Source: Pseudomonas sp. MAG733B (GTDB lineage Bacteria > Pseudomonadota > Gammaproteobacteria > Pseudomonadales > Pseudomonadaceae). From it: a stretch of DNA of 64,000 nt. Below the pieces are notes generated by a model that was given only the letters and a program-made list of their open reading frames with translations, did not search any database and was not told the DNA's origin. This document shows, in pieces, positions 1 through 64,000 of the stretch. The position numbers and the translations under genes were made by a program. The number at the start of each line of letters is the position of its first letter. Position 1 is the stretch's first letter. The DNA lies in NCBI RefSeq assembly GCF_036884845.1, contig NZ_CP145732.1:5146001-5210000 (forward strand), given 5' to 3'.

Positions 1-75
1 CACCGAGCAGAAAGCCAGCAGCGCCAGCGCCCATCGGCTGCTGGCGCGCCAGTGTGTAAATGAAAACAGCGTCAT
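1..75 (-). CDS. N-terminus of an unidentified membrane or exported protein (cut by window edge)
   Basis: An open frame on the minus strand starts with ATG at 75 and runs off the window. Its first residues, MTLFSFTHWRASSRWALALL, look like a short positively charged head followed by the start of a hydrophobic segment, so a signal anchor or first transmembrane helix is likely. The ATG overlaps the TAA stop of the upstream PepSY gene (TAATG arrangement), which suggests translational coupling in one operon. PepSY proteins are often followed by a sensor kinase or cytochrome b-type membrane protein, but 25 codons are too few to decide. Confidence 0.55.
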   Translation of the reverse strand, partial: MTLFSFTHWRASSRWALALLAFCSV

Positions 76-383
76 TACAAATCCTGATGATCCTTGAGTA
101 CCTGCCCACTGACCGCGTCTAATTCCAGATCCCACTCGACGCCCTGCGGGTCGCGCAGTTCAATCTGGTAGATGTACTTGCCGTACTCTTCTTCCAGCTC
201 GGTTTCGGTGACGGTGGAGCCCGGGTGTTTGGCCAGTGCGGTGGCGTTGAGTTTCTCGAACGAGACAATGGTACCAGCGTCGCGCAGCCGCAAGGCTTCA
301 TCCGGCCCCAGATCGCGGGCATGGGCGATGCTGGCGGTGAGACCGATGATGGTCGCGGTGAACAGGGCAGTCAGGGTTTTCAT
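75..383 (-). CDS. PepSY-domain periplasmic protein
   Basis: A 102-residue protein with a typical signal peptide (about residues 1-22, cleavage after SIAHA) and a single PepSY-type domain. The C-terminal strand pattern YIYQIELRDPQGVEWDLELDA followed by SGQVL is the hallmark of the family. Such small periplasmic PepSY proteins are thought to inhibit or modulate a partner, often a two-component sensor or peptidase; the substrate here is unknown. The stop overlaps the start of the next minus-strand gene, so the two are probably co-transcribed. The following 100 bases upstream of the start hold no other gene. Confidence 0.8.
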   Translation of the reverse strand: MKTLTALFTATIIGLTASIAHARDLGPDEALRLRDAGTIVSFEKLNATALAKHPGSTVTETELEEEYGKYIYQIELRDPQGVEWDLELDAVSGQVLKDHQDL

Positions 384-482
384 GGGTGTCTCCGTATTCT
401 TTTATGTGTTGCCTACGGGGTGCACCTTAGCGATATGAACTTAATTGAAACTGAATTGCCATCATTGGCCACACCACAAAAT

Positions 483-552
483 CTGTAGGAGCACGGCTTG
501 CCGGCGATGGCGCCCGCGAAATCGCCATCGCCGGCAAGCCGTGCTCCTACAG
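483..552. repeat. REP-type palindrome (GTAGGAG family)
   Basis: A long near-perfect inverted repeat: the left arm begins CTGTAGGAGCACGGCTTGCC and the right arm is its complement ending GTGCTCCTACAG, with only a few unpaired bases in the middle. It lies between the PepSY gene and the patatin gene and matches the TAGGAGC-type REP units of fluorescent pseudomonads. It would form a very stable hairpin in either transcript. Confidence 0.85.
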
Positions 553-604
553 GTTTGGTGCAAGCTGTCACATAATTAACTGTTTTCCAGACACAGAGAC
601 CGGT

Positions 605-1684
605 ATGACCGCCATCCACATCAAGTTCCCTTCCCTGACGCTCAAGGCCGGGCCGCGTGCCTTGGCGCGCATTCGTGAAAACGGCCTGAACGCCGCCGAT
701 GTCGGCACACTGCCGGGCGCTGCCGGGGGCCCGAAGGCACTGGGGATTCAGGGGCTGGACCTGGCGCTGTTCGGCGAATGGCTGCCGGCGGCGCCACGGG
801 AGCGCTCGTTGATCGGTGCGTCGGTGGGCTCCTGGCGCTTCGCCAGTGCGTGTCTGCCTGACGCCACCGAAGGCATCCGTCGTCTCGGCCACCTCTACAC
901 CGAGCAGAATTTCGCCAAGGGCGTGACCATGGCGCAGATCAGCCAGAGCTCGCGGCGCATGCTCAATGACTTGCTCGACGGTCGCGATGCCACCCTCCTC
1001 GACAACGCCCATTACCGCTTGAACATCATGGTGGTCAAAAGCCACGGCCTGCTCGCCGACGATCATCGCGGCCGTCTGGGCCTGGGCCTGTCATCGGTGA
1101 TTGCCGACAACCTGCGCGGTCGCGCCCGGCTGTCGCGGCACTTCGAACGGCTGATCATTCACGACCCGCGCCTGGCGCCACCGGTCAACGCATTGAACGA
1201 CTTCCCGTCGCGCTTCGTCGCACTCGATGCCAACAATCTGCGCCAGGCCCTGCTCGCCTCGGGGTCGATCCCGATGGTGATGGAAGGCGTGCGCGACCTG
1301 CCGGGCGCCGGTGCCGGCACGTTCCGCGATGGCGGTTTGCTGGACTATCACCTCGACCTGCCCTACAGCGGCGATGACATCGTGCTCTATCCGCATTTCA
1401 CCGACCGGATCATTCCCGGCTGGTTCGACAAGACCCTGCCGTGGCGCCGCGCCTGCCCGGCACGCCTGCAAAATGTGCTGCTGCTGGCGCCGTCGAAGGA
1501 ATACCTGGCGCGCCTGCCCTACGGCAAACTGCCGGACCGAAACGACTTCAAGCGCTTCATGGGCGATGCCCCGAGCCGGCAGAAATACTGGCGCGCGGCG
1601 ATGGATGAAAGCCGTCGGCTGGGTGATGAGTTTCTCGAACTCGCCGCCAACGGTCGCCTCGGCGAGCGCTTGCTGACCCTTTAG
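605..1684 (+). CDS. Patatin-like phospholipase family protein
   Basis: A 359-residue protein with the patatin catalytic dyad: the nucleophile elbow GASVG (Ser73) and the D-G-G motif (Asp242, in FRDGGLLDY). A glycine-rich oxyanion-hole segment (GAAGGPKA, about residues 38-45) precedes the serine, in the expected order. Patatin proteins hydrolyse acyl ester bonds of phospholipids or other lipids. No signal peptide is evident, so a cytosolic or peripheral location is likely. It stands alone between a REP palindrome and queD. The lipid substrate cannot be inferred from context. The start ATG at 605 follows a purine-rich stretch (agagaccgg). Confidence 0.85.
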   Translation: MTAIHIKFPSLTLKAGPRALARIRENGLNAADVGTLPGAAGGPKALGIQGLDLALFGEWLPAAPRERSLIGASVGSWRFASACLPDATEGIRRLGHLYTEQNFAKGVTMAQISQSSRRMLNDLLDGRDATLLDNAHYRLNIMVVKSHGLLADDHRGRLGLGLSSVIADNLRGRARLSRHFERLIIHDPRLAPPVNALNDFPSRFVALDANNLRQALLASGSIPMVMEGVRDLPGAGAGTFRDGGLLDYHLDLPYSGDDIVLYPHFTDRIIPGWFDKTLPWRRACPARLQNVLLLAPSKEYLARLPYGKLPDRNDFKRFMGDAPSRQKYWRAAMDESRRLGDEFLELAANGRLGERLLTL

Positions 1685-1759
1685 TCAGGACAAGCTGTTA
1701 AACTCGCCGCCTGCCCGAATCGCTGCGGCGAACGCCACCTGAACAGAGCTGAAAACACT

Positions 1760-2116
1760 GTGGAAATCTTCAAGGAATTTACTTTCGAATCCGCCCACCG
1801 CCTGCCTCACGTCCCGGACGGCCACAAGTGCGGACGCCTGCACGGCCACTCGTTCAAAGTGGCGATTCACCTGAGCGGCGATCTTGATCCGCACACTGGC
1901 TGGATCCGCGATTTCTCGGAAATCAAAGCGATCTTCAAGCCGTTGTACGAGCGTCTGGACCACAACTACCTGAACGATATTCCTGGCCTGGAAAACCCGA
2001 CCAGTGAAGTGCTGGCCAAATTCATCTGGGCTGAACTCAAGCCGTTGCTGCCGGAACTCAGCGCGATTCGCATCCACGAAACGTGCACCAGCGGTTGTAT
2101 CTATCGCGGCGAGTAA
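1760..2116 (+). CDS. queD: 6-carboxy-5,6,7,8-tetrahydropterin synthase
   Basis: A 118-residue QueD/6-pyruvoyl-tetrahydropterin synthase homologue. It carries the zinc-binding histidines of the family (His13 in ESAHRLP, His28 and His30 in RLHGHSF) and the catalytic cysteine Cys24, plus the C-terminal IHETCTSGC segment. It converts dihydroneopterin triphosphate to 6-carboxytetrahydropterin, the second step of 7-cyano-7-deazaguanine (preQ0) and queuosine synthesis. The length equals the Pseudomonas family norm. The start is GTG at 1760, which begins the conserved MEIFKEF-type N-terminus. A strong terminator follows, so the gene appears monocistronic. A separate, atypical QueC-like gene occurs at 41846. 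Confidence 0.92.
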
Positions 2117-2150
2117 GCCAACAGAGCTGCGTTTCGTCAGTGATACAAAA

Positions 2151-2178
2151 AACAGCCTTCAAAGGCTGTTTTTTTTTG
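2151..2178 (+). terminator. Rho-independent terminator of queD
   Basis: A hairpin with arms AACAGCC and GGCTGTT is followed directly by a run of T residues (2169-2176). It lies 35 bases after the queD stop. The preceding A-run gives it some bidirectional character. Confidence 0.85.
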
Positions 2179-2218
2179 CCTATGCTTTTTGGCTCGCCCC
2201 CGCCAAGAGGACACGCGC

Positions 2219-3052
2219 ATGACTGATTGGCCATTGCCTCAAACCTATCGCTTCAACGGACACTCCGTTCGCTATGCCGTACGCGGTGACGGTCCGCCGC
2301 TGGTGTTTGTGCACGGCACGCCCTTTTCTTCTTATGTATGGCACCGGATTGCGCCGCATTTCATCACCACGCACCGCATTCATTACTTCGACCTGCTCGG
2401 CTATGGGCTATCCGAGAAAGTCGAGGGTGACGTTTCATTGGGCGTGCAGAACGAGTTATTGGCACAACTGCTGGAACACTGGGGCCTGGATAATCCCGAC
2501 GTGGTGGCCCATGACTTTGGCGGTGCGACCGTCCTGCGCGCGCATCTTTTGAACGGCAAGGATTACCGCAGCCTGACACTGATCGACCCGGTGGCATTGA
2601 CGCCTTGGGGCTCGCCGTTCGTGCAGCATGTACGTCAGCATGAAGCGGCGTTCAGTGGGTTGCCCGACTACATTCAGCGGGCCATCGTGCCGGCTTACAT
2701 TCGCGGGGCGATCAAGCGCGAAATTCCCGACGATGAACTCGCGCCCTATGTGCAACCGTGGCTGGGCGATCCGGGGCAAGCGGCGTTCTATCGGCAGATC
2801 GCCCAGATGGACGAGCGCTACACCCGCGAGGCCGAGGGCCTGTACCCGACGATTCGTTGCCCGGTGCAGATTCTCTGGGGCGAAGACGATCAGTGGATTC
2901 CCATCGAACGCGGGCGCGCCTTGCAGCAAATGATTCCTGGCGCGCAGTTCCATCCGGTCCCGAACGCCGGTCATCTGGTGCAGGAAGATGCGCCTGAAGC
3001 CATTGTCGCTACGCTGAATCGATTTCTGCCGTTACTCACCCATTCTGAATAA
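2219..3052 (+). CDS. Alpha/beta hydrolase with Asp nucleophile (haloalkane dehalogenase / epoxide hydrolase type)
   Basis: A 277-residue alpha/beta-hydrolase. The HGTP oxyanion-hole motif (about residues 34-37) is followed by the nucleophile elbow HDFGG, placing Asp99 rather than Ser at the nucleophile position. A late acid region, WGEDDQWIP, and the catalytic His in NAGHLVQED complete the triad. An Asp nucleophile is typical of haloalkane and haloacetate dehalogenases and epoxide hydrolases, whereas esterases of the same fold use Ser. The ATG at 2219 follows a good ribosome-binding site (agaggacacgcgc) and begins the conserved TDWPLP N-terminus; a longer frame reaching back to 2189 lacks one. 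It sits between the queD terminator and a REP doublet, with no pathway partner. Confidence 0.8.
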   Translation: MTDWPLPQTYRFNGHSVRYAVRGDGPPLVFVHGTPFSSYVWHRIAPHFITTHRIHYFDLLGYGLSEKVEGDVSLGVQNELLAQLLEHWGLDNPDVVAHDFGGATVLRAHLLNGKDYRSLTLIDPVALTPWGSPFVQHVRQHEAAFSGLPDYIQRAIVPAYIRGAIKREIPDDELAPYVQPWLGDPGQAAFYRQIAQMDERYTREAEGLYPTIRCPVQILWGEDDQWIPIERGRALQQMIPGAQFHPVPNAGHLVQEDAPEAIVATLNRFLPLLTHSE

Positions 3053-3064
3053 ACCACGATCTAC

Positions 3065-3154
3065 TGTGGGAGCGGGCTTGCTCGCGAAGGCTGTGGGTCA
3101 GTCGATGAATATGTTGTCTGACACTCTGCCTTCGCGAGCAAGCCCGCTCCCACA
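3065..3154. repeat. REP doublet (inverted pair)
   Basis: Two inverted copies of the Pseudomonas unit TGTGGGAGCGGGCTTGCTCG frame a spacer of about 40 bases. It lies between the hydrolase and the deaminase genes. Confidence 0.9.
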
Positions 3155-3249
3155 TTTGATCTGCTGTGATCAATGTCACTGGCGAGGATCGCCGCTGGCG
3201 AGCTAACGTAGGGATATCGTCTACACGGTTCTCTATAAGGATTCGCCTC

Positions 3250-4491
3250 ATGCACATCATCAACGCCCGGCTGCGCAACCAGGAAGGCCTGCATGAGTTG
3301 CACCTGGAAAACGGCCTGATCAGCAACATCGCGCGCCAGACCGAGGCGCCAACGCTGGGGCCGGAGGATCTGGACGCCGGCGGCAATCTGGTGGTGCCGC
3401 CCTTCGTCGAGCCGCACATTCACCTCGACGCGACCCTGACCGCCGGCGAACCGCGCTGGAACATGAGCGGCACGCTGTTCGAGGGCATCGAATGCTGGGG
3501 CGAGCGCAAGGCGACCATCACCTTGGAAGACACCAAGACCCGGGCCAAAAAGACCATTGAAAGCCTCGCCGCCCACGGCATCCAGCATGTGCGCACCCAC
3601 GTCGACGTTACCGACCCGCAACTGACCGCGTTGAAGGCCATGCTCGAAGTCCGCGAGGAAAGCCGTCACCTGGTGGACATGCAAATCGTCGCGTTCCCCC
3701 AGGAAGGCATCGAGTCGTACCGCAACGGCCGGGACTTGATGGAGGAAGCGATTCACATGGGCGCCGACGTGGTCGGTGGCATTCCGCATTTCGAATACAC
3801 CCGCGATCAAGGCGTCAGCTCGGTGAAGTTCCTGATGGATCTGGCTGAGCGCACCGGTTGTCTGGTGGACGTACATTGCGATGAAACCGACGACCCCCAC
3901 TCGCGCTTTCTCGAAGTGCTGGCCGAAGAAGCCCGCAGCCGCGACATGGGCTCGCGGGTCACCGCCAGCCACACCACGGCGATGGGTTCTTACGACAACG
4001 CCTACTGCGCCAAACTGTTTCGCCTGCTCGGGCATTCGGGCATCAGTTTTGTTTCGTGCCCCACCGAAAGCATCCACCTGCAAGGGCGCTTCGACAACTT
4101 CCCGAAACGCCGGGGCGTAACCCGGGTCAACGAGTTGCTCGAAGCAGGCATGAACGTTTGTTTCGGTCAGGACTCGATCGTCGACCCGTGGTATCCGCTG
4201 GGCAACGGCAACATTTTGCGGGTACTCGAAGCGGGGCTGCACATCTGCCATATGCTCGGTTACCGCAATCTGCAAAGCGCGCTGGACCTGGTCACCGACA
4301 ACAGCGCCAAGGCCTTGGCCTTGGGTGATCGCTACGGACTGGAACCGGGGCGGCCGGCGAATTTGCTGATTCTTTCTGCCGAGAATGACTACGAGGTGAT
4401 CCGCAGCCAGGGGTTGCCGCTGTATTCGGTGCGCGGTGGCAAGGTGTTGATGAAGCGGACGATGCCGGTGGTGGAGTTCCCTGGCGATTAA
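3250..4491 (+). CDS. codA: CodA-family deaminase, predicted to accept 5-methylcytosine
   Basis: A 413-residue amidohydrolase-superfamily protein that aligns along its length with E. coli cytosine deaminase CodA. The metal ligands are all visible: the HIH pair in VEPHIHLD, His and Glu in DVHCDE, His in ASHTTA, and the catalytic Asp308 in FGQDS. At the position equivalent to E. coli Asp314, the residue that excludes 5-substituted cytosines, this protein has Ser309. CodA homologues with that residue changed are known to deaminate 5-methylcytosine to thymine (Klebsiella Kpn00632 and others). The start at 3250 (aaggattcgcctc ATG) matches the CodA N-terminus; an upstream extension to 3166 falls in non-conserved sequence. 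There is no adjacent cytosine permease gene. Cytosine, 5-methylcytosine, isoguanine or creatinine-type substrates remain possible. Confidence 0.85.
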   Translation: MHIINARLRNQEGLHELHLENGLISNIARQTEAPTLGPEDLDAGGNLVVPPFVEPHIHLDATLTAGEPRWNMSGTLFEGIECWGERKATITLEDTKTRAKKTIESLAAHGIQHVRTHVDVTDPQLTALKAMLEVREESRHLVDMQIVAFPQEGIESYRNGRDLMEEAIHMGADVVGGIPHFEYTRDQGVSSVKFLMDLAERTGCLVDVHCDETDDPHSRFLEVLAEEARSRDMGSRVTASHTTAMGSYDNAYCAKLFRLLGHSGISFVSCPTESIHLQGRFDNFPKRRGVTRVNELLEAGMNVCFGQDSIVDPWYPLGNGNILRVLEAGLHICHMLGYRNLQSALDLVTDNSAKALALGDRYGLEPGRPANLLILSAENDYEVIRSQGLPLYSVRGGKVLMKRTMPVVEFPGD

Positions 4492-4522
4492 CGCTGGATC
4501 ATCTATTGACCAGGCTGGCCTC

Positions 4523-4615
4523 TTCGCGAGCAAGCCCGCTCCCACACTTGATTTGTTTGCTGCACAGAATTCGTGTTCACAGGAGATTCAATGTGGGAGC
4601 GGGCTTGCTCGCGAA
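4523..4615. repeat. REP doublet (inverted pair)
   Basis: Here the arm order is reversed relative to most doublets in the window: TTCGCGAGCAAGCCCGCTCC comes first and the complementary GGGAGCGGGCTTGCTCGCG last. It fills the convergent gap between the deaminase gene and the DapF-like gene. Confidence 0.9.
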
Positions 4616-4628
4616 GGCGACTTCACAG

Positions 4629-5621
4629 TCACTCCACAAATCGAGCCGTCCCAAACAAGCTGACCCGACTCAATTCCCCCTGCTCTTCCTCCAGCAAAAT
4701 CGGCGCCGTGCCACCGGGCATGGTCACTTTCACCTCACCGGCACTGACCCAACCCACGCGCCACGCCGCACACGCCACCGCACTGGCGCTGGTGCCCGAC
4801 GACGCCGTCGGCCCTTCGCCTCGTTCGAACACTCGTGCGACCACATGCTGCCCGGACTCATGCATCGCCCATTGCAGATTGATCCCCGCCGGACACGGCC
4901 GCCCAGCCCCGGTCGGCATGGCATAGGCAATACGCGTCAGCCCTTCGCCCAACGCCGGCTCGCGCATCTGCTCGTTGCTCGGCAAGTGCTCGGCGCTGTC
5001 CACCAGCGTCACGCAATGTGGATTGCCAACCCGCGCGAATTGGCTGCGCGACCAAGCGCTATTGAGTGCTGACAAGGGTTGAACGTGGCTGAGTTCGCGG
5101 CCGTTCAACAGCGCCGTTTCGACGCCAACGGCACTGACCGCCGCCGGCCCGAACCCTGGCCCGCCCAGGTCAAGCCAGAAACCTTGCACGCCCTCGACTT
5201 GCGCGGCTTTCACCGATGTCTGCCCCGGTGAAGGGGTGTCGGATTTGTCGTGGTGAACCCTGAGTAAACAGGCTTCATCGCTGGGCAAAATCCCTTGGTC
5301 GCTGAGCGCCTGGGAGAAAATCGTCAGCCCGTTGCCACTGCGCTCGGCCAGGGTGCCGTCGGTGTTGACGATCAACAAATCGAAGGGCGGCGAAGACTGG
5401 AACGGGCCAACCAGAAGGCCGTCGCTGCAATGATCCTTGCTCCCCGCTGGTTGCGTGCCGGGAGCCCAGGAACAACACGCCTCGATGGCCGCCAACGCCC
5501 ACTCTTCGCGGGTTTGCGCGGCGTAGCCGGCCTGATCGGGTACAGCGATACCCTGTTGGCGCAACGCCTCGGGCGCCACGACCCTATAAATGTTGCCTCG
5601 TGCATCGTAGAGCCGCTTCAT
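4629..5621 (-). CDS. Diaminopimelate-epimerase-fold protein lacking both catalytic cysteines
   Basis: A 330-residue protein with the two-lobed DapF layout. NTDGTLAERSGNG (residues 86-98) matches the DapF motif that normally reads C-G-N-G. GNPHC (199-203) is the conserved middle motif. RVFERGEG (263-270) leads into ASSGTSA (273-279), which normally contains C-G-T-G-A. Both cysteines of the acid/base pair are Ser here (Ser95 and Ser275), so ordinary cofactor-free diaminopimelate epimerase activity is unlikely. Related folds without a Cys pair act as isomerases or dehydratases (PrpF, PhzF, hydroxyproline enzymes), or the protein may be non-catalytic. The MFS gene at 5790 is divergent and may share its regulatory region. 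Pseudomonads carry an authentic dapF elsewhere. Confidence 0.75.
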   Translation of the reverse strand: MKRLYDARGNIYRVVAPEALRQQGIAVPDQAGYAAQTREEWALAAIEACCSWAPGTQPAGSKDHCSDGLLVGPFQSSPPFDLLIVNTDGTLAERSGNGLTIFSQALSDQGILPSDEACLLRVHHDKSDTPSPGQTSVKAAQVEGVQGFWLDLGGPGFGPAAVSAVGVETALLNGRELSHVQPLSALNSAWSRSQFARVGNPHCVTLVDSAEHLPSNEQMREPALGEGLTRIAYAMPTGAGRPCPAGINLQWAMHESGQHVVARVFERGEGPTASSGTSASAVACAAWRVGWVSAGEVKVTMPGGTAPILLEEEQGELSRVSLFGTARFVE

Positions 5622-5789
5622 GGCGCCCTCCCTGTGGAATGATCGGTCTGGCTCAACATATCGCGAAACACGGTCGGGCTGTGCAAGGATGTCAGCCTGT
5701 CGGAACGCAAAACCCTGCGGACGCTGATCGAACCCTCACCGCGAGATCAATGTCCCTTGGAGACGCGACGTTTTTTGCCAAGGATTGAT

Positions 5790-6941
5790 ATGACCACCCT
5801 CAACACCCGGACCTCATTCGTACCCGGACGCCTGGAACAGATGTCCACGCGCCTCGCCTTTTTCATCGCCGGGTTCGGCATCGCCGCGTGGGCGCCGCTG
5901 GTGCCGTATGCCAAGGCGCGTGCCGGGCTGGACGAAGGCACGTTGGGCTTGTTGCTGCTGTGCCTGGGCGTGGGCTCGATACTGGCGATGCCTTTAGCCG
6001 GCATCCTTGCCACACGCTTCGGTTGCCGCAAGGTGGCGACCGGCGGGACCTTGCTGATCTGTGCAGCGCTGCCGTTGCTGGCGACGGTGTCGTCGATTCC
6101 GGCCTTGATCGGCGCCTTGTTCATGTTCGGCGCGGGCCTGGGCACCGTGGACTCGACGGTGAACCTGCAAGCGGTGATCGTCGAGCGCGCCAGCGGCAAA
6201 AACATGATGTCGGGATTCCACGGGTTGTTCAGCCTGGGCGGGATCGTCGGCGCAGCGGGCGTCAGTGCCCTGCTCGGCCTTGGGCTTTCGCCGCTGGGCG
6301 CGATGCTGGTGGTGATTGCCTTGTTGCTGGTCACACTGTTGAAAGCCGTGCCGCACATGCTGCCGTATGGAAGCGAGAGTTCCGGGCCGGCGTTCGCCGT
6401 TCCCCATGGCATCGTGCTGTTTATCGGCGGGATGTGCTTCATCGTGTTCCTCGCCGAAGGTGCAGCGCTGGACTGGAGCGCGGTGTTTTTGGCGCAGGAG
6501 CGCGGGATCGACACGGCTTATGCCGGATTGGGTTACGCAGCGTTTGCGCTGACCATGACGGTGGGTCGCTTGACCGGTGATTCGATCGTGCGACGGCTTG
6601 GCGCGACGCGGGTGATTGTGTTCGGTGGGCTGACGGCGGCGGCTGGATTGGCTCTGGCCACATTCGCCCCGAGCTGGGAAGCGGCGCTGGTGGGATATGC
6701 GTTGTTGGGTGCCGGTTGTTCGAACATTGTGCCGGTGCTGTACACCGCGGTGGGCAAGCAGACGGTCATGCCGGAAAGCATCGCCGTGCCGGCCATTACC
6801 ACTTTGGGTTATGCGGGAATACTTGCGGGGCCTGCGGTAATCGGATTCGTCGCCCACGCCGCCAGTTTGAGTTTTGCCTTTGGCCTGATGGCGCTGTTGC
6901 TGGTTGCAGTGGCGATTGGCGGGAAGGTGTTGAAAGTTTAA
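5790..6941 (+). CDS. MFS transporter (YbjJ/FucP-like, 12 transmembrane helices)
   Basis: A 383-residue integral membrane protein with hydrophobic segments spread over the whole length, consistent with 12 helices in two halves. The first cytoplasmic loop has the MFS-type pattern G-x-L-A-T-R-F-G-C-R-K (about residues 72-82). The shape resembles the YbjJ-type subgroup of small MFS proteins whose substrates are undefined. The start ATG at 5790 is preceded by AAGGA at a normal distance; an upstream in-frame ATG at 5757 has no such site. It is divergent from the DapF-like gene, so a shared ligand is conceivable but unproven. Confidence 0.8.
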   Translation: MTTLNTRTSFVPGRLEQMSTRLAFFIAGFGIAAWAPLVPYAKARAGLDEGTLGLLLLCLGVGSILAMPLAGILATRFGCRKVATGGTLLICAALPLLATVSSIPALIGALFMFGAGLGTVDSTVNLQAVIVERASGKNMMSGFHGLFSLGGIVGAAGVSALLGLGLSPLGAMLVVIALLLVTLLKAVPHMLPYGSESSGPAFAVPHGIVLFIGGMCFIVFLAEGAALDWSAVFLAQERGIDTAYAGLGYAAFALTMTVGRLTGDSIVRRLGATRVIVFGGLTAAAGLALATFAPSWEAALVGYALLGAGCSNIVPVLYTAVGKQTVMPESIAVPAITTLGYAGILAGPAVIGFVAHAASLSFAFGLMALLLVAVAIGGKVLKV

Positions 6942-6944
6942 GAG

Positions 6945-7035
6945 CATCGCTAGCAGGCTAGCTCCCACAGGTCCTCGGTCGTACACATTTATTGTGTTCA
7001 CCGAAAATCCTGTGGGAGCTAGCCTGCTAGCGATG
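6945..7035. repeat. REP-type inverted pair (CTAGCAGGCTAGCTCCCAC family)
   Basis: Arms CATCGCTAGCAGGCTAGCTC and its complement enclose about 40 bases in the convergent gap between the MFS gene and fecA. This is a sequence variant of the same REP architecture, with the GCTAGC core replacing GCGGGC. Confidence 0.85.
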
Positions 7036-7055
7036 AGGTCAACTCGGTCGGTCTA

Positions 7056-9482
7056 TCAGAACCCGACGCTGGCCTGCACGAAGAACGTGCGCGGTGCGCC
7101 GACGTACATGCCCGAGTTGTTGTCGCTGGAGCGGGTGAAGTACTGCTTGTCGAAGATGTTTTTCACCCCGGCGCCGACTTTCAGGTTCGACACCTGCGGA
7201 CCGAAGTCATAGCCGCTGCGCACGTTCCAGGTGACATAACCCGGAATGTCGCCGTACTGGCCATCGGCGGTGCCTTCGGTGATGTAGTTGTTGGTGAAGC
7301 TGCCGTCGGCGTTTACCGCGACGCCTGGCGAGCGCTGCTTGGACTGGGCAAATGCGTCGATGTTGTAAGTCCAGCGGTTGATGTCATAACGCAGGCCGGC
7401 AGTTGCCACCTGACGCGAGTAGAACGGCAGGTCACGGCCCTTGAAGTCCGGAATTTCCCCTTCATACACGGCACGGGTGTAAGTGAAACCGGCGTTGGCG
7501 GTCAGGCCATCCAGGCGAGGGTCCAGTGCGGCCATGTTGTAGTGGACCGACGCTTCAATCCCGCGGTGCGTGGTCGCGCCAAGGTTGGTCCAGCCTGCGT
7601 CGTTGCTGATGTACTGCAACTCTTTGTCGAAGTCGATGTAGAACAGCGTCACTTCACCGCCCCACACATCATCGTTGTAGCGCGTTCCGACCTCGTAGGT
7701 CTTGGCTTTTTCCGGCTCCAGACCGTTGGCCGGTTCGTCACCGGAGCCACCTTGGCCGAGCTGGAAATATTGCAGGCTGCCGAACGACGTCTCGTAGTTG
7801 GCGAACAGTTTCCAGGCATCGGAGATGTGATACATCACGCTCAGGGCCGGCAGCGGCTCGTTGCTTTCGATGCTGCGGTTCTTCTCCGGCACAGGCTTGC
7901 CCGCGGTGTCGAGCACCGGGCGGTCGTGCCAGTCGGTGCTGATGTGTTCAAAACGGATGCCCGGCGTCACGGTCCAGTTGCCGACATCGATTTTGTTGTC
8001 GACATACACCGAGTTCGCTTCAGTGCCACCGGTACGGTCCTGATAGATGTGTCCATCGGAACCCGGACGTACCACCGGTTCGTTGCTGCTGTTCAGCGCC
8101 AGGCGGCTGGCCGATTCGTGCATGCCTTCCTTCAGGTAGCGATAACCGACGCTGACTTCCTGGGTGGTCGGGCCGACGTCGAACACATGGGACACCCGTG
8201 GCTCGATACCGAAGGTGTAGTAGGTACGCGGGAACGAGCCGATAGTCTTCTGGTCCCGGGCGGCGATATTGCTGCCACGGAAGCTGTCGGAATAGTAGGT
8301 CAGCACTTCAGCCTGGGTACGGTCGTCGATCTGCCGTGCCCACTTGAACGACACGTCCTTGCGGCGGCCGCTGAAGTTGTCGTTGTTGCGATCGGACTGG
8401 AACGGGTCGGCGTCGTACTGCTTCTGCGTCAGGCCACCGGGCATGTCGGCGCTGGCGTCGTAGTAGTGGAAGTTGAGGCTGAAATCGTCGTAGTCGGTCG
8501 GAGCCCAATGCGTCTTGAGGATCACGTCGTCGATGTCGTTGCCGTTGTTGCGCTCGCGGTAACCGTTGCCGTTCACGCCGGAGTACAGCAGCGCCACGCC
8601 GAGCCCGTTGTCGGCGGTGCCACCGACGAATGCCGTGTCGATGTGCTTCCAGCCGCCGTGCTGGGAGGTTTCCAGGGTGCTGCCGATTTCAGCGGAAGCC
8701 TTTTCCGGAATCGCACGGGTCACGAAGTTGATCACGCCGCCCACGTTCTGTGGTCCGTAGCGAACCGAACCGGCGCCGCGCACCACGTCGATGCTGTCGA
8801 GGTTGCCAGAGGATATCGGTGCCATCGACAGCTGAGGCTGGCCGTAAGGGGCGAATGCGGCAGGTACACCGTCGATCAACACGGTGGAGCGTGGCGACAG
8901 ACGCGAAGTCAGACCGCGCACCCCGACATTGAGGGAAATGTCGCTGCCGCCGGTGCCGTTGGCGTCCTGCACTTGCACGCCGGGTACACGCTTGAGCACG
9001 TCGCCAACGTTCATCGCGCCCTGCTCGACCATGGCTTCACGGCGAATCACGGTACGCGCGCCGGGGTGGTTCTGCACCACGGCGGCATCGGCGTCACCGA
9101 GCCAGTCGCCGACCACCTTGATGTCGGTCGCGCTCAGTTCCAACGGGCCGTTCGACGCCGAACTCGGCGCCGGCATCAAGGTCACCGAACCTTCATCGAT
9201 CTGGTACTGCAGGCCGCTGCCTTGCAGCAACTGACGCAACGCTTCTTCCGGCGAAATATTGCCGTCCACCGCCGGGGCCTGCTTGCCGGCAACCAGTTCC
9301 GGGCTGAAAAAAACCTGCAACGAAGTCTGCTGGCCCAACTGAGTCAAGGCCTGGCCCAAGGGTTGCGCCTGGATGTGGATGGCGTCTGCGGCGAATGCCT
9401 GAGGCATCGCGACGTTGACCGCCAGCGCGAGCGCCAGCGGCAACCAAGGGAAGGTTTTGTTTTTAGCGGTGGATTTATTCAC
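7056..9482 (-). CDS. fecA: FecA-type TonB-dependent ferric citrate receptor
   Basis: An 808-residue outer-membrane receptor and transducer. It has a signal peptide (about 1-32, cleavage after AFA), an N-terminal STN signalling domain (about 33-105, AQPLGQALTQLG to GSGLQYQ), a plug domain with the FecA hallmarks VVGDWLGDA, RSTVLIDG and FAPYGQPQLS, and a barrel ending in aromatic Phe. Similarity to E. coli FecA continues through MPGGL, GIEPR, PGIRFEHI and the C-terminal NIFDKQYF. FecA imports ferric dicitrate using TonB energy and signals through FecR to FecI. It is the last gene of the minus-strand fecI-fecR-fecA unit; 97 bases separate it from fecR. Other alpha-hydroxycarboxylate chelates are possible ligands. 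Confidence 0.93.
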   Translation of the reverse strand: MNKSTAKNKTFPWLPLALALAVNVAMPQAFAADAIHIQAQPLGQALTQLGQQTSLQVFFSPELVAGKQAPAVDGNISPEEALRQLLQGSGLQYQIDEGSVTLMPAPSSASNGPLELSATDIKVVGDWLGDADAAVVQNHPGARTVIRREAMVEQGAMNVGDVLKRVPGVQVQDANGTGGSDISLNVGVRGLTSRLSPRSTVLIDGVPAAFAPYGQPQLSMAPISSGNLDSIDVVRGAGSVRYGPQNVGGVINFVTRAIPEKASAEIGSTLETSQHGGWKHIDTAFVGGTADNGLGVALLYSGVNGNGYRERNNGNDIDDVILKTHWAPTDYDDFSLNFHYYDASADMPGGLTQKQYDADPFQSDRNNDNFSGRRKDVSFKWARQIDDRTQAEVLTYYSDSFRGSNIAARDQKTIGSFPRTYYTFGIEPRVSHVFDVGPTTQEVSVGYRYLKEGMHESASRLALNSSNEPVVRPGSDGHIYQDRTGGTEANSVYVDNKIDVGNWTVTPGIRFEHISTDWHDRPVLDTAGKPVPEKNRSIESNEPLPALSVMYHISDAWKLFANYETSFGSLQYFQLGQGGSGDEPANGLEPEKAKTYEVGTRYNDDVWGGEVTLFYIDFDKELQYISNDAGWTNLGATTHRGIEASVHYNMAALDPRLDGLTANAGFTYTRAVYEGEIPDFKGRDLPFYSRQVATAGLRYDINRWTYNIDAFAQSKQRSPGVAVNADGSFTNNYITEGTADGQYGDIPGYVTWNVRSGYDFGPQVSNLKVGAGVKNIFDKQYFTRSSDNNSGMYVGAPRTFFVQASVGF

Positions 9483-9579
9483 GTCGAACGTATTCCTGTG
9501 GATCGCAAGAGTGTGCGCTTGTTAATGCAAACCAGTTGCAGTTGAACAGGAAGACGATGAACTCGAAAAAAACCTGAAT

Positions 9580-10563
9580 TTATTTTGAAATTATTTCCTG
9601 ACTGCCGTCATCGAGGGTGCGCACGGCCACCGGAAGGATGCTCGGCAAGGCCTTGAGCAACGCATCGGTGTTGTCGGATTTGAACACGCTGGTCAGGCGC
9701 AGATTGCCCACCGCCGCGTTGCCGACCTTGAGTGGCTTGTCCCGATAACGCGAAACCTGCTCGGCGACATCGCTCAGGCTGGCGTTGTTGAACACCAGTT
9801 TGCCGCTGCGCCAGGCCGTCAGTTCAGCCGGATTGACCGGGTAGGCAGGCACGACCTTGCCCCCGGCATCGACATGAGTGCCCATGCCGGCGGTGAGGCT
9901 GACAAAATCGTTATCGGCCGCCGAGCGACCTTGAACCTTGACCGTGCCCTGCTCCACCACGACCCGGGTGTCGGTGCTGCCGTGGCGCACATCGAACCGG
10001 GTGCCGGTGACTGTGACCTTGCCGCTGCCGGACTCGACCACGAACGGTCGGCTGGTGTCGTGCTGGACGCTGAACATCGCCTCGCCTTCGGTCAGCTCGA
10101 CGCCGCGCCGATTCTTTTCAAAGCGCACCTGAATCCGGCTGCGGCTGTCGAGGTCGACCACCGAACCATCCGGCAATGCCACGTGGCGACGCTCGCCCAG
10201 GGCTGTGGAAAACTCCGCCGTGTAAGGTGACGGTTGATTCAAGCCGCTGAACAGACCCAAACCGAGCGCCACTGCCACCACACTGGCGGCCACTGCATAA
10301 CGCAGGATCGGGCGACGTTTGCTGCGGGCCGGCGCTTCTTCACACAGCGCGCGCAGACGCGCCGACGGCACCAGGTCGGCGGCTTTCCACAGGCCCTGGA
10401 GCAATTCGAATTCGTTTCGGTGTTGAGGGTGTTCGTCCAGCCAGGTTTCGAACTGGCGATGCGCGTCGACATCGACCGCGGGTTCCTGCAAACGCACAAA
10501 CCACCGCGCCGCTTCATCGCGAACTGTTGTTTGCCCGCACGCACAATCACGAGTATCCATCAT
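9580..10563 (-). CDS. fecR: FecR-type anti-sigma / sigma-regulator protein
   Basis: A 327-residue single-pass inner-membrane protein. A cytoplasmic DUF4880-like segment (AARWFVRLQ ... FETWLDEHPQHRNEFE, about 15-55) is followed by one transmembrane helix (about 106-124). The periplasmic FecR domain (GERRHVALPDGSVVDLDSRS ... VTGTRFDVR) and a C-terminal secretin/STN-like segment that contacts the receptor complete it. It relays occupancy of FecA to FecI. The start chosen is the first ATG of the ATG-ATG pair at 10563, which has AGGAA upstream; the frame extends to 10623 but would overlap fecI. It lies directly downstream of fecI. Confidence 0.9.
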   Translation of the reverse strand: MMDTRDCACGQTTVRDEAARWFVRLQEPAVDVDAHRQFETWLDEHPQHRNEFELLQGLWKAADLVPSARLRALCEEAPARSKRRPILRYAVAASVVAVALGLGLFSGLNQPSPYTAEFSTALGERRHVALPDGSVVDLDSRSRIQVRFEKNRRGVELTEGEAMFSVQHDTSRPFVVESGSGKVTVTGTRFDVRHGSTDTRVVVEQGTVKVQGRSAADNDFVSLTAGMGTHVDAGGKVVPAYPVNPAELTAWRSGKLVFNNASLSDVAEQVSRYRDKPLKVGNAAVGNLRLTSVFKSDNTDALLKALPSILPVAVRTLDDGSQEIISK

Positions 10564-10603
10564 GGAAGTTCCTGTTTGGCTGGGGATGAGAATTCGCGGC
10601 CGC

Positions 10604-11104
10604 TCATGGGTAAAGTCCTTCAAGGCGGTCGCGCAGATGCCGCAGCGTGCGGATCATATACTTTTCCACCATGTTCTTGGACAGTCCAAGGCGTTCGGCG
10701 ATTTCCGCCTGGGTCAAACCCTCGATTTTCTGCCAGACAAACACCTTGCGGCAGTTGACCGGCAGCTCGGTGAGCGCCCGTTCGATGGAATCAGCCAACT
10801 GGATTGCGTGCATGTAATGCTCCGGGTCGCCGTTGGGCGACTCACTGACATCAATCGCCTCTGACTCCATGGCGCCCCGCCGGTCCTCGCGCCGATAACC
10901 ATCCACCGCGATATTGCGTGCGGTCTGGTGCAGATATGCCCGAGGTTGCTGCACCGCCGCCGAATCGGACTCAAGCACCCGCACAAAGGTATCGTGGGCC
11001 AGATCCTCAGCCTGCGAGCGATTTCTCAGGCGACGGGTCCAGGTGCCAACCAACTCTTCGTAATGCTCGAAAAAGCCGTGTCTGCGGGGCAGCTTGGGGG
11101 TCAT
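10604..11104 (-). CDS. fecI: FecI-family ECF RNA polymerase sigma factor
   Basis: A 166-residue group IV sigma factor. Region 2 contains LAHDTFVRVL (about 35-44) and the AYLHQTARNIAVDGYRR stretch. Region 4 contains LPVNCRKVFVW, EGLTQAEIAERLGLS and the recognition helix VEKYMIRTLRHLRD. It is activated by the FecA/FecR surface-signalling relay and should transcribe fecA. It is first in the minus-strand unit and its upstream region carries a Fur-box-like sequence, consistent with iron repression of the system. The fecR start lies about 40 bases downstream of its stop. Confidence 0.92.
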   Translation of the reverse strand: MTPKLPRRHGFFEHYEELVGTWTRRLRNRSQAEDLAHDTFVRVLESDSAAVQQPRAYLHQTARNIAVDGYRREDRRGAMESEAIDVSESPNGDPEHYMHAIQLADSIERALTELPVNCRKVFVWQKIEGLTQAEIAERLGLSKNMVEKYMIRTLRHLRDRLEGLYP

Positions 11105-11132
11105 TTCGGTGTGCTGTGGAGACGGGGGCGTG

Positions 11133-11151
11133 AATAGTAATGCTTCCTATT
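11133..11151 (-). promoter_or_regulatory. Candidate Fur box upstream of fecI
   Basis: Read on the minus strand, the 19 bases AATAGGAAGCATTACTATT match 13 of 19 positions of the repeating Fur pattern AATGATAATCATTATCATT. It lies about 30 bases upstream of the fecI start, where a promoter would be. The rest of the 230-base gap to tynA shows nothing else I can name; FeaR sites expected before tynA were not recognisable. Confidence 0.4.
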
Positions 11152-11336
11152 AACTCGAAGCAATGCTTTCGGTCCCGTCACAAAGCGCTTTGAGCGCTTG
11201 CCAATCCCCCGCCGGTCGGGAAAGCTAATGACGGCACAGATCCAAAGGATTCTGGCAGCAATTCCAATGCAGCTCCGCACCGGCTGTAGCAAAGTGCTGG
11301 CATTGTCTGACCCGGTTTTTCCGAAGGAACCCAGAA

Positions 11337-13625
11337 ATGTTCACGTCACTTGCGTCGCGTCACAGTAAACCGCTCGCCCGGCTCGCCCTGGCCATCTCCC
11401 TGAGCGCCCTCGGCCTGCCTTTCTGGGCGAGCACTGCCCAGGCCCACGGCGGGCACGCCGAGATGGTGCCGCTGCAAGCGGGCCTTGAGGAGTTTGGCGC
11501 AACGGTCAAGTGGGACGACTACGCCAACCTGTTCACCATCGCCAAGGACGGGGTCTACCTCAAGGTCAAACCGAACAGCAAAGTGGCGATGCTCAACGGC
11601 AAACGCATGGAGTTGACGGTGCCTGTGGTGTTCAAGGACAAGACCGCCTACATGTCCAAGGACTTCATCAACCAGGTGTTCCAGTCCGGGCTGGACACGA
11701 CTTTTGTCGTGGAAACCCGCCCCAACCCGCTCAACCCATTGAGCGCCGACGAAATCACCGCCGCGGTGGACATCGTCAAAAAATCGGAAAACTACAAACC
11801 CGGCTTCCGCTTCACCGAAGTCTCGGTCAAGGAACCGCCGAAGGACCAGGTGTGGAACTTCGTCTACACCGGGCAAAACGTCACCCAACCGCGCCAGGCG
11901 AACATTGTGGTGCTGGACGGCAAGCATGTGATCGAGGCGCTGGTCGATCTCGACAGCAAGCAACTCAAGTCCTGGAACCCGGTGCAAGGCGCCCATGGCA
12001 TGGTGCTGCTGGATGACTTCGCGACCGTGCAAACCGCCGTCGAAACCAGCCCCGAATACGCGCAAGCCCTGGCCAAGCGCGGCATCACCGATGTAAAAAA
12101 GGTCGTGGCCACGCCGCTGACTGTCGGCTATTTCGACGGCAAGGACGGACTGGCACAGGACAAACGCCTGCTGAAAATCGTCAGCTACCTGAATGTCGAT
12201 GACGGCAACTATTGGGCGCACCCGATCGAAGGCCTGGTGGCGATTGTCGATCTGGAGCAGAAGAAGCTGATCAAGATCGAAGACGAAGCGCTGATCCCGG
12301 TGCCGATGAAACCGACGCCGTATGACGGTCGCGGGCGCAAGGGCGTGGCGGTCAAACCGCTGGAAATCATCGAGCCGGAAGGCAAGAACTACACCATCAC
12401 CGGCAACAGCATTCACTGGCAGAACTGGGACTTCCACGTTCGCCTCGATTCGCGGGTCGGCCCGATCCTGTCCACCGTCACCTACGACGACAAGGGCAAG
12501 AAACGCAAAATCATGTACGAAGGCTCGCTGGGCGGGATGATCGTGCCTTACGGCGATCCGGACGTCGGCTGGTACTTCAAGGCTTACCTCGACTCCGGCG
12601 ACTACGGCATGGGCACGCTGACTTCGCCGATCGCCCGTGGCAAAGACGCCCCGGAAAACGCCGTACTGCTGGACGCGACCATCGCCGACTACACCGGCGC
12701 GCCGACCGCAATTCCACGTGCGATGGCGGTGTTCGAGCGCTACGCCGGGCCGGAATACAAACACCAGGAAATGGGCCAGCCCAACCTCAGCACCGAGCGC
12801 CGTGAACTGGTGGTGCGCTGGATCAGCACCGTCGGCAACTACGACTACATTTTCGACTGGGTCTTCCAGCAGAACGGCACCATCGGCATCGACGCCGGCG
12901 CCACCGGCATCGAAGCGGTCAAGGGCGTGAAGTCCAAGACCATGCACGAGGACACCGCCAAGGAAGACACGCGCTACGGTACCCTGCTCGATCACAACAT
13001 CGTCGGCACCACGCACCAGCACATCTATAACTTCCGCCTCGACATGGACGTGGACGGCGAACAGAACTCACTGGTGGAAGTGAACCCGGTGGTGCTGCCG
13101 AACGACCGTGGCGGCCCGCGCACCAGCACCATGCAGACCGAAACCAAAGTGGTCAGCACCGAACAACAGGCCGCGCAGAAATTCGACCCGTCGACCGTGC
13201 GCCTGCTGACCAACTTCAGCAAGGAGAACAAGGTCGGCAACCCGGTTTCCTATCAGCTGATTCCGTATGCCGGCGGCACGCACCCGGTGGCCAAGGGCGC
13301 CAATTTCGGCAAGGACGAATGGCTGTATCACCGCCTGAGTTTCATGGACAAGCAACTGTGGGTGACGCAGTACAACCCGGAGGAAAAATACCCGGAAGGC
13401 AAGTACCCGAACCGCTCGGACAAGGACTCTGGGCTGGGGCAGTTCACTCAGGATAACCAGTCCATCGAGAACACCGATGACGTGGTCTGGCTGACCACCG
13501 GCACGACCCACATCGCCCGCGCCGAAGAGTGGCCGATCATGCCGACCGAGTGGGTGCATGTGCTGTTGAAGCCGTGGAATTTCTTTGATGAAACGCCGAC
13601 GTTGAATCTCAATTCACCGAAGTAA
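11337..13625 (+). CDS. tynA: Primary (copper/topaquinone) amine oxidase
   Basis: A 762-residue periplasmic enzyme. The signal peptide (about 1-36, ending AQA) is followed by the N-terminal copper-amine-oxidase-like domains and the large catalytic beta-sandwich. The cofactor motif N-Y-D-Y occurs at 501-504, so Tyr502 is the topaquinone precursor. The catalytic-base motif YLDSGDYG contains Asp419. Copper-ligand candidates are the H-x-H pair in THQHIYNF and a late His in the C-terminal part. The enzyme oxidises phenylethylamine or tyramine to the aldehyde, ammonia and hydrogen peroxide. The feaR regulator lies just downstream and the paa cluster beyond, which fits phenylethylamine use. Length matches E. 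coli TynA (about 757). Confidence 0.94.
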   Translation: MFTSLASRHSKPLARLALAISLSALGLPFWASTAQAHGGHAEMVPLQAGLEEFGATVKWDDYANLFTIAKDGVYLKVKPNSKVAMLNGKRMELTVPVVFKDKTAYMSKDFINQVFQSGLDTTFVVETRPNPLNPLSADEITAAVDIVKKSENYKPGFRFTEVSVKEPPKDQVWNFVYTGQNVTQPRQANIVVLDGKHVIEALVDLDSKQLKSWNPVQGAHGMVLLDDFATVQTAVETSPEYAQALAKRGITDVKKVVATPLTVGYFDGKDGLAQDKRLLKIVSYLNVDDGNYWAHPIEGLVAIVDLEQKKLIKIEDEALIPVPMKPTPYDGRGRKGVAVKPLEIIEPEGKNYTITGNSIHWQNWDFHVRLDSRVGPILSTVTYDDKGKKRKIMYEGSLGGMIVPYGDPDVGWYFKAYLDSGDYGMGTLTSPIARGKDAPENAVLLDATIADYTGAPTAIPRAMAVFERYAGPEYKHQEMGQPNLSTERRELVVRWISTVGNYDYIFDWVFQQNGTIGIDAGATGIEAVKGVKSKTMHEDTAKEDTRYGTLLDHNIVGTTHQHIYNFRLDMDVDGEQNSLVEVNPVVLPNDRGGPRTSTMQTETKVVSTEQQAAQKFDPSTVRLLTNFSKENKVGNPVSYQLIPYAGGTHPVAKGANFGKDEWLYHRLSFMDKQLWVTQYNPEEKYPEGKYPNRSDKDSGLGQFTQDNQSIENTDDVVWLTTGTTHIARAEEWPIMPTEWVHVLLKPWNFFDETPTLNLNSPK

Positions 13626-13640
13626 GGCACACACGAAAAC

Positions 13641-13731
13641 CTGTGGGAGCGGGCTTGCTCGCGAATGCGGTATGTCATTGAAATAGATGTCGACTGATAC
13701 GACGCATTCGCGAGCAAGCCCGCTCCCACAG
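13641..13731. repeat. REP doublet (inverted pair)
   Basis: Left arm CTGTGGGAGCGGGCTTGCTC, right arm its complement, in the convergent gap between tynA and feaR. It may serve as a bidirectional transcript end, since no classical terminator is seen there. Confidence 0.9.
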
Positions 13732-13744
13732 GGTTATCCGGTGA

Positions 13745-14659
13745 TCAAGCGTGTTGCTTACGATACTCCCCCGGCGCAATGCCGAAGCGTGACTTGAACG
13801 CCGTCGAAAAATAGCTCGAATCGGAAAACCCCCACGAATACCCCAGCACCGACAACTTCTCTTCCCTGCCCGACTGGCGCAAAGACTCAGCACACAAATC
13901 CAGCCGCCGATTCTTGATGTAGCGCGCCACCACCAGGCCTTTCTTGGCGAACATCCGGTACAGGCCACGGGTCGACATGCCGACTTCCCGCGCCAGCCAT
14001 TCCGGGCAGAGCTCTTCGGAGCGGATGTTCGCGTCGATAAAGCTCAGGGTCTTGCGGAAGATGCGCTCGTGCGGGTCCGCGCAATCGTCGGTCTGGCTGA
14101 TCGCCGGACGCAGCAGGCTGACAATCGCTTCCAGCGTTGCTTCGCTTTCCTGGCGAGTGAGGTTCTGTTGGCGCGTGGCGTCGAGGATCAAGCGATGCGA
14201 GAGCATGGCGATGGGCGATGTCCCGGCGATCCGGTGGCCGCACTTGACCTGATTGAAGCGCAGGGTTTGCTCCACCAGTTGATACGGCAGGATCAGCGAC
14301 AATTGCCGGGAGTTTTCGCTGTAGGTGAAATCGCTGGGCCTTGAGGCATCGATCAGCGTGATGTCACCGGCGGACAACAACACCTTGTCGTCGCCCTGAG
14401 CCATACCCGCCGTGCCATCGAGCTGGAACACCGCGAAGTATTTGCCGCCCTCGCCCGCCGCGACTTCATGCGGCGTGCGGTACAACCGCGCCTGGCAGGC
14501 ATCGACGAAACTGAGTTTGAGGGCATCGCTGCGGTATTCCCTGATCTGACCGGCGAAACCGGCGCCCAGGGGTTGTGCGTTAAAGGCGCCACAGATCTGG
14601 TTGATCTGATGAATCCATTGATCGAACCCATCCTGGCGCTGTGCGTTTGTAGAAATCAT
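13745..14659 (-). CDS. feaR: FeaR, AraC-family activator of amine oxidase genes
   Basis: A 304-residue AraC-family regulator. The N-terminal sensing region (about 1-190) resembles AraC-binding-domain-2/FeaR sequences (FDQWIHQINQICG, QLDGTA, LIDASRPSDF). The C-terminal double helix-turn-helix includes LAREVGMSTRGLYRMFAKKG and the family signature YSWGFSDSSYFSTAFKSRFG. In E. coli FeaR activates tynA and feaB in response to aromatic amines or aldehydes. The ATG at 14659 has a GAGG site; a GTG at 14671 is an alternative. It lies 85 bases downstream of paaX in the same direction, physically joining the amine and phenylacetate regulons. Confidence 0.88.
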   Translation of the reverse strand: MISTNAQRQDGFDQWIHQINQICGAFNAQPLGAGFAGQIREYRSDALKLSFVDACQARLYRTPHEVAAGEGGKYFAVFQLDGTAGMAQGDDKVLLSAGDITLIDASRPSDFTYSENSRQLSLILPYQLVEQTLRFNQVKCGHRIAGTSPIAMLSHRLILDATRQQNLTRQESEATLEAIVSLLRPAISQTDDCADPHERIFRKTLSFIDANIRSEELCPEWLAREVGMSTRGLYRMFAKKGLVVARYIKNRRLDLCAESLRQSGREEKLSVLGYSWGFSDSSYFSTAFKSRFGIAPGEYRKQHA

Positions 14660-14744
14660 GGCAGGCCTCACGCAGGCTTATTTTTATTGTCTACGTCAAA
14701 ACACAGGTTCTCCTGAACAGCGACTCTCCCTGAACGGCGACGGG

Positions 14745-15668
14745 TTACTTCAACCCGCCAAACCGTCGATAAAAACTCTCGCCCACATCCGGCAACGGTC
14801 CGTCGGCGGTTTCCAGGGCACTGTTCAGCCATTCCTCGGCCTTGGCGTAGATCAAACGATAAATATTGCGGCACAACTGCCGGGCCGCGCGGCCTTCCCA
14901 ATCGCCGGGCAACAACTCGTCCGGCAGTTGCGGGTCGCGCAGCAGCAGTTTGCGGTATTCATGAATAAGCAGGATCCGCGCCAGGAAGCAGTCGGACGGC
15001 TGCAGGTTTTCCTGCTCGCGAAGCGCTTGCCAGAGCGGTCGGAACAGTTGAATGAATTCGCTGTAGTGGGTCGCCAGTTCCTCGATGTTCCAGCTCTCGC
15101 GCACTTGCAGGCGCAGCGCCTTGGAGGCCAGTACGTCCTGGGCCGTGGTTTCGAAGACGATGGTGTCTTCCTGGGCGCCGAGGTCGAGCAAGGTTGCATT
15201 GACGTCGGTGCGATCGCTGCGCGGGCAGGCCAGGACTACGGGCGAAATCGCACCAAAACCTTGCCACTCCAGTTCTTCGCGCACTTGTTTGCGCTTGTCC
15301 TGGGTCAGTTGCGAAAGCATCACCAGGCACCACGAACCGTCCCAGGCCGGCATCGTGGTGCTGTAGACCCGCTTGAAGGCCTTGTCGAAACGCCGGCGAC
15401 CGGTGCCGGTCAGGCTGTAGTAGCTGCGACGGCCGACTTTCTCGGCGGTCAGCCAGCCTTCCTTGGTCAGGCGAAAAATCGAGGTGCGGATCAGGCGTTC
15501 GTTGATGCCGATCGGTTCAAGCAATTGAATCAGGCTGCCAAGCCACACCGTCCCGCCGTGGGGTTCGATGGCATCACCGTACAAGGTGATGATCAAGGAA
15601 CTGGCGCGAATCGGCGTCTGCTCCTGGAAGCGGGTAATCAGATGGTTCAAGGGTGTCAGGGACGACAT
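14745..15668 (-). CDS. paaX: PaaX, phenylacetyl-CoA-responsive repressor
   Basis: A 307-residue repressor of the phenylacetate genes. The GntR-like winged-helix N-terminus (about 25-95) holds INERLIRTSIFRLTKEGWL and the YYSLTGTGRRRF wing. The PaaX middle and C-terminal domains include WDGSWCLVMLSQ, GFGAISPVVLACPR and the FLARILLIHEYRKLLLRDPQLP stretch. Family members release DNA on binding phenylacetyl-CoA. The start at 15668 (MSSLTPLN) matches the family N-terminus; the frame extends 40 codons further into REP-adjacent sequence with no support. A REP pair separates it from paaY upstream. Probable operators are described at paaA and paaY. Confidence 0.93.
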   Translation of the reverse strand: MSSLTPLNHLITRFQEQTPIRASSLIITLYGDAIEPHGGTVWLGSLIQLLEPIGINERLIRTSIFRLTKEGWLTAEKVGRRSYYSLTGTGRRRFDKAFKRVYSTTMPAWDGSWCLVMLSQLTQDKRKQVREELEWQGFGAISPVVLACPRSDRTDVNATLLDLGAQEDTIVFETTAQDVLASKALRLQVRESWNIEELATHYSEFIQLFRPLWQALREQENLQPSDCFLARILLIHEYRKLLLRDPQLPDELLPGDWEGRAARQLCRNIYRLIYAKAEEWLNSALETADGPLPDVGESFYRRFGGLK

Positions 15669-15732
15669 GGGCGTACCGAGCAAAAAAAAGAAAAGGAATA
15701 TACCGAAAGCTTTGGGGTTAATCCCAATCCCT

Positions 15733-15815
15733 TGTGGGAGCCAGCCTGCTGGCGATGGTGTGTCAGTCGACGCCAAGGTAGCTGACACACTTTCGCCAGC
15801 AGGCTGGCTCCTACA
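15733..15815. repeat. REP-type inverted pair between paaX and paaY
   Basis: Arms TGTGGGAGCCAGCCTGCTGG and a complementary CCAGCAGGCTGGCTCCTACA are separated by a short stem-rich spacer (GTGTGTCAG / CTGACACAC) that extends the hairpin. Because paaY and paaX point the same way, it lies inside the putative transcript and could lower paaX expression relative to paaY. Confidence 0.85.
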
Positions 15816-15827
15816 GGAGGGCAGTGT

Positions 15828-16424
15828 TCACAGGTTACTGCCTTTAGGCCGTAACCCGCTGTCGCTGATCCGTGGCCGATCCGGCTCCGGCTCGCTCAGC
15901 GGTTCGCACACCTGCATCTGCTCCAGGCAACGCTGGGCCAGTTGTTGATACTCGCGGGTCCCCGCCTGCTTCCACGCCACTTCCTGATCGCTGAGGGTGC
16001 GCTTGACGCTGGCCGGCGCGCCCATGACCAGCGACTGCTCGGCGCACTCGAAACCGGCCTTGACGAACGCCGCCGCCGAGACGAATGAACGCGGGCCGAT
16101 CCGGGCGTTGTCCATCACCACCGCATTCATTCCCACCAGCGCGTCGGCGCCGATGCGGCAACCGTGCAGCACCGCGCCGTGACCGATGTGGCCGTTGCGC
16201 TCGACCACGGTGTCGCTGTCCGGGAAGCCGTGCATCACGCAGGTGTCCTGCAGGTTGGCGCCCTCCTCCAGCACGATCCGCCCGAAATCCCCGCGCAGGC
16301 TGGCCAGCGGCCCGACGTAACAATGCGGCCCAATGATCACGTCACCGATCAGCACGGCGGACGGATGCACATAAGCAGTCGGGTCGACCACCGGGGTCAG
16401 GCCATCGAGGCTGTAGCAGGTCAT
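15828..16424 (-). CDS. paaY: PaaY, left-handed beta-helix acyl-CoA thioesterase of phenylacetate catabolism
   Basis: A 198-residue hexapeptide-repeat protein of the gamma-carbonic-anhydrase-like family. Repeats such as [17 protein letters not shown] and [20 protein letters not shown] run through residues 25-130. Metal-binding histidines are visible in VMHGF and [10 protein letters not shown]. The C-terminal helical tail ([18 protein letters not shown]) is the PaaY extension. PaaY removes CoA from dead-end ring-oxidised intermediates to protect the pathway. The ATG at 16424 has AAGGA 7 bases upstream; a GTG at 16439 is possible but overlaps that site. It is divergent from paaF. Confidence 0.92.
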
Positions 16425-16463
16425 GGAAGGTTCCTTCACAAAGCGATGCCGATAATGACTTAT

Positions 16464-16492
16464 TTTGTATCACATCGCTTTTACATACACAA
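16464..16492 (-). promoter_or_regulatory. Predicted paaY promoter with PaaX-like half-site in the spacer
   Basis: On the minus strand TTGTGT (16492-16487) and TACAAA (16469-16464) are 17 bases apart, a plausible sigma70 promoter 33 bases or so before the paaY start. The spacer contains AAGCGATGTGAT, related to the AAGCGATAC arm of the paaA operator. AAGCGATG (16441-16448) and CATCGCTT (16473-16480) form an inverted pair around the -10. The rest of the 350-base paaY-paaF gap holds the paaF promoter and a third GTATCAC copy at 16505. Confidence 0.4.
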
Positions 16493-16664
16493 AGACAAAA
16501 AAGCGTATCACTTGACAAGCGGCTTTCCGACGACCTGCTCCACAACGCAAAACCTCGCATGAAACCCAATGAAATATGGGTAAAACCCGCTATCAACTGC
16601 TGTTTCAGATTACCAGCGCACAACCACCATTCGACCAAAAGGACACATTAAATCAATTTCAGTA

Positions 16665-16695
16665 TTGCATTTGCGTATCACGTTGTAGCTATACT
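16665..16695 (+). promoter_or_regulatory. Predicted paaF promoter
   Basis: TTGCAT (16665-16670) and TATACT (16690-16695) are separated by 19 bases. The spacer contains GCGTATCAC, the same motif seen at 16503 and, as TGTATCAC, at 16466. The -10 box is good and the spacer slightly long. It lies about 75 bases upstream of the paaF start. Confidence 0.4.
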
Positions 16696-16772
16696 TGGGC
16701 AAAACCGGCCCCTGCGGCCGATCCAATAACGAGCCGGCACCACGCCGAGCGTGCACCGTGAGGGCATCTGCC

Positions 16773-17546
16773 ATGCCTCAAACCCTTGCCGTCGAACTGA
16801 TAGAGCCTGGCGTTCGCCTGATTACCTTGCAGCGCCCGCAAGCCCTGAACGCCCTGACCACCGAATTACTGGGTGAGCTGGCCGATGAACTGAATGCCGC
16901 GCAAGCCGATGCCGAGACCCGTGTCGTGGTGCTCACCGGCAGTCGCAAGGCCTTCGCCGCCGGCGCCGACATCAAGGAGATGGCCGAGCGCAACCTGGTC
17001 GGCATCCTCGACGACCCGCGCCAGGCCTCGTGGCAAACCATCACCCGCTTCAGCAAACCGCTGATCGCCGCGGTCAACGGCTTTGCTCTGGGCGGTGGCT
17101 GCGAACTGGCGATGCACGCCGACATCATCATTGCCGGTGAAGATGCGCGCTTCGGCCAGCCGGAAATCAACCTCGGGATCATGCCCGGCGCCGGTGGCAC
17201 CCAACGCCTGCTGCGCGCCGTCGGCAAATCCATGGCCATGCAAATGGTCCTGACCGGCGAGCCGATCGACGCCCGTCAAGCCCAGCGCGCCGGCCTCGTC
17301 AGCGAAGTCACGCAACCGGAATTCACCGTCGAACGCGCCCTGCACATCGCTCGCAACATCGCCGCCAAGGCACCGCTGGCGGTGCGTCTGGCCAAAGAGT
17401 CGCTGCTAAAGGCGATGGACACCGACCTCGCCAGCGGCCTGCGTTTCGAGCGCCACGCCTTCACCGTGTTGGCCGGCACCCGCGACCGCGACGAAGGCAT
17501 TGCCGCCTTCCAGGAAAAGCGCAAGCCGACCTTTATCGGCCAGTAA
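16773..17546 (+). CDS. paaF: PaaF, 2,3-dehydroadipyl-CoA hydratase
   Basis: A 257-residue crotonase-fold enzyme. The oxyanion-hole region FAAGADIKEMA (about 63-73) and the second catalytic segment EINLGIMPGAGGTQRL (about 132-147), with two Glu positions typical of true hydratases, are visible. PaaF hydrates 2,3-didehydroadipyl-CoA to 3-hydroxyadipyl-CoA. The start at 16773 (GAGGG site, then MPQTLAVELIEP) agrees with the family; the frame is open upstream to 16695 but crosses the promoter. It is first gene of paaFGHIJK, divergent from paaY. Confidence 0.93.
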   Translation: MPQTLAVELIEPGVRLITLQRPQALNALTTELLGELADELNAAQADAETRVVVLTGSRKAFAAGADIKEMAERNLVGILDDPRQASWQTITRFSKPLIAAVNGFALGGGCELAMHADIIIAGEDARFGQPEINLGIMPGAGGTQRLLRAVGKSMAMQMVLTGEPIDARQAQRAGLVSEVTQPEFTVERALHIARNIAAKAPLAVRLAKESLLKAMDTDLASGLRFERHAFTVLAGTRDRDEGIAAFQEKRKPTFIGQ

Positions 17547-17589
17547 TCCGCCCACGAATTCGAATGACCTCCAAGAGAGCGCCAAGACC

Positions 17590-18381
17590 ATGAACTTCGA
17601 ACACATCCTGTTTTCCATCGAGGCCGGCGTCGCCCTGCTGAGCCTCAATCGCCCGGACCAGCTCAACAGCTTCAATACCCAGATGCATGGCGAAGTGAAG
17701 GAAGCGCTCAAGCAAGTGCGGCAGAACCCGGACGTGCGCGTGTTGCTGCTGACCGGCGAAGGCCGCGGCTTCTGCGCCGGGCAGGATCTGAGCGACCGCA
17801 ACGTTGCGCCGGGCAGCGCCGTGCCGGACCTGGGCGAGTCCATCGAGAAGTTCTACAACCCGCTGATCCGCCAATTGCGCGACCTGCCGATGCCGGTGAT
17901 CTGCGCGGTCAACGGCGTGGCGGCTGGTGCTGGCGCGAACATTCCGCTGGCGTGCGACCTGGTGCTGGCGGCGCGTTCGGCCAGTTTCATTCAGGCGTTC
18001 TGCAAGATCGGCCTCGTCCCTGATTCCGGCGGCACCTGGACGCTGCCGCGCCTGGTTGGCATGGCTCGAGCCAAGGCTTTGGCGCTGCTGGGTAACCGCC
18101 TGAGCGCCGAAAAGGCCGAGCAATGGGGCTTGATTTACCAGTGTGTGGACGACGCCGATTTGCGCGACGAAGCCCTGAAACTGGCACGCCACCTGGCGAC
18201 TCAGCCGACCTACGGCCTGGCGCTGATCAAGCGCAGCCTCAACGCCAGCATGAGCAACAGCTTCGACGAACAGCTTGAGCTGGAGCGCGACCTGCAGCGT
18301 CTGGCCGGCCGCAGCGAGGATTACCGCGAAGGCGTCGGCGCCTTCATGGAAAAACGCACCCCAAGCTTCAAGGGACGCTGA
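17590..18381 (+). CDS. paaG: PaaG, ring-1,2-epoxyphenylacetyl-CoA isomerase
   Basis: A 263-residue crotonase-family isomerase. FCAGQDLSDR forms the oxyanion hole and GLVPDSGGTW carries the Asp that replaces the hydratase Glu, as expected for PaaG. The N-terminus MNFEHILFSIEAGVALLSLNRP is characteristic. PaaG turns the ring epoxide into the oxepin-CoA and also isomerises a later unsaturated intermediate. The start at 17590 is inside a longer open frame reaching 17500; the longer form would overlap paaF and is not conserved. It is 43 bases after paaF. Confidence 0.93.
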   Translation: MNFEHILFSIEAGVALLSLNRPDQLNSFNTQMHGEVKEALKQVRQNPDVRVLLLTGEGRGFCAGQDLSDRNVAPGSAVPDLGESIEKFYNPLIRQLRDLPMPVICAVNGVAAGAGANIPLACDLVLAARSASFIQAFCKIGLVPDSGGTWTLPRLVGMARAKALALLGNRLSAEKAEQWGLIYQCVDDADLRDEALKLARHLATQPTYGLALIKRSLNASMSNSFDEQLELERDLQRLAGRSEDYREGVGAFMEKRTPSFKGR

Positions 18382-18384
18382 GTC

Positions 18385-19902
18385 ATGACCGCACTGAACA
18401 CTAACGCACGCATCGCCGTGATCGGCGCCGGTGCCATGGGCGCGGGGATTGCCCAGGTCGCGGCACAGGCCGGGCATCCGGTGCTGCTGCTGGACAACCG
18501 CCCCGGCGCTGCCGCTCAGGCCATTGAAGGCATCGATCGGCAACTGGGCAAACGGGTCGAGAACGGCAAGCTGTCCGCCGAGTCGCGCAGCGCAACCATC
18601 GCCCGCCTGCAAGCCGTGGAAGCCATCGAGGCGCTGGCCGATTGCGAGCTGATCATCGAGGCCATCGTCGAAAACCTTGAGGTCAAGCGCGCATTGTTCC
18701 GCCAGCTCGAAGGCATTTGCGGCGAACACTGCATTCTGGCCAGCAATACCTCGTCGCTGTCGATTACCAGCATCGCCGCGCAGCTTGATCACCCAGAACG
18801 CCTGCTCGGCCTGCACTTCTTCAACCCGGCGCCGGTCATGGCGCTGGTGGAAATCGTCTCCGGTCTGGCCAGCGATCCGGCACTCGCCGAGTGCCTTTAC
18901 GACACCGCCAAGGCCTGGGGCAAAAAACCGGTTCACACCCGCTCCACACCGGGTTTTATCGTCAACCGCGTGGCCCGACCGTTCTATGCCGAGAGCCTGC
19001 GCCTGCTGCAAGAAGGTGCCGCCGATTGCCCGACTCTCGACGCGTTGATGCGCGAAGCCGGCGGCTTTGCCATGGGCGCGTTCGAGCTGACCGACCTGAT
19101 CGGCCACGACGTCAATTACGCCGTGACCTGCTCGGTGTTCGACGCTTATTACCAGGACACCCGTTTCTTGCCGTCGCTGATCCAGAAAGAGTTGGTGGAC
19201 GGCGGGCGTCTGGGACGCAAGAGCGGTCAGGGTTTCTATAGCTACGCCCAAGGTGCAGAGCGCCCGCACGCCACTGAAATCGGCAGCGATGCGCAGATCG
19301 AAGTTTGTGCCGTGGAAGGCGACCTCGGCATCGCCCGGGGTTTGCTCGCACGCTTGCGTGAACAAGGCGTCCAGATCATCCAGCGTGACGGTCAAGGTTT
19401 GCTGCGGGTCGGTGATGCCGTTCTGGCGTTGAGCGACGGGCGCATGGCTTGCCAGCGCGCCAAGGAAGATGGCCTGCGCAATTTGATCCTGCTGGATCTG
19501 GCGCACGATTACGGCACTGCCAAGCGTATCGCCATCAGCTATGCGGCCGGCATTGATCCGCTAGCGCTCGAACAAGGCATCGCCCTGCTGCAACGGGCCG
19601 GCCTCAAGGTCAGCCTGCTCAGCGACAGCCCGGCCCTCGCCGTCCTGCGCACCGTCGCCATGCTCGCCAACGAAGCCGCCGACGCCCTGCTGCAAGGCGT
19701 GGCTTCTGCCGCCGACATCGATCTGGCAATGCGCGCCGGGGTCAACTACCCGCAAGGCCCGCTGGCCTGGGCCGATGCCGTTGGCCTGCCACACATTCTG
19801 AACGTGCTGGAAAACCTGCAAGCCAGCTATGGCGAAGAACGCTACCGGCCGTCGCTGCTGCTGCGCCGTCGGGTCGCCGAAGGGAGAAACTTCCATGACT
19901 AA
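18385..19902 (+). CDS. paaH: PaaH, 3-hydroxyadipyl-CoA dehydrogenase (two-domain long form)
   Basis: A 505-residue 3-hydroxyacyl-CoA dehydrogenase. The Rossmann motif GAGAMGAGIAQVAAQAG (about 12-28) opens the protein. The catalytic His lies in LGLHFFNPAPVMALVE (about 140-155), followed by the dehydrogenase C-terminal domain with GFIVNRVARPFYAE. A second C-terminal 3HCDH-like domain (about 320-500, ending near GVNYPQGPLAWADAVGL) gives the Pseudomonas long form. It oxidises 3-hydroxyadipyl-CoA to 3-oxoadipyl-CoA with NAD. It begins three bases after the paaG stop and overlaps paaI by 8 bases. Confidence 0.93.
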   Translation: MTALNTNARIAVIGAGAMGAGIAQVAAQAGHPVLLLDNRPGAAAQAIEGIDRQLGKRVENGKLSAESRSATIARLQAVEAIEALADCELIIEAIVENLEVKRALFRQLEGICGEHCILASNTSSLSITSIAAQLDHPERLLGLHFFNPAPVMALVEIVSGLASDPALAECLYDTAKAWGKKPVHTRSTPGFIVNRVARPFYAESLRLLQEGAADCPTLDALMREAGGFAMGAFELTDLIGHDVNYAVTCSVFDAYYQDTRFLPSLIQKELVDGGRLGRKSGQGFYSYAQGAERPHATEIGSDAQIEVCAVEGDLGIARGLLARLREQGVQIIQRDGQGLLRVGDAVLALSDGRMACQRAKEDGLRNLILLDLAHDYGTAKRIAISYAAGIDPLALEQGIALLQRAGLKVSLLSDSPALAVLRTVAMLANEAADALLQGVASAADIDLAMRAGVNYPQGPLAWADAVGLPHILNVLENLQASYGEERYRPSLLLRRRVAEGRNFHD

Positions 19903-20344
19903 TCACGAAGCCATGACACTGGCCAGCGACTGCGCACAAGCATTGTTCCAGCGCGACACCGCCAGTCAGGCCATGGGCATGCGCCTGCTCTCGGCCGGTC
20001 CCGGCTGCGCCCGCGTCGGCATGACCGTGCGCGCCGACATGCTCCAGGGCCACGGCACTTGCCACGGCGGCTACCTGTTCGCCCTCGCCGACTCGGCGTT
20101 TGCCTTTGCCTGCAACAGCTACAACGAAGCCACCGTGGCCATCGGTTGCAGCATCGACTACATCGCCCCGGCGCATCTGGGCGACACGCTGAACGCCGAC
20201 TGCATCGAGCAAAGCCGCTCCGGGCGCACCGGCAACTACGACGTACGCATTGAAAACCAGCAGGGCCAGTTGATCGCCCTGTTCCATGGCAAATCCTACA
20301 AAGTGCGCGGCCCGGTGCTGACGCAGGAGAACCCGAATGAATGA
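19895..20344 (+). CDS. paaI: PaaI, hydroxyphenylacetyl-CoA thioesterase
   Basis: A 149-residue hotdog-fold thioesterase. The segment [22 protein letters not shown] (about 51-72) carries the acidic active-site residue in LADSAF. PaaI hydrolyses stalled ring-hydroxylated phenylacetyl-CoA esters and so recovers CoA. The start at 19895 overlaps the paaH end by 8 bases and the stop overlaps the paaJ start by 8 bases, so translation is coupled. Confidence 0.93.
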
Positions 20345-21548
20345 CGCCCTGATCATCGACGCAGTCCGCACCCCTATCGGTCGCTACGCCGGTGTATTGA
20401 GCAGCGTGCGCGCCGACGACCTCGGCGCGGTGCCGCTGCGCGAACTGCTGCGCCGTCACCCGCAAGTGGACTGGAGCAGCGTCGACGACGTGATCTACGG
20501 CTGCGCCAACCAGGCCGGCGAAGACAACCGCAACGTTGCGCGCATGTCGGCGCTGCTGGCCGGGTTGCCGGTCAGCGTGCCCGGCACCACCCTCAATCGC
20601 CTGTGCGGTTCCGGGCTGGATGCGGTCGGCACTGCGGCGCGCGCCATTCGCAGTGGCGAGGCCGGTTTGATGCTGGTGGGCGGCGTCGAATCGATGTCCC
20701 GCGCACCGCTGGTGATGGGCAAGGCTGAGCAGGCGTTTTCCCGTTCGGCGGAGATCTTCGATACCACCATCGGCTGGCGCTTCGTCAATCCGCTGATGAA
20801 AAAAGCGTTCGGCATCGACTCCATGCCGGAAACCGCCGAGAACGTCGCCGAACAGTTCAACATCTCCCGCGTCGACCAGGACGCCTTCGCCCTGCGCAGC
20901 CAGCAACGCGCTGCCGCCGCCCAGGCCAACGGGCGCTTGGCCAAGGAAATCGTCGCCGTGGAAATTGCCCAGCGCAAAGGCCCGGCCAAAGTGGTCGAGC
21001 ACGATGAACATCCGCGCGGCGACACCACCCTTGAGCAACTGGCCAAACTCGGCACGCCGTTCCGCGAAGGCGGCAGCATCACCGCCGGCAACGCTTCCGG
21101 GGTCAATGACGGCGCTTGCGCGTTGTTGCTGGCCAGCCCGGAAGTCGCCAAGCGCCATGGCCTGACCGCCCGTGGTCGCGTTGTTGCCATGGCCACCGCT
21201 GGCGTCGAGCCACGGATCATGGGCATCGGCCCGGTGCCAGCGACCCGCAAGGTACTGGAACTGGCCAACCTGAGCCTGGCGGACATGGACGTGATCGAGC
21301 TCAACGAAGCGTTCGCCGCACAAGGCCTGGCGGTGTTGCGCGAACTGGGCTTGAGCGACACCGATCCACGGGTCAACCCGAATGGCGGCGCCATCGCTCT
21401 CGGCCACCCATTGGGCATGAGCGGCGCGCGTCTGGTAACCACCGCCCTGCATGAACTGGAAGAACGTAACGGCCGCTACGCCCTGTGCACCATGTGCATC
21501 GGCGTTGGCCAAGGGATCGCGCTGATCATCGAGCGTCTATCCCACTAA
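20337..21548 (+). CDS. paaJ: PaaJ, 3-oxoadipyl-CoA / 3-oxo-5,6-dehydrosuberyl-CoA thiolase
   Basis: A 403-residue thiolase. The nucleophilic Cys lies in [11 protein letters not shown] (about Cys90), the catalytic His in [12 protein letters not shown] and the second Cys in [10 protein letters not shown] near the C-terminus. The RTPIGRYAG start and [11 protein letters not shown] region are of the PcaF/PaaJ type rather than biosynthetic thiolases. It performs two thiolytic steps of the pathway and yields acetyl-CoA and succinyl-CoA. It overlaps paaI. About 100 bases with two hairpins separate it from paaK. Confidence 0.94.
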
Positions 21549-21560
21549 AGAATCGCGATT

Positions 21561-21619
21561 CCCAAGGAGCCGAGAGGTATCCTTGGGGCATGCACTCAAA
21601 GCCCTTCCGTGAAAGGGCT
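21561..21619 (+). other. Two consecutive hairpins between paaJ and paaK
   Basis: CCCAAGGA (21561-21568) pairs with TCCTTGGG (21580-21587), and AGCCCTT (21600-21606) with AAGGGCT (21613-21619). Neither is followed by a T run, so these are not classical terminators. Inside a polycistronic mRNA they could act as RNase-processing or stability elements, setting paaK level apart from paaFGHIJ. Confidence 0.5.
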
Positions 21620-21647
21620 GGAACACAAAAACAATTCGAGTGAACAC

Positions 21648-22973
21648 ATGAACATGCCAATAGCCCAAGCCGTGCTGAACCCTGTGCTGGACCCGCTGGA
21701 AACCGCCAGCATCGACGAGCTGCGCCAGCATCAGCTCGAGCGCCTGCGCTGGAGCCTGAACCACGCCTATAACAACGTGCCGCTGTACCGTCAGCGCTTC
21801 GATGCGCTGGGCGTGCACCCGGACGACATCAAGTCCCTGGATGACCTGGCGAAGTTCCCCTTCACCACTAAGTCCGACCTGCGCGACAACTACCCGTACG
21901 GCATGTTTGCCGTGCCGATGAACGACATCGTGCGCCTGCACGCGTCCAGCGGCACCACCGGTAAACCGACCGTCGTCGGCTACACCCAGAACGACATCGA
22001 CACCTGGGCCAACGTGGTCGCGCGCTCGATCCGAGCCGCTGGCGGCCGACGTGGCGACAAAGTGCACATCTCCTACGGCTACGGCCTGTTCACCGGCGGC
22101 CTCGGCGCGCATTACGGTGCCGAACGCCTGGGTTGCACGGTGATCCCGATGTCCGGCGGCCAGACCGAAAAACAAGTGCAGCTGATCAAGGATTTCCAGC
22201 CGGACATCATCATGGTCACACCGTCCTACATGCTCAACATCGCCGATGAAATCGAGCGTCAGGGCATCGACCCGCACAAACTGGCCTTGCGCCTGGGCAT
22301 CTTCGGCGCCGAGCCGTGGACCGCCGAACTGCGCAGCGCCATCGAAGCGCGTCTGGGCATCACCGCCCTTGATATCTACGGACTCTCGGAAATCATGGGC
22401 CCGGGCGTCGCCATGGAATGCGCGGAAACCAAGGACGGCCCGACCATCTGGGAAGACCACTTCTACCCGGAAATCATCGACCCGGTGACCGGCGAAGTGC
22501 TGCCGGACGGTCAGATGGGCGAACTGGTGTTCACCTCATTGAGCAAAGAAGCCCTGCCGATGATCCGCTACCGCACCCGCGACCTGACGCGCCTGCTGCC
22601 GGGCACCGCACGGCCGATGCGGCGCATCGACAAGATCACCGGACGCAGCGATGACATGTTGATCATTCGCGGGGTCAACGTGTTCCCGACGCAGATCGAG
22701 GAGCAGGTGCTGAAAATAAAACAGCTTGCCGAGTGCTACGAGATCCATCTGTATCGCAACGGCAACCTGGACAGCGTTGACGTGCATGTGGAGCTAAAGG
22801 CTGAACACCAGCACTTGACCGATGAACAGCAGAAGGCTGTTTGCGGGGAGTTGAGCAAGCACATCAAGACTTACATCGGGATCAGTACGCGGATCGTTTT
22901 ACAGCCTTTCCATTCGATCAAGCGTTCTGAAGGCAAGGCCTGCCACGTTGTGGATAAACGTCCGAAAGCATGA
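21648..22973 (+). CDS. paaK: PaaK, phenylacetate-CoA ligase
   Basis: A 441-residue adenylate-forming ligase. The P-loop-like motif LHASSGTTGKPTVVGYT (about 93-109), the A-loop DIYGLSEIMGPGVAMEC (about 242-258) and the TRDLTRLLPG plus ITGRSDDMLIIRGVNVFPTQIE stretch (about 310-350) match PaaK throughout. It activates phenylacetate with ATP and CoA, the entry step of the pathway. The start at 21648 fits the family; the frame continues to 21609 across a hairpin. A strong terminator follows, closing the paaF-K unit. Confidence 0.95.
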   Translation: MNMPIAQAVLNPVLDPLETASIDELRQHQLERLRWSLNHAYNNVPLYRQRFDALGVHPDDIKSLDDLAKFPFTTKSDLRDNYPYGMFAVPMNDIVRLHASSGTTGKPTVVGYTQNDIDTWANVVARSIRAAGGRRGDKVHISYGYGLFTGGLGAHYGAERLGCTVIPMSGGQTEKQVQLIKDFQPDIIMVTPSYMLNIADEIERQGIDPHKLALRLGIFGAEPWTAELRSAIEARLGITALDIYGLSEIMGPGVAMECAETKDGPTIWEDHFYPEIIDPVTGEVLPDGQMGELVFTSLSKEALPMIRYRTRDLTRLLPGTARPMRRIDKITGRSDDMLIIRGVNVFPTQIEEQVLKIKQLAECYEIHLYRNGNLDSVDVHVELKAEHQHLTDEQQKAVCGELSKHIKTYIGISTRIVLQPFHSIKRSEGKACHVVDKRPKA

Positions 22974-22988
22974 CTGCTGCACCTTTTC

Positions 22989-23015
22989 AGCCCCGCTTTT
23001 GCGGGGCTTTTTTTT
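22989..23015 (+). terminator. Rho-independent terminator of paaFGHIJK
   Basis: AGCCCCGC and GCGGGGCT form an 8-base stem with loop TTTT, followed by eight T residues. It is 16 bases after the paaK stop. Confidence 0.93.
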
Positions 23016-23056
23016 AGTTGTCAACCGCCTACACCTGGATGCCTTAAACCGACTGT

Positions 23057-23620
23057 TCAGAGATTGCGTGCCAGTACACTGCTGACATCGACCCGGTTTT
23101 CATCTTGCGGCACCCGTTCTCTGAGCTGCTCAAGATGCGCGCCCAAACCGCCGATAATGCGCTTTTTGCGCTTGGCAGCTTCAACACGCAGCAGCAGGTA
23201 AAACCCGAACCCCGCTGACGCACCCCACCAGAAACCAAAAAAATAGGCCGCAATCCCCGAAAGCACAGTGGTGACCAACGCTGGAATCCAGTGGGATCTC
23301 GGCGGAACCAGCCGTGCGTACACCCACTCAGGTCTCGTCAACACAACGCTTTGCGAAACACTGTAGTTGCACACAATGGCAGGCAAACCATTCGTGCCTT
23401 TTGCATCCCCGACATAGACGACAGAGAGATCATCGCCTTTGCGAAACCGAAAGTCCGGGTTGCCGAGAACCAATTGCAACTCCAGACCATCAGGCGTTCT
23501 GACCCAGTACTCGTCTTCAATCTCATATTCAACGGGCTCGCGGCGTCGCTCACGGCTCAATATTTCACCACGATGAGTCCAGAACCTGACAACCACATTG
23601 TCGTATTTGTAGTCGTACAT
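23057..23620 (-). CDS. Unrecognised membrane protein, paralogue of its upstream neighbour
   Basis: A 187-residue protein of no family I can name. Residues 1-100 look beta-rich (YEIEDEYWVRTPDGLELQL, RKGDDLSVVYVGD, GLPAIVCNYS). One or two transmembrane helices follow (about 112-145, aromatic and Gly rich), then a basic segment EAAKRKKRI and a short amphipathic tail LGAHLEQLRERV. The same order of elements occurs in the 263-residue protein encoded just upstream, so the pair arose by duplication. The start at 23620 has AGGAA; the frame is open to 23677 but that would overlap the upstream gene. The pair interrupts the paa cluster on the opposite strand. Confidence 0.75.
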   Translation of the reverse strand: MYDYKYDNVVVRFWTHRGEILSRERRREPVEYEIEDEYWVRTPDGLELQLVLGNPDFRFRKGDDLSVVYVGDAKGTNGLPAIVCNYSVSQSVVLTRPEWVYARLVPPRSHWIPALVTTVLSGIAAYFFGFWWGASAGFGFYLLLRVEAAKRKKRIIGGLGAHLEQLRERVPQDENRVDVSSVLARNL

Positions 23621-23639
23621 CGCTATTCCTGAAAATGCA

Positions 23640-24431
23640 TCAACGATTGCGCGAGAGCGCCCGGCGCACGCTGTCACTGTTCAGCGCGGCACTTTCGGTT
23701 TCGGCTGGTGCTAAAGCTGGAGCTGGAGCTGGAGCTGGAGCTGGAGCTTGAGATTCCACCTGAACCGGGATTTCGATCTGGAAAGAAATTTCCGCCTGAA
23801 TCGGGCTTTCGACTCGAGCAGCGACTGGCGCCGGGACTGCGCTTGGCATCTGAACACCATTACCGATCTGGTTTTTCAGCTTCTCAAGGTAGGCATCCAG
23901 ATCGCTGGCCAGCATTTTCTTGCGCTGCGAGCCCTGATATAGCGCGTAGCAAAGGTACGCGGCCGCCGCCAGCAAACCCAGCCCCGCCGTTGCAAAACCG
24001 GCGACGCACAATCCCAGCACGATCAGCAGGGTCTTCCAGTTAAAGGGCCATAGTTCCAGCTCCGTACCGAGCATCTTGCCGTCGCGCAACGCCCAACGCT
24101 TGGCCGCCGTGTGGTTGTGCAGCAGGACGTGTAAAGGGTTGCCGTCCTTCTTCAAGGCACTGATCAAGGAGATTTGTTGCCCGGTACGCAACGGAATGTC
24201 CACGCCGCGCAGCTTCACGTCGTGCTCGATGCCATCGGCGGTCCTGATCCAGAACTCATGGTTGATGATCGACACCGAGCTGACCCGCAACGGTTTCTCT
24301 TCACCACTGTTGCCGCTTACAGGGCCGCCGGTGGTGGTCACGCGGGTTTCGCTGAGTTTTTCGCTGCCCACCACTTCACCGCTCAAAACAGTGAACGCAA
24401 TGGTTTTATCGCCATGGGTGAAGGTGTGCAT
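23640..24431 (-). CDS. Unrecognised membrane protein with Pro-Ala-rich tail
   Basis: A 263-residue protein of unknown function. The N-terminal beta-rich region (about 1-115) includes HEFWIRTADGIEHDVKL, RTGQQISLI and GNPLHVLLHNHT, matching motifs of the 187-residue neighbour. A hydrophobic region (about 133-165, GLCVAGFATAGLGLLAAAAY) gives one or two transmembrane helices. A basic cytoplasmic turn QRKKMLASDLDAYLEKLKNQ and a low-complexity tail with alternating Pro-Ala (about 230-245) follow. It is first of a two-gene minus-strand unit, 20 bases before the next start, and divergent from paaA. Nothing links it to phenylacetate use apart from position. Confidence 0.75.
   Translation of the reverse strand: MHTFTHGDKTIAFTVLSGEVVGSEKLSETRVTTTGGPVSGNSGEEKPLRVSSVSIINHEFWIRTADGIEHDVKLRGVDIPLRTGQQISLISALKKDGNPLHVLLHNHTAAKRWALRDGKMLGTELELWPFNWKTLLIVLGLCVAGFATAGLGLLAAAAYLCYALYQGSQRKKMLASDLDAYLEKLKNQIGNGVQMPSAVPAPVAARVESPIQAEISFQIEIPVQVESQAPAPAPAPAPALAPAETESAALNSDSVRRALSRNR
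23715..23748. repeat. Hexanucleotide microsatellite (AGCTGG)n
   Basis: Five full AGCTGG units plus a partial one lie inside the minus-strand gene and encode the alternating Pro-Ala tract of its tail. Because the unit is six bases, copy-number change would alter tail length without shifting the frame. Confidence 0.85.
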
Positions 24432-24549
24432 TTCGATTCCTTGATGAGTCCACGTCGGTCGATGCGCCGGAGGAAAGGTCCGTCAGCGGCGGATGCTACT
24501 AAGTAGCCACTAGCCTGTCCAGAAACCGTAATCGCCCTCCATACGTCGG

Positions 24550-24611
24550 AAGCGATACAGAAAAATTTACGACACGTTATTTTGTGTTTGATATTAATTT
24601 CTGTATCGCTT
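24550..24611. promoter_or_regulatory. Probable PaaX operator at the paaA promoter
   Basis: A perfect 14-base inverted repeat: AAGCGATACAGAAA (24550-24563) and TTTCTGTATCGCTT (24598-24611), centres about 48 bases apart. The right arm fills the space between the -35 and -10 elements of the predicted paaA promoter, so a bound dimer would block RNA polymerase. Long-spaced palindromes are known PaaX targets. The assignment to PaaX is inference from position and from related half-sites before paaY and paaF. Confidence 0.65.
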
Positions 24612-24616
24612 ATAAA
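24588..24616 (+). promoter_or_regulatory. Predicted sigma70 promoter of paaABCDE
   Basis: TTGATA (24588-24593) and TATAAA (24611-24616) with exactly 17 bases between them, a near-consensus pair. It lies about 43 bases upstream of the paaA start and overlaps the inverted repeat at 24550-24611. Confidence 0.65.
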
Positions 24617-24658
24617 GTTCTCCATGCCTCAGAACAGATTCAAGGCGGGAGACCACAA

Positions 24659-25648
24659 ATGTACGCACAGCTCGTAGAAACCGGCGTCAAGCGCATCAAG
24701 GACCTGTCGGAGATGTCCGAACAGGAACGCGCCTTCCAGGAAAAAATCGATTCAGAAATCAAGATCGAAGCGAAGAACTGGATGCCAGATGCTTATCGCC
24801 AGACGCTGATCCGGCAGATTTCCCAGCACGCCCATTCCGAGATCGTCGGCATGCTGCCGGAAGGCAATTGGGTCACCCGTGCGCCGACGCTCAAACGCAA
24901 ACTGCAACTGATGGCCAAGATCCAGGACGAAGCCGGCCACGGCCTGTACCTGTACAGCGCCATGGAAACCCTGGGCGCCGACCGCGATGAAGAAATCGCC
25001 AAGCTGCACAGCGGCAAGGCCAAGTATTCGAGCATCTTCAATTACCCGACGCTGAACTGGGCCGACATGGGCGCGGTGGGCTGGCTGGTGGATGGCGCGG
25101 CCATCGTCAATCAGGTGGTGCTGCAGCGCACGTCCTACGGCCCCTACTCCCGGGCCATGGTGCGCATCTGCAAGGAAGAGAGCTTCCACCAGCGCCAGGG
25201 CTACGAAATCCTCCTGACCATGATGCGTCACGGTACCCAGGCGCAAAAAGACATGGTCCAGGACGCGATCAACCGTCTGTGGTGGCCGTCGCTGATGATG
25301 TTTGGTCCGAGCGATGAACACTCGCCGAACAGCGCGCAATCCATGGCCTGGAAAATCAAGCGCCAGAGCAACGACGAACTGCGCCAGCGCTTCATCGACC
25401 AGACCATCCCGCAACTGGAACTGCTGGGCTGCACCTGCCCAGATCCGGACCTGAAGTGGAACGCCGAGCGCGGCCACTACGACTTCGGCGAAATCCAGTG
25501 GAACGAATTCTACGAAGTGCTCAAGGGCAACGGCCCTTGCAACACCGAACGCGTCGCCACCCGCCGCAAGGCGATTGAAGACGGCGCCTGGGTCCGTGAA
25601 GCCGCCGTCGCCCACGCCCGCAAAAAACAAAACAAGAACGCCGCCTGA
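24659..25648 (+). CDS. paaA: PaaA, catalytic subunit of phenylacetyl-CoA 1,2-epoxidase
   Basis: A 329-residue di-iron oxygenase subunit. Ferritin-like helices carry the iron ligands; [20 protein letters not shown] (E-x2-H) and [12 protein letters not shown] (E-x2-H) are both visible. With PaaB, PaaC and PaaE it inserts one oxygen atom into the ring of phenylacetyl-CoA. The start at 24659, after GGCGGGAG, gives the conserved [10 protein letters not shown]-terminus; the longer frame from 24584 lies in the operator and promoter. It is first gene of paaABCDE, 28 bases before paaB. Confidence 0.95.
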
Positions 25649-25676
25649 TTCGGCCACCTGATGTGGAGTAACTGAA

Positions 25677-25958
25677 ATGTCCGAGTGGACCCTCTTTGAA
25701 GTCTTCGTGCGCAGCAAGCACGGCCTCAACCACAAGCACGTCGGCAGCGTACATGCCGCCGACACCACCATGGCCATCGAGAACGCGCGCGAGCTCTACA
25801 CCCGTCGCAGCGAAGGCGTGAGCCTGTGGGTCGTGCCTTCGGCGCTGATCACCGCTTCGTCGCCGGATGAAAAAGACCCGCTGTTCGATCCATCGGACGA
25901 CAAGGTTTACCGCCACGCCAGCTTCTACGAGCTGCCGGCCGAAGTCGGGCACATGTGA
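25677..25958 (+). CDS. paaB: PaaB, small subunit of phenylacetyl-CoA epoxidase
   Basis: A 93-residue protein of the PaaB family, with the conserved VFVRSKHGLNHKHVGSVHA and the RRSEGVSLWVVPSALI segment. It bridges and stabilises the PaaAC core. The length is the family norm. The stop is 8 bases before the paaC ATG. Confidence 0.95.
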   Translation: MSEWTLFEVFVRSKHGLNHKHVGSVHAADTTMAIENARELYTRRSEGVSLWVVPSALITASSPDEKDPLFDPSDDKVYRHASFYELPAEVGHM

Positions 25959-25966
25959 GGTCGACC

Positions 25967-26728
25967 ATGGACAACAAGACTGATCTGATCGAATACCTGC
26001 TGCGCCTCGGCGACAGCGCCCTGATCCAGGGCCAGCGCCTGTGCCAATGGTGCGGCAAGGCGCCGGCGCTGGAAGAAGAACTGGCGCTGATGAACGTCGG
26101 CCTCGACCTGGTGGGCCAGGCGCGCAACTGGCTGGAATACGCCGCCGAACTGCTGGACGACGGCCGCAGCGCCGACGACCTGGCATTCCGCCGCGATGAG
26201 CGCGCCTATCGCAACCTGTTGTTGGTGGAACAACCCAACGGCGACTACGCGGTGACCATCCTCAAGCAGTTCCTGTATGACGCCTGGCACCTGCCGGTGC
26301 TGCACGGGCTGAGCCAGTCCAGCGACGAGCGCATCGCCGGGATTGCCGCCAAGGCTGTGAAAGAAGTGACTTACCACCTGCGCCGCTCCGGCGAGTGGGT
26401 CGAGCGTCTGGGTGACGGCACGGAAGAAAGCCACAAGCGCATGCTCGCGGCGATTCCGGAAGTCTGGCGCTTCACCGTGGAACTGATCGCTGCCGATGAC
26501 AGCGAACAGCGTCTGTGCGAAGCCGGCATCACCCCGGACATCGCCAGCGTCGCCGCGCAGTGGCAAGCCAAGGTCAACGAAATCTTCGCCAGCGCCACCC
26601 TGCCCGTGCCCGCCGCGCCGAGCTATTTCTACCTGAATGCGCGCAAGGGCCTGCACACCGAACACCTGGGCATCCTGCTGGCCGAAATGCAGTTCCTGCC
26701 ACGAGCGTACCCCGATGCAACCTGGTGA
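25967..26728 (+). CDS. paaC: PaaC, structural subunit of phenylacetyl-CoA epoxidase
   Basis: A 253-residue ferritin-like subunit without an intact di-iron site. Motifs include YLLRLGDSALIQGQRLCQWCGKAP, the NVGLDLVGQARNWL stretch and QPNGDYAVTILKQFLYDAWH. It pairs with PaaA in the multicomponent oxygenase. ATG at 25967 is preferred over the in-frame GTG at 25955 because GAGG lies at the right distance. The C-terminus overlaps paaD by 14 bases. Confidence 0.94.
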   Translation: MDNKTDLIEYLLRLGDSALIQGQRLCQWCGKAPALEEELALMNVGLDLVGQARNWLEYAAELLDDGRSADDLAFRRDERAYRNLLLVEQPNGDYAVTILKQFLYDAWHLPVLHGLSQSSDERIAGIAAKAVKEVTYHLRRSGEWVERLGDGTEESHKRMLAAIPEVWRFTVELIAADDSEQRLCEAGITPDIASVAAQWQAKVNEIFASATLPVPAAPSYFYLNARKGLHTEHLGILLAEMQFLPRAYPDATW

Positions 26729-27248
26729 GCTGATCGCCAGCGACCTCGGCGCCCGGCCGGCTCAACCGACCGACCTGGCCGCTGCGTGGGCGATCCTGTC
26801 CGAAGTCATGGACCCGGAAGTGCCGGTGGTCAGCGTGGTCGACCTCGGCATCGTCCGCGATCTGGACTGGCAGGCCGGACACCTGCACGTGGTGGTGACG
26901 CCGACCTACTCCGGTTGCCCCGCGACCGAAGTGATCGAGGGCGATATCCGTCAGGCGCTGGAACTGGCCGGATTCAAGGCGCCGCAACTTGAGCGCAAGT
27001 TGACCCCGGCCTGGACCACCGACTGGATCAGCGCCAGTGGCCGCGAACGCCTGCGCGCCTACGGCATTGCGCCGCCCGAGGGCAGCACCAGCAAACGCAG
27101 CCTGCTCGGCGAGAGCCCGGTGATCGTCTGCCCGCAATGCGGCAGCGCTCACACCGAAGTGCTCAGCGAGTTCGGTTCCACCGCGTGCAAGGCGCTGTAC
27201 CGCTGCGTCGATTGCCGGGAACCGTTCGACTATTTCAAGTGCATCTGA
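26715..27248 (+). CDS. paaD: PaaD, iron-sulfur maturation protein for the epoxidase
   Basis: A 177-residue protein. The MIP18/DUF59 domain (about 15-95, LSEVMDPEVPVVSVVDLGIV and PTYSGCPATEVIEGDI) is followed by a C-terminal zinc-ribbon-like part with CPQCGS and CVDC, four cysteines in two C-x2-C pairs. PaaD is needed to load the cluster of PaaE. The start at 26715 lies inside paaC, an overlap typical of this operon; the frame is open to 26637 but the family begins here. Confidence 0.94.
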   Translation: MQPGELIASDLGARPAQPTDLAAAWAILSEVMDPEVPVVSVVDLGIVRDLDWQAGHLHVVVTPTYSGCPATEVIEGDIRQALELAGFKAPQLERKLTPAWTTDWISASGRERLRAYGIAPPEGSTSKRSLLGESPVIVCPQCGSAHTEVLSEFGSTACKALYRCVDCREPFDYFKCI

Positions 27249-27282
27249 GCGGCAAATCGGCCGTCGCAGCTGGAGAACAATA

Positions 27283-28359
27283 ATGAGCAAATTTCACAGC
27301 CTGACCATCAAGGATGTGCGCACCGAGACCCGTGATGCGGTGTCCATCGCCTTCGAGATTCCGCAGGAACTGCAAGACAGTTTTCACTACACCCAGGGCC
27401 AGCACCTGGTGATGCGCACGCAACTGGACGGCGAAGAAGTGCGCCGTTCCTACTCGATCTGCACCGGGGTCAATGATGGTGAACTGCGTGTTGCCATCAA
27501 GCGCGTAGCGGGTGGGCGTTTTTCCGCGTTTGCCAATGAACAGCTCAAGGCCGGGCACAGCCTGGAAGTGATGCCGCCCGCCGGACATTTCAGCGTGGAA
27601 CTCGACCCGGCGCGCCATGGCAGCTACCTCGCAGTAGCCGCAGGCAGCGGCATCACGCCGATCCTGTCGATCATCAAGACCACCCTGGAAACCGAGCCCC
27701 ACAGCCGCGTGACCTTGCTGTACGGCAACCGTTCCAGTTCCGGCGCGCTGTTCCGCGAACAGCTGGAAGACCTGAAAAACCGTTACCTGCAACGCCTGAA
27801 CCTGATCTTCGTGTTCAGCCGCGAGCAGCAGGATGTCGACCTCTACAACGGTCGGATCAACGCCGAGAAATGCGAGCAACTGTTCAGCCGCTGGCTCGAC
27901 GTCAAGGCCCTCGACGCTGCGTTCATTTGCGGCCCTCAGGAAATGACCGAGACCGTGCGCGACAGCCTCAAGGCCAAGGGCATGGCGCCTGAGCGCATTC
28001 ACTTCGAACTGTTCGCCGCCGCCGGCAGCCAGCAAAAACGCGAAGCCCGCGAGGCGGCGCGTCAGGTGGACGCCGCGATGAGCCAGATCACCGTGATCAG
28101 CGACGGCCGTGCCCTGGCCTTCGACCTGCCGCGCAACAGCCAGAGCATCCTCGACGCCGGCAACGCCCAAGGCGCCGAACTGCCCTACTCGTGCAAGGCC
28201 GGCGTGTGCTCGACCTGCAAATGCAAGGTCATCGAAGGCGAAGTGGAAATGGACAGCAACCACGCTCTCGAAGACTACGAAGTCGCGGCCGGTTATGTGC
28301 TGTCGTGCCAGGCGTTCCCGATCAGCGACAAAGTGGTGCTGGATTTCGATCAGCTCTGA
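27283..28359 (+). CDS. paaE: PaaE, reductase subunit of phenylacetyl-CoA epoxidase
   Basis: A 358-residue NAD(P)H-dependent electron-transfer protein. FAD-binding RRSYSICTG (about 48-56), the nucleotide-binding VAAGSGITPILSIIK (about 119-133) and a C-terminal plant-type 2Fe-2S domain with CKAGVCSTCKCKV and the fourth Cys in LSCQAFP are visible. It passes electrons to PaaA. A strong site, GGAGAACAATA, precedes ATG 27283. It is the last gene of the paaABCDE set; a REP structure follows. Confidence 0.95.
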   Translation: MSKFHSLTIKDVRTETRDAVSIAFEIPQELQDSFHYTQGQHLVMRTQLDGEEVRRSYSICTGVNDGELRVAIKRVAGGRFSAFANEQLKAGHSLEVMPPAGHFSVELDPARHGSYLAVAAGSGITPILSIIKTTLETEPHSRVTLLYGNRSSSGALFREQLEDLKNRYLQRLNLIFVFSREQQDVDLYNGRINAEKCEQLFSRWLDVKALDAAFICGPQEMTETVRDSLKAKGMAPERIHFELFAAAGSQQKREAREAARQVDAAMSQITVISDGRALAFDLPRNSQSILDAGNAQGAELPYSCKAGVCSTCKCKVIEGEVEMDSNHALEDYEVAAGYVLSCQAFPISDKVVLDFDQL

Positions 28360-28393
28360 TTCTTCTGCCGCAATCGAATGATCCACAAAATCC

Positions 28394-28525
28394 TGTGGCG
28401 AGGGAGCTTGCTCCCGCTCGATCGCGAAGCGGTCGCAATACAGACGATGAGGTGTATCTGACGAATCGCGGCGTGAGGTTTTACGACGGCTACGCCGCCG
28501 AGCGGGAGCAAGCTCCCTCGCCACA
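28394..28525. repeat. REP inverted pair with long arms
   Basis: TGTGGCGAGGGAGCTTGCTC and its complement GAGCAAGCTCCCTCGCCACA lie at the ends of a 132-base element. It is a different REP family from the GCGGGC type seen elsewhere. It separates paaE from the permease pair and probably marks an mRNA end or processing point. Confidence 0.85.
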
Positions 28526-28576
28526 AAAGCCAGGCAATACGTTCGTTCCTAAAAAAACAATAAGGAGAGCGCTTCC

Positions 28577-28885
28577 ATGACACCCCAAGACATAGAACTC
28601 ATCCGCCAGCACCCCGACTTCATCCAGCTGGTGCGCCGCAAGCAGAAACTCTACTGGTCGCTGTCGCTGATCATGCTGGTGATCTACTTCGGCTTCGTGT
28701 TGCTGGTGGCGTTCTCCCCCTCCACCCTCGGCCAGTCGCTGAGCGGCGGCGTGACCACCGTGGGCATGTTGGTGGGCGTGGTGATCGTGGTGCTGGCCTT
28801 TGCGTTGACCGGGTTCTATGTCTATCGCGCCAACAACGTGATCGACCCGCTGAATGAAAAACTCAAGCAGGAGTGCGCCCGATGA
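28577..28885 (+). CDS. DUF485 small membrane protein (YjcH type)
   Basis: A 102-residue protein with a polar N-terminus (about 1-24) and two transmembrane helices (about 25-48 and 60-85, [17 protein letters not shown] after the second). DUF485 proteins are encoded immediately before ActP-type sodium-solute symporters, as here, where the stop overlaps the start of the next gene (ATGA). The exact contribution to transport is unknown. The start has AAGGAGAG upstream. Confidence 0.9.
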
Positions 28886-30528
28886 GCCGTCTTCTCGCGT
28901 TGTTTTTGCTGCCGCTGGCGGTAGTCACCGATCTTGCGGTGGCCGCCGACGGCGCGTCCCGTCCGCTGAACTGGAACGCCATCGGCATGTTCCTCGTGTT
29001 CGTGCTGTTCACCCTTGGCGTCACCCGTTGGGCGGCGCTGCGCACCCGCTCCGCCAGCGACTTCTACACCGCCGGCGGTGGCATGACCGGTTTCCAGAAC
29101 GGCCTGGCGATTGCCGGTGACATGATCTCCGCAGCGTCATTTCTCGGCATCTCCGCGATGATGTTTCTCAACGGCTACGACGGCTTGCTCTACGCCTTGG
29201 GCGTGTTGGCAGGCTGGCCAATCATCCTGTTCCTGATTGCCGAACGCCTGCGCAACCTCGGCAAATACACCTTTGCCGACGTGGTTTCCTATCGCCTGGA
29301 ACAGACTCCGGTACGCCTCACTTCGGCCTTCGGCACCCTGACCGTGGCGCTGATGTACCTGGTGGCGCAGATGGTCGGCGCCGGCAAGCTGATCGAATTG
29401 CTGTTCGGCATCGACTACCTCTACGCAGTCATGCTGGTCGGCGTGTTGATGGTGTTCTACGTGACCTTCGGCGGCATGCTCGCCACCACGTGGGTGCAGA
29501 TTATCAAAGCGGTGATGCTGCTGTTCGGCACCAGTTTCATGGCATTCATGGTGCTCAAGCATTTCGGTTTCAGCACTGAGGCTATGTTCGCCGGCGCCAC
29601 TGCCGTGCACGCCAAGGGCAACGCGATCATGGCCCCCGGTGGCTTGCTGTCGAACCCGATCGATGCGATTTCCCTCGGCCTGGGCATGATGTTCGGCACC
29701 GCCGGTTTGCCGCACATCCTGATGCGTTTCTTCACCGTCAGCGATGCCAAGGAAGCGCGTAAAAGCGTGTTCTACGCCACCGGCTTCATCGGCTACTTCT
29801 ACTTGCTGCTGATCATCGTCGGCTTCGGCGCCATCGTCATGGTCGGCACTGATCCGACGTTCCGCGATGCCAGCGGCGCGATCATCGGCGGCGGCAACAT
29901 GGTCGCGGTGCATCTGGCTCACGCGGTGGGCGGCAACCTGTTCCTCGGGTTCATTTCGGCGGTGGCCTTCGCCACCATTCTGGCGGTGGTCGCCGGGCTC
30001 GCGCTGTCCGGTGCTTCGGCGGTGTCCCACGACCTGTATGCCTGCGTGATGCGCAAGGGTCAGGCCAGCGAGCAGCAAGAGATGCGCGTGTCGCGCATCG
30101 CCACGCTATGCATCGGCGTGCTGGCGATCATCCTCGGCTTGTTGTTCGAGTCGCAGAACATTGCCTTCCTGTCCGGCCTGGTTTTGGCCATCGCCGCGTC
30201 GGTGAATTTCCCGGTGCTGTTCCTCTCAATGTACTGGAAAGGCCTGACCACTCGCGGCGCGGTGCTCGGCAGCCTGGCGGGGTTGTTCTCGGCGATTGTC
30301 CTGCTGGTGCTGAGCCCGGCGGTGTGGGTCAACGTCATGCATCACGACAAGGCGTTGTTCCCGTACTCCAACCCGGCGCTGTTTTCCATGAGCCTGGCCT
30401 TCTTCAGCGCCTGGCTGTTTTCCGTCACCGACAAATCACCCCGTGCAGCCCTTGAACGCGGCCGTTACCTGGCGCAGTTCATCCGCTCGATGACCGGCAT
30501 CGGCGCCTCGGGTGCCAGCCAACACTGA
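28882..30528 (+). CDS. paaL: PaaL, phenylacetate permease (sodium:solute symporter)
   Basis: A 548-residue SSS-family permease with a signal-like first helix and about 13 transmembrane segments. [20 protein letters not shown] and [11 protein letters not shown] near the start, and [15 protein letters not shown] in the middle, are symporter hallmarks shared with ActP. Location between paaE and paaZ and the DUF485 partner identify it as the phenylacetate permease PaaL (PhaJ in P. putida naming). The start at 28882 overlaps the DUF485 stop. Acetate or other monocarboxylates would be the alternative substrate. Confidence 0.88.
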
Positions 30529-30591
30529 TTTCCCTCTTGACCGGCGCGGCCTCAACCGCGCCAGACACTGACCATACCCGGAGCAATCCTG

Positions 30592-32646
30592 ATGTCTCAC
30601 TCCCCTACCCTGCAAAGTTTCATCGCCGGTCGCTGGATCGGCCAACACGGCGCGCAGATCCTGCGCAGCGCCATTGACGGCCATGAAATCGCCCGCACCC
30701 ATGAAGAGCGCCCGGACTTCGCCGAAGCCATCGAGCACGGCCGTCGCCAAGGTGTCAGCGGCTTGATGGCGCTGGATTTCCAGCAGCGCGCCCAGCGTCT
30801 TAAGGCTTTGGCCCTGTACCTGAGCGAGCGCAAGGAACAGCTCTACGCGATCTCCCATCACAGCGGCGCAACCCGCGCCGACAGTTGGATCGACATCGAA
30901 GGCGGCAACAGCACGCTGTTCACCTACGCCAGCCTCGGCTCCCGTGAGTTGCCGTCGGGCAACGTCGTCCACGAAGGCCCGGCCATGCAGCTGAGCAAAA
31001 TGGGCACCTTCGCCGGCACTCACATCCTGGTGCCGCGCGGTGGCGTGGCGGTGCACATCAACGCCTTCAACTTCCCGATCTGGGGCATGCTGGAAAAATT
31101 TGCGCCGAGCTTCCTCGCGGGCATGCCGTGCATCGTCAAACCGGCCAGCGCCACCAGCTACCTGACGGAAGCCGTGGTGCGCCTGATCGATGAATCCGGC
31201 CTGTTGCCGGCAGGCAGCCTGCAATTGATCATCGGCGGCACCGGCGACCTGCTCGACCGCCTGCAAGGCCAGGACGTGGTGACCTTCACCGGCTCCGCCG
31301 AGACCGCGGCCAAGCTGCGCGTCAACCCGAACCTGATCCGCAACTCGGTGCCCTTCACTGCCGAAGCCGACTCGCTGAACTGCGCGATCCTCGCCCCGGA
31401 CGTAACCCCGGATGACGAAGAGTTCGAGCTGTTCATCAAGGAAGTCGCCCGGGAAATGACCACCAAGGCCGGGCAGAAATGCACCGCCATCCGCCGCGCC
31501 ATCGTTCCGGCCAAACACATTGACGCAGTCGCTAGCCGCTTGCGTGATCGCTTGGCCAAAGTCGTGGTTGGTGACCCGTCGGTGGAAGGCGTGCGCATGG
31601 GCGCACTGGCTTCCCACGATCAGCAGAAAGACGTGGCCGAACGTCTGGAAGCCCTGTTGCAAAGCAGCGACCTGTTGTTCGGTGCCCGCGATGGTTTCGA
31701 GCCGCGCGGTGAAAATGTCGACAAAGGCGCGTTCTTCGCCCCGACCCTGTTGCAAGCCCGCGACCCGCACGCCGAAGGCGGCGCTCACGATATCGAAGCG
31801 TTCGGTCCGGTCAGCACCTTGATGGCCTATGACGATCTGGACGAAGCGCTGGCATTGGCCGCGCGCGGTAAAGGCAGCCTCGTGGCCAGCCTGATCACCA
31901 AAGATCCGCAAATCGCCGCCAAAGCCGTTCCAGTCGCAGCAGCCTTGCACGGGCGTTTGCTGGTGCTGGATCGTCACTGTGCCGGTGAATCCACTGGCCA
32001 CGGTTCGCCGCTGCCACAACTCAAGCACGGTGGCCCGGGTCGTGCCGGCGGTGGTGAAGAGCTCGGCGGCCTGCGTGCGGTAAAACACTACCTGCAACGC
32101 GCGGCGGTACAAGGTTCGCCAACCATGCTCGCGGCAGTCACCGGCGAATTCGTGCGCGGCGCCAAGGTCATCGAAACCGAAGTACATCCGTTCCGTCGCT
32201 ACTTCCAGGACCTGCAGATCGGCGAGTCGCTGCTGACTCACCGCCGCACGGTTACCGAGGCTGATTTGGTGAACTTCGGTTGCCTGTCGGGCGATCACTT
32301 CTACATGCACTTCGATGACATCGCGGCCAAGGAATCGCAGTTCGGCAAGCGTATTGCCCACGGATACTTCGTGCTGTCGGCGGCGGCTGGTCTGTTCGTT
32401 TCCCCTGGCGTCGGCCCGGTACTGGCCAACTACGGCCTGGACACTTTGCGCTTCATCAACCCGGTGGGCATCGGCGACACCATCCAGGCGCGCCTGACCT
32501 GCAAACGCAAAATCGACCAGGGCAAGAAGAGCCCGCAAGGCGTCCCGCAAGGGGTGGTGGCGTGGGATGTGGAAGTGACCAACCAGTTGGGTGAACTGGT
32601 GGCGAGCTATGACATTCTCACCTTGGTTGTAAAGCGCGAGGATTGA
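30592..32646 (+). CDS. paaZ: PaaZ, bifunctional oxepin-CoA hydrolase / 3-oxo-5,6-dehydrosuberyl-CoA semialdehyde dehydrogenase
   Basis: A 684-residue fusion enzyme. The N-terminal aldehyde dehydrogenase domain (about 1-520) has [15 protein letters not shown], the [12 protein letters not shown] loop and the catalytic Cys in [11 protein letters not shown]. The C-terminal MaoC-type hydratase domain (about 540-680) has the active-site pattern [16 protein letters not shown] with Asp and His, then [15 protein letters not shown]. The two domains open the oxepin ring and then oxidise the reactive aldehyde by channelling. It is full length. It closes the paa cluster and is followed by a REP doublet. 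Confidence 0.95.
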
Positions 32647-32693
32647 TCAGGGTTTGTCGTTGGCCACAGATCTTGTGGCCAACCACTAACCAC

Positions 32694-32783
32694 TGTGGGA
32701 GCGGGCTTGCTCGCGAATGCGGAGTGTCAGTCGCCAAGATAAGTGGCTGACCCTCCGCTTTCGCGAGCAAGCCCGCTCCCACA
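32694..32783. repeat. REP doublet (inverted pair)
   Basis: Arms TGTGGGAGCGGGCTTGCTCG and complement, spacer about 40 bases, in the convergent gap between paaZ and the LuxR-type gene. A second small inverted pair, TTGGCCACA / TGTGGCCAA (32660-32681), lies just before it and could terminate the paaZ transcript. Confidence 0.9.
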
Positions 32784-32800
32784 TTTGATCTTTACTGGTC

Positions 32801-33652
32801 TTAATTCTTACGCAACCACTCGATAAACAGCGCAAACAATTCCGACTGCGAACCAACCTCCAACTTCAAATACAGGTTCTTGCGATGCATGCGCACGGTT
32901 TCCGGTGAGATGTTCATCTGGCTCGCCGTGGATTTCACCGAGTGGCCCCTGAGCACCATGTGCGCCACTTCCCGCTCGCGTTCGGTGAGCACATCGCAAC
33001 CGAATTGCTCGAAGGCCGATTGCACCCGTTGCTTGAGGTCATCGCGCAGGCCTTGGTCGTTATTGCCCTGGATCTCGCTACTGCGTTGCAGGCCACGCTG
33101 ACTGAATTCGCTGATGAACTCGCGCACCAGCGGTTCGACGGCGCGCAGCAGATTCAACTGTTCGACACCCAGGCATTCACCGCCGAAACCTTGAAACAGG
33201 CTGACGGAAATTTTCGTGTCATTGCCGGTATCGACGATGTAGTAACTGTCTTCCGAACAGTTCGCCTTCAGGTAATAGGTCTTGTAGTAGTCGCTGTCGA
33301 AGAAGTTGTCCGGCGCAATTTCCTCCAGGTGATAGAACCCCTGCGCCAACCCTTGCTCCACGGCCAGGCAGAACGGGTCGAGCAAATACCCCCCGGCAAA
33401 ATAGCGCTCAAGAATCGAGACCTGAAACTCCTGCGCGATGCCGCGCTGATGCAGCAACTGCGGTGCGCGGTCCTTGCGTTCCAGGCTGATCATCACCGAC
33501 TCGATGGACACCAGCTGCCCCAACGCTGACGCCAGATATTGCAGGGCGTCAGGCTCATCGACATGGGCGAATGCCTCGCGCATTCCCCCATGCCATTTGT
33601 GCAATGCCCCGAAGGGCATCGCGATCAGCGTATCGTCGTTTGGTTTGCTCAT
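32801..33652 (-). CDS. LuxR-type transcriptional regulator with unknown sensing domain
   Basis: A 283-residue regulator. The N-terminal 200 residues form a probable ligand-sensing domain (VMISLERKDRAPQLLHQRG, YLLDPFCLAVEQGLAQGFYHL) that I cannot assign. The C-terminal LuxR/GerE helix-turn-helix is clear: LTEREREVAHMVLRGHSVKSTASQMNIS and VRMHRKNLYLKLEV. It lacks the autoinducer-binding signature. The start at 33652 avoids overlap with the aminotransferase gene, whose stop is 54 bases upstream. It lies third in a minus-strand unit with an aminotransferase and a binding protein and probably regulates amine use. Confidence 0.85.
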   Translation of the reverse strand: MSKPNDDTLIAMPFGALHKWHGGMREAFAHVDEPDALQYLASALGQLVSIESVMISLERKDRAPQLLHQRGIAQEFQVSILERYFAGGYLLDPFCLAVEQGLAQGFYHLEEIAPDNFFDSDYYKTYYLKANCSEDSYYIVDTGNDTKISVSLFQGFGGECLGVEQLNLLRAVEPLVREFISEFSQRGLQRSSEIQGNNDQGLRDDLKQRVQSAFEQFGCDVLTEREREVAHMVLRGHSVKSTASQMNISPETVRMHRKNLYLKLEVGSQSELFALFIEWLRKN

Positions 33653-33705
33653 GCCCCGCAGTCTAGCGGCTGAGCAAGCCCTTGGTAACAGCCGCACTGA
33701 CGAAA

Positions 33706-35124
33706 TCATTGGCCGGCGTACTGTCCGCTCGCCTCAAGCTCGGCCGCCACTTCCAGAATGCACACCCGCAGGATCTCGACAATTTCATCCACCTGCTCAT
33801 AGGTGAGAATCAGCGGCGGCGACATGACGTTGAGGTGCATGATCGGCCGCACCAGCAAGCCTCGGGCCTGCGCGCGCGAGTGGATTTTTTCGCCGATGTT
33901 GATCTCGTCGGCGAACAGCGCCTTGGTGCGTTTGTCGGCGACGAACTCCACGCAGGCCATCAGTTTCAGACAGCGCACATCGCCCACCAGCGGCAAATCC
34001 CGCAGCGTGGCCAGACGCTGTTCCAGATAACCGCCGACATCGTCGACATGGGCCAGCAGGTTTTCCCGCTCGATGATTTCGATGTTCTTCAGCGCCGCCG
34101 TGCAGCACACCGGATGGCCGCTGTAGGTGAAGCCATGGGTAAAGCAGCGGCCCTTGCCAGGCTCGGCGATGACTTTCCAGATGCGGTCGGAAAAGATGCA
34201 CGCACCCAGCGGCAGATACGCCGAAGTCAGACCCTTGGCGGTGGTGATGATGTCGGGTTGCACGTCGAACACGTCGAGGGAGGCAAAGAATTTGCCCAGG
34301 CGTCCGAACGAAGTCACCACTTCGTCAGCGACGAACAGAATGTCGTAACGCTGGCAGACTTCCCACATGCGCTTGAGGTAACCCTTGGGCGGAATGATCA
34401 CCCCGCCCGAACCCATCACCGGTTCGGCAAAGAAACCGGCGACCTTGTCCGCGCCAATCGACTGGATCTTGTCTTCGAACTCCTTGACCAGAAACTCAAG
34501 GAACTGCGCCTCGTCCATGCCGTCCGGTGCGCGGTACGGGTTGGGGTTGGAGACGTGGTGGATCAATGGATTGGCGTAATCGAACTCCGGCACCCGGTCG
34601 GCAGCCTTGTTGCCGATCGACATGGTCAGCGTGGTGGAGCCGTGATACGCGTTGAAGCGGGCGATGACGTGTTTCTTTTCCGGTTTGCCACGGCAGTTCT
34701 GGTAGTACTGGATCAGCCGGTACGCGGTGTCCACGGCGGTGGAGCCGCCGGTGGTCAGGAACACATGGTCGAGGTCACCGGGAGCGAGGCTGGCAAGCTT
34801 TTCGCAGAGCTGGATCGCCACGTTGTTCGACATGTCGGAAAACGGATTCGAATAGGCCAGTTGCCGCACTTGATCGGCGATGGCCTCGGCCATTTCCTCA
34901 CGGCCCAGGCCAATGTTGGTGCACCACATGCCGCCCACGGCATCGAGGAAACGGTTGCCCTGGGTGTCGTAGATGTAGGCGCCGTCGCCGGCAACGATGT
35001 TCAGCGAACCTTGTTCGGCGTGTTCGTCGAACACGTGATAGCCGTGCATATGGTGGGCCTTGTCGGCCTTGACCAGCCGGGACTCGTCCGCTGGGGAAAA
35101 AACGGTGCGTGTTGGCGTCGCCAT
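33706..35124 (-). CDS. Class III omega-aminotransferase (amine/polyamine type)
   Basis: A 472-residue PLP enzyme. Family features include GMWCTNIGLG, the phosphate-binding TTGGSTAVDTAYRL (about 123-136), FNAYHGSTTLTMSI, the cofactor Asp in ILFVADEVVTSFGR and the Schiff-base Lys in TTAKGLTSAYLPLG. Such enzymes move the amino group from a terminal amine (putrescine, cadaverine, beta-alanine, taurine) to pyruvate or 2-oxoglutarate. The upstream polyamine-type binding protein supports an amine or polyamine donor. It resembles SpuC-type enzymes but specificity is not readable by eye. Confidence 0.88.
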   Translation of the reverse strand: MATPTRTVFSPADESRLVKADKAHHMHGYHVFDEHAEQGSLNIVAGDGAYIYDTQGNRFLDAVGGMWCTNIGLGREEMAEAIADQVRQLAYSNPFSDMSNNVAIQLCEKLASLAPGDLDHVFLTTGGSTAVDTAYRLIQYYQNCRGKPEKKHVIARFNAYHGSTTLTMSIGNKAADRVPEFDYANPLIHHVSNPNPYRAPDGMDEAQFLEFLVKEFEDKIQSIGADKVAGFFAEPVMGSGGVIIPPKGYLKRMWEVCQRYDILFVADEVVTSFGRLGKFFASLDVFDVQPDIITTAKGLTSAYLPLGACIFSDRIWKVIAEPGKGRCFTHGFTYSGHPVCCTAALKNIEIIERENLLAHVDDVGGYLEQRLATLRDLPLVGDVRCLKLMACVEFVADKRTKALFADEINIGEKIHSRAQARGLLVRPIMHLNVMSPPLILTYEQVDEIVEILRVCILEVAAELEASGQYAGQ

Positions 35125-35163
35125 AAATAAACCTCTAACCGAATTGACTAACGTTCGAACAAA

Positions 35164-36270
35164 TCAGATCCCGCTTTTCACCGTGCTCCAGACCCGGGTC
35201 ATGGCCCGCATGTCCTTGGCGTTCTGGGTCTTCTGCGGAAACAACCGCTCACGGGTTTGTGCATCGGGGTAAATCGCCGGGTTGTCGCGCACCGCGGCAT
35301 TGAGCAACGGGGTGGCAGCGGCGTTACTGTTGGCGTAGTTGATGTAATCACTCACATCGGCCATCACCTGCGGTTGCATCAGGTACTCGAGAAACTTGTG
35401 GGCGTTGGCCACGTGTGGGGCGTCGGCCGGGATGTACATGTTGTCGAACCAGATCAGCGAGCCTTCCTTGGGAATGAAGTAGGCCAGGTTGATCTCTTTC
35501 TTGGCTTCTGCGGCGCGGGCCATGGCCGTCGCGTAATCGCCGGACCAGGTCATCGCCATGCACACATCGCCATTGGGCAGGCTGGTCAGGTAATTGACCG
35601 AGTCGAATTTGCGGATGTACGGCCGCACCGAAAGCAGCAACGCCTGGGCAGCTTTCAGGTCTTCCGGCGCGGCGCTTCGCGGGTCGCGCCCCAGGTACGT
35701 CAAAGCCATGGGAATGACTTCGGTGGGTGCATCGAGCAGGGTCACACCGCAGTCGGCAAACTTGGCGACGATCTTCGGATCGAAAATCATCGCCAGCGAA
35801 CCGATCGGCGCGTCCGGCATGCGTTCCTTGATCTTGTCGACGTTATAGGTGATGCCGTTGCTGCCCCAGGTGTAGGGCGCCGAGTAGGTGGTGCCCGGAT
35901 CGAAACCTTGCAGGTCCTGCAAGATTTTCGGGTCAAGGTTAGGCCAGCTCGGCAGCAGTTTTTTGTCCAGCGGCTGGAACACCTTGGCCTGGATCAGCGG
36001 TGGCGCGAGGGACGCGTTCAGCACGATCAGGTCATAACCGGAATGGCCGGTGAGCAACTTGGCCTGCACCGTTTCGTAGGCATCGAATGTGTCGTAGATG
36101 ACCTTAATGCCGCTGGCCTTTTCGAAATCGGCCAGGGTCTTTTCGCCGATGTAATCCGCCCAGTTATAGAGCCGTAGCGTGTTGCTGTCGTTTACCTCGG
36201 CGGCGTAGGCATTCAGGGTCAGCGGTACAACAAACAGACTGGAAATCACCTTAAGCAGTGTCTTGCCCAT
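35164..36270 (-). CDS. Periplasmic polyamine-type substrate-binding protein (PotF/SpuD family)
   Basis: A 368-residue ABC-transporter binding protein with a signal peptide (about 1-23, ending AYA). The family signature LYNWADYIGEKTLADFEKASG lies near the mature N-terminus. GYDLIVLNASLAPPLI, SGDYATAM and FDNMYIPADAPHVANAHKF follow. PotF and SpuD proteins bind putrescine, spermidine or related amines. No permease or ATPase genes accompany it, so it must use a transporter encoded elsewhere or act as a sensor partner. It is first gene of the minus-strand unit with the aminotransferase, 39 bases apart. The divergent gap to 36479 holds the promoters for both directions. Confidence 0.88.
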   Translation of the reverse strand: MGKTLLKVISSLFVVPLTLNAYAAEVNDSNTLRLYNWADYIGEKTLADFEKASGIKVIYDTFDAYETVQAKLLTGHSGYDLIVLNASLAPPLIQAKVFQPLDKKLLPSWPNLDPKILQDLQGFDPGTTYSAPYTWGSNGITYNVDKIKERMPDAPIGSLAMIFDPKIVAKFADCGVTLLDAPTEVIPMALTYLGRDPRSAAPEDLKAAQALLLSVRPYIRKFDSVNYLTSLPNGDVCMAMTWSGDYATAMARAAEAKKEINLAYFIPKEGSLIWFDNMYIPADAPHVANAHKFLEYLMQPQVMADVSDYINYANSNAAATPLLNAAVRDNPAIYPDAQTRERLFPQKTQNAKDMRAMTRVWSTVKSGI

Positions 36271-36478
36271 AGCAAATGCACCTTATCAAGCGAGTTCGGC
36301 TCTGGATGAGCGGATGCACCTACTATTGGGCGATTCAACCGGTGGCACCATACCCCGAATGGGTGTGTCCACCGCGCACATGGCAAAAAGCATCAGCCCG
36401 GTTGACCCGTTTTGTCATAGCTGCGGGGTTTGCCTGACGCTTAAAGTGGCCGCCAAACCGAACCCGCAGGCGCCTTCC

Positions 36479-37261
36479 ATGACCGACCTGATCAAACAAG
36501 AACTGAACGATGGCGTGCTGACGCTGACCATCGACCGCCCGGACAAGCTCAACGCGCTGACAAACGCCATGTACATGCGGCTGGCCGACCTGTTGTTTGC
36601 CGCTGACGAGAACGATGAAGTCCGGGTGATTATCGTGACCGGTGGCCCGAACTGCTTCACCAGCGGCAACGACCTGGTGGACTTCTTGAAAGAGCCGCCG
36701 ACCCACCTGGACAGCCCGGCATTTCGCTTTATGCGCGCTGTGACGCATCTGCAAAAGCCGCTGATCGCAGCGGTGTGCGGGGCCGCCATCGGCATCGGCA
36801 CCACCCTGCTGTTGCACTGCGATCAGGTGCTGGTGACCCGCAACGCCAAGCTGCGCACGCCGTTCGTCAACCTCGGCCTGTGCCCGGAGTTCGGCGCCAG
36901 CCTGCTGTTGCCGCGCCTGCTCGGCCAGGCCCGGGCTGCTCGCCTGTTGCTGCTGGGCGATGGCCTCGACGGTGCTCAAGCGGTTGAATGGGGTTTGGCC
37001 AATGAAGCCTTCGATGACGGCGAGCAATGCCTCGCTGCGGCAAGGAAAATCGCCCAACGCTTGTTGGCAATGCCTCAGCAAGCCTTGCGCCAATCACGCC
37101 ACCTGATGAAGCAGCCCGGCATGGAAGAACTGCAAGCCACCCTGCGCGAAGAAAACACGCTGTTCATTCAGCGCCTCAATAGCGATGAAGCGAAAACAGC
37201 CTTGAACGCCCTGCTCAATCGCAGTACAGATAAGAATCCACCGAAAGGAAACCTGCCATGA
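36479..37261 (+). CDS. Enoyl-CoA hydratase/isomerase family protein
   Basis: A 260-residue crotonase-fold protein. VTGGPNCFTSGNDLVDF supplies the oxyanion hole and NLGLCPEFGASLLLP the second active-site segment, closer to the enoyl-CoA isomerase pattern (one acidic residue) than to PaaF-like hydratases. The stop overlaps the start of the thiolase gene (ATGA), so the pair are co-translated and likely act in one beta-oxidation-type route. An open frame upstream to 36263 crosses the divergent promoter region and is not adopted. Substrate unknown; it is near but outside the paa operons. Confidence 0.85.
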   Translation: MTDLIKQELNDGVLTLTIDRPDKLNALTNAMYMRLADLLFAADENDEVRVIIVTGGPNCFTSGNDLVDFLKEPPTHLDSPAFRFMRAVTHLQKPLIAAVCGAAIGIGTTLLLHCDQVLVTRNAKLRTPFVNLGLCPEFGASLLLPRLLGQARAARLLLLGDGLDGAQAVEWGLANEAFDDGEQCLAAARKIAQRLLAMPQQALRQSRHLMKQPGMEELQATLREENTLFIQRLNSDEAKTALNALLNRSTDKNPPKGNLP

Positions 37262-38439
37262 ACACTCCAGAAATCTACGTCGTCAGCGCCGCCCGTACCG
37301 CCATCGGCACGTTCGGCGGCTCGCTCAAGGACGTGCCACTGGCCGATCTGGCGACCACAGCCGTGAAAGCCGCGCTGCAACGCGCCGCCGTAGACCCGGC
37401 GCTGGTCGGTCATCTGGTGATGGGCAACGTGATCCCGACCGAAACCCGTGACGCCTACATCTCCCGCGTCGCTGCGATGAACGCCGGAATCCCGAAAGAA
37501 ACCCCGGCCTACAACGTCAACCGCCTGTGCGGTTCGGGCCTGCAAGCGATCATCAACGCCGCACAGACCCTGCTGCTGGGCGATGCCGACATCGTCGTCG
37601 GTGCCGGTGCCGAATCCATGAGCCGTGGCCCGTACCTGCTGCCGTCCGCCCGTTGGGGTTCGCGCATGGGTAACGTGCAAGCCGTCGACTACATGCTCGG
37701 CATCCTGCATGACCCGTTCCAGAGCATCCACATGGGCATCACTGCCGAGAACGTCGCTGCGCGCAACGGCATCACTCGCGAAATGCAGGACGCCCTGGCC
37801 TTTGAGGACCAGAAACGCGCGGCCCATGCGATCGCCAACGGCTACTTCAGCGAGCAGATCGCGACCGTGGAAATCCAGGATCGCAAGGGCACCAAACTGT
37901 TCAGCGTCGACGAGCACCCGCGCGCCACCTCCCTGGAACAACTGGCCGCCATGAAGCCGGCGTTCAAGAAGGACGGCTCGGTCACCGCCGGCAACGCTTC
38001 CGGGCTGAACGACGGTGCCGCCGCGCTGGTCATGGCCACCGGCACCGCGGTGCAGGTCAACAACCTGAAACCGCTCGCCCGCCTGGTCAGCTACGCCCAC
38101 GCCGGCGTCGAGCCGGAACTGATGGGCCTGGGCCCGATCCCCGCTACGCGCCTGGCGCTCAAGCGTGCCGGCCTGACCGTCGCCGACCTCGACGTGATCG
38201 AAGCCAACATCGCTTTCGCCGCTCAGGCCTGCGCAGTCAGCCAGGAACTGGACCTCGACCCGGCCAAGGTCAACCCGAACGGCTCGGGCATCGCCCTCGG
38301 TCACCCGGTCGGCGCGACCGGCACGATCATCGCCACCAAAGCCATCCACGAACTGCATCGCACCGGTGGCCGTTACGCGCTGGTGACGATGTGCATTGGC
38401 GGCGGTCAGGGGATTGCGGCGATTTTTGAACGGACTTGA
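37258..38439 (+). CDS. Acetyl-CoA C-acyltransferase (thiolase)
   Basis: A 393-residue thiolase. The nucleophile Cys91 lies in [11 protein letters not shown], the catalytic His in [11 protein letters not shown] and the second Cys in TMCIGGGQG. The overall shape is that of acetyl-CoA acetyltransferase/BktB-type enzymes rather than PaaJ (compare GHPVGATG here with GHPLGMSG in PaaJ). It is encoded directly after the hydratase/isomerase with a 4-base overlap. It may cleave or condense a 3-oxoacyl-CoA in an accompanying acid-degradation route. Confidence 0.9.
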
Positions 38440-38456
38440 TACGTCCTTTCGGGGTG

Positions 38457-38773
38457 TTTAACCGCGTGCATATCCATTGCTGCGGTTAAGGCCACTTATG
38501 GTTCCGCCCTTACGGCGGGTCACTTTGGAAAAGCCCCAAAGTAACCAAAGCGCTTTGCCCCTGACGTTCGGTGCCTCGCTGTGGCTCGGCATGCCCTCGC
38601 TCCGGTCCTGCTCCGTGGGCCCGCCGCCATCGGCCATCCATGGCCGGGGGCGGCTAACCCGGCATCCTTGCCGGGTTGCCCACTGCGCAGAACCTCCACT
38701 CGGCCTCTCGAGGGGGCGTACACCTCAAAAGCAAAAGCGAGGCGGCCTGATAGCCGACCTGACTATTGCTGAT
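38457..38773. repeat. Long intergenic Pseudomonas repeat element (about 0.3 kb)
   Basis: A non-coding block with internal palindromes (GTTCCGCCCTTACGGCGGG; CTTTGGAAAAGCCCCAAAG; CCATGGCCGGGGGCGG; CCCGGCATCCTTGCCGGG; GGCCTCTCGAGGGGGCG). I recognise the sequence as a repeat that recurs between genes in many Pseudomonas chromosomes. Short frames inside it have no ribosome-binding site and arise from its composition. No target-site duplication is obvious at its ends. Its origin and mobility mechanism are unknown. Confidence 0.7.
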
Positions 38774-38787
38774 GTCTCCGATTCCCT

Positions 38788-38886
38788 GTGGGAGCTGGCT
38801 TGCCTGCTATAGCGGCCGAACGGTCCACCAACCCCTCACAGATATGTCCCTGATCCCATTGTGGGAGCGAGCCTGCTCGCGATGGA
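38788..38886. repeat. Two unpaired REP singlets
   Basis: CTGTGGGAGCTGGCTTGCCTG (38787 onward) and TTGTGGGAGCGAGCCTGCTCG (about 38860 onward) are same-orientation REP-like units without inverted partners, next to the long repeat. The remaining gap to the LysR gene shows nothing else. Confidence 0.6.
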
Positions 38887-38951
38887 CGTTAACGATAACG
38901 CGTGATGCCTGATTGAACGCGTTGTCCAGAGTTTTCCGCGAACAAACTCCT

Positions 38952-39827
38952 TCAGGTGAGACTCGTACCCGACATCAGACCTTCGGTCAGCAACGCGACC
39001 AGGGGTTGCAGCAGATGTTGGGTACGGGGCTCGTCGCCGATCACCGCGACTTCCGTGGACGGTAGCGTCGGCAGCTTTTCCGACGGTTCGATAATCCGCA
39101 TGCCTTCCTGCAAAAACGAAGTGCCCAGGGCGGTAACTCCGAGCCCGGCAGCCACGGCAGCCTGAACCCCGCCGAGATTGCTCGCCAGACACGCCGACGA
39201 CCATTCCCGCTGCACCGAAGCCAGCGCCTCGACCATGATCGCGCGATACGCGCAGGGCGGTCGCATCATCACCAGGCGCAACGGTCGCGCCGCTTCGATT
39301 TCGTAGTCCTTCGCAGCAATCCACACCAACGGCTCACGCCAGATGATCCGGCCGCGTTGAGCGGCGCCCATCTTGCGCTTGGAAATCACCACATCCAGCC
39401 GCCCCGCTTCATGATCGGCCAGCAGGTCGCTGCTCAGCCCGGTGGTCAGCTCCAGTTCCAGGTCGGGATATAACTTGCTGAAACGCGACAACAACCGCGG
39501 CAACTGCGTGGGTACCAGGTTCTCGGAGATGCCCAGACGCAGAGTGTTGACCGTCACCGGCGCGCGCATCTCACGCATGAAACTGTCGAAGTGCAGCATC
39601 ATTTTTCGCGCCCCGACCAACAGTCGCTCACCCTCCGCCGTCAACGTCAGGGTACGGCTGGTGCGCTCGAACACGCGCATGCCGAGGATCTCTTCCAGAC
39701 GGATGATTTTCTGGCTCACCGCCGATTGAGAACGCGCCACCACCTCGGCCGCTGCCGTGAAACTGCCGGTTTCCGCCACCGCGATAAACGCGCGCAGCAA
39801 GTCGATTTCAAGGTCGCTGGATTGCAT
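38952..39827 (-). CDS. LysR-family transcriptional regulator
   Basis: A 291-residue LysR protein. The N-terminal winged helix-turn-helix is clear: LEIDLLRAFIAVAETGSFTAAAEVVARSQSAVSQKIIRLE (about 7-46). A two-lobed effector domain follows, with LRLGISENLVPTQLPRLL at its start and GLGVTALGTSFL late. The start at 39827 gives the usual length; the frame reaches 39908 without a better site. It is divergent from the NTF2-like gene at 39963 across a 135-base AT-richer gap. That gap contains CATAAATATTATG (39853-39865), a possible LysR-type site, so the regulator may control that neighbour. Confidence 0.88.
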   Translation of the reverse strand: MQSSDLEIDLLRAFIAVAETGSFTAAAEVVARSQSAVSQKIIRLEEILGMRVFERTSRTLTLTAEGERLLVGARKMMLHFDSFMREMRAPVTVNTLRLGISENLVPTQLPRLLSRFSKLYPDLELELTTGLSSDLLADHEAGRLDVVISKRKMGAAQRGRIIWREPLVWIAAKDYEIEAARPLRLVMMRPPCAYRAIMVEALASVQREWSSACLASNLGGVQAAVAAGLGVTALGTSFLQEGMRIIEPSEKLPTLPSTEVAVIGDEPRTQHLLQPLVALLTEGLMSGTSLT

Positions 39828-39962
39828 GATGTATTCGCCACTCAACTGGATGCCATAAATATTATGCGTTCGACTTCTAGATGGCAAAGACCGAATACTT
39901 TGGTCCAAGGCCCGGTTTCAAACAGCCGGGCAACCATGTCCTTGTCCAAGAGGTGCAACACT

Positions 39963-40376
39963 ATGTCATCCAATACAGCCGTACAGATCGTCGAAAGCTT
40001 CTGGCGCGAAGTCTGGCAGGCACGCGATCCGCAAGCCGCCGCCAGGTTCGTCGCCGAAGACTTTGTCATCACCTCCGGTGGCGTTGAAATCGCCGGTCGT
40101 GAGCAGTTCATCGAATGGATCGGTATCTTCCTTTCGAAAATCGACGACTTTCAGTTCGGCGCCATCGAAACCTTTCAGAACGCCGACGGCACGCGCGTGG
40201 CGTCACGCTGGAAACTCTGCGGTAAAAACCGCGGCTTTATCGGTGGACGCTCCTGCGGCACGCCGTTCGAAATGCTCGGCACGGCCGTGTGGCAAGTGCG
40301 CGCCGATGGTTTGTTGCAGCACAACTGGGTCGAACGCAATGCGCTGGAAGTGCACCGCGACCTGATCGGCCTGTAA
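39963..40376 (+). CDS. NTF2/SnoaL-like protein
   Basis: A 137-residue protein of the nuclear-transport-factor-2-like (SnoaL) fold: AVQIVESFWREVWQARDPQAAARFVAEDFVITSGG followed by GREQFIEWIGIFLSKI and the C-terminal strand WQVRADGLLQHNWVERN. These folds serve as small isomerases, dehydratases or ligand-binding proteins; no catalytic role can be assigned. ATG at 39963 follows AAGAGG; the frame extends upstream to 39591 across the divergent LysR gene and is not used. Divergent transcription from a LysR gene suggests control by it. Confidence 0.8.
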   Translation: MSSNTAVQIVESFWREVWQARDPQAAARFVAEDFVITSGGVEIAGREQFIEWIGIFLSKIDDFQFGAIETFQNADGTRVASRWKLCGKNRGFIGGRSCGTPFEMLGTAVWQVRADGLLQHNWVERNALEVHRDLIGL

Positions 40377-40490
40377 GCCCCCGTCACTACAGGGCTCAAC
40401 CGCCCACGACCGTTAGATAATCCGCCCCGTTGCGCGTCGGCGCTGAAAGCCGCTGCCCAGGAGGCTATTACCTGAAAAAAGGTGATTGTC

Positions 40491-40736
40491 ATGAAAAAAC
40501 TACTGATGTTGTTTGCGCTGGTGTGCTCAGGTTCGGCGCTCGCGCAATCCCCTTCCGCCACCGAGCAATACCGTTACGGCATGCACCTGGACGTGGCGCA
40601 GGTCATTTCCATCTCGGAACCCCAAGACAAATGCCATCCATCACCGGTGACCATGATTTACCGGGACTCCCACGGCAATGTGAAAAGCCTGAAGTATTTG
40701 GTGGCGGGCACCGATTGTGGCAACGCGAACGACTGA
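40491..40736 (+). CDS. DUF2790 small exported protein
   Basis: An 81-residue protein with a clear signal peptide (MKKLLMLFALVCSGSALA, cleavage after ALA). The mature part has the DUF2790 pattern: YRYGMHLDVAQVISI, one Cys near CHPSPVTMIYRDSHG and a second in GTDCG, possibly a disulfide. The family is confined mainly to Pseudomonas, is often metal- or copper-responsive, and its role is unknown. The ATG at 40491 follows a purine-rich GAAAAAAGG. Confidence 0.85.
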   Translation: MKKLLMLFALVCSGSALAQSPSATEQYRYGMHLDVAQVISISEPQDKCHPSPVTMIYRDSHGNVKSLKYLVAGTDCGNAND

Positions 40737-40764
40737 TCACTCCGCGGCACATCTGAGAAGTCCG

Positions 40765-40884
40765 ATGGCGGTGATCGTGTTACTTCTGCATGTCCTGACC
40801 CCGGCCCATGGCGCAAGGCCGCCGGAAATTGTCATGGATATCCGCAACTGCCTGTATCCGTCGACACTGCTGCTGTCCCCATAA
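40765..40884 (+). CDS. Possible 39-residue secreted or membrane peptide
   Basis: A short frame begins ATG at 40765, after AGAAG at a workable distance, and ends TAA at 40884. It starts MAVIVLLLHVLTPAHGARPP, a compact hydrophobic head and a possible signal cleavage site, and has a single Cys later. It is 28 bases after the DUF2790 gene. No homologue is known to me and chance cannot be excluded. The remaining sequence up to 41084 shows only a hairpin. Confidence 0.3.
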   Translation: MAVIVLLLHVLTPAHGARPPEIVMDIRNCLYPSTLLLSP

Positions 40885-40920
40885 AAAAAGACGGGCAGAC
40901 GAGTTGCGGCTCGTCCGCCC
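40883..40920 (-). terminator. Terminator-like hairpin for the minus-strand gene at 41085
   Basis: GGGCAGACGAG (40893-40903) pairs with CTCGTCCGCCC (40910-40920) apart from one mismatch. A run of seven A residues on its left becomes a T run on the minus strand. It would end the transcript coming from the 41085-41435 gene. Confidence 0.55.
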
Positions 40921-41084
40921 GCCAAAACGGGAAACCTTCAATACAGTTCTTTGTGCACGTGATTCGTTATAAATCGATCAGTACTGTTCAACCGACTGAC
41001 GATGGGCGCTTAGAAAAAAGAGGACCCGACCCATGACCGGATCCTAAAAAGGAGTTCGTTGTTTGCTTCAAATCGACGCAGGGA

Positions 41085-41435
41085 TCAGCTGTCCTGAGGC
41101 TCCAGGCGCGCGCCTTTACGCGTTACTTGCTGGCCGGGTTCGAAGCGCGCGTTGGGCGAGCGCACGGTGCTGATTTCACCTTGGGTGTCTTTGACTTCGT
41201 AGGCGGTTTCGGTGAGGCCGGCCGCTTCCTGCACCGAACTTCCGGCAAAGAATCCGGCGCCAGCACCAACCAGCGCCCCGACCGGCCCGCCCACCGCGCC
41301 CACCATCAACCCGGTGAGTGCACCGAAGCCTTTGCCGGCGGTGGTGTCGGGAACCTCGCGGACCACTTGGTCGGCCATGCACAGGGAGGAAAGCAACAGG
41401 CAGAGGGTAAAGCTGAGGGGGATTGAACGGGGCAT
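41085..41435 (-). CDS. Glycine-zipper small exported protein
   Basis: A 116-residue protein with a signal peptide (about 1-21, ending CMA). A glycine-zipper segment (GKGFGALTGLMVGAVGGPVGALVGAGAGFFAGS, about 35-67) follows, with Gly at regular intervals that allow close helix packing in a membrane. The rest is polar. Similar proteins are outer-membrane or envelope stress components (SlyB or YcfJ-like). A Cys near the cleavage site lies before the mature end and does not form a clean lipobox. The start is ATG at 41435, with AGGAAAT upstream. Confidence 0.75.
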   Translation of the reverse strand: MPRSIPLSFTLCLLLSSLCMADQVVREVPDTTAGKGFGALTGLMVGAVGGPVGALVGAGAGFFAGSSVQEAAGLTETAYEVKDTQGEISTVRSPNARFEPGQQVTRKGARLEPQDS

Positions 41436-41746
41436 GGCGATTTCCTGCTTCGGTTACGATGTTTTGGATACATCACGAAGCGTGCCAACTAGTAAATCGT
41501 TTATTTTCAATATGTTGCGAAACATACAAGTCTTAAAGACAACTATTAAAAAGAGTCCTAATGACTCCAAAATAGTCAAATAGACTCTGCCGACCTATTG
41601 ATATCAAAATCAAAAATTGCAGCCTGCGGCGGCTCACTGGTAGCGCGTGCGATGCACATTCTTAGCTGTTCCTGGACATGAATGGGCTACCAACAGCTGC
41701 GATCTGTTCATAACACCCTGTAAAAAAATGACACAAACAGAAAAAG

Positions 41747-41820
41747 GAGACCGTCGTTTCGGAAACGTCTCACAGCCAGAATCTGAGCTTCTCGGTAGGG
41801 TCAATATCCCTCAGCGAGAC
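41747..41820 (+). promoter_or_regulatory. Structured leader upstream of the queC-like gene
   Basis: Two hairpins are predicted. GAGAC (41747-41751) pairs with GTCTC (41767-41771) around an inner GTT/AAC stem. TCTCG pairs with CGAGA around AGGG/CCCT (about 41790-41818). A short frame also starts ATG at 41728 and reads through the region in another phase ([12 protein letters not shown] start). It does not match the preQ1 riboswitch types I know. The 170 bases before it, AT-rich, hold no recognisable gene. Confidence 0.35.
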
Positions 41821-41845
41821 GCTGGGATTCCCAAGGAAGAAAAGC

Positions 41846-42541
41846 ATGACCAAAAAGGCAGTTATCGTTTTCAGTGGCGGGCAAGATTCAACAACTTGCT
41901 TAGTCCATGCGTTGCCGCTCTACGATGAAATTCACTGTATTACGTTCGACTATGGCCAACGCCATCGTGCGGAAATTGAAGTGGCGCAACAACTTTCAAA
42001 ACAGCTAGGCGTGAAAGTGCATAAAATTCTAGACACTTCCTTACTGAATGAGTTGGCTATCAGCAGCCTAACGCGCGATAACACTCCATCTCTAAACATA
42101 AACAGCTCCGGGAATAACCTACCAAACACTTTCGTACCTGGTAGAAATATTCTGTTTTTGACCCTGGCATCTATTTACGCATATCAAGTGCGTGCTGAGG
42201 CAATCATCACTGGCATTTGTGAAATAGAGTGTTCCGATTACCCTGACTGCCGCGATGAATTTGTAAAGCACCTGAATGACGCTATCGAATTTGGCATGGA
42301 TTACAAATTACATATTCAAACTCCGCTGATGCGGCTTAGCAAAGCGGAAACTTGGGCGCTTGCAGATCATCACCAACAGTTAAACTTGATTCGCCACGAG
42401 ACATTAACTTGCTATAACGGCATAAAAGGAAGTGGTTGCGGCAATTGCGATGCGTATAATCTTCGTGCAAATGGATTAAATGAATTCCTTGAAAATAGAA
42501 CGCAAATCATGAACAACCTAAAAACAAAACTTGATCTATAA
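41846..42541 (+). CDS. queC: QueC-like 7-cyano-7-deazaguanine synthase with an altered zinc site
   Basis: A 231-residue ATP-dependent enzyme of the PP-loop family (SGGQDSTTC, residues 10-18), closely like enterobacterial QueC along its whole length ([38 protein letters not shown]). QueC makes preQ0 from 7-carboxy-7-deazaguanine. The C-terminal zinc motif normally has four Cys; here Cys189, Cys198 and Cys201 are present but the fourth position is Tyr204 (TAT codon, one base from TGT). Activity is therefore uncertain. It starts ATG 41846 after AAGGAAG. Low G+C and enterobacterial likeness indicate horizontal gain. It converges with the transporter gene. Confidence 0.85.
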
Positions 42542-42556
42542 ATAACAGCCAATGGC

Positions 42557-42586
42557 AGGGGCATATGCGATTAACATCATGCCCCT
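42557..42586. terminator. Hairpin in the convergent queC-transporter gap
   Basis: AGGGGCAT (42557-42564) and ATGCCCCT (42579-42586) are perfectly complementary. No T run follows on either strand, so it is only a terminator-like structure serving either convergent gene. Confidence 0.4.
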
Positions 42587-42590
42587 AGCT

Positions 42591-43463
42591 TCATGCCGTT
42601 GATGCACCAGCAACATACCTTTTAAATAGTGACCTTGCTCCATATGCTGGAAAAACATTAAACACAGCAAAACACATTTTTATAGCTATCTGAGCGTAAA
42701 TCAAATTCAGTATATCAGCACTTTGCATAATTCCGTAAAACGCAATATAACAAAATAGAAAACTATCTATAATCACAGCAAAAAAAGTGCTAAAGAATAC
42801 ACGCAAAAACAGAAATTTCGAATTCGTAAGCTCTTTTATTTTGCACAACAAATAAGAATTTACAGTCTCAGAAAACACAAAAGAAACTGATGACGCCACT
42901 AAAACAGACGACACATGAGCGACAACTTCCGCATACGGAACATCTAATTTCCAACCAGGCAGTCCAGGGAGAAAATTAACCGCATTAAGCAACAGAACAA
43001 TTAGAGCATTACCGCCAAATGCAAATAACAAAGCTTTTTTGGCGAGTCTAAATCCGTAAGTTTCATTCAACAAGTCAACCACTAGAAATGTCAACGGATA
43101 TAGAAATACGGCGGGAGGGACAACAAGATCGAATAAATCCAAATGTACAAGCTTGGTAGCAGCGATATTTGTAAAAACAAAAAGCGCAAGCAAAATCAAA
43201 TTCAAAACAACATAAATCATCCACGACCGCTCATTACGATCGTAAATTTCGTAAGCTGTCACCGCAGCTCCACCAGAGTAGTACTTCCTGTAAATATCCT
43301 TAATTTCGGATTTACTTAAATCATCTATTATCTCGCTTTTCACCACTTCACTTATTTTTACCTTAATAATTTTCCCTGTAGAAATCACCATGACAACAAC
43401 AAGGCCTTTACTATTCTCGAACCCTAGAAGCTTGTACTTGCCATTTTCAGGTTCATTACCCAT
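42591..43463 (-). CDS. VUT-family transporter (queuosine-precursor type) with soluble N-terminal extension
   Basis: A 290-residue membrane protein. Residues 1-78 are hydrophilic and beta-rich (KYKLLGFENSKGLVVVMVI, KIIKVKISEVVKS), an extension absent from E. coli YhhQ. Residues about 80-285 form roughly six transmembrane helices with VUT/DUF165 traits: FVFTNIAATKL, YPLTFLVVDLLNETYGFRLAKK and SSVSFVFSETVNSY. VUT proteins import preQ0/preQ1 or related bases. The start overlaps the end of the upstream regulator gene by 8 bases, with GAGGAAAGG before it. One 60-base line (42661-42720) counts 19 G/C, far below the flanking genes. I do not recognise the N-terminal extension. Confidence 0.8.
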   Translation of the reverse strand: MGNEPENGKYKLLGFENSKGLVVVMVISTGKIIKVKISEVVKSEIIDDLSKSEIKDIYRKYYSGGAAVTAYEIYDRNERSWMIYVVLNLILLALFVFTNIAATKLVHLDLFDLVVPPAVFLYPLTFLVVDLLNETYGFRLAKKALLFAFGGNALIVLLLNAVNFLPGLPGWKLDVPYAEVVAHVSSVLVASSVSFVFSETVNSYLLCKIKELTNSKFLFLRVFFSTFFAVIIDSFLFCYIAFYGIMQSADILNLIYAQIAIKMCFAVFNVFPAYGARSLFKRYVAGASTA

Positions 43464-44052
43464 TAAACCTTTCCTCTATTATCTCCCCCACAACACGAAC
43501 AACTTCAGAATCATGGCAAGACGCATTAGTTATAAATAGCTTCCTCTCTATCCCGTCATACACCAATTTTTCTCTATCACTCCTCGTCACTCCTTTCCTT
43601 ATTATCAAAATGTCACCGGGCTCGTTCACACCACTAATGCCCTTCTCCAAGAGCACACCTATTAAGTTACATGCGGTGCCAAAATAATAAGTAAGCGGGT
43701 GAGTTGCCGCCAACTCACCGATCCTCTTGTCAAGATTCAGAAAAAGCAAACTCTCTTTAATTATAGGAACCGCCGCAGGATTCATATTACCCTCTAGAGA
43801 AATACTGCTCTCAATGATTTCTCTCTCTTCAAAATCAACAGTCTCTATTTCCCTATAGGACACACCAAAAAAATCAGAAATCTTACGAATCGTGGATTGC
43901 TGAACGTTGACGACTCTTCCTTCGAGAATGTTATATATCGTCGTCCTGGTCAAACCACTAGAGCTACACAACGACAACTGCGTCTCCCCTCGACTTTTTA
44001 TAAGATACTTTATGTTGCTCTTCAATCTTTCAGTTTTTTCTTTCTTATGCAT
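43456..44052 (-). CDS. XRE-family regulator with S24-like C-terminal domain
   Basis: A protein of about 198 residues. The N-terminal Cro/C1-type helix-turn-helix (about 12-65) is clear: LIKSRGETQLSLCSSSGLTRTTIYNIL. The C-terminal half (about 115-198, GDILIIRKG ... VYDGIERKLFITN ... VVRVVGEIIEERF) has the strand order of LexA/S24 proteins but lacks the usual G-x-S-M-x-P catalytic motif, so it may sense a ligand without self-cleavage. It overlaps the VUT gene by 8 bases, so the two are one unit, probably autoregulated. ATG-ATG at 44055/44052 gives two possible starts; no strong ribosome site. Confidence 0.8.
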   Translation of the reverse strand: MHKKEKTERLKSNIKYLIKSRGETQLSLCSSSGLTRTTIYNILEGRVVNVQQSTIRKISDFFGVSYREIETVDFEEREIIESSISLEGNMNPAAVPIIKESLLFLNLDKRIGELAATHPLTYYFGTACNLIGVLLEKGISGVNEPGDILIIRKGVTRSDREKLVYDGIERKLFITNASCHDSEVVRVVGEIIEERFNG

Positions 44053-44055
44053 CAT

Positions 44056-44470
44056 GCAATTACCAACTCATAGCTATTACAGAATATTTACATATATTTT
44101 TTGATGAACAAGCATCCGACACAACTGACCTCAGCTAAAAAAGTAATAATGCAACCAAGCCAAAAAATCGTCAAACAATGTTTCACATCACTATCCCTAC
44201 GTAAAGTCCTACAGGCACGCCCCACTTAATTTTAAGATGTTTCTTACAGCAAACAGTGTGTTATCCAGCGAAATAACCTACAGAACTATAGACGTGAAAA
44301 ACGATGCAATGAAACACGAATCATTTAATTACATAGATGTTCAATATTTTGATTAATTATTTTGAATTTTCTGGTAATAAACCTGGCAGCCCGTCAATTC
44401 ACGCACTGCCGCCAACAACTCTTCGACGGCATGGGACTGGCACTTCTTTTACTTTGAAAGGAAATCCGAA
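44056..44470. other. AT-rich intergenic stretch, no gene seen
   Basis: A 415-base gap between the XRE regulator and a DUF6124 gene. It has no credible reading frame. Near the regulator start two TTACA boxes lie 11 bases apart (44077-44081 and 44088-44092), one helical turn, which could be an autoregulatory site. The normal Pseudomonas composition returns at about 44380. Confidence 0.4.
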
Positions 44471-44827
44471 ATGAAAAGGACCACCCCAAAACCAGACGCA
44501 GAGACAATCGACTTCTCCAAGCTCTCAAACATCACTGAACCCCTCGTCAGTGCGCGCCTGCGTAATCCAAACCGCCCCGATCCCGTCAGCCATGTCTTCA
44601 CCATCATTCCGAACATCGATACGGAATCCTTGCTCTGTCACGCCTGCGAAACCCTTGCATCCCTGAATGTGATGGCTACTGATCTCGCGTGCGAAGTGGA
44701 AGGCTCGCGGCGAAACGTGATGTTGGCCATTCAGCAATTGGCCGTGCTGGGCGAATTGCTGGTCAATCGAGCGCTGGACAATCTCGACCCACCCGGTGGT
44801 TTGCCTGAGGCTGCGTCAAGTAGCTAA
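44471..44827 (+). CDS. DUF6124 (DUF3077-like) small Pseudomonas protein
   Basis: A 118-residue protein without signal peptide. A polar N-terminus (residues 1-45) leads into a helical region containing IPNIDTESLLCHACETLASLNVMATDLA and a second long helix VMLAIQQLAVLGELLVNRAL. This pattern marks a small family frequent in Pseudomonas, function unknown. GAAAGGAAATCCG precedes the ATG. It is 42 bases before a second, shorter protein of similar character. Confidence 0.75.
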   Translation: MKRTTPKPDAETIDFSKLSNITEPLVSARLRNPNRPDPVSHVFTIIPNIDTESLLCHACETLASLNVMATDLACEVEGSRRNVMLAIQQLAVLGELLVNRALDNLDPPGGLPEAASSS

Positions 44828-44869
44828 TGCAGAGGTGCCGGTTCTTTAACTTCAAGGAGGTATTTCGTC

Positions 44870-45121
44870 ATGGATAGATACATGCCCATCACCGGCATCG
44901 ACTGCACCATTGCATCGCTGGTAATCGACACCGAAGCACCATTGGATGTATTGCACGAAACCGCGGCCTACCGCATCCGCACCGCGACTCAACTGCTGGA
45001 AGCATTTGCCTTCAGCGAGAGTGTTCACAGCGAGTTGGCGCGGGTGCTGGTGACTTCACTGCGCGACGGCTGTGACTTGCTGGATGTCGTCGGACGACGA
45101 TTGCAGGCGCATCTTTCGTGA
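44870..45121 (+). CDS. Small Pseudomonas protein related to its upstream neighbour
   Basis: An 83-residue cytosolic protein, mostly helical. The segment LVIDTEAPLDVLHETAAYRIRTATQLLEAFA parallels the DTESLLCHACETLASLNVMATDLA region of the preceding gene, so both probably belong to one superfamily (DUF3077-like). AAGGAGGTAT gives a strong ribosome site. A hairpin with a short T run follows at 45140-45160. Function unknown. Confidence 0.7.
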   Translation: MDRYMPITGIDCTIASLVIDTEAPLDVLHETAAYRIRTATQLLEAFAFSESVHSELARVLVTSLRDGCDLLDVVGRRLQAHLS

Positions 45122-45139
45122 ATCGCCAGAAATGACAAC

Positions 45140-45160
45140 GGGCGCCTTTGGGCGCCCTTT
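45140..45160 (+). terminator. Terminator after the small-protein pair
   Basis: GGGCGCC and GGCGCCC form a tight stem with loop TTTG and a short T run (45158-45160). It is 18 bases after the stop of the 83-residue protein. Confidence 0.6.
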
Positions 45161-45306
45161 CACAATCTTTGCCACTGCATTTCCCTTTGATGTTTTCACC
45201 CGCCAACTGGTCGCTTTCCATCAATCTGCCTCCCTCCTCGCGCCCTAGATTAGGTCCCAGAACGAAGCCGTACCGTGCGGCGCCAGTCACCGAGGAGATC
45301 ATCCCG

Positions 45307-46476
45307 ATGCACAATATCCAGAACCTCAAAACCCAAAGTTCGATCGACGGCTGGGATCATCAGGACCCGGAAGAGGCGTTCACCCTGCCCTCGCGTTATT
45401 TCTACGACGAGACTCTGTTCAAGGCTGAGCGCGACAATATTTTCATGCACGCCTGGCATGTGGCCGGGCACGTCAGCGAGTTCGCCGAGCCGGGGCAGTA
45501 CGTGGTGACGGATCTGTTCGACCAGAGCGTGGTGGTGGCGAAGAATCGTCAGGGGCAGATCCATGCGTTCCACAACGTTTGCCAGCATCGCGGCAATCGC
45601 CTGCTCGAAGAACGTCGCGGCACCACCGGTGGCGTGGTGCGTTGCGCCTATCATTCGTGGTGCTACGAAATGGACGGCAGCCTGCGCAGCGCACCGCGTT
45701 GCGAGAAGATGAAAAACTTCGAGTTGCAGCAGTTCAACATTCCGCAGGTTCGCACCGAAGAACTGGGCGGCTTCATCTACTTCAACCTCGACCCGAACGC
45801 GCCGTCGCTGCGCGACTTGTTCCCCGGCGCCGACGAGGAAATGCATCGGGTGTTCCCGGACCTGGCCAACATGCGCCTGATCGAGGAACAGGACGTGATC
45901 GTGCCGGCCAACTGGAAGGTGATCATGGACAATTCCATCGAGGGCTATCACTTCAAGTTGTCGGGCCCGTGCCATATCGACCTGGCCGAGCTCATCGACT
46001 TCAAGGGCTATCAGTTGACCAAACGCGACAACTGGTGGACCTACATCGCCCCGGCCAATCTCTCGGTGACCGAAGCTTACGGCGTGCCGTTGCGCAAAGA
46101 CCTCAACCCCGATGAGTGCTTTTTCAACATTGGCATGTGGCCGAACAACACCTTCTACACCTTCCCGTTCTCGGAGTTCCTGGGCTCGTTCATCATGATT
46201 CCGCTGGACGCCGAACGCTCGCTGCTGCGCTTTGGTTACTACTCCAACAACGCCGAGACCGCGGCGGTCAGCCAGTCGTGCATGAAGTGGATGAACGAAG
46301 ACCTCGGGCCGGAAGACATTGCGCTGAACATCTCGGTGCAAAAAGGCCTGCGCTCAATGGGCTACAACCAGGGCCGCTACATGATCGACGCCCAGCGCAG
46401 CAATGAAAGCGAGCATTTGGTGCATCACTTTCATCGGTTGGTGTTTAACGGGATTCATGGGGCTTCCATAGCCTGA
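45307..46476 (+). CDS. Rieske non-haem iron oxygenase, alpha subunit (quaternary-amine type)
   Basis: A 389-residue aromatic-ring-hydroxylating-type oxygenase. The Rieske 2Fe-2S site is Cys92-x-His94 and Cys113-x2-His116. The catalytic domain has the iron triad region DNSIEGYHFKLSGPCH (Asp208 bridge, His215 and His223). The size and sequence style fit the GbcA/CntA group, which demethylates or cleaves quaternary amines such as glycine betaine, carnitine or stachydrine. No reductase partner is adjacent. The start at 45307 after GAGGAGATC is preferred to an open frame reaching 45148. Neighbouring dehydrogenases and a choline-binding protein support an amine substrate. Confidence 0.85.
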   Translation: MHNIQNLKTQSSIDGWDHQDPEEAFTLPSRYFYDETLFKAERDNIFMHAWHVAGHVSEFAEPGQYVVTDLFDQSVVVAKNRQGQIHAFHNVCQHRGNRLLEERRGTTGGVVRCAYHSWCYEMDGSLRSAPRCEKMKNFELQQFNIPQVRTEELGGFIYFNLDPNAPSLRDLFPGADEEMHRVFPDLANMRLIEEQDVIVPANWKVIMDNSIEGYHFKLSGPCHIDLAELIDFKGYQLTKRDNWWTYIAPANLSVTEAYGVPLRKDLNPDECFFNIGMWPNNTFYTFPFSEFLGSFIMIPLDAERSLLRFGYYSNNAETAAVSQSCMKWMNEDLGPEDIALNISVQKGLRSMGYNQGRYMIDAQRSNESEHLVHHFHRLVFNGIHGASIA

Positions 46477-46478
46477 TC

Positions 46479-46572
46479 CTGTAGGAGCAAAGCTTGCTCG
46501 CGATGACGGAGTAATACCCGACATCTATGTCACCTGACACACCGCCATCGCGAGCAAGCTTTGCTCCTACAG
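46479..46572. repeat. REP inverted pair (GTAGGAG family)
   Basis: CTGTAGGAGCAAAGCTTGCTC and its complement GCTTTGCTCCTACAG enclose about 50 bases. It lies between the Rieske gene and the GMC dehydrogenase gene, which point the same way, so it may separate two transcripts. Confidence 0.88.
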
Positions 46573-46613
46573 AGGGTGTGTCATGACTTTCTATTGATGG
46601 AGCACCCCGAACC

Positions 46614-48275
46614 ATGGCCAACCATGCGTTTGATTACCTGATTGTGGGCGCCGGGTCCGCAGGCTGTGTGTTGGCCAATCGTTTGGGCGAAGACCCCGCC
46701 GTGCGGATTTTGCTGCTGGAGGCCGGGCCGGCTGACCAGAGCTGGACCATCGACATGCCGTCCGCCGTGGGTCTGGTGGTGGGCGGCACGCGCTACAACT
46801 GGAGCTACAGTTCCGAGCCGGAACCGTATCTGGACGGGCGCCGGATCGGCACGCCGCGAGGCCGCACGCTCGGCGGTTCGTCGTCGATCAACGGCATGGT
46901 CTACATCCGTGGCCATGCCAGGGATTACGACGGCTGGGCCGAACAAGGCTGCGAAGGCTGGCGCTATCAGGACGTGCTGCCGTACTTCAAACGTGCGCAA
47001 ACCCATGCCGATGGTGCGGACGATTATCGCGGCGCGACCGGACATCTGCATGTCACGCCCGGCGATACGCAAACGCCGTTGTGCGCGGCGTTTCTGGCGG
47101 CCGGTGCCGAGGCCGGATATGGCTTGAGCAGCGACCTCAACGGCTATCGCCAGGAAGCCTTCGGACCGGTGGATCGCACCACCCGCAACGGCCGGCGCTG
47201 GAGCACGTCACGTGGCTATCTGCGCGAAGCGTTGGGCCGGGGCAACGTGCGCGTGACCACCGATGCGTTGGCGTTGCGCATCCTGTTTGAGGGTTCGCGC
47301 GCGGTCGGCATCGAGTACGAACAAAGCGGTGAGACGCATCAAGTATTTGCCCGACGTGAAGTGCTGCTGACTGCCGGAGCGATCAACTCGCCGCAGTTGC
47401 TGCTGCTCTCGGGCGTCGGCCCGGCGGCGGAACTGCGCGACCTGGGCATCAGCGTCAAACACAATCTGCCTGGCGTCGGTCGGCGACTCAACGATCACCC
47501 GGACACGGTCGTGCAGTACCTGTGCAAAAAACCGGTGTCGCTGTATCCGTGGACCACTGCACCGGGCAAATGGTGGATCGGTGCCCGTTGGTTCGCCACC
47601 CACGACGGCTTGGCGGCGAGCAATCATTTTGAGGCCGGGGCGTTCATTCGCTCGCGGGCCGGGGTCGAGCATCCCGACCTGCAACTGACCTTCATGCCGC
47701 TGGCGGTGAAACCCGGCAGTGTCGATCTGGTGCCGGATCACGCCTTCCAGATCCACATCGACCTGATGCGCCCCACCAGTCTGGGCAGCGTGACGCTCAG
47801 CAGCGCCGACCCTCGACAGCCGCCGCGCATCCTGTTCAATTACCTGAAAACCGCGCAGGATCGAGCCGACATGCGTGCCGGTGCGCGACTGGTGCGCGAG
47901 ATCATCGAGCAACCGAGCATGGCCGCTTTCAAGGGTGAAGAACTGGTGCCCGGCCGGCACGTAAAAAGCGATGAAGCGCTGGACACGTGGGCAAGGCAAG
48001 TCACCGAAACCGGCTACCATGCCAGCGGCACGTGCAAGATGGGCCCGATGAGCGACCTCGAAGCGGTGGTCGACCCGCAACTGCGCGTGCATGGCCTGGA
48101 TGGTTTGCGCGTGGTGGACGCGTCGATCATGCCGGTGATTGTCAGCGGCAACACCAATGCACCAACGGTGATGATCGCGGAAAAGGCCAGCGACATGATT
48201 CGTGGCCTGCCACCGCTGGCAGCGTCTGAAGCGCCGGTCTGGATTCACCCGCAATGGCAGACGCAGCAACGATAG
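46614..48275 (+). CDS. GMC-family FAD alcohol dehydrogenase (choline-dehydrogenase-like)
   Basis: A 553-residue flavoprotein. The FAD site [15 protein letters not shown] (about 13-27) begins it. [18 protein letters not shown] and the GMC signature 2 region [16 protein letters not shown] follow. The C-terminal active-site segments are [13 protein letters not shown] and [16 protein letters not shown]. BetA-type enzymes oxidise choline to betaine aldehyde; close homologues use other alcohols, so the substrate is inferred from context only. The GlxA-type regulator follows after 9 bases, so the two are probably co-transcribed. Confidence 0.88.
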
Positions 48276-48284
48276 AGGCGACGC

Positions 48285-49358
48285 ATGAGCAACCACGCAC
48301 CTGACAGCGCAATGCCTTCGCAATCCACCTTCACCTGGCGGCGCGGCGATGTCGCGCCGTTGCGGGTTGCGGTGTTGCTGTTGCCGTCGTTTTCGAACTT
48401 CGGCCTGGCCGCCGTGCTGGAACCCTTGGCCATCGCCAATTGGCTGACTCAGCGCCAGTTGTTCCAGTGGTCGCTGTTGTCCCTGGACGGCGAACCGGTG
48501 CAGGCCAGCAACGGTTTGGTCACCGTCGCCAATGACGGATTGAAGGCCGACCAGGGTTTTGATGTGTGCCTGGTAATCGCCAGTTTCGATGTGCACAAAC
48601 ACAGCCGCAACCTCGCGCTCAAGAGCTGGCTGCGCAAGCAGGCGCTGTTCGGCGCGGTGTTGATGGGCGTGGAAACCGGCACCGAACTGCTCGCCGCCGC
48701 CGGCGTACTCGACGGTTACGAAGCCGCTGTGCACTGGGACAATCTGCAGGGTTTTCAGGAAAGTTATCCACGGGTCCACGCCAAGCCGCAGCTCTATACG
48801 CTGGAGCGTCAGCGCATGACGTGCGCCGGCGCGACAACGACGCTGGACATGCTGCTCGGCTGGATCGGCCAGAGCGTCGACAGCGAACTGGCGCGGGAAA
48901 TCGGCATGCATCTGTTAATGGGTCAGGTGCGCGCGCCGGCCGAAAATCAACTCGACGGCGGCCTGACCAACACCGGGCTGTACGGCAGCAAGATCCGCCG
49001 TGCCGTGCAGTTGATGGAACAGGCGCTGGAAGAACCGCTCGACTGCGAAGCGATTGCCGACAAGGTCGGGCTTTCGCGGCGACAACTGGAGCGGCAGTTC
49101 AAGCATCAAACCGGCCTGTCGCCGCTCAAGTACTACATCACTCTGCGGCTGGCCAAGGCCCACAGTTTGCTGCAACAGACGCGCCTGAGCGTGGCGCAAG
49201 TGGCGGCCTGTTCCGGGTTCGGTTCGCTGGAGCATTTCTCCCGCACCTACCGTGCCCGCTTCGGCTGCCCGCCCAGCGAAGACCGCAGCCAAATCTGGAC
49301 CGCCCCGGTGATGCGCCAGCCGCTGCGCAAGGAGCAGCGGCCGGTCGAGGCGGACTGA
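48285..49358 (+). CDS. GlxA-type AraC-family regulator (DJ-1/PfpI + HTH)
   Basis: A 357-residue regulator. The N-terminal DJ-1/PfpI-like domain (about 24-200, VAVLLLPSFSNFGLAAVLEPLAIAN, then LMGVETGTELLAAAGVLDGY) precedes the AraC helix-turn-helix (about 250-340, ADKVGLSRRQLERQFKHQTGLSPLKYYITLRL, VAACSGFGSLEHFSRTYRARFG). This architecture is shared by GbdR, CdhR and SouR, activators of glycine betaine, carnitine and sarcosine genes, which supports a quaternary-amine role for this locus. It converges with the class II aldolase gene, the stops two bases apart. Confidence 0.9.
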   Translation: MSNHAPDSAMPSQSTFTWRRGDVAPLRVAVLLLPSFSNFGLAAVLEPLAIANWLTQRQLFQWSLLSLDGEPVQASNGLVTVANDGLKADQGFDVCLVIASFDVHKHSRNLALKSWLRKQALFGAVLMGVETGTELLAAAGVLDGYEAAVHWDNLQGFQESYPRVHAKPQLYTLERQRMTCAGATTTLDMLLGWIGQSVDSELAREIGMHLLMGQVRAPAENQLDGGLTNTGLYGSKIRRAVQLMEQALEEPLDCEAIADKVGLSRRQLERQFKHQTGLSPLKYYITLRLAKAHSLLQQTRLSVAQVAACSGFGSLEHFSRTYRARFGCPPSEDRSQIWTAPVMRQPLRKEQRPVEAD

Positions 49359-49360
49359 AT

Positions 49361-50089
49361 TCACAGGCGATAGCCCGGTTCTTCCTCGTCGAGAATCCCC
49401 ATCAGCGCGTTGAAATGTTTGTCGGCAAAGCCCGGATAATCGAGCCATTGCCGGCAGGTCTTGCGCGCAATTTCATCACTGGCGATGCGCAACTCACGGC
49501 CGGTTGAAAGCGCGGTGATGTAGGTTTCGCAGGCCCGTTCGAAGTAGTACAGATCATCGAACGCCTGGGCGATGCTCGGCGCCGCCACCAGCAAACCATG
49601 GTTGCCCATCAACAGAATCGGTTTGTCCCCGAGCAGGCGGCTGACCCGCTCCGCCTCATCGCCCAGGCCCATTCCGTCAAAGCCGTCGTCGATGACCACT
49701 CGCTCGAAAAAGCGCATGCAGTTCTGCTCGATCGGTGGCAGCCGCGAATCCGCCAGACACGCCAGCGCCGTCGCGTATTTCGAATGGGTGTGCAGGATGC
49801 AACGGGCGTGAGGCTGGTTGCGGTGCAAGGCGCTGTGCAACGCCCACGCGGTGATGTCCGGCGCGTCGGGGCGGTCGAGGCTGGCGGGCTCGTCAGCGTT
49901 GACCAAAAGCAAGTCGCTGGCCTTGATCCGCGAGAAATGCTTGCCGTACGGATTGATCAGAAACTCCCGACCGTCCCCCGACACCGCCACGCTGAAGTGA
50001 TTGGCGATGGACTCGTGCAGGTTCAGCCGCGCGGCCCAGCGAAACGCACAGGCCAGGCGGATTCTCAGTTGCTCGACAGGTTGATTCAT
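49361..50089 (-). CDS. Class II aldolase/adducin-family protein
   Basis: A 242-residue protein of the class II aldolase fold. The zinc-binding pattern H-T-H-S (about residues 100-103) and a later His in MGNHGLL are visible, along with LACAFRWAARLNLHES at the start and HFSVAVSGDGREFLINPYGKHFS. Family members cleave or epimerise phosphorylated sugars, or decarboxylate small acids. The start at 50089 after GGAGC is supported; the frame is open far upstream (to 50845) antisense to the aldehyde dehydrogenase gene and is not real. It is divergent from the dehydrogenase gene. Confidence 0.82.
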   Translation of the reverse strand: MNQPVEQLRIRLACAFRWAARLNLHESIANHFSVAVSGDGREFLINPYGKHFSRIKASDLLLVNADEPASLDRPDAPDITAWALHSALHRNQPHARCILHTHSKYATALACLADSRLPPIEQNCMRFFERVVIDDGFDGMGLGDEAERVSRLLGDKPILLMGNHGLLVAAPSIAQAFDDLYYFERACETYITALSTGRELRIASDEIARKTCRQWLDYPGFADKHFNALMGILDEEEPGYRL

Positions 50090-50290
50090 CCCGTGCTCCA
50101 CAGATGTTGATCGGTTGCCTGGCAGTGTAGAGAGACGCCTTGCGCGCACTTGACGGGAAACGACATTGGCTGCCGCTATTACGCGACTTCGCAACCGTGG
50201 GAAAACGGCGTGGTTATGCCGCGTTTGATCAAGAGCCGCGTTGCGCTCGCCGCCATAGTGAACAGCACGAACCCTTGGCTGGAGAGGCAC

Positions 50291-51766
50291 ATGTTGCAGA
50301 TTCGTTTGTTCATTGCGGGCAGTTGGCAGGCACCACAAACTCCGCGCTACCGCGACGTGATCAACCCAGCGAACGAAGAAGCCCTGGCTCAGGTAGCCGT
50401 CGCTGGCCCGGAGGATGCGCAACGGGCAATCGAGGCTGCGCGCCAGGCTTTCGATCAAGGATCGTGGCCGACCATGCCGGTCACCGAACGCGCTCAACTG
50501 TTGCAGCAAATCGCCCGTTTGATCGAACAGGACGCCGAGCACCTCGCCCGCCTGGAAACCCTCAACGCCGGTAAAACCCTGGGCGAAAGCCTGGCTGACA
50601 TCGGCAACGTGGTCGCGACTTTTCGCTACTACGCCGCGCTGCTGGAAAGCGAAAGCGCCAGCGTCAACAGCCATGCGCCGGCCCATATCATCAGTTTCAA
50701 CCAACGCGAACCGGTGGGCGTGTGTGCCTTGATCGCGCCGTGGAACTACCCGCTGCTGCAAGCGGTGTGGAAAATCGCCCCGGCCCTCGCCGCCGGCAAC
50801 ACCGTGGTGTTCAAGCCCAGCAGCCTGACGCCGATGACGGCCCATCGCTTAACCGAACTGCTCAAACAAGCCGGTTTGCCCGACGGTGTTTTCAACCTGC
50901 TGTGCGGCCCGGGCGATGTCGGTGAATTGCTCGCCGCCAGCCATGACGTGGACCTGGTGTCGCTGACCGGTGGCGCCGGAGCCGGCGGCAAAGTGATGCG
51001 TGCGGCCACCGGCAACTTCAAGCGTGTGGCGCTGGAACTGGGCGGCAAGAATCCGAACATCGTGTTCGCCGATGCCGATTTTGACGTAGCGCTGGATCAG
51101 GCAATGAACGCGGTGTTTTTCAATGCCGGACAAATCTGCTCGGCCGGCTCGCGACTGTTGGTCGAGGACGGGATTCATGACCGGTTTGTCGAGGCGTTGC
51201 AGCAGCGGATCGGGAAGATTCGCCTGGGCAATGGCCTCGATCAGTCGACGCAAATGGGCCCGCTGATTTCCGCCGGGCAACGCGATCTGATCCTGACAAT
51301 GATTGCCGGCGCCGTCGAACAAGGCGCGACGTTGCTGGCGGGCGGGACGATTCCCGAGCAGTTCGAACGCGGGTTCTGGCTGCGCCCGACGTTGCTCGGC
51401 AATGTCACCGCCGACATGCGCATTGCCCGCGAAGAAATCTTCGGCCCGGTGATCACCGTCGAGCATTTCAGCGGCGAAGCCCAAGCGCTGCAATTAGCCA
51501 ACGACACGCCTTACGGCCTGGCGGCGGGCGTCTGGACCCGGGATATCGGCAAGGCGTATCGCATGGCCAAGCGCCTGCGGGTCGGCACCCTGTGGATAAA
51601 CGACTACAACGCCGCTTTCCCGCAGGCGCCTTGGGGCGGCTACAAATCCAGCGGTATTGGTCGGGAACTGTCGCGAGCCGGGCTCGATGAGTTCACCGAG
51701 CTCAAGCACATCTACCTCAACACCGAACCGGCGGCGCTGAACTGGTTTGGTGCCGATCAAGCCTGA
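50291..51766 (+). CDS. Betaine-aldehyde-dehydrogenase-like NAD(P) aldehyde dehydrogenase
   Basis: A 491-residue aldehyde dehydrogenase. APWNYPLLQAVWKIAPALAAG and VVFKPSSLTP form the cofactor site. SLTGGAGAGGKVM is the nucleotide loop in the GG form seen in BetB. The catalytic Glu lies in ALELGGKNP and the Cys in NAGQICSAGSR. It oxidises an aldehyde to an acid, possibly the product of the GMC alcohol dehydrogenase. ATG at 50291 follows GGAGAGGCAC; a longer frame from 50150 overlaps the divergent region. Divergent from the class II aldolase gene. Confidence 0.87.
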   Translation: MLQIRLFIAGSWQAPQTPRYRDVINPANEEALAQVAVAGPEDAQRAIEAARQAFDQGSWPTMPVTERAQLLQQIARLIEQDAEHLARLETLNAGKTLGESLADIGNVVATFRYYAALLESESASVNSHAPAHIISFNQREPVGVCALIAPWNYPLLQAVWKIAPALAAGNTVVFKPSSLTPMTAHRLTELLKQAGLPDGVFNLLCGPGDVGELLAASHDVDLVSLTGGAGAGGKVMRAATGNFKRVALELGGKNPNIVFADADFDVALDQAMNAVFFNAGQICSAGSRLLVEDGIHDRFVEALQQRIGKIRLGNGLDQSTQMGPLISAGQRDLILTMIAGAVEQGATLLAGGTIPEQFERGFWLRPTLLGNVTADMRIAREEIFGPVITVEHFSGEAQALQLANDTPYGLAAGVWTRDIGKAYRMAKRLRVGTLWINDYNAAFPQAPWGGYKSSGIGRELSRAGLDEFTELKHIYLNTEPAALNWFGADQA

Positions 51767-51785
51767 GACTTACGACTGCTGCGCA

Positions 51786-51817
51786 GCCGAGCGGGAGCAA
51801 GCTCCCTCGCCACAGGC
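51786..51817. repeat. Single REP unit
   Basis: One copy of AGCGGGAGCAAGCTCCCTCG (the family seen at 28394) between the dehydrogenase gene and the choline-binding gene, without an inverted partner. It is itself partly palindromic (GGGAGC AA GCTCCC) and could end the upstream transcript. Confidence 0.7.
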
Positions 51818-51896
51818 AGGTTTCGCCACACCCACAACAACAAAAAAACCGAACACCCCAAACCGCTGCCGACGTTTACCTTCGAGGAGTTGATCC

Positions 51897-52832
51897 ATGA
51901 AAGCCTTGCTCTTGCTTGTATCTCTGAGTTTGCCGCTGCTGGCCCAGGCAGCGGAACCGGAATCCTGCGCCACGGTGCGTTTCTCCGATGTCGGCTGGAC
52001 CGACATCACCGTCACCACGGCCGTCGCCAGCGAAGTGTTGGAATCACTGGGCTACAAAACCAAAACCACACTGCTGTCGATCCCGGTGACCTACCGCGCC
52101 TTGTCCTCGGGCAAGGAGCTGGACGTGTTCCTCGGCAACTGGATGCCCACCACCGAAAACGACATCAAGCCCTACCGCGATGCCGGCACCGTGGAAACCG
52201 TGCGCGCCAACCTGCACGGCGCCAAATACACCCTGGCGGTGCCCGACTACGTGTACGACGCCGGGCTGCATGATTTTGCCGACATCGCCAAATTCAAGGA
52301 CAAGCTCAACGGCCAGCTCTACGGCATTGAACCGGGCAACGACGGCAATCGGCTGATCCAGAGCATGATCGACAAGAACGCCTTCGGCCTGAAGGACTTC
52401 AAGATCGTCGAATCCAGCGAAGCGGCGATGCTCTCGCAACTCAAACGCGCCACGCGCAAGAACGAATGGATGGTGTTCCTCGGCTGGGAACCGCACCCGA
52501 TGAACACCCGCAACAAGATGAAGTACCTCAGCGGCGGCGACGAATACTTCGGCCCCAACTTCGGCCAGGCCACGGTCTACACCAACGTGCGCAAGGACTA
52601 CCTCAAGGAATGCAGCAACGTCGGCAAGTTGCTGCAGAACATGGAGTTCAGTTTGGTGATGGAGAACCAGCTGATGGACGCGGTGCTGAACCAGAACCAG
52701 AAGCCACGGGCGGCGGCGAAGGCGTGGTTGAAGGCTAATCCTGCGGTGTTGGAGGCTTGGCTGGTTGGGGTCAGCAGTCGCGACGGGAAAGATGGATTGG
52801 CGGTAGCCGGCGCCAGTCTGACCAGCCAATGA
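51897..52832 (+). CDS. Choline ABC-transporter substrate-binding protein (ChoX type)
   Basis: A 311-residue periplasmic binding protein. A signal peptide (about 1-18, ending QAA) precedes the mature chain. All residues of the choline box described for Sinorhizobium ChoX have counterparts at constant offset: Trp34, Trp82, Tyr111, Trp197, with Asp36 and Asn148. That points to choline binding, with related quaternary amines possible. No permease or ATPase gene follows. In Pseudomonas the CbcWV core transporter accepts several separately encoded binding proteins, which explains an orphan. The start has GAGGAG upstream. Confidence 0.88.
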   Translation: MKALLLLVSLSLPLLAQAAEPESCATVRFSDVGWTDITVTTAVASEVLESLGYKTKTTLLSIPVTYRALSSGKELDVFLGNWMPTTENDIKPYRDAGTVETVRANLHGAKYTLAVPDYVYDAGLHDFADIAKFKDKLNGQLYGIEPGNDGNRLIQSMIDKNAFGLKDFKIVESSEAAMLSQLKRATRKNEWMVFLGWEPHPMNTRNKMKYLSGGDEYFGPNFGQATVYTNVRKDYLKECSNVGKLLQNMEFSLVMENQLMDAVLNQNQKPRAAAKAWLKANPAVLEAWLVGVSSRDGKDGLAVAGASLTSQ

Positions 52833-52901
52833 TCATTTGAAGTCTGTCGCCTGACAGGGTAGCGAGCAGATTGTCAGGCGACCGTTTCACTGATGGGTTG
52901 A

Positions 52902-54038
52902 TCACGCCTGGTCCTTCGGTGGCTTGATGCACGCCAACAACCAGGCCACCACCGCACAGATCATCAGGGTCCCACCCAGCGTCTGCCCCCAGGCTGCCAG
53001 CATCAATCCGCCACCTATCAACAGGTAATACAGCAAACCGAACAGCGCGCCGGCCGTACCCAATCGATCACCATAGTTGACCAGCGCCGAACCGAGGATG
53101 TTCGGGATTGCCATGCCGAAGGCCAGAACCACCAACACCATCGCCAGCACGAACAGCGCAGTGTCTTCCATCAGCCAGACAAAACTGGCGCCAACCAATG
53201 TCAGTGATCCCGCCACCTGTATGAGTTGCGCACTACTCAACCCGCGCTGCAGCAGCCGTTTATTGAGCCCGGCTCCCAGACCGGAACCCAGGGCGAGAAT
53301 GACGCCACTGTAGCCGAACATTTTCGCACTCAGCCCCAGCCGCTCAAACATGAACGGAGCCAGGCTGTAGTAGCTGAACAAGCCAATGTTGAAGACCGCT
53401 ACCAACAACGTCGAACGCCAAATGTCTCGATCCCGCAGCATTTGCCACGACGTCTCGAACAGCGCGGGCGACGCCACATGCTGTGGTCGGGTTTCCGGTA
53501 AAACCCGCAGGCACCAGAACCACAGTCCAACGGATAGCAGCAAAAGCCCTCCCGGCACGCCTGGATATCCGAAGCCATGCACCAGGCTTGCTCCGGTGAA
53601 CAATCCAATGGCCGGGCTGGCGGCTAGCGCGATGCCCATAATCGAAAACACCTGAGCGAGTGCCGCCCCCTTGAAGCGGTCGCGCAACACGGTTTGCGTA
53701 ACGACCGAGCCTACCGCAGCGCCGAATGCGGCCACGCCCTGGGCGGCCAACAGAGCATTGAACGTGCTTGCGCTGAGCGCCATCAACGAAGCTGCAGCGT
53801 ACAGGGCCAACCCCGCAAGCATCGTTGGACGACGCCCGATCAGGTCGCACATCCGGCCCCATACCACCACGCCGAACGCGAACGCCAGGAAATACACAGA
53901 AAGCATTTGCGCCGATGCTTGCTGCCCAACGCCGAAGACTCGGCCAATGTCTACCAGCGCCGGGCTGTAAATGGATTGCGCCAACTGTGGAAACATCAAC
54001 AGCGCGACCGCCAATACGACGATTTTTTTATCATTCAT
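52902..54038 (-). CDS. MFS multidrug-type exporter (Bcr/CflA-like)
   Basis: A 378-residue transporter with 12 predicted helices. LLMFPQLAQSIYSPALVDI (about 15-33), the WGRMCDLIGRRPTMLAGL loop (about 60-77) and the proline/glycine-rich helix GIALAASPAIGLFTGA (motif C of proton antiporters) mark a drug/H+ antiporter of the Bcr/CflA or EmrD group. The start at 54038 is the ATG; a GTG at 54041 is adjacent. It is divergent from an AraC-type regulator across 100 bases, which probably controls it. Confidence 0.85.
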   Translation of the reverse strand: MNDKKIVVLAVALLMFPQLAQSIYSPALVDIGRVFGVGQQASAQMLSVYFLAFAFGVVVWGRMCDLIGRRPTMLAGLALYAAASLMALSASTFNALLAAQGVAAFGAAVGSVVTQTVLRDRFKGAALAQVFSIMGIALAASPAIGLFTGASLVHGFGYPGVPGGLLLLSVGLWFWCLRVLPETRPQHVASPALFETSWQMLRDRDIWRSTLLVAVFNIGLFSYYSLAPFMFERLGLSAKMFGYSGVILALGSGLGAGLNKRLLQRGLSSAQLIQVAGSLTLVGASFVWLMEDTALFVLAMVLVVLAFGMAIPNILGSALVNYGDRLGTAGALFGLLYYLLIGGGLMLAAWGQTLGGTLMICAVVAWLLACIKPPKDQA

Positions 54039-54137
54039 CACGACTTCACTCTCGAAAGAAACTGCCGTGCAGCTTAAGAAGTCGTAACTGTCGTAGTATC
54101 AGGATCCTGCCAACTTATCTCTGAAATCGGACAAACC

Positions 54138-54902
54138 ATGGCTTGGCTCGACGCCCACGCGTCTTTTGATCCTGACAGCTTCAATGCACCGGTTGTCGGC
54201 ATCGCCGCCGCCCTCGGTGATCACGATTCGGGCATGCATCATCATCAACGCGGGCAACTGCTGTTTACCCGTCAGGGCTGTACGCGTATCACCCTTGCCC
54301 AGCAATTGTGCCTGCTGCCACCCTCGCGCGCGGCCTGGATTCCTTGCGGTGTGGCCCATCGCGCCGTGATGCAACAGAGCGTCGATTACCGTTCCATTTA
54401 CCTGAGCCCCGCGTTGTGCGCAGACCTGCCGCAGCAGGTCTGCGTGATTGAAGTCAACCCGTTGCTGAGGGCGGTGCTGGAGTCGATCGCCCACGCAGAT
54501 TTCGACACGGCTTGGCAGCAGGGAAAGTACGTGCATTTGTTGGCGCTGTGCCTGAGCGAAATTCGTGACGCAGCCCGACAACCCATGCTGCTCCCGCTGC
54601 CGTCGGACAAACGCCTGGCACCACTTCTCGCGACCATCGAAAAGCTGCCGCCGAAACTTCAGTCACTGCAAGAGCAGATAGGTGCCAGCGGCCGCACCAT
54701 CGGCCGAATCTTCCAACGTGAAACCGGCATGAGTTATCAGCAATGGCGCCAACAATGGCGCCTGATGCGCGCCATTGAACTGCTCACGACCGGGCGAAAC
54801 ATCGGTTTCAGCGCTTTCGAGCTGGGATTTTCCAGCGACAGTGCCTTCATCGCGTTCTTCAAGGACATGACTGGCATCACCCCCGGTGACTGGCTGAAAT
54901 AG
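54138..54902 (+). CDS. AraC-family regulator with cupin sensing domain
   Basis: A 254-residue regulator. The N-terminal cupin (about 10-130) carries HHHQRGQLLFTRQGCTRI, typical of small-molecule sensing AraC proteins. The C-terminal helix-turn-helix includes IGASGRTIGRIFQRETGMSYQQWRQQWRL and the second motif FSAFELGFSSDSAFIAFFKDMTG. Regulators of this kind commonly control a divergent MFS exporter, as located here. The ligand is unknown. Confidence 0.87.
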   Translation: MAWLDAHASFDPDSFNAPVVGIAAALGDHDSGMHHHQRGQLLFTRQGCTRITLAQQLCLLPPSRAAWIPCGVAHRAVMQQSVDYRSIYLSPALCADLPQQVCVIEVNPLLRAVLESIAHADFDTAWQQGKYVHLLALCLSEIRDAARQPMLLPLPSDKRLAPLLATIEKLPPKLQSLQEQIGASGRTIGRIFQRETGMSYQQWRQQWRLMRAIELLTTGRNIGFSAFELGFSSDSAFIAFFKDMTGITPGDWLK

Positions 54903-54997
54903 GACCTGACGACCGGCAGCACAAACCAATTGCAACAATATATTACCTGCGTCATATTACGCCCGTAATAACAGGCCGATTTCACAGGTACCCTTTC

Positions 54998-56119
54998 ATG
55001 ACCAGCATGCCCACCGTTGAACCTGCCCTGGCTGCCCCGCTGACCACCGCCAAACCGCCCCTGCTCAAACGCCTGCTCCTGTCGACATTGGGTATCGCGG
55101 CTCTGGTGCTGGTTGGCGTATACGCCACGCACTGGTGGACGACTGGCCGTTTCATCGAGGAAACCGACGACGCCTACATCGGCGGCGACGTGACGGTGAT
55201 CGGGTCGAAGGTCGCCGGTTACATCGACGAAGTGCTGGTGACCGACAACCAGAAGGTCAAGGCTGGCGACGTGTTGATTCGTCTGGATTCGCGCGATTAC
55301 CGCGCCAACCTGGCCAAGGCCGAAGGTGCGGTGGCGGCTGAAGAAGCCTTGCTCGCCAATCTCGACGCCACCGAGCAACTGCAACAGGCGGTGATCGGCC
55401 AGGCCCGCGCCGGCATCGATGCCGCCGGGGCCGAAACTGCGCGTTCGCGGGATGACGATGCGCGCTACAAACGCCTGGTCACCACCAGCGCCGTGTCGGT
55501 GGAAAGCGCCCAGCGAGCGAATGCCACGTTCAAGACCGCCCAGGCCCAAAGCAACCGCGCCCAGGCCGAACTGCTGGCGGCGCAACGACAGTTAAACGTG
55601 ATCGCCACGCAGAAACAGCAGGCCCGCGCCGCGTTGATACAAGCCAAGGCCGAGCGTGATTTGGCGCAGTTGAACGTCGGCTACACCGAGTTGAAAGCAC
55701 CGGTGGACGGTGTAATCGGCAACCGTCGGGCCCGGGTCGGTGCCTACGCCCAGGCCGGATCGCAACTGCTGTCGGTGGTGCCATCCAGCGGTTTGTGGGT
55801 CGATGCCAATTTCAAGGAAGACCAACTGGCGCGCATGGTGCCGGGGCAACGGGTGGTGATTCACGCCGACGTACTCTCAGGCCAGGAATTCCACGGTCAC
55901 CTCGACAGCCTCGCACCAGCCAGCGGTTCGCAATTCAGCGTGCTGCCACCGGAAAACGCCACCGGCAACTTCACCAAGATCGTGCAGCGGGTGCCGGTAA
56001 GAATTCACCTCGACCCGGCCGACAGCGTGCTCGGTCATCTGCGTCCGGGTCTGTCGGTGACCGCTGAAGTCGACACGCGCAAGGAGCCTGAAACGACAGC
56101 CGTGGCCAGCGCGCCATGA
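54998..56119 (+). CDS. EmrA-type membrane fusion protein
   Basis: A 373-residue HlyD-family protein. One N-terminal transmembrane helix (about 28-47) leads to a periplasmic part with DDAYIGGDVTVIGSKVAGYIDEV (first lipoyl half, about 55-77), DNQKVKAGDVLIRLD, a long alpha-hairpin of Ala/Gln-rich coiled coil (about 105-205) and VDGVIGNRRARVGAYAQAGSQLL (second half). It connects the DHA2 exporter encoded next to an outer-membrane channel. The stop overlaps the next start (ATGA). No regulator is fused to the pair; the AraC gene upstream points the same way. Confidence 0.9.
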   Translation: MTSMPTVEPALAAPLTTAKPPLLKRLLLSTLGIAALVLVGVYATHWWTTGRFIEETDDAYIGGDVTVIGSKVAGYIDEVLVTDNQKVKAGDVLIRLDSRDYRANLAKAEGAVAAEEALLANLDATEQLQQAVIGQARAGIDAAGAETARSRDDDARYKRLVTTSAVSVESAQRANATFKTAQAQSNRAQAELLAAQRQLNVIATQKQQARAALIQAKAERDLAQLNVGYTELKAPVDGVIGNRRARVGAYAQAGSQLLSVVPSSGLWVDANFKEDQLARMVPGQRVVIHADVLSGQEFHGHLDSLAPASGSQFSVLPPENATGNFTKIVQRVPVRIHLDPADSVLGHLRPGLSVTAEVDTRKEPETTAVASAP

Positions 56120-57708
56120 GCCGCGCCCTCGCCGCCCCGGCGCAACCGTTCAATGCCGCGAACATGGCGACGGCGACCAAGGTCTTCGCCTTCGCCAGCA
56201 TGTGCATCGGCATGTTCATCGCGCTGCTGGATATCCAGATCGTCTCGGCGTCGCTGCGTGATATTGGCGGCGGGCTGTCCGCCGGCACCGACGAAACCGC
56301 ATGGGTGCAAACCAGTTACCTGATCGCCGAAATCATCGTGATTCCGCTGTCCGGCTGGCTTTCGCGAGTGTTTTCGACGCGCTGGCTGTTTTGCGCGTCA
56401 GCCGTGGGATTCACCCTGACCAGCCTGCTCTGCGGCGCGGCCTGGAACATCCAGAGCATGATCGCCTTCCGCGCGCTGCAAGGCTTTCTCGGCGGCTCGA
56501 TGATCCCGATGGTGTTCACCACCGCGTTCGTCTTCTTCACCGGCAAACAACGGGTGATCGCCGCCGCGACCATCGGCGCTGTAGCCTCGTTGGCGCCGAC
56601 TCTCGGGCCGGTAATCGGTGGCTGGATCACCGACGTTTCGTCCTGGCACTGGCTGTTCTACATCAACCTCGTCCCCGGCATTTTCGTCGCGGTGGCCGTG
56701 CCGATGCTGGTGAAAATTGACCAACCGGAACTGTCGCTGCTCAAAGGCGCCGACTATATAAGCATGGTGTTCCTGGCGCTGTTCCTCGGCTGCCTGGAAT
56801 ACACCCTCGAAGAAGGCCCACGCTGGAACTGGTTCAGCGACAGCACGATTCTGACCACCGCGTGGATCAGTGGCCTGTCGGGTCTGGCGTTTATTGGTCG
56901 GACGCTGCACGTGGCCAACCCGATCGTCGATTTGCGCGCCTTGAAGGACCGCAACTTCGCCCTCGGCTGCTTCTTCTCGTTCGTCACCGGGATTGGCCTG
57001 TTCGCCACCATTTACCTGACGCCGCTGTTTCTCGGCCGGGTTCGCGGTTACGGCGCGCTGGACATTGGTCTGGCGGTTTTCTCCACCGGTGTGTTCCAGA
57101 TCATGGCGATTCCGCTGTATGCCTTTTTGGCCAACCGCGTCGACCTGCGCTGGATCATGATGACCGGCCTTGGCCTGTTCGCTTTATCGATGTGGGATTT
57201 CAGCCCGATCACCCACGACTGGGGGGCCAAGGAATTGATGCTGCCGCAAGCCTTGCGCGGGATCGCCCAGCAACTGGCGGTGCCGCCGGCCGTGACATTG
57301 ACCCTCGGCGGCCTCGCACCGTCGCGGCTCAAGCATGCTTCGGGCTTATTCAATCTGATGCGAAACCTGGGCGGCGCCATCGGCATCGCCGCGTGCGCGA
57401 CCATTCTCAACGATCGCACCAACCTGCACTTCACCCGGTTGGCGGAAAATCTCAACAGCACCAACGAGGCGCTCAACCAATGGCTGTCCCAGGTCGGCAA
57501 CAACTTCGCCGCCCTGGGCCAGACCGGCGATATCGGCGTGACGGCCAGCCTGCATCAGCTCTGGCTGTTGACCTACCGCGAAGCGCAGACGCAAACCTAC
57601 GGCGACGCGTTCCTGATGATCGGGGTGTGCTTCGTCATCGCCACGGCCATGGTGCCCTTGATGCGCAAGGTGCAACCACCGGCCGCGCCAAGTGCCGATG
57701 CGCATTGA
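56116..57708 (+). CDS. EmrB-type DHA2 family efflux transporter (14 helices)
   Basis: A 530-residue drug/H+ antiporter of the DHA2 family. ALLDIQIVSASLRDIGGGLSAG and ETAWVQTSYLIAEIIVIPLSGWLSRVFSTR at the start match EmrB (D-x-x-I-V-x-x-x-L). ASLAPTLGPVIGGWITD forms motif C. Hydrophobic segments continue to residue 515. It pumps lipophilic compounds out through the EmrA partner. The start overlaps emrA-type gene end by 4 bases. Confidence 0.9.
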   Translation: MSRALAAPAQPFNAANMATATKVFAFASMCIGMFIALLDIQIVSASLRDIGGGLSAGTDETAWVQTSYLIAEIIVIPLSGWLSRVFSTRWLFCASAVGFTLTSLLCGAAWNIQSMIAFRALQGFLGGSMIPMVFTTAFVFFTGKQRVIAAATIGAVASLAPTLGPVIGGWITDVSSWHWLFYINLVPGIFVAVAVPMLVKIDQPELSLLKGADYISMVFLALFLGCLEYTLEEGPRWNWFSDSTILTTAWISGLSGLAFIGRTLHVANPIVDLRALKDRNFALGCFFSFVTGIGLFATIYLTPLFLGRVRGYGALDIGLAVFSTGVFQIMAIPLYAFLANRVDLRWIMMTGLGLFALSMWDFSPITHDWGAKELMLPQALRGIAQQLAVPPAVTLTLGGLAPSRLKHASGLFNLMRNLGGAIGIAACATILNDRTNLHFTRLAENLNSTNEALNQWLSQVGNNFAALGQTGDIGVTASLHQLWLLTYREAQTQTYGDAFLMIGVCFVIATAMVPLMRKVQPPAAPSADAH

Positions 57709-57731
57709 GGCTCGACACGCTTGCTGAATAC

Positions 57732-58172
57732 TCAGGCTTGAGGCGTTTTGCGGAAGCCGACGGCCAGTCGGTTCCAGCTGTTGATGGTGCTGATGGCCAC
57801 GGTCAGGTCGACCATTTCCTTGGGCGAGAACTGGGCGGCGACCACTTCGTAATCTTCGTCCGGGGCGTGGGTCAGGCTCAGTTGGGTCAAGGATTCGGTC
57901 CACAGCAGCGCAGCACGTTCACGTTCGGTGAAGAACGGCGCCTCGCGCCAGGCCGTTACGGCGAACAGGCGACGCGGGGTTTCGCCTCCCTTGATCGCGT
58001 CGGCGGTGTGCATGTCGATGCAGAAGGCGCAGCCGTTGATTTGCGAAGCACGCAGCTTGACCAGTTCGATCAGGTTCTTTTCCAGTGGCAGCTTGGAAAC
58101 GGCGGTTTCCAGGGCAATCATGGCTTTCAGGGCGTCAGGGCTAGCGGTGTAGAAATCGATGCGCGGTTGCAT
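57732..58172 (-). CDS. AhpD-fold carboxymuconolactone decarboxylase-family protein
   Basis: A 146-residue protein with the AhpD redox motif C-A-F-C-I-D-M-H (about residues 47-54) after KLRASQINGC. It has two redox Cys and the downstream His, so peroxidase-related or reductase chemistry is likely rather than muconolactone decarboxylation. The start at 58172 gives the family N-terminus MQPRIDFYTASPDALKAM; the frame is open to 58304 but reads through a REP-free intergenic region. It is convergent with the EmrB-type gene and divergent from the sigma factor gene. Confidence 0.85.
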   Translation of the reverse strand: MQPRIDFYTASPDALKAMIALETAVSKLPLEKNLIELVKLRASQINGCAFCIDMHTADAIKGGETPRRLFAVTAWREAPFFTERERAALLWTESLTQLSLTHAPDEDYEVVAAQFSPKEMVDLTVAISTINSWNRLAVGFRKTPQA

Positions 58173-58286
58173 TACATGCTCCAAGGCAAGTGGGTGTGTC
58201 ACTACGTTAGTCCCATGGGCGGATTGCACAAATAGCCAATTCCTCAGAAGTCGAGGAGGCCACCGACATCTTCCCTGAAAAAAGTT

Positions 58287-58305
58287 CCAAATGAGAATTG
58301 CCATC
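58287..58305 (+). promoter_or_regulatory. Candidate Fur box upstream of the second ECF sigma gene
   Basis: CCAAATGAGAATTGCCATC matches 11 of 19 positions of the canonical Fur site and contains the AATGAGAAT core typical of Pseudomonas Fur boxes. It lies about 80 bases before the sigma-factor start, a normal promoter position for an iron-regulated ECF operon. Confidence 0.5.
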
Positions 58306-58383
58306 AGTCGGTCCGGGGCACTAGAATGCGATCAATTCTTAATTGCACTCACGCAGGATGCCCGAGTCGAGTATCTGCCCGCC

Positions 58384-58890
58384 ATGTCGTCTGCCGATCA
58401 GCCTCTGAACCAGCAAGTCCACACCCTTTACAGCGAACATCACAGTTGGCTGCAAGGTTGGCTGCACCGCAAACTGGGTAACCGCTGTGATGCGGCCGAC
58501 CTGGCCCACGATACGTTCCTGCGCCTGTTGACGCGCCAGGTGGTCAAACCGCTGGGCAGCGAACCGCGGGCGTTGCTGACGCATATTGCCAAGGGTCTGG
58601 TGATTGACCGCTGGCGGCGCCAGGACATCGAACGCGCGTATCTGGAAACCATCGCGTACCTGCCGGTGGCCGAAGTGCCGTCGCCGGAAACCCGCCTGCT
58701 GATCCTCGAAACCCTGTGGCGCATCGAAGCGCTGCTGCGGGAACTGCCGGCCGCGACCCGCGACACATTCCTCCTGTCGCAGATCGAAGGCCTGACTTAT
58801 GCGCAGATCGCCACGCGACTGAATGTCTCGCTGATCACCGTCAAGCGCCATATGCGCGCGGCGTTCATTGCCTGCCTGAGTGTCGCTTGA
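58384..58890 (+). CDS. FecI-family ECF sigma factor (second system)
   Basis: A 168-residue ECF sigma factor. LAHDTFLRLL (region 2, about 41-50), PRALLTHIAKGLVIDRWRRQDIE and the region 4 parts ATRDTFLLSQIEGLTYAQIATRLNVSLITVKRHMRAAF are visible. It should be released by the FecR-like partner and transcribe the downstream receptor gene. Start ATG 58384 is preferred; the frame is open to 58291 across the Fur box. The stop overlaps the start of the fecR-like gene (TGATG). Confidence 0.9.
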   Translation: MSSADQPLNQQVHTLYSEHHSWLQGWLHRKLGNRCDAADLAHDTFLRLLTRQVVKPLGSEPRALLTHIAKGLVIDRWRRQDIERAYLETIAYLPVAEVPSPETRLLILETLWRIEALLRELPAATRDTFLLSQIEGLTYAQIATRLNVSLITVKRHMRAAFIACLSVA

Positions 58891-59849
58891 TGAATTCGTC
58901 GATGATCAACCCGCAGATTCTCGGAGAAGCCGCCGATTGGCTGGTGCAATTGCATTCCGGCACCGCAACACCGGCCGATCATCAGGCCATCGCCCAATGG
59001 CGCAGCCGCAGCGCCGAGCATGCCCAGGCCTGGCAACGGGCCGAAGTGCTGCTTGGGGATTTTCGTGGTGTGCCGGCCAACCTCGCGATCCAGACACTGC
59101 AACGGGCTTCGCGCAAAGAAGGCCTGAGCCGTCGTCAGACCCTCACCCGCCTGGGCTTGCTGTTGATGGCTGGTCCCTTGGGCATTGCCTCGCAGCATTT
59201 GCCTTGGGAGCAATGGAACGCCGATCAACGCACCGCCGTGGGCGAGCAGAAAAACCTGCAATTGCCCGATGGCAGCCAGTTGCTGCTCAACACCGACAGT
59301 GCGGTGAATATTGCTTTCAACCCACGTGAACGACGCGTCAAGTTGATCGACGGCGAGGTGCTGATCAGCACCGCGAAAGACCTCGGTGCCCGGCCTTTTA
59401 TCGTCGAAACGCCCCACGGCACTGCACGTGCGCTGGGCACCCGGTTTTGCGTACGGACCGAGGGCTCGCGCAGCCATGTTTCAGTTCTCGAAGGGCAAGT
59501 GGTGGTCACGCCGCAACTGCTGCATGAAAGCACGACCCTCAATGCCGGCGAGCGCCAGAGCTTCAAGTTGAACAGGCTCGATGCACCGGAACGCTTCGAC
59601 ATCGAGGCCGTGTCCTGGGACAAGGGCATGCTGCTGGCCAACAACATGCGCCTGGATGAACTGCTGGGCGAACTGAGCCGCTACCGGCCGGGCGTATTGC
59701 GCTGCCACCCGGACGTCGCGGCGTTGCGGGTGTCGGGTGCGTTTTCCTTGCGTGACACCGACGCCAGCCTGCGCCTGCTCAGCGATACCCTGCCGCTGAA
59801 CATCAGCCGCATGACCCGCTACTGGTTGTCGGTCGAACCGAGGGTCTGA
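58890..59849 (+). CDS. FecR-type sigma regulator (second system)
   Basis: A 319-residue anti-sigma regulator. A DUF4880 N-terminus (AADWLVQLHSGTATPADHQAIAQWRSRSAEHAQAW, about 13-47) and a weak hydrophobic segment (about 84-100, LTRLGLLLMAGPLGIAS) precede the FecR domain (KNLQLPDGSQLLLNTDSAVNI, LGTRFCVRTEGSRSHVSVLEG). It overlaps the sigma gene by one base and is 15 bases before the receptor gene. Confidence 0.9.
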   Translation: MNSSMINPQILGEAADWLVQLHSGTATPADHQAIAQWRSRSAEHAQAWQRAEVLLGDFRGVPANLAIQTLQRASRKEGLSRRQTLTRLGLLLMAGPLGIASQHLPWEQWNADQRTAVGEQKNLQLPDGSQLLLNTDSAVNIAFNPRERRVKLIDGEVLISTAKDLGARPFIVETPHGTARALGTRFCVRTEGSRSHVSVLEGQVVVTPQLLHESTTLNAGERQSFKLNRLDAPERFDIEAVSWDKGMLLANNMRLDELLGELSRYRPGVLRCHPDVAALRVSGAFSLRDTDASLRLLSDTLPLNISRMTRYWLSVEPRV

Positions 59850-59864
59850 CGCGGTCAGTCGTTG

Positions 59865-62252
59865 ATGTTCAAGCATTCTTTTTTGCGCATTGCCCTGAGC
59901 TGCGCGGCGCTGCTGCCGATCCACAGCCATGCGGCAGACATTGTTAGCGCCAGTCGCAACATTTCAATTGATCCGGGCTTGCTCAGTCAGGTACTGGCGC
60001 AATTTGCCGTTCAGGCAGGCGTGCCGCTGTCGTTCGACCCGGCATTACTGGGCAACCGCCAGAGCCCGGGGCTGCACTGCAATTTCAGTGTGCAATCAGG
60101 TTTTCAGCACTTGCTCGATGGCAGCGGCTTCGTCCTGATCAGCACCCGCGACAACGGCTTCACCTTGAAGCCTGAAGACGCCGCCAGCCCGGCGCTAGAA
60201 CTGGACACGACCAACGTCAGTGCCTTGGGCAACGACAGCCCGGACACCTACGGCGGCGGACAGCTCGCCCGCGACGCAAACATCGGCATGCTCGGTCATC
60301 AGGCATTGAACGACCTGCCCTTCAGCGTCACCAGCTACACCGCCAAAACCATCGCCGACCAACAGGCCCGGACCGTCGGCGATGTGCTGCTCAATGACGC
60401 GTCGGTGCGACAGTCTGCCGGTTTCGGCAATTTTTCCCAGGTGTTCATCATTCGCGGCCTGTCGCTGGCCTCCGATGATATTTCCTTCAACGGCCTGTAT
60501 GGCGTCCTGCCGCGCCAGATCATCGCCACTGAAGCCTTGGAACGGGTCGAGTTGTTCAAGGGGCCGAACGCCTTTATCAACGGGGTGACGCCCAGCGGCA
60601 GCGGCATCGGGGGCGGTGTCAACGTGCAGCCTAAACGTGCCGGCGACACGCCGACGCGCAGCATCACCCTCGATTACAGCAGCGACGCCCGCATCGGCGG
60701 GCACCTCGACCTCGGCCAGCGTTTCGGCAAAGACAACCGGTTGGGTGCGCGACTCAACCTGCTGCAGCGCGAGGGCGATACCGCCGTCGATGATGAAGAC
60801 CAGCGTTCAGCGCTGATCAGCCTGGGCCTGGATTATCGCGGCGAGCGTCTGCGCCTCTCCACCGATCTGGGCTACCAGAAGCAGGTGATCAATCAGGGGC
60901 GCGCGGTGGTTTATGTCGATTCCACCTTGAACAAAGTACCCAAGGTGCCCGACGCCAATGCCGCCTATTCTCAGAGCTGGAGTTACTCGCAACTGGAGGA
61001 CTCGTTCGGCATGGCCCGCGCCGAATATGACCTGAGCGAAACCTGGACGGCCTATGTCGCGGGCGGTGCCAAACACACCCGCGAAAACGGTGTGTATTCA
61101 TCGCTGACCGTCACCGACCTTGATGGCAACGCCCGTGGCGGCATGCTCTACCCGCCCCACGATGAGGACAATCAAAGCCTGATGACCGGCCTCAACGGTC
61201 GCCTTCAAACCGGCCCGATCAGTCATCAACTGAGCCTCGGGCTGGCCGGCATCTGGGGCGAGCAGCGTTCGGCCTTCGAAACCATCGGCAGCACCGGGCG
61301 CTACAGCACCAACCTCTACAACATCGCTGAACAACAGCGACCTGCCGCCACTTCGTTCGGCAGCGATATTCACGATCCGCGCATCGTTGGCAAGAATACC
61401 CTGCGCAGCGGCGCCATCGCCGACACCCTCGGCGTCCTCGACGACCGCGTTTTGCTGACCCTCGGTGCGCGTCGCCAGTCGTTGAAAGTCGATGGCTGGA
61501 GCACCACTTCCGGCGCCCGAACGTCCAGTCATGACGCGTCGATCACCACCCCGGTTTTTGGTCTGGTGATCAAGCCTTGGGAATATGTTTCGTTCTACGC
61601 CAACCGCATCGAAGGCCTGGCCAAAGGTCCAACACCACCGACCACTTCACTCAACCGCGACGATACCTTCGCCCCGGTGCGCAGCAAGCAAATCGAAGCC
61701 GGCGTACGCCTGGACATGGGCAGCTACGGCGCGAGCATTGGGGCGTACCGCATCGAGCAACCGTCGAGCTATACCCAGGACGGGATCTTCCGGGTCGACG
61801 GCCAGCAACTGAACAAAGGCATCGAGCTCAACGTCTACGGCGAACCGCTCGATGGCCTGCGCCTGCTCAGCGGCGCAACCCTGATGAAGACTGAAATTGA
61901 AGGCAGTGCCAACGGCATCAACGACGGCAACCGCGCCGTCGGCGTGCCGCGTTTCCAGTTCAACCTGGGGGCGGACTGGGATGTGCCGGGGCTTGAAGGT
62001 GCGGCGCTGAGTGCAAGAATGCTGCGCACGGGCGGGCAATATCTCAATGCCGCCAACACCCAAAGCATTCCGGCGTGGAGCCGCTTCGATCTGGGTGCGC
62101 GGTATGCCTTCGGGTTCGATGACCGGGACGTCACGCTGCGCGCCAATCTTGAGAATGTTGCCAATGAGGCCTATTGGGCTTCGGCCAATGGCGGGTATCT
62201 GACCCAAGGGACGCCGCGGACGTTGAAGGTTTCGGTGACGGTGGATTTTTGA
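59865..62252 (+). CDS. TonB-dependent siderophore receptor with STN signalling domain
   Basis: A 795-residue outer-membrane receptor. Signal peptide (about 1-24, ending SHA), STN domain (about 28-105, ISIDPGLLSQVLAQFAVQAGVPL to DGSGFVLI), plug (about 130-260, with the LNDLPFSVTSYTAKTIADQQ and FIIRGLSLASDDISFNG segments and the VELFKGPNAFINGVTPSG motif of siderophore receptors) and a barrel ending in VTVDF. The plug style is of the FhuE/FpvA hydroxamate or mixed siderophore group, not FecA. It is the target of the preceding sigma/FecR pair. ATG 59865 is used; a TTG lies one codon earlier. The ligand is unknown. Confidence 0.9.
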   Translation: MFKHSFLRIALSCAALLPIHSHAADIVSASRNISIDPGLLSQVLAQFAVQAGVPLSFDPALLGNRQSPGLHCNFSVQSGFQHLLDGSGFVLISTRDNGFTLKPEDAASPALELDTTNVSALGNDSPDTYGGGQLARDANIGMLGHQALNDLPFSVTSYTAKTIADQQARTVGDVLLNDASVRQSAGFGNFSQVFIIRGLSLASDDISFNGLYGVLPRQIIATEALERVELFKGPNAFINGVTPSGSGIGGGVNVQPKRAGDTPTRSITLDYSSDARIGGHLDLGQRFGKDNRLGARLNLLQREGDTAVDDEDQRSALISLGLDYRGERLRLSTDLGYQKQVINQGRAVVYVDSTLNKVPKVPDANAAYSQSWSYSQLEDSFGMARAEYDLSETWTAYVAGGAKHTRENGVYSSLTVTDLDGNARGGMLYPPHDEDNQSLMTGLNGRLQTGPISHQLSLGLAGIWGEQRSAFETIGSTGRYSTNLYNIAEQQRPAATSFGSDIHDPRIVGKNTLRSGAIADTLGVLDDRVLLTLGARRQSLKVDGWSTTSGARTSSHDASITTPVFGLVIKPWEYVSFYANRIEGLAKGPTPPTTSLNRDDTFAPVRSKQIEAGVRLDMGSYGASIGAYRIEQPSSYTQDGIFRVDGQQLNKGIELNVYGEPLDGLRLLSGATLMKTEIEGSANGINDGNRAVGVPRFQFNLGADWDVPGLEGAALSARMLRTGGQYLNAANTQSIPAWSRFDLGARYAFGFDDRDVTLRANLENVANEAYWASANGGYLTQGTPRTLKVSVTVDF

Positions 62253-62285
62253 TTCAACCCGAAATTTGCGGTGCGGCTTATGCCG

Positions 62286-62362
62286 TCATCGCGAGCAGGC
62301 TCACTCCCACATTGAATCTGCGTCGTTCACAAATCCCTTGTAGGAGCTAGCTTGCTAGCGAT
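62286..62362. repeat. Two unlike REP-type units in opposite orientation
   Basis: CATCGCGAGCAGGCTCACTCCCACA (62287 onward) and TTGTAGGAGCTAGCTTGCTAG (62338 onward) are units of two different REP subfamilies placed as an inverted but poorly paired doublet in the convergent gap between the receptor gene and the channel gene. Confidence 0.6.
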
Positions 62363-62383
62363 CCGCGCAGCGGCCATTCACCG

Positions 62384-63826
62384 CTAAGCCCGCTTGAGCA
62401 ACCACTGCAAAAACCCTTTCTTGCGCACCACCACCGGCTCTTCCTGGATCAACGCCTGCACTTTGTGCAAGCGGAAATCCAGCAAGGTTTTCATCGCGTC
62501 GTTGATGTCGTGACGGGCATCCAGGCACGGTTTCAGGTAGTCCTTTTCGATGCGGTAAAGCGTACAAAAGGTCTTCGCGGCAAATTCGGCGGCCGATGAG
62601 GTGTCGGTCAGGATACCGGCCTCGCCGATCACTTCCCCTGGTCCCATGCGCCCGGTTTCGATGAGTGCACCGTGGATGTTCAGCGTCACCGAAACCACCC
62701 CGGACTCGATGATGAACAAGTGGTGGCTGACCTCCCCCGCCGCCAGTATCGTCTCCCCGGCGCGGAAGGTTTGCAGGTTCATGTTCTGGCTGAAGGTTTC
62801 TTTCTCTTCCTGGCGCAAGGTCGAGAAAATCGGCGAACTGTCGAGCAACGCCCGTGGTTTTGAAGAATCGCTCTCCGGATTGGGTTCCACGCTCGACAGC
62901 AAATTGATCCCCGATGCATGCAAGTGCCGATACGCCAGGTCGAACAGTTGATTGCGCACCGTGCGCTTCTCGCTCATCGAAGCGACAAACCCGCTGATTT
63001 CATACTCCGCGCCAGCGGCGCTGGAGCTTTTCAGCGCCACTTTCGGGCCGGGCACACTCAACAGAATGCGGCAGCCCTGCATCGCCCGCTCAAGGGCATC
63101 GATCACGGTTTGCGGACGGACATGGGGGCTGACCTGCAAACTGATGGAAAGGCCGAACATGTCGCTGGGGCGGCTGAAGTTGGTGATCTTGGCCTTGGCC
63201 GCCAGCGAGTTGGGGATCACGATCATACTGCCCTGGGAAGTTTGCAGCCGCGTGGCACGCCAATCGATGTCGATCACCCGGCCTTCGGTGCCATCGATGG
63301 CGATCCAGTCATCCAGTTGATAGGGCTTGGTGGTATTGAGGACGATCCCGGAAAACACGTCGCTGAGGGTGCTTTGCAACGCGAGGCCGACGATGATCGC
63401 CAAGGCGCCGGACGTGGCCAGCACGCCTTTGACCGGCAGATCGAGCACATAGGCCAGCGCCGCAATAACGGCGATCAGGAATATCACCGCCCCGAGCAAG
63501 TCTTGCAGCAATCGCCCGGTGTGCCCGACCCGTTGCATCATCACGGCACCGATCGTCACCGTCAGGGTGCGCGCGGCGAACAGCCACCAGGTGATCTGCA
63601 AACCGGTGGCTGCCAGGTGCAGCGGCACGTTGTCCACCCAGGGTGCCGGCACCATCGGGTTCATGCCTTCGTTGAACAACAGAACGCTGTACAGCGAAAA
63701 AATCACCAGCCGTGCAAGCAACTTCCAGTTGTGGTGGCTGGCATCGATCAAGCGCCACAACACCAGATCGATCAGGATCAGGATCAAGGCGCAGATCAGC
63801 GGGTGTTCAGCGAGCAACGACAGCAT
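62384..63826 (-). CDS. MscS-family mechanosensitive channel with C-terminal cyclic-nucleotide-binding-like domain
   Basis: A 480-residue membrane protein. Four or five hydrophobic segments (about 5-30, 37-55, 70-95, 105-135) lead to the pore helix and MscS core (GVLATSGALAIIVGLALQSTLSDVFSGIVL, about 145-175; GTEGRVIDIDWRATRLQT). A cytoplasmic beta domain follows, then a cNMP-binding fold (about 340-450, ETILAAGEVSHHLFIIESGVVSVT). The phosphate-binding cassette reads VIGEAGILTDTSSAAEF, with Ser where the cNMP-contacting Arg is expected. Start at 63826 after GGAG; 63856 is an alternative. Confidence 0.88.
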   Translation of the reverse strand: MLSLLAEHPLICALILILIDLVLWRLIDASHHNWKLLARLVIFSLYSVLLFNEGMNPMVPAPWVDNVPLHLAATGLQITWWLFAARTLTVTIGAVMMQRVGHTGRLLQDLLGAVIFLIAVIAALAYVLDLPVKGVLATSGALAIIVGLALQSTLSDVFSGIVLNTTKPYQLDDWIAIDGTEGRVIDIDWRATRLQTSQGSMIVIPNSLAAKAKITNFSRPSDMFGLSISLQVSPHVRPQTVIDALERAMQGCRILLSVPGPKVALKSSSAAGAEYEISGFVASMSEKRTVRNQLFDLAYRHLHASGINLLSSVEPNPESDSSKPRALLDSSPIFSTLRQEEKETFSQNMNLQTFRAGETILAAGEVSHHLFIIESGVVSVTLNIHGALIETGRMGPGEVIGEAGILTDTSSAAEFAAKTFCTLYRIEKDYLKPCLDARHDINDAMKTLLDFRLHKVQALIQEEPVVVRKKGFLQWLLKRA

Positions 63827-63928
63827 CAAGCAGCTCCAGCACAGGACGATGAGCAAAAGATCTCACAGATTGAGCACAGTGTAGGAGCAATTGATTTCGC
63901 TGGAATCTACAAACACCACAAAAACAAA

Positions 63929-64000
63929 TGTGGGAGCGGGCTTGCTCGCGAATGCGGTGTGTCAGACAACGTAAATGCTGTTTGACACGCCGCTTTCGCG
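63929..64000. repeat. REP doublet, cut by window edge
   Basis: TGTGGGAGCGGGCTTGCTCG starts the element and the complementary arm begins at 63993 (TTTCGCG) before the window ends. Spacer sequence resembles that of the doublet at 13641. Confidence 0.85.

Follow-up and report, generated by a model that had tools for sequence, protein, structure and literature searches.

COG1738 transporters such as YhhQ of Escherichia coli have been described as preQ0 transporters, and the clustering of COG1738 genes with queuosine genes is a known theme (PMC5372724); the diversity of queuosine-precursor transporters is treated in PMC11130926. A motif set for canonical QueC, cluster 1 of PF06508, is available from PMC13329287, according to which QueC homologues elsewhere serve DNA modification and defence systems and CDG is used by Cap9 and QatC. 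Deazaguanylation by QatC and Cap9 is covered in PMC13279940 and PMC11996544, and queCDE are carried on symbiosis ICEs of Mesorhizobium (PMC8627217). The locus described here lies in a window of 64,000 nucleotides from Pseudomonas sp. MAG733B (NZ_CP145732.1, positions 5,146,001 to 5,210,000) and is probably one copy of a mobile, self-regulated cassette for the supply or salvage of queuosine precursors.

Within the cassette, queC on the forward strand converges on an overlapping xre-vut pair on the reverse strand. The following features were assigned:

41456..44460, no strand: AT-rich island with queC leader, three genes and xre leader; 39.9% G+C versus 61.3% outside
41846..42541, + strand: queC-II, 7-cyano-7-deazaguanine synthase of the PRK11106 type, 231 amino acids (PF06508, NF008317); arranged alike in 34 of 199 Pseudomonas genomes
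42455..42457, + strand: Tyr204 codon replacing the fourth zinc-binding cysteine ([16 protein letters not shown]); cysteine in 119 of the 119 nearest clusters
42542..42590, no strand: 49-base convergent gap from queC to vut, compared over 38 loci
42591..43463, - strand: vut, COG1738/TIGR00697 queuosine-precursor-transporter family, 290 amino acids (PF02592, TIGR00697)
43236..43463, - strand: VUT extension at the N terminus (about residues 1-76) with the motif KYKLLGF...TG...E...K.Y; conserved in aligned copies, no Pfam match
43456..44055, - strand: xre, regulator of 199 amino acids with an XRE helix-turn-helix (HTH) and a putative LexA/CI-like second domain in which no conserved catalytic serine was seen (HTH_3, predicted model)
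43456..43463, - strand: 8-base coding overlap of xre and vut, from the reading frames
44056..44470, no strand: AT-rich leader between xre and a divergent DUF6124 gene; the operator search gave none

Same-sized stretches outside the island have a mean G+C content of 61.3% (s.d. 1.6, minimum 56.2%), and the stretch of 3005 bases with the lowest G+C in the window begins at 41487. The description of the locus in an earlier, sequence-only reading, namely an AT-rich island of three genes with VUT and its regulator overlapping by 8 bases on the strand opposite to queC, is thus borne out by composition and reading frames. Among the 38 loci compared, the stop-to-stop gap between queC and vut is 33-141 bases in 32, no convergent queC being measured in the remaining six, and the xre/vut overlap is estimated at 2-26 bases in 37, the remaining locus having a broken vut.

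Several further elements were noted around the island. The DUF6124 gene and a gene of 83 amino acids adjoin xre at 44471-45121; in 18 of 50 loci, at several sites, DUF6124 neighbours the cassette, and it lies inside 31 of 80 named loci. A TwoAYGGAY RNA match at 38617-38681 (- strand), situated between a thiolase-like gene and a LysR gene, exceeds the Rfam gathering threshold with 50.2 bits (E 3.3e-05). The QueD placed near position 1760 by the sequence-only reading can be recognised as a QueD-type protein (PF01242, 127.7 bits) readable at about 1763-2113.

The QueC protein of the window matches PF06508 with 248.8 bits and the enterobacterial-type equivalog NF008317/PRK11106 with 392 bits (cut-off 378), which agrees with its proposed likeness to enterobacterial QueC. 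The canonical motifs SGGxDS, YxQxHxxE, VPxRN and YPDC are present ([23 protein letters not shown]), and the substrate and ATP motifs are kept. The zinc motif C(x)8CxxCxxC is present in the cassette QueC family, but is incomplete in the window copy, where Tyr204 stands in place of the fourth cysteine. The loss is tolerable in this genome because QueC-I is present: a second, housekeeping QueC was found, as had been predicted from what is usual in pseudomonads. The cassette copy of the window, redundant there and short of one zinc cysteine, may be decaying; a sequencing error could likewise be the source of Tyr204. Yet another QueC type, 46-48% identical to that of the window, occurs in four Pseudomonas genomes (G100, G173, G060 and G181).

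The VUT protein is matched by Vut_1 (PF02592) with 113 bits (cut-off 27.2) and by TIGR00697, 'queuosine precursor transporter', with 93.1 bits (cut-off 50.95). Its predicted model resembles ECF S-components. Foldseek alone found nothing in the PDB at E 0.001 or below, and a sequence search of the PDB returned nothing significant for VUT or the regulator. The membrane domain is preceded by the extension of about 76 residues, which matches no known domain and is conserved in the aligned copies from Serratia, Arsenophonus and Vibrio. The VUPS membrane sensor profile (PF20973) is approached by three relatives at 24.8-25.7 bits, below its cut-off of 27, and does not match the window protein. In a sample of 369 genomes drawn from the class, with few genomes per family, 63 matched the VUT profile; besides the genome of the window, none showed full coverage of the extension, and a few weak or broken matches start at residues 24-47. 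A shorter, distant VUT-family protein at G000:C1:1683197-1683373 (L004; 24.6 bits, below the Pfam cut-off) is perhaps the host's own precursor transporter.

The assignment of the regulator as XRE/S24-like holds for its XRE part, since the protein matches HTH_3; the S24-like half has no Pfam match and depends on the predicted model (pLDDT 75), in which the second domain resembles LexA and the lambda/186 repressors. The best-ranked structural matches of this domain, however, are to Rubisco accumulation factor 1 (C-terminal domain). An alignment of 15 regulators showed no conserved serine for self-cleavage in the stretch where one would be expected. The control regions were searched for operators by common k-mers, none of which is shared by the xre and queC leaders (37 and 44 leaders), and by palindromes, which revealed nothing common to 15 xre leaders. 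No Rfam match, and hence no riboswitch, was detected in 41400-44500 up to E=5.

Full-length VUT was found in 39 of 199 Pseudomonas genomes, and XRE adjoins VUT in all 39. QueC-II is present in 35 of these, in 34 on the same contig with the same layout and in one (G158) split over contig ends; the hypergeometric chance of this number is 7e-25 if relatedness is ignored. Four genomes have VUT-XRE without an intact QueC-II (G038, G061, G100 and G087, with truncated queC), and 11 of the 46 QueC-II genomes, among which G151 is included despite a stop in its frame, lack a full VUT. For G045 and G077 the XRE matches (E about 7e-4) were left out of the counts; the VUT fragments of G037, G046 and G176 and an XRE fragment in G046 were not taken as full length. 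The VUT genes of G168, G188 and G122 are flagged with one TGA, that of G168 (L095) being open to residue 287. In the 80 named genome loci, kept from 99 relatives, XRE is adjacent in 80 and QueC present in 70, one QueC being truncated; of the ten loci without QueC, two (L197, L201) lie at contig ends. The co-occurrence in other genomes on which the sequence-only reading had staked its proposal is therefore found. All three cassette genes are under purifying selection, with a median dN/dS of 0.073 for QueC, 0.054 for VUT and 0.128 for XRE (144, 41 and 44 non-independent pairs, dS 0.05-1).

Among 50 fetched stretches, the cassette or its QueC occupies several unrelated chromosomal sites: beyond cyoABCDE, adjacent to genes that resemble fatty-acid synthases, next to an arfB-like gene, and at the site of the window, which G002 has as well (these gene names being read from the sequence, not from family searches). 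The G+C content of QueC-II ranges from 43 to 61% and is highest in several cyo-site copies, as expected if old copies adapt to the host. In a tree of 49 QueC proteins, the nine rows from plasmid records, including Salmonella and Shewanella housekeeping types, are separated from the Pseudomonas copies by one branch (86/94). The presence or absence of vut needs several changes on this tree, in which L118 is labelled as lacking VUT only because the G158 cassette is split over contigs. The left neighbour of the island (41085-41435) was sought in 57 relatives and revealed no clean empty site; apart from G000 and G002, the only close match is in G030 (77%), near a presumed transposase frame. Together, co-occurrence, several chromosomal sites and plasmid copies in other genera support the idea of an acquired module for 7-deazapurine bases and run against both conditions that the sequence-only reading had named for its rejection. 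A gene of the SHMT family (PF00464) that looks unlike ordinary GlyA is situated next to xre at two genomic sites (L117:4281-5690 and 13 other loci of L072-L121). It is held by 38 of the 80 named loci and may travel with the cassette.

QueC-II is the sole QueC match in nine of the 46 QueC-II genomes. These nine and G122 possess one full-strength PF06508 match each, besides weaker PF06508 proteins (135 bits in G122, 82 bits in G004) and fragments. When the region beside queE was inspected in these ten genomes, the housekeeping queC gave no match in eight and was reduced to a remnant in two (G186, G158), the contig of G040 ending about 400 bases further on; both controls, G000 and G108, keep it there. 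Genes queE and queF are present in all 12 genomes, the ten tested and the two controls. The acquired QueC-II thus appears to have displaced the native QueC in several Pseudomonas. Displacement beside intact queE and queF is most simply understood if QueC-II makes preQ0 for tRNA queuosine, the option now favoured among those the sequence-only reading had left side by side. That QueC-II appears able to act as the cell's QueC is a genomic argument drawn from relatives, not from the copy of the window.

Outside Pseudomonas, tblastn searches against PLSDB located XRE in 22 records, of which 12 are from Serratia, five from Vibrio, four from Arsenophonus and one from Cedecea; VUT was located in the same four genera and two weak others. 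Of the XRE-bearing records 19 were fetched (Serratia 12/12, Arsenophonus 3/4, Vibrio 3/5, Cedecea 1/1). The Serratia records contain queC in 11 cases and queF in one; in two of the 11 the queC is without annotation and its match is confined to residues 3-211. In nine of the 12, xre-vut-queC is positioned directly before traA, with traM annotated on the other side in seven; a small HTH gene on the opposite strand, located between traM and xre in these seven (L236, L239, L242, L243, L244, L247 and L248), is possibly a transfer regulator. In Serratia JSRIV006, xre is divergent from traY-traA, an arrangement recorded for xre-vut-queF in one Serratia record. The pair faces a VirB-like cluster (Pfam) in E36 and lies upstream of pil genes in S. 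symbiotica. All three fetched Arsenophonus records carry queF, with T4SS genes in the stretch and vut broken by transposase genes in two. In Vibrio ED002 the pair is found beside trb genes and no queuosine enzyme was seen; two large unannotated Vibrio replicons carry queF, in one as a shorter frame, and no T4SS gene was recognised among their listed frames. Cedecea has queC, vut in two frames and no annotated T4SS. The partner enzyme differs in orientation, QueC being convergent (Pseudomonas, Serratia, Cedecea) and QueF co-directional (Vibrio, Arsenophonus, one Serratia plasmid). To some degree T4SS neighbours are expected, since the search set consists of plasmids. The Serratia plasmids, moreover, are interrelated.

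These neighbourhoods could mean that the xre-vut pair is a switch tying plasmid transfer to the queuosine-precursor state. VUT would bind precursor, and its cytoplasmic N-domain, or the precursor, would alter XRE binding at the control region that the pair has in common with the tra, trb or virB operon. The location before traA or divergent from traY-traA in Serratia, the neighbouring genes of VirB type in E36 and Arsenophonus, the trb genes beside the pair in Vibrio ED002 and the conserved soluble extension of VUT are consistent with this. However, chromosomal Pseudomonas, the two large Vibrio replicons and Cedecea carry the pair without T4SS genes among the frames seen, the operator searches were negative and the Serratia plasmids are interrelated, making such a switch unlikely. 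Slightly less likely again is its extended form, in which the switch couples conjugative transfer to the host's supply of tRNA queuosine, QueC or QueF sets that supply, and the chromosomal Pseudomonas copies are domesticated descendants that in places run host preQ0 synthesis. Carriage on conjugative plasmids would also suit counter-defence by substrate drain, QueC removing CDG and QueF removing preQ0 to blunt the recipient's deazaguanine-based defences. The Dpd system uses preQ0. Each alternative enzyme consumes an intermediate of such systems, as PMC13329287 indicates for CDG; yet the chromosomal copies are old and widespread and appear to have assumed normal QueC duty, and we regard a drain as distinctly improbable.

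The sequence-only reading had also considered DNA modification and phage conflict. QueC homologues do serve modification and defence elsewhere (PMC13329287), but the recurrent cassette layout has no DpdA, qatA, qatB, qatD or CD-NTase partner, the protein carries the canonical QueC motifs, not the QatC set, and PADLOC reported nothing beyond a general QueC profile and weak matches to HTH profiles. Neither DpdA nor Tgt is among the annotated genes of the fetched plasmid stretches. Transfer RNA queuosine is favoured over these roles because the genomes described above have lost the housekeeping queC or keep a remnant of it, so that their one QueC match of full strength is that of the cassette; supply of preQ0 for DNA modification, or a part in a defence system, is thus very improbable. 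Phage conflict was not upheld, and phage origin was rejected: the search of viral contigs yielded no confirmed relative of the regulator, and the phage records gave one weak VUT relative, from Streptococcus, and two queC pieces in unannotated Escherichia records. AT-rich DNA can be a patchwork and queC is on the other strand, as if three unrelated foreign genes had come together by chance, a scarcely credible origin that is contradicted by co-occurrence in 39/39 and 35/39 genomes, a layout kept at several sites and in several genera, and low dN/dS.

Returning to the queuosine-precursor cassette, the N-extended vut overlaps xre and is tightly linked to it, and the two travel together with an enzyme of the queuosine pathway. 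VUT, with a predicted fold like that of an ECF S-component, would take up a precursor base, either preQ0, preQ1 or an earlier one, and QueC or QueF would raise cellular preQ0/preQ1 for Tgt and tRNA queuosine, with the XRE protein presumably controlling the cassette according to precursor supply. Counting against this reading, most carriers keep their own QueC, which leaves the need for the cassette without explanation, the QueC of the window lacks a zinc ligand, the partners are found apart in some genomes (no full VUT in 11 of 46 with QueC-II, no intact QueC-II in 4 of 39 with VUT-XRE), and neither a shared operator nor a riboswitch was found in the leaders and the region searched. If correct, queuosine metabolism travels as a regulated cassette with a swappable enzyme and displaces a core metabolic gene of its host. 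Its location at the regulatory end of more than one type of conjugation operon raises the question of why plasmids would need host tRNA queuosine. The new family pair of N-extended VUT and XRE and the natural QueC replacements are suited to the study of preQ0 supply.

The cassette appears to be undescribed in the literature surveyed, as judged from titles, abstract starts and passages, with thin coverage of subscription papers and bioRxiv. It is best read as a variant of the known QueC/COG1738 clusters; three features go beyond the sequence-only reading, namely that QueF can stand in for QueC, that the cassette is placed at the head of conjugation operons and that a zinc cysteine has been lost. 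With YhhQ and the COG1738 preQ0 transporters (PMC5372724) it shares the PF02592/TIGR00697 membrane domain and the linkage to queuosine genes. It differs from those clusters in the N-terminal extension of about 76 residues, the dedicated overlapping XRE regulator, the convergent queC or co-directional queF, the carriage on conjugative plasmids and the lack of a preQ1 riboswitch match. Its QueC has the size, the SGGxDS/YxQxHxxE/VPxRN/YPDC motifs and the PRK11106 equivalog of canonical QueC (cluster 1 of PF06508; PMC13329287), but is a second, displaced copy beside a transporter and in the window has Tyr for the fourth zinc Cys. In the predicted model, the regulator appears to share an HTH and a LexA/CI-like second domain with LexA and the lambda/186 CI repressors, whereas it has no Pfam S24 match and no conserved serine in the aligned stretch and overlaps a membrane-protein gene. 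Finally, queuosine genes on conjugative elements are common to the cassette and the Mesorhizobium symbiosis ICEs; these carry the preQ0 synthesis genes queCDE (PMC8627217), whereas the cassette combines one enzyme, QueC or QueF, with a transporter and a regulator and lies partly within the transfer region.
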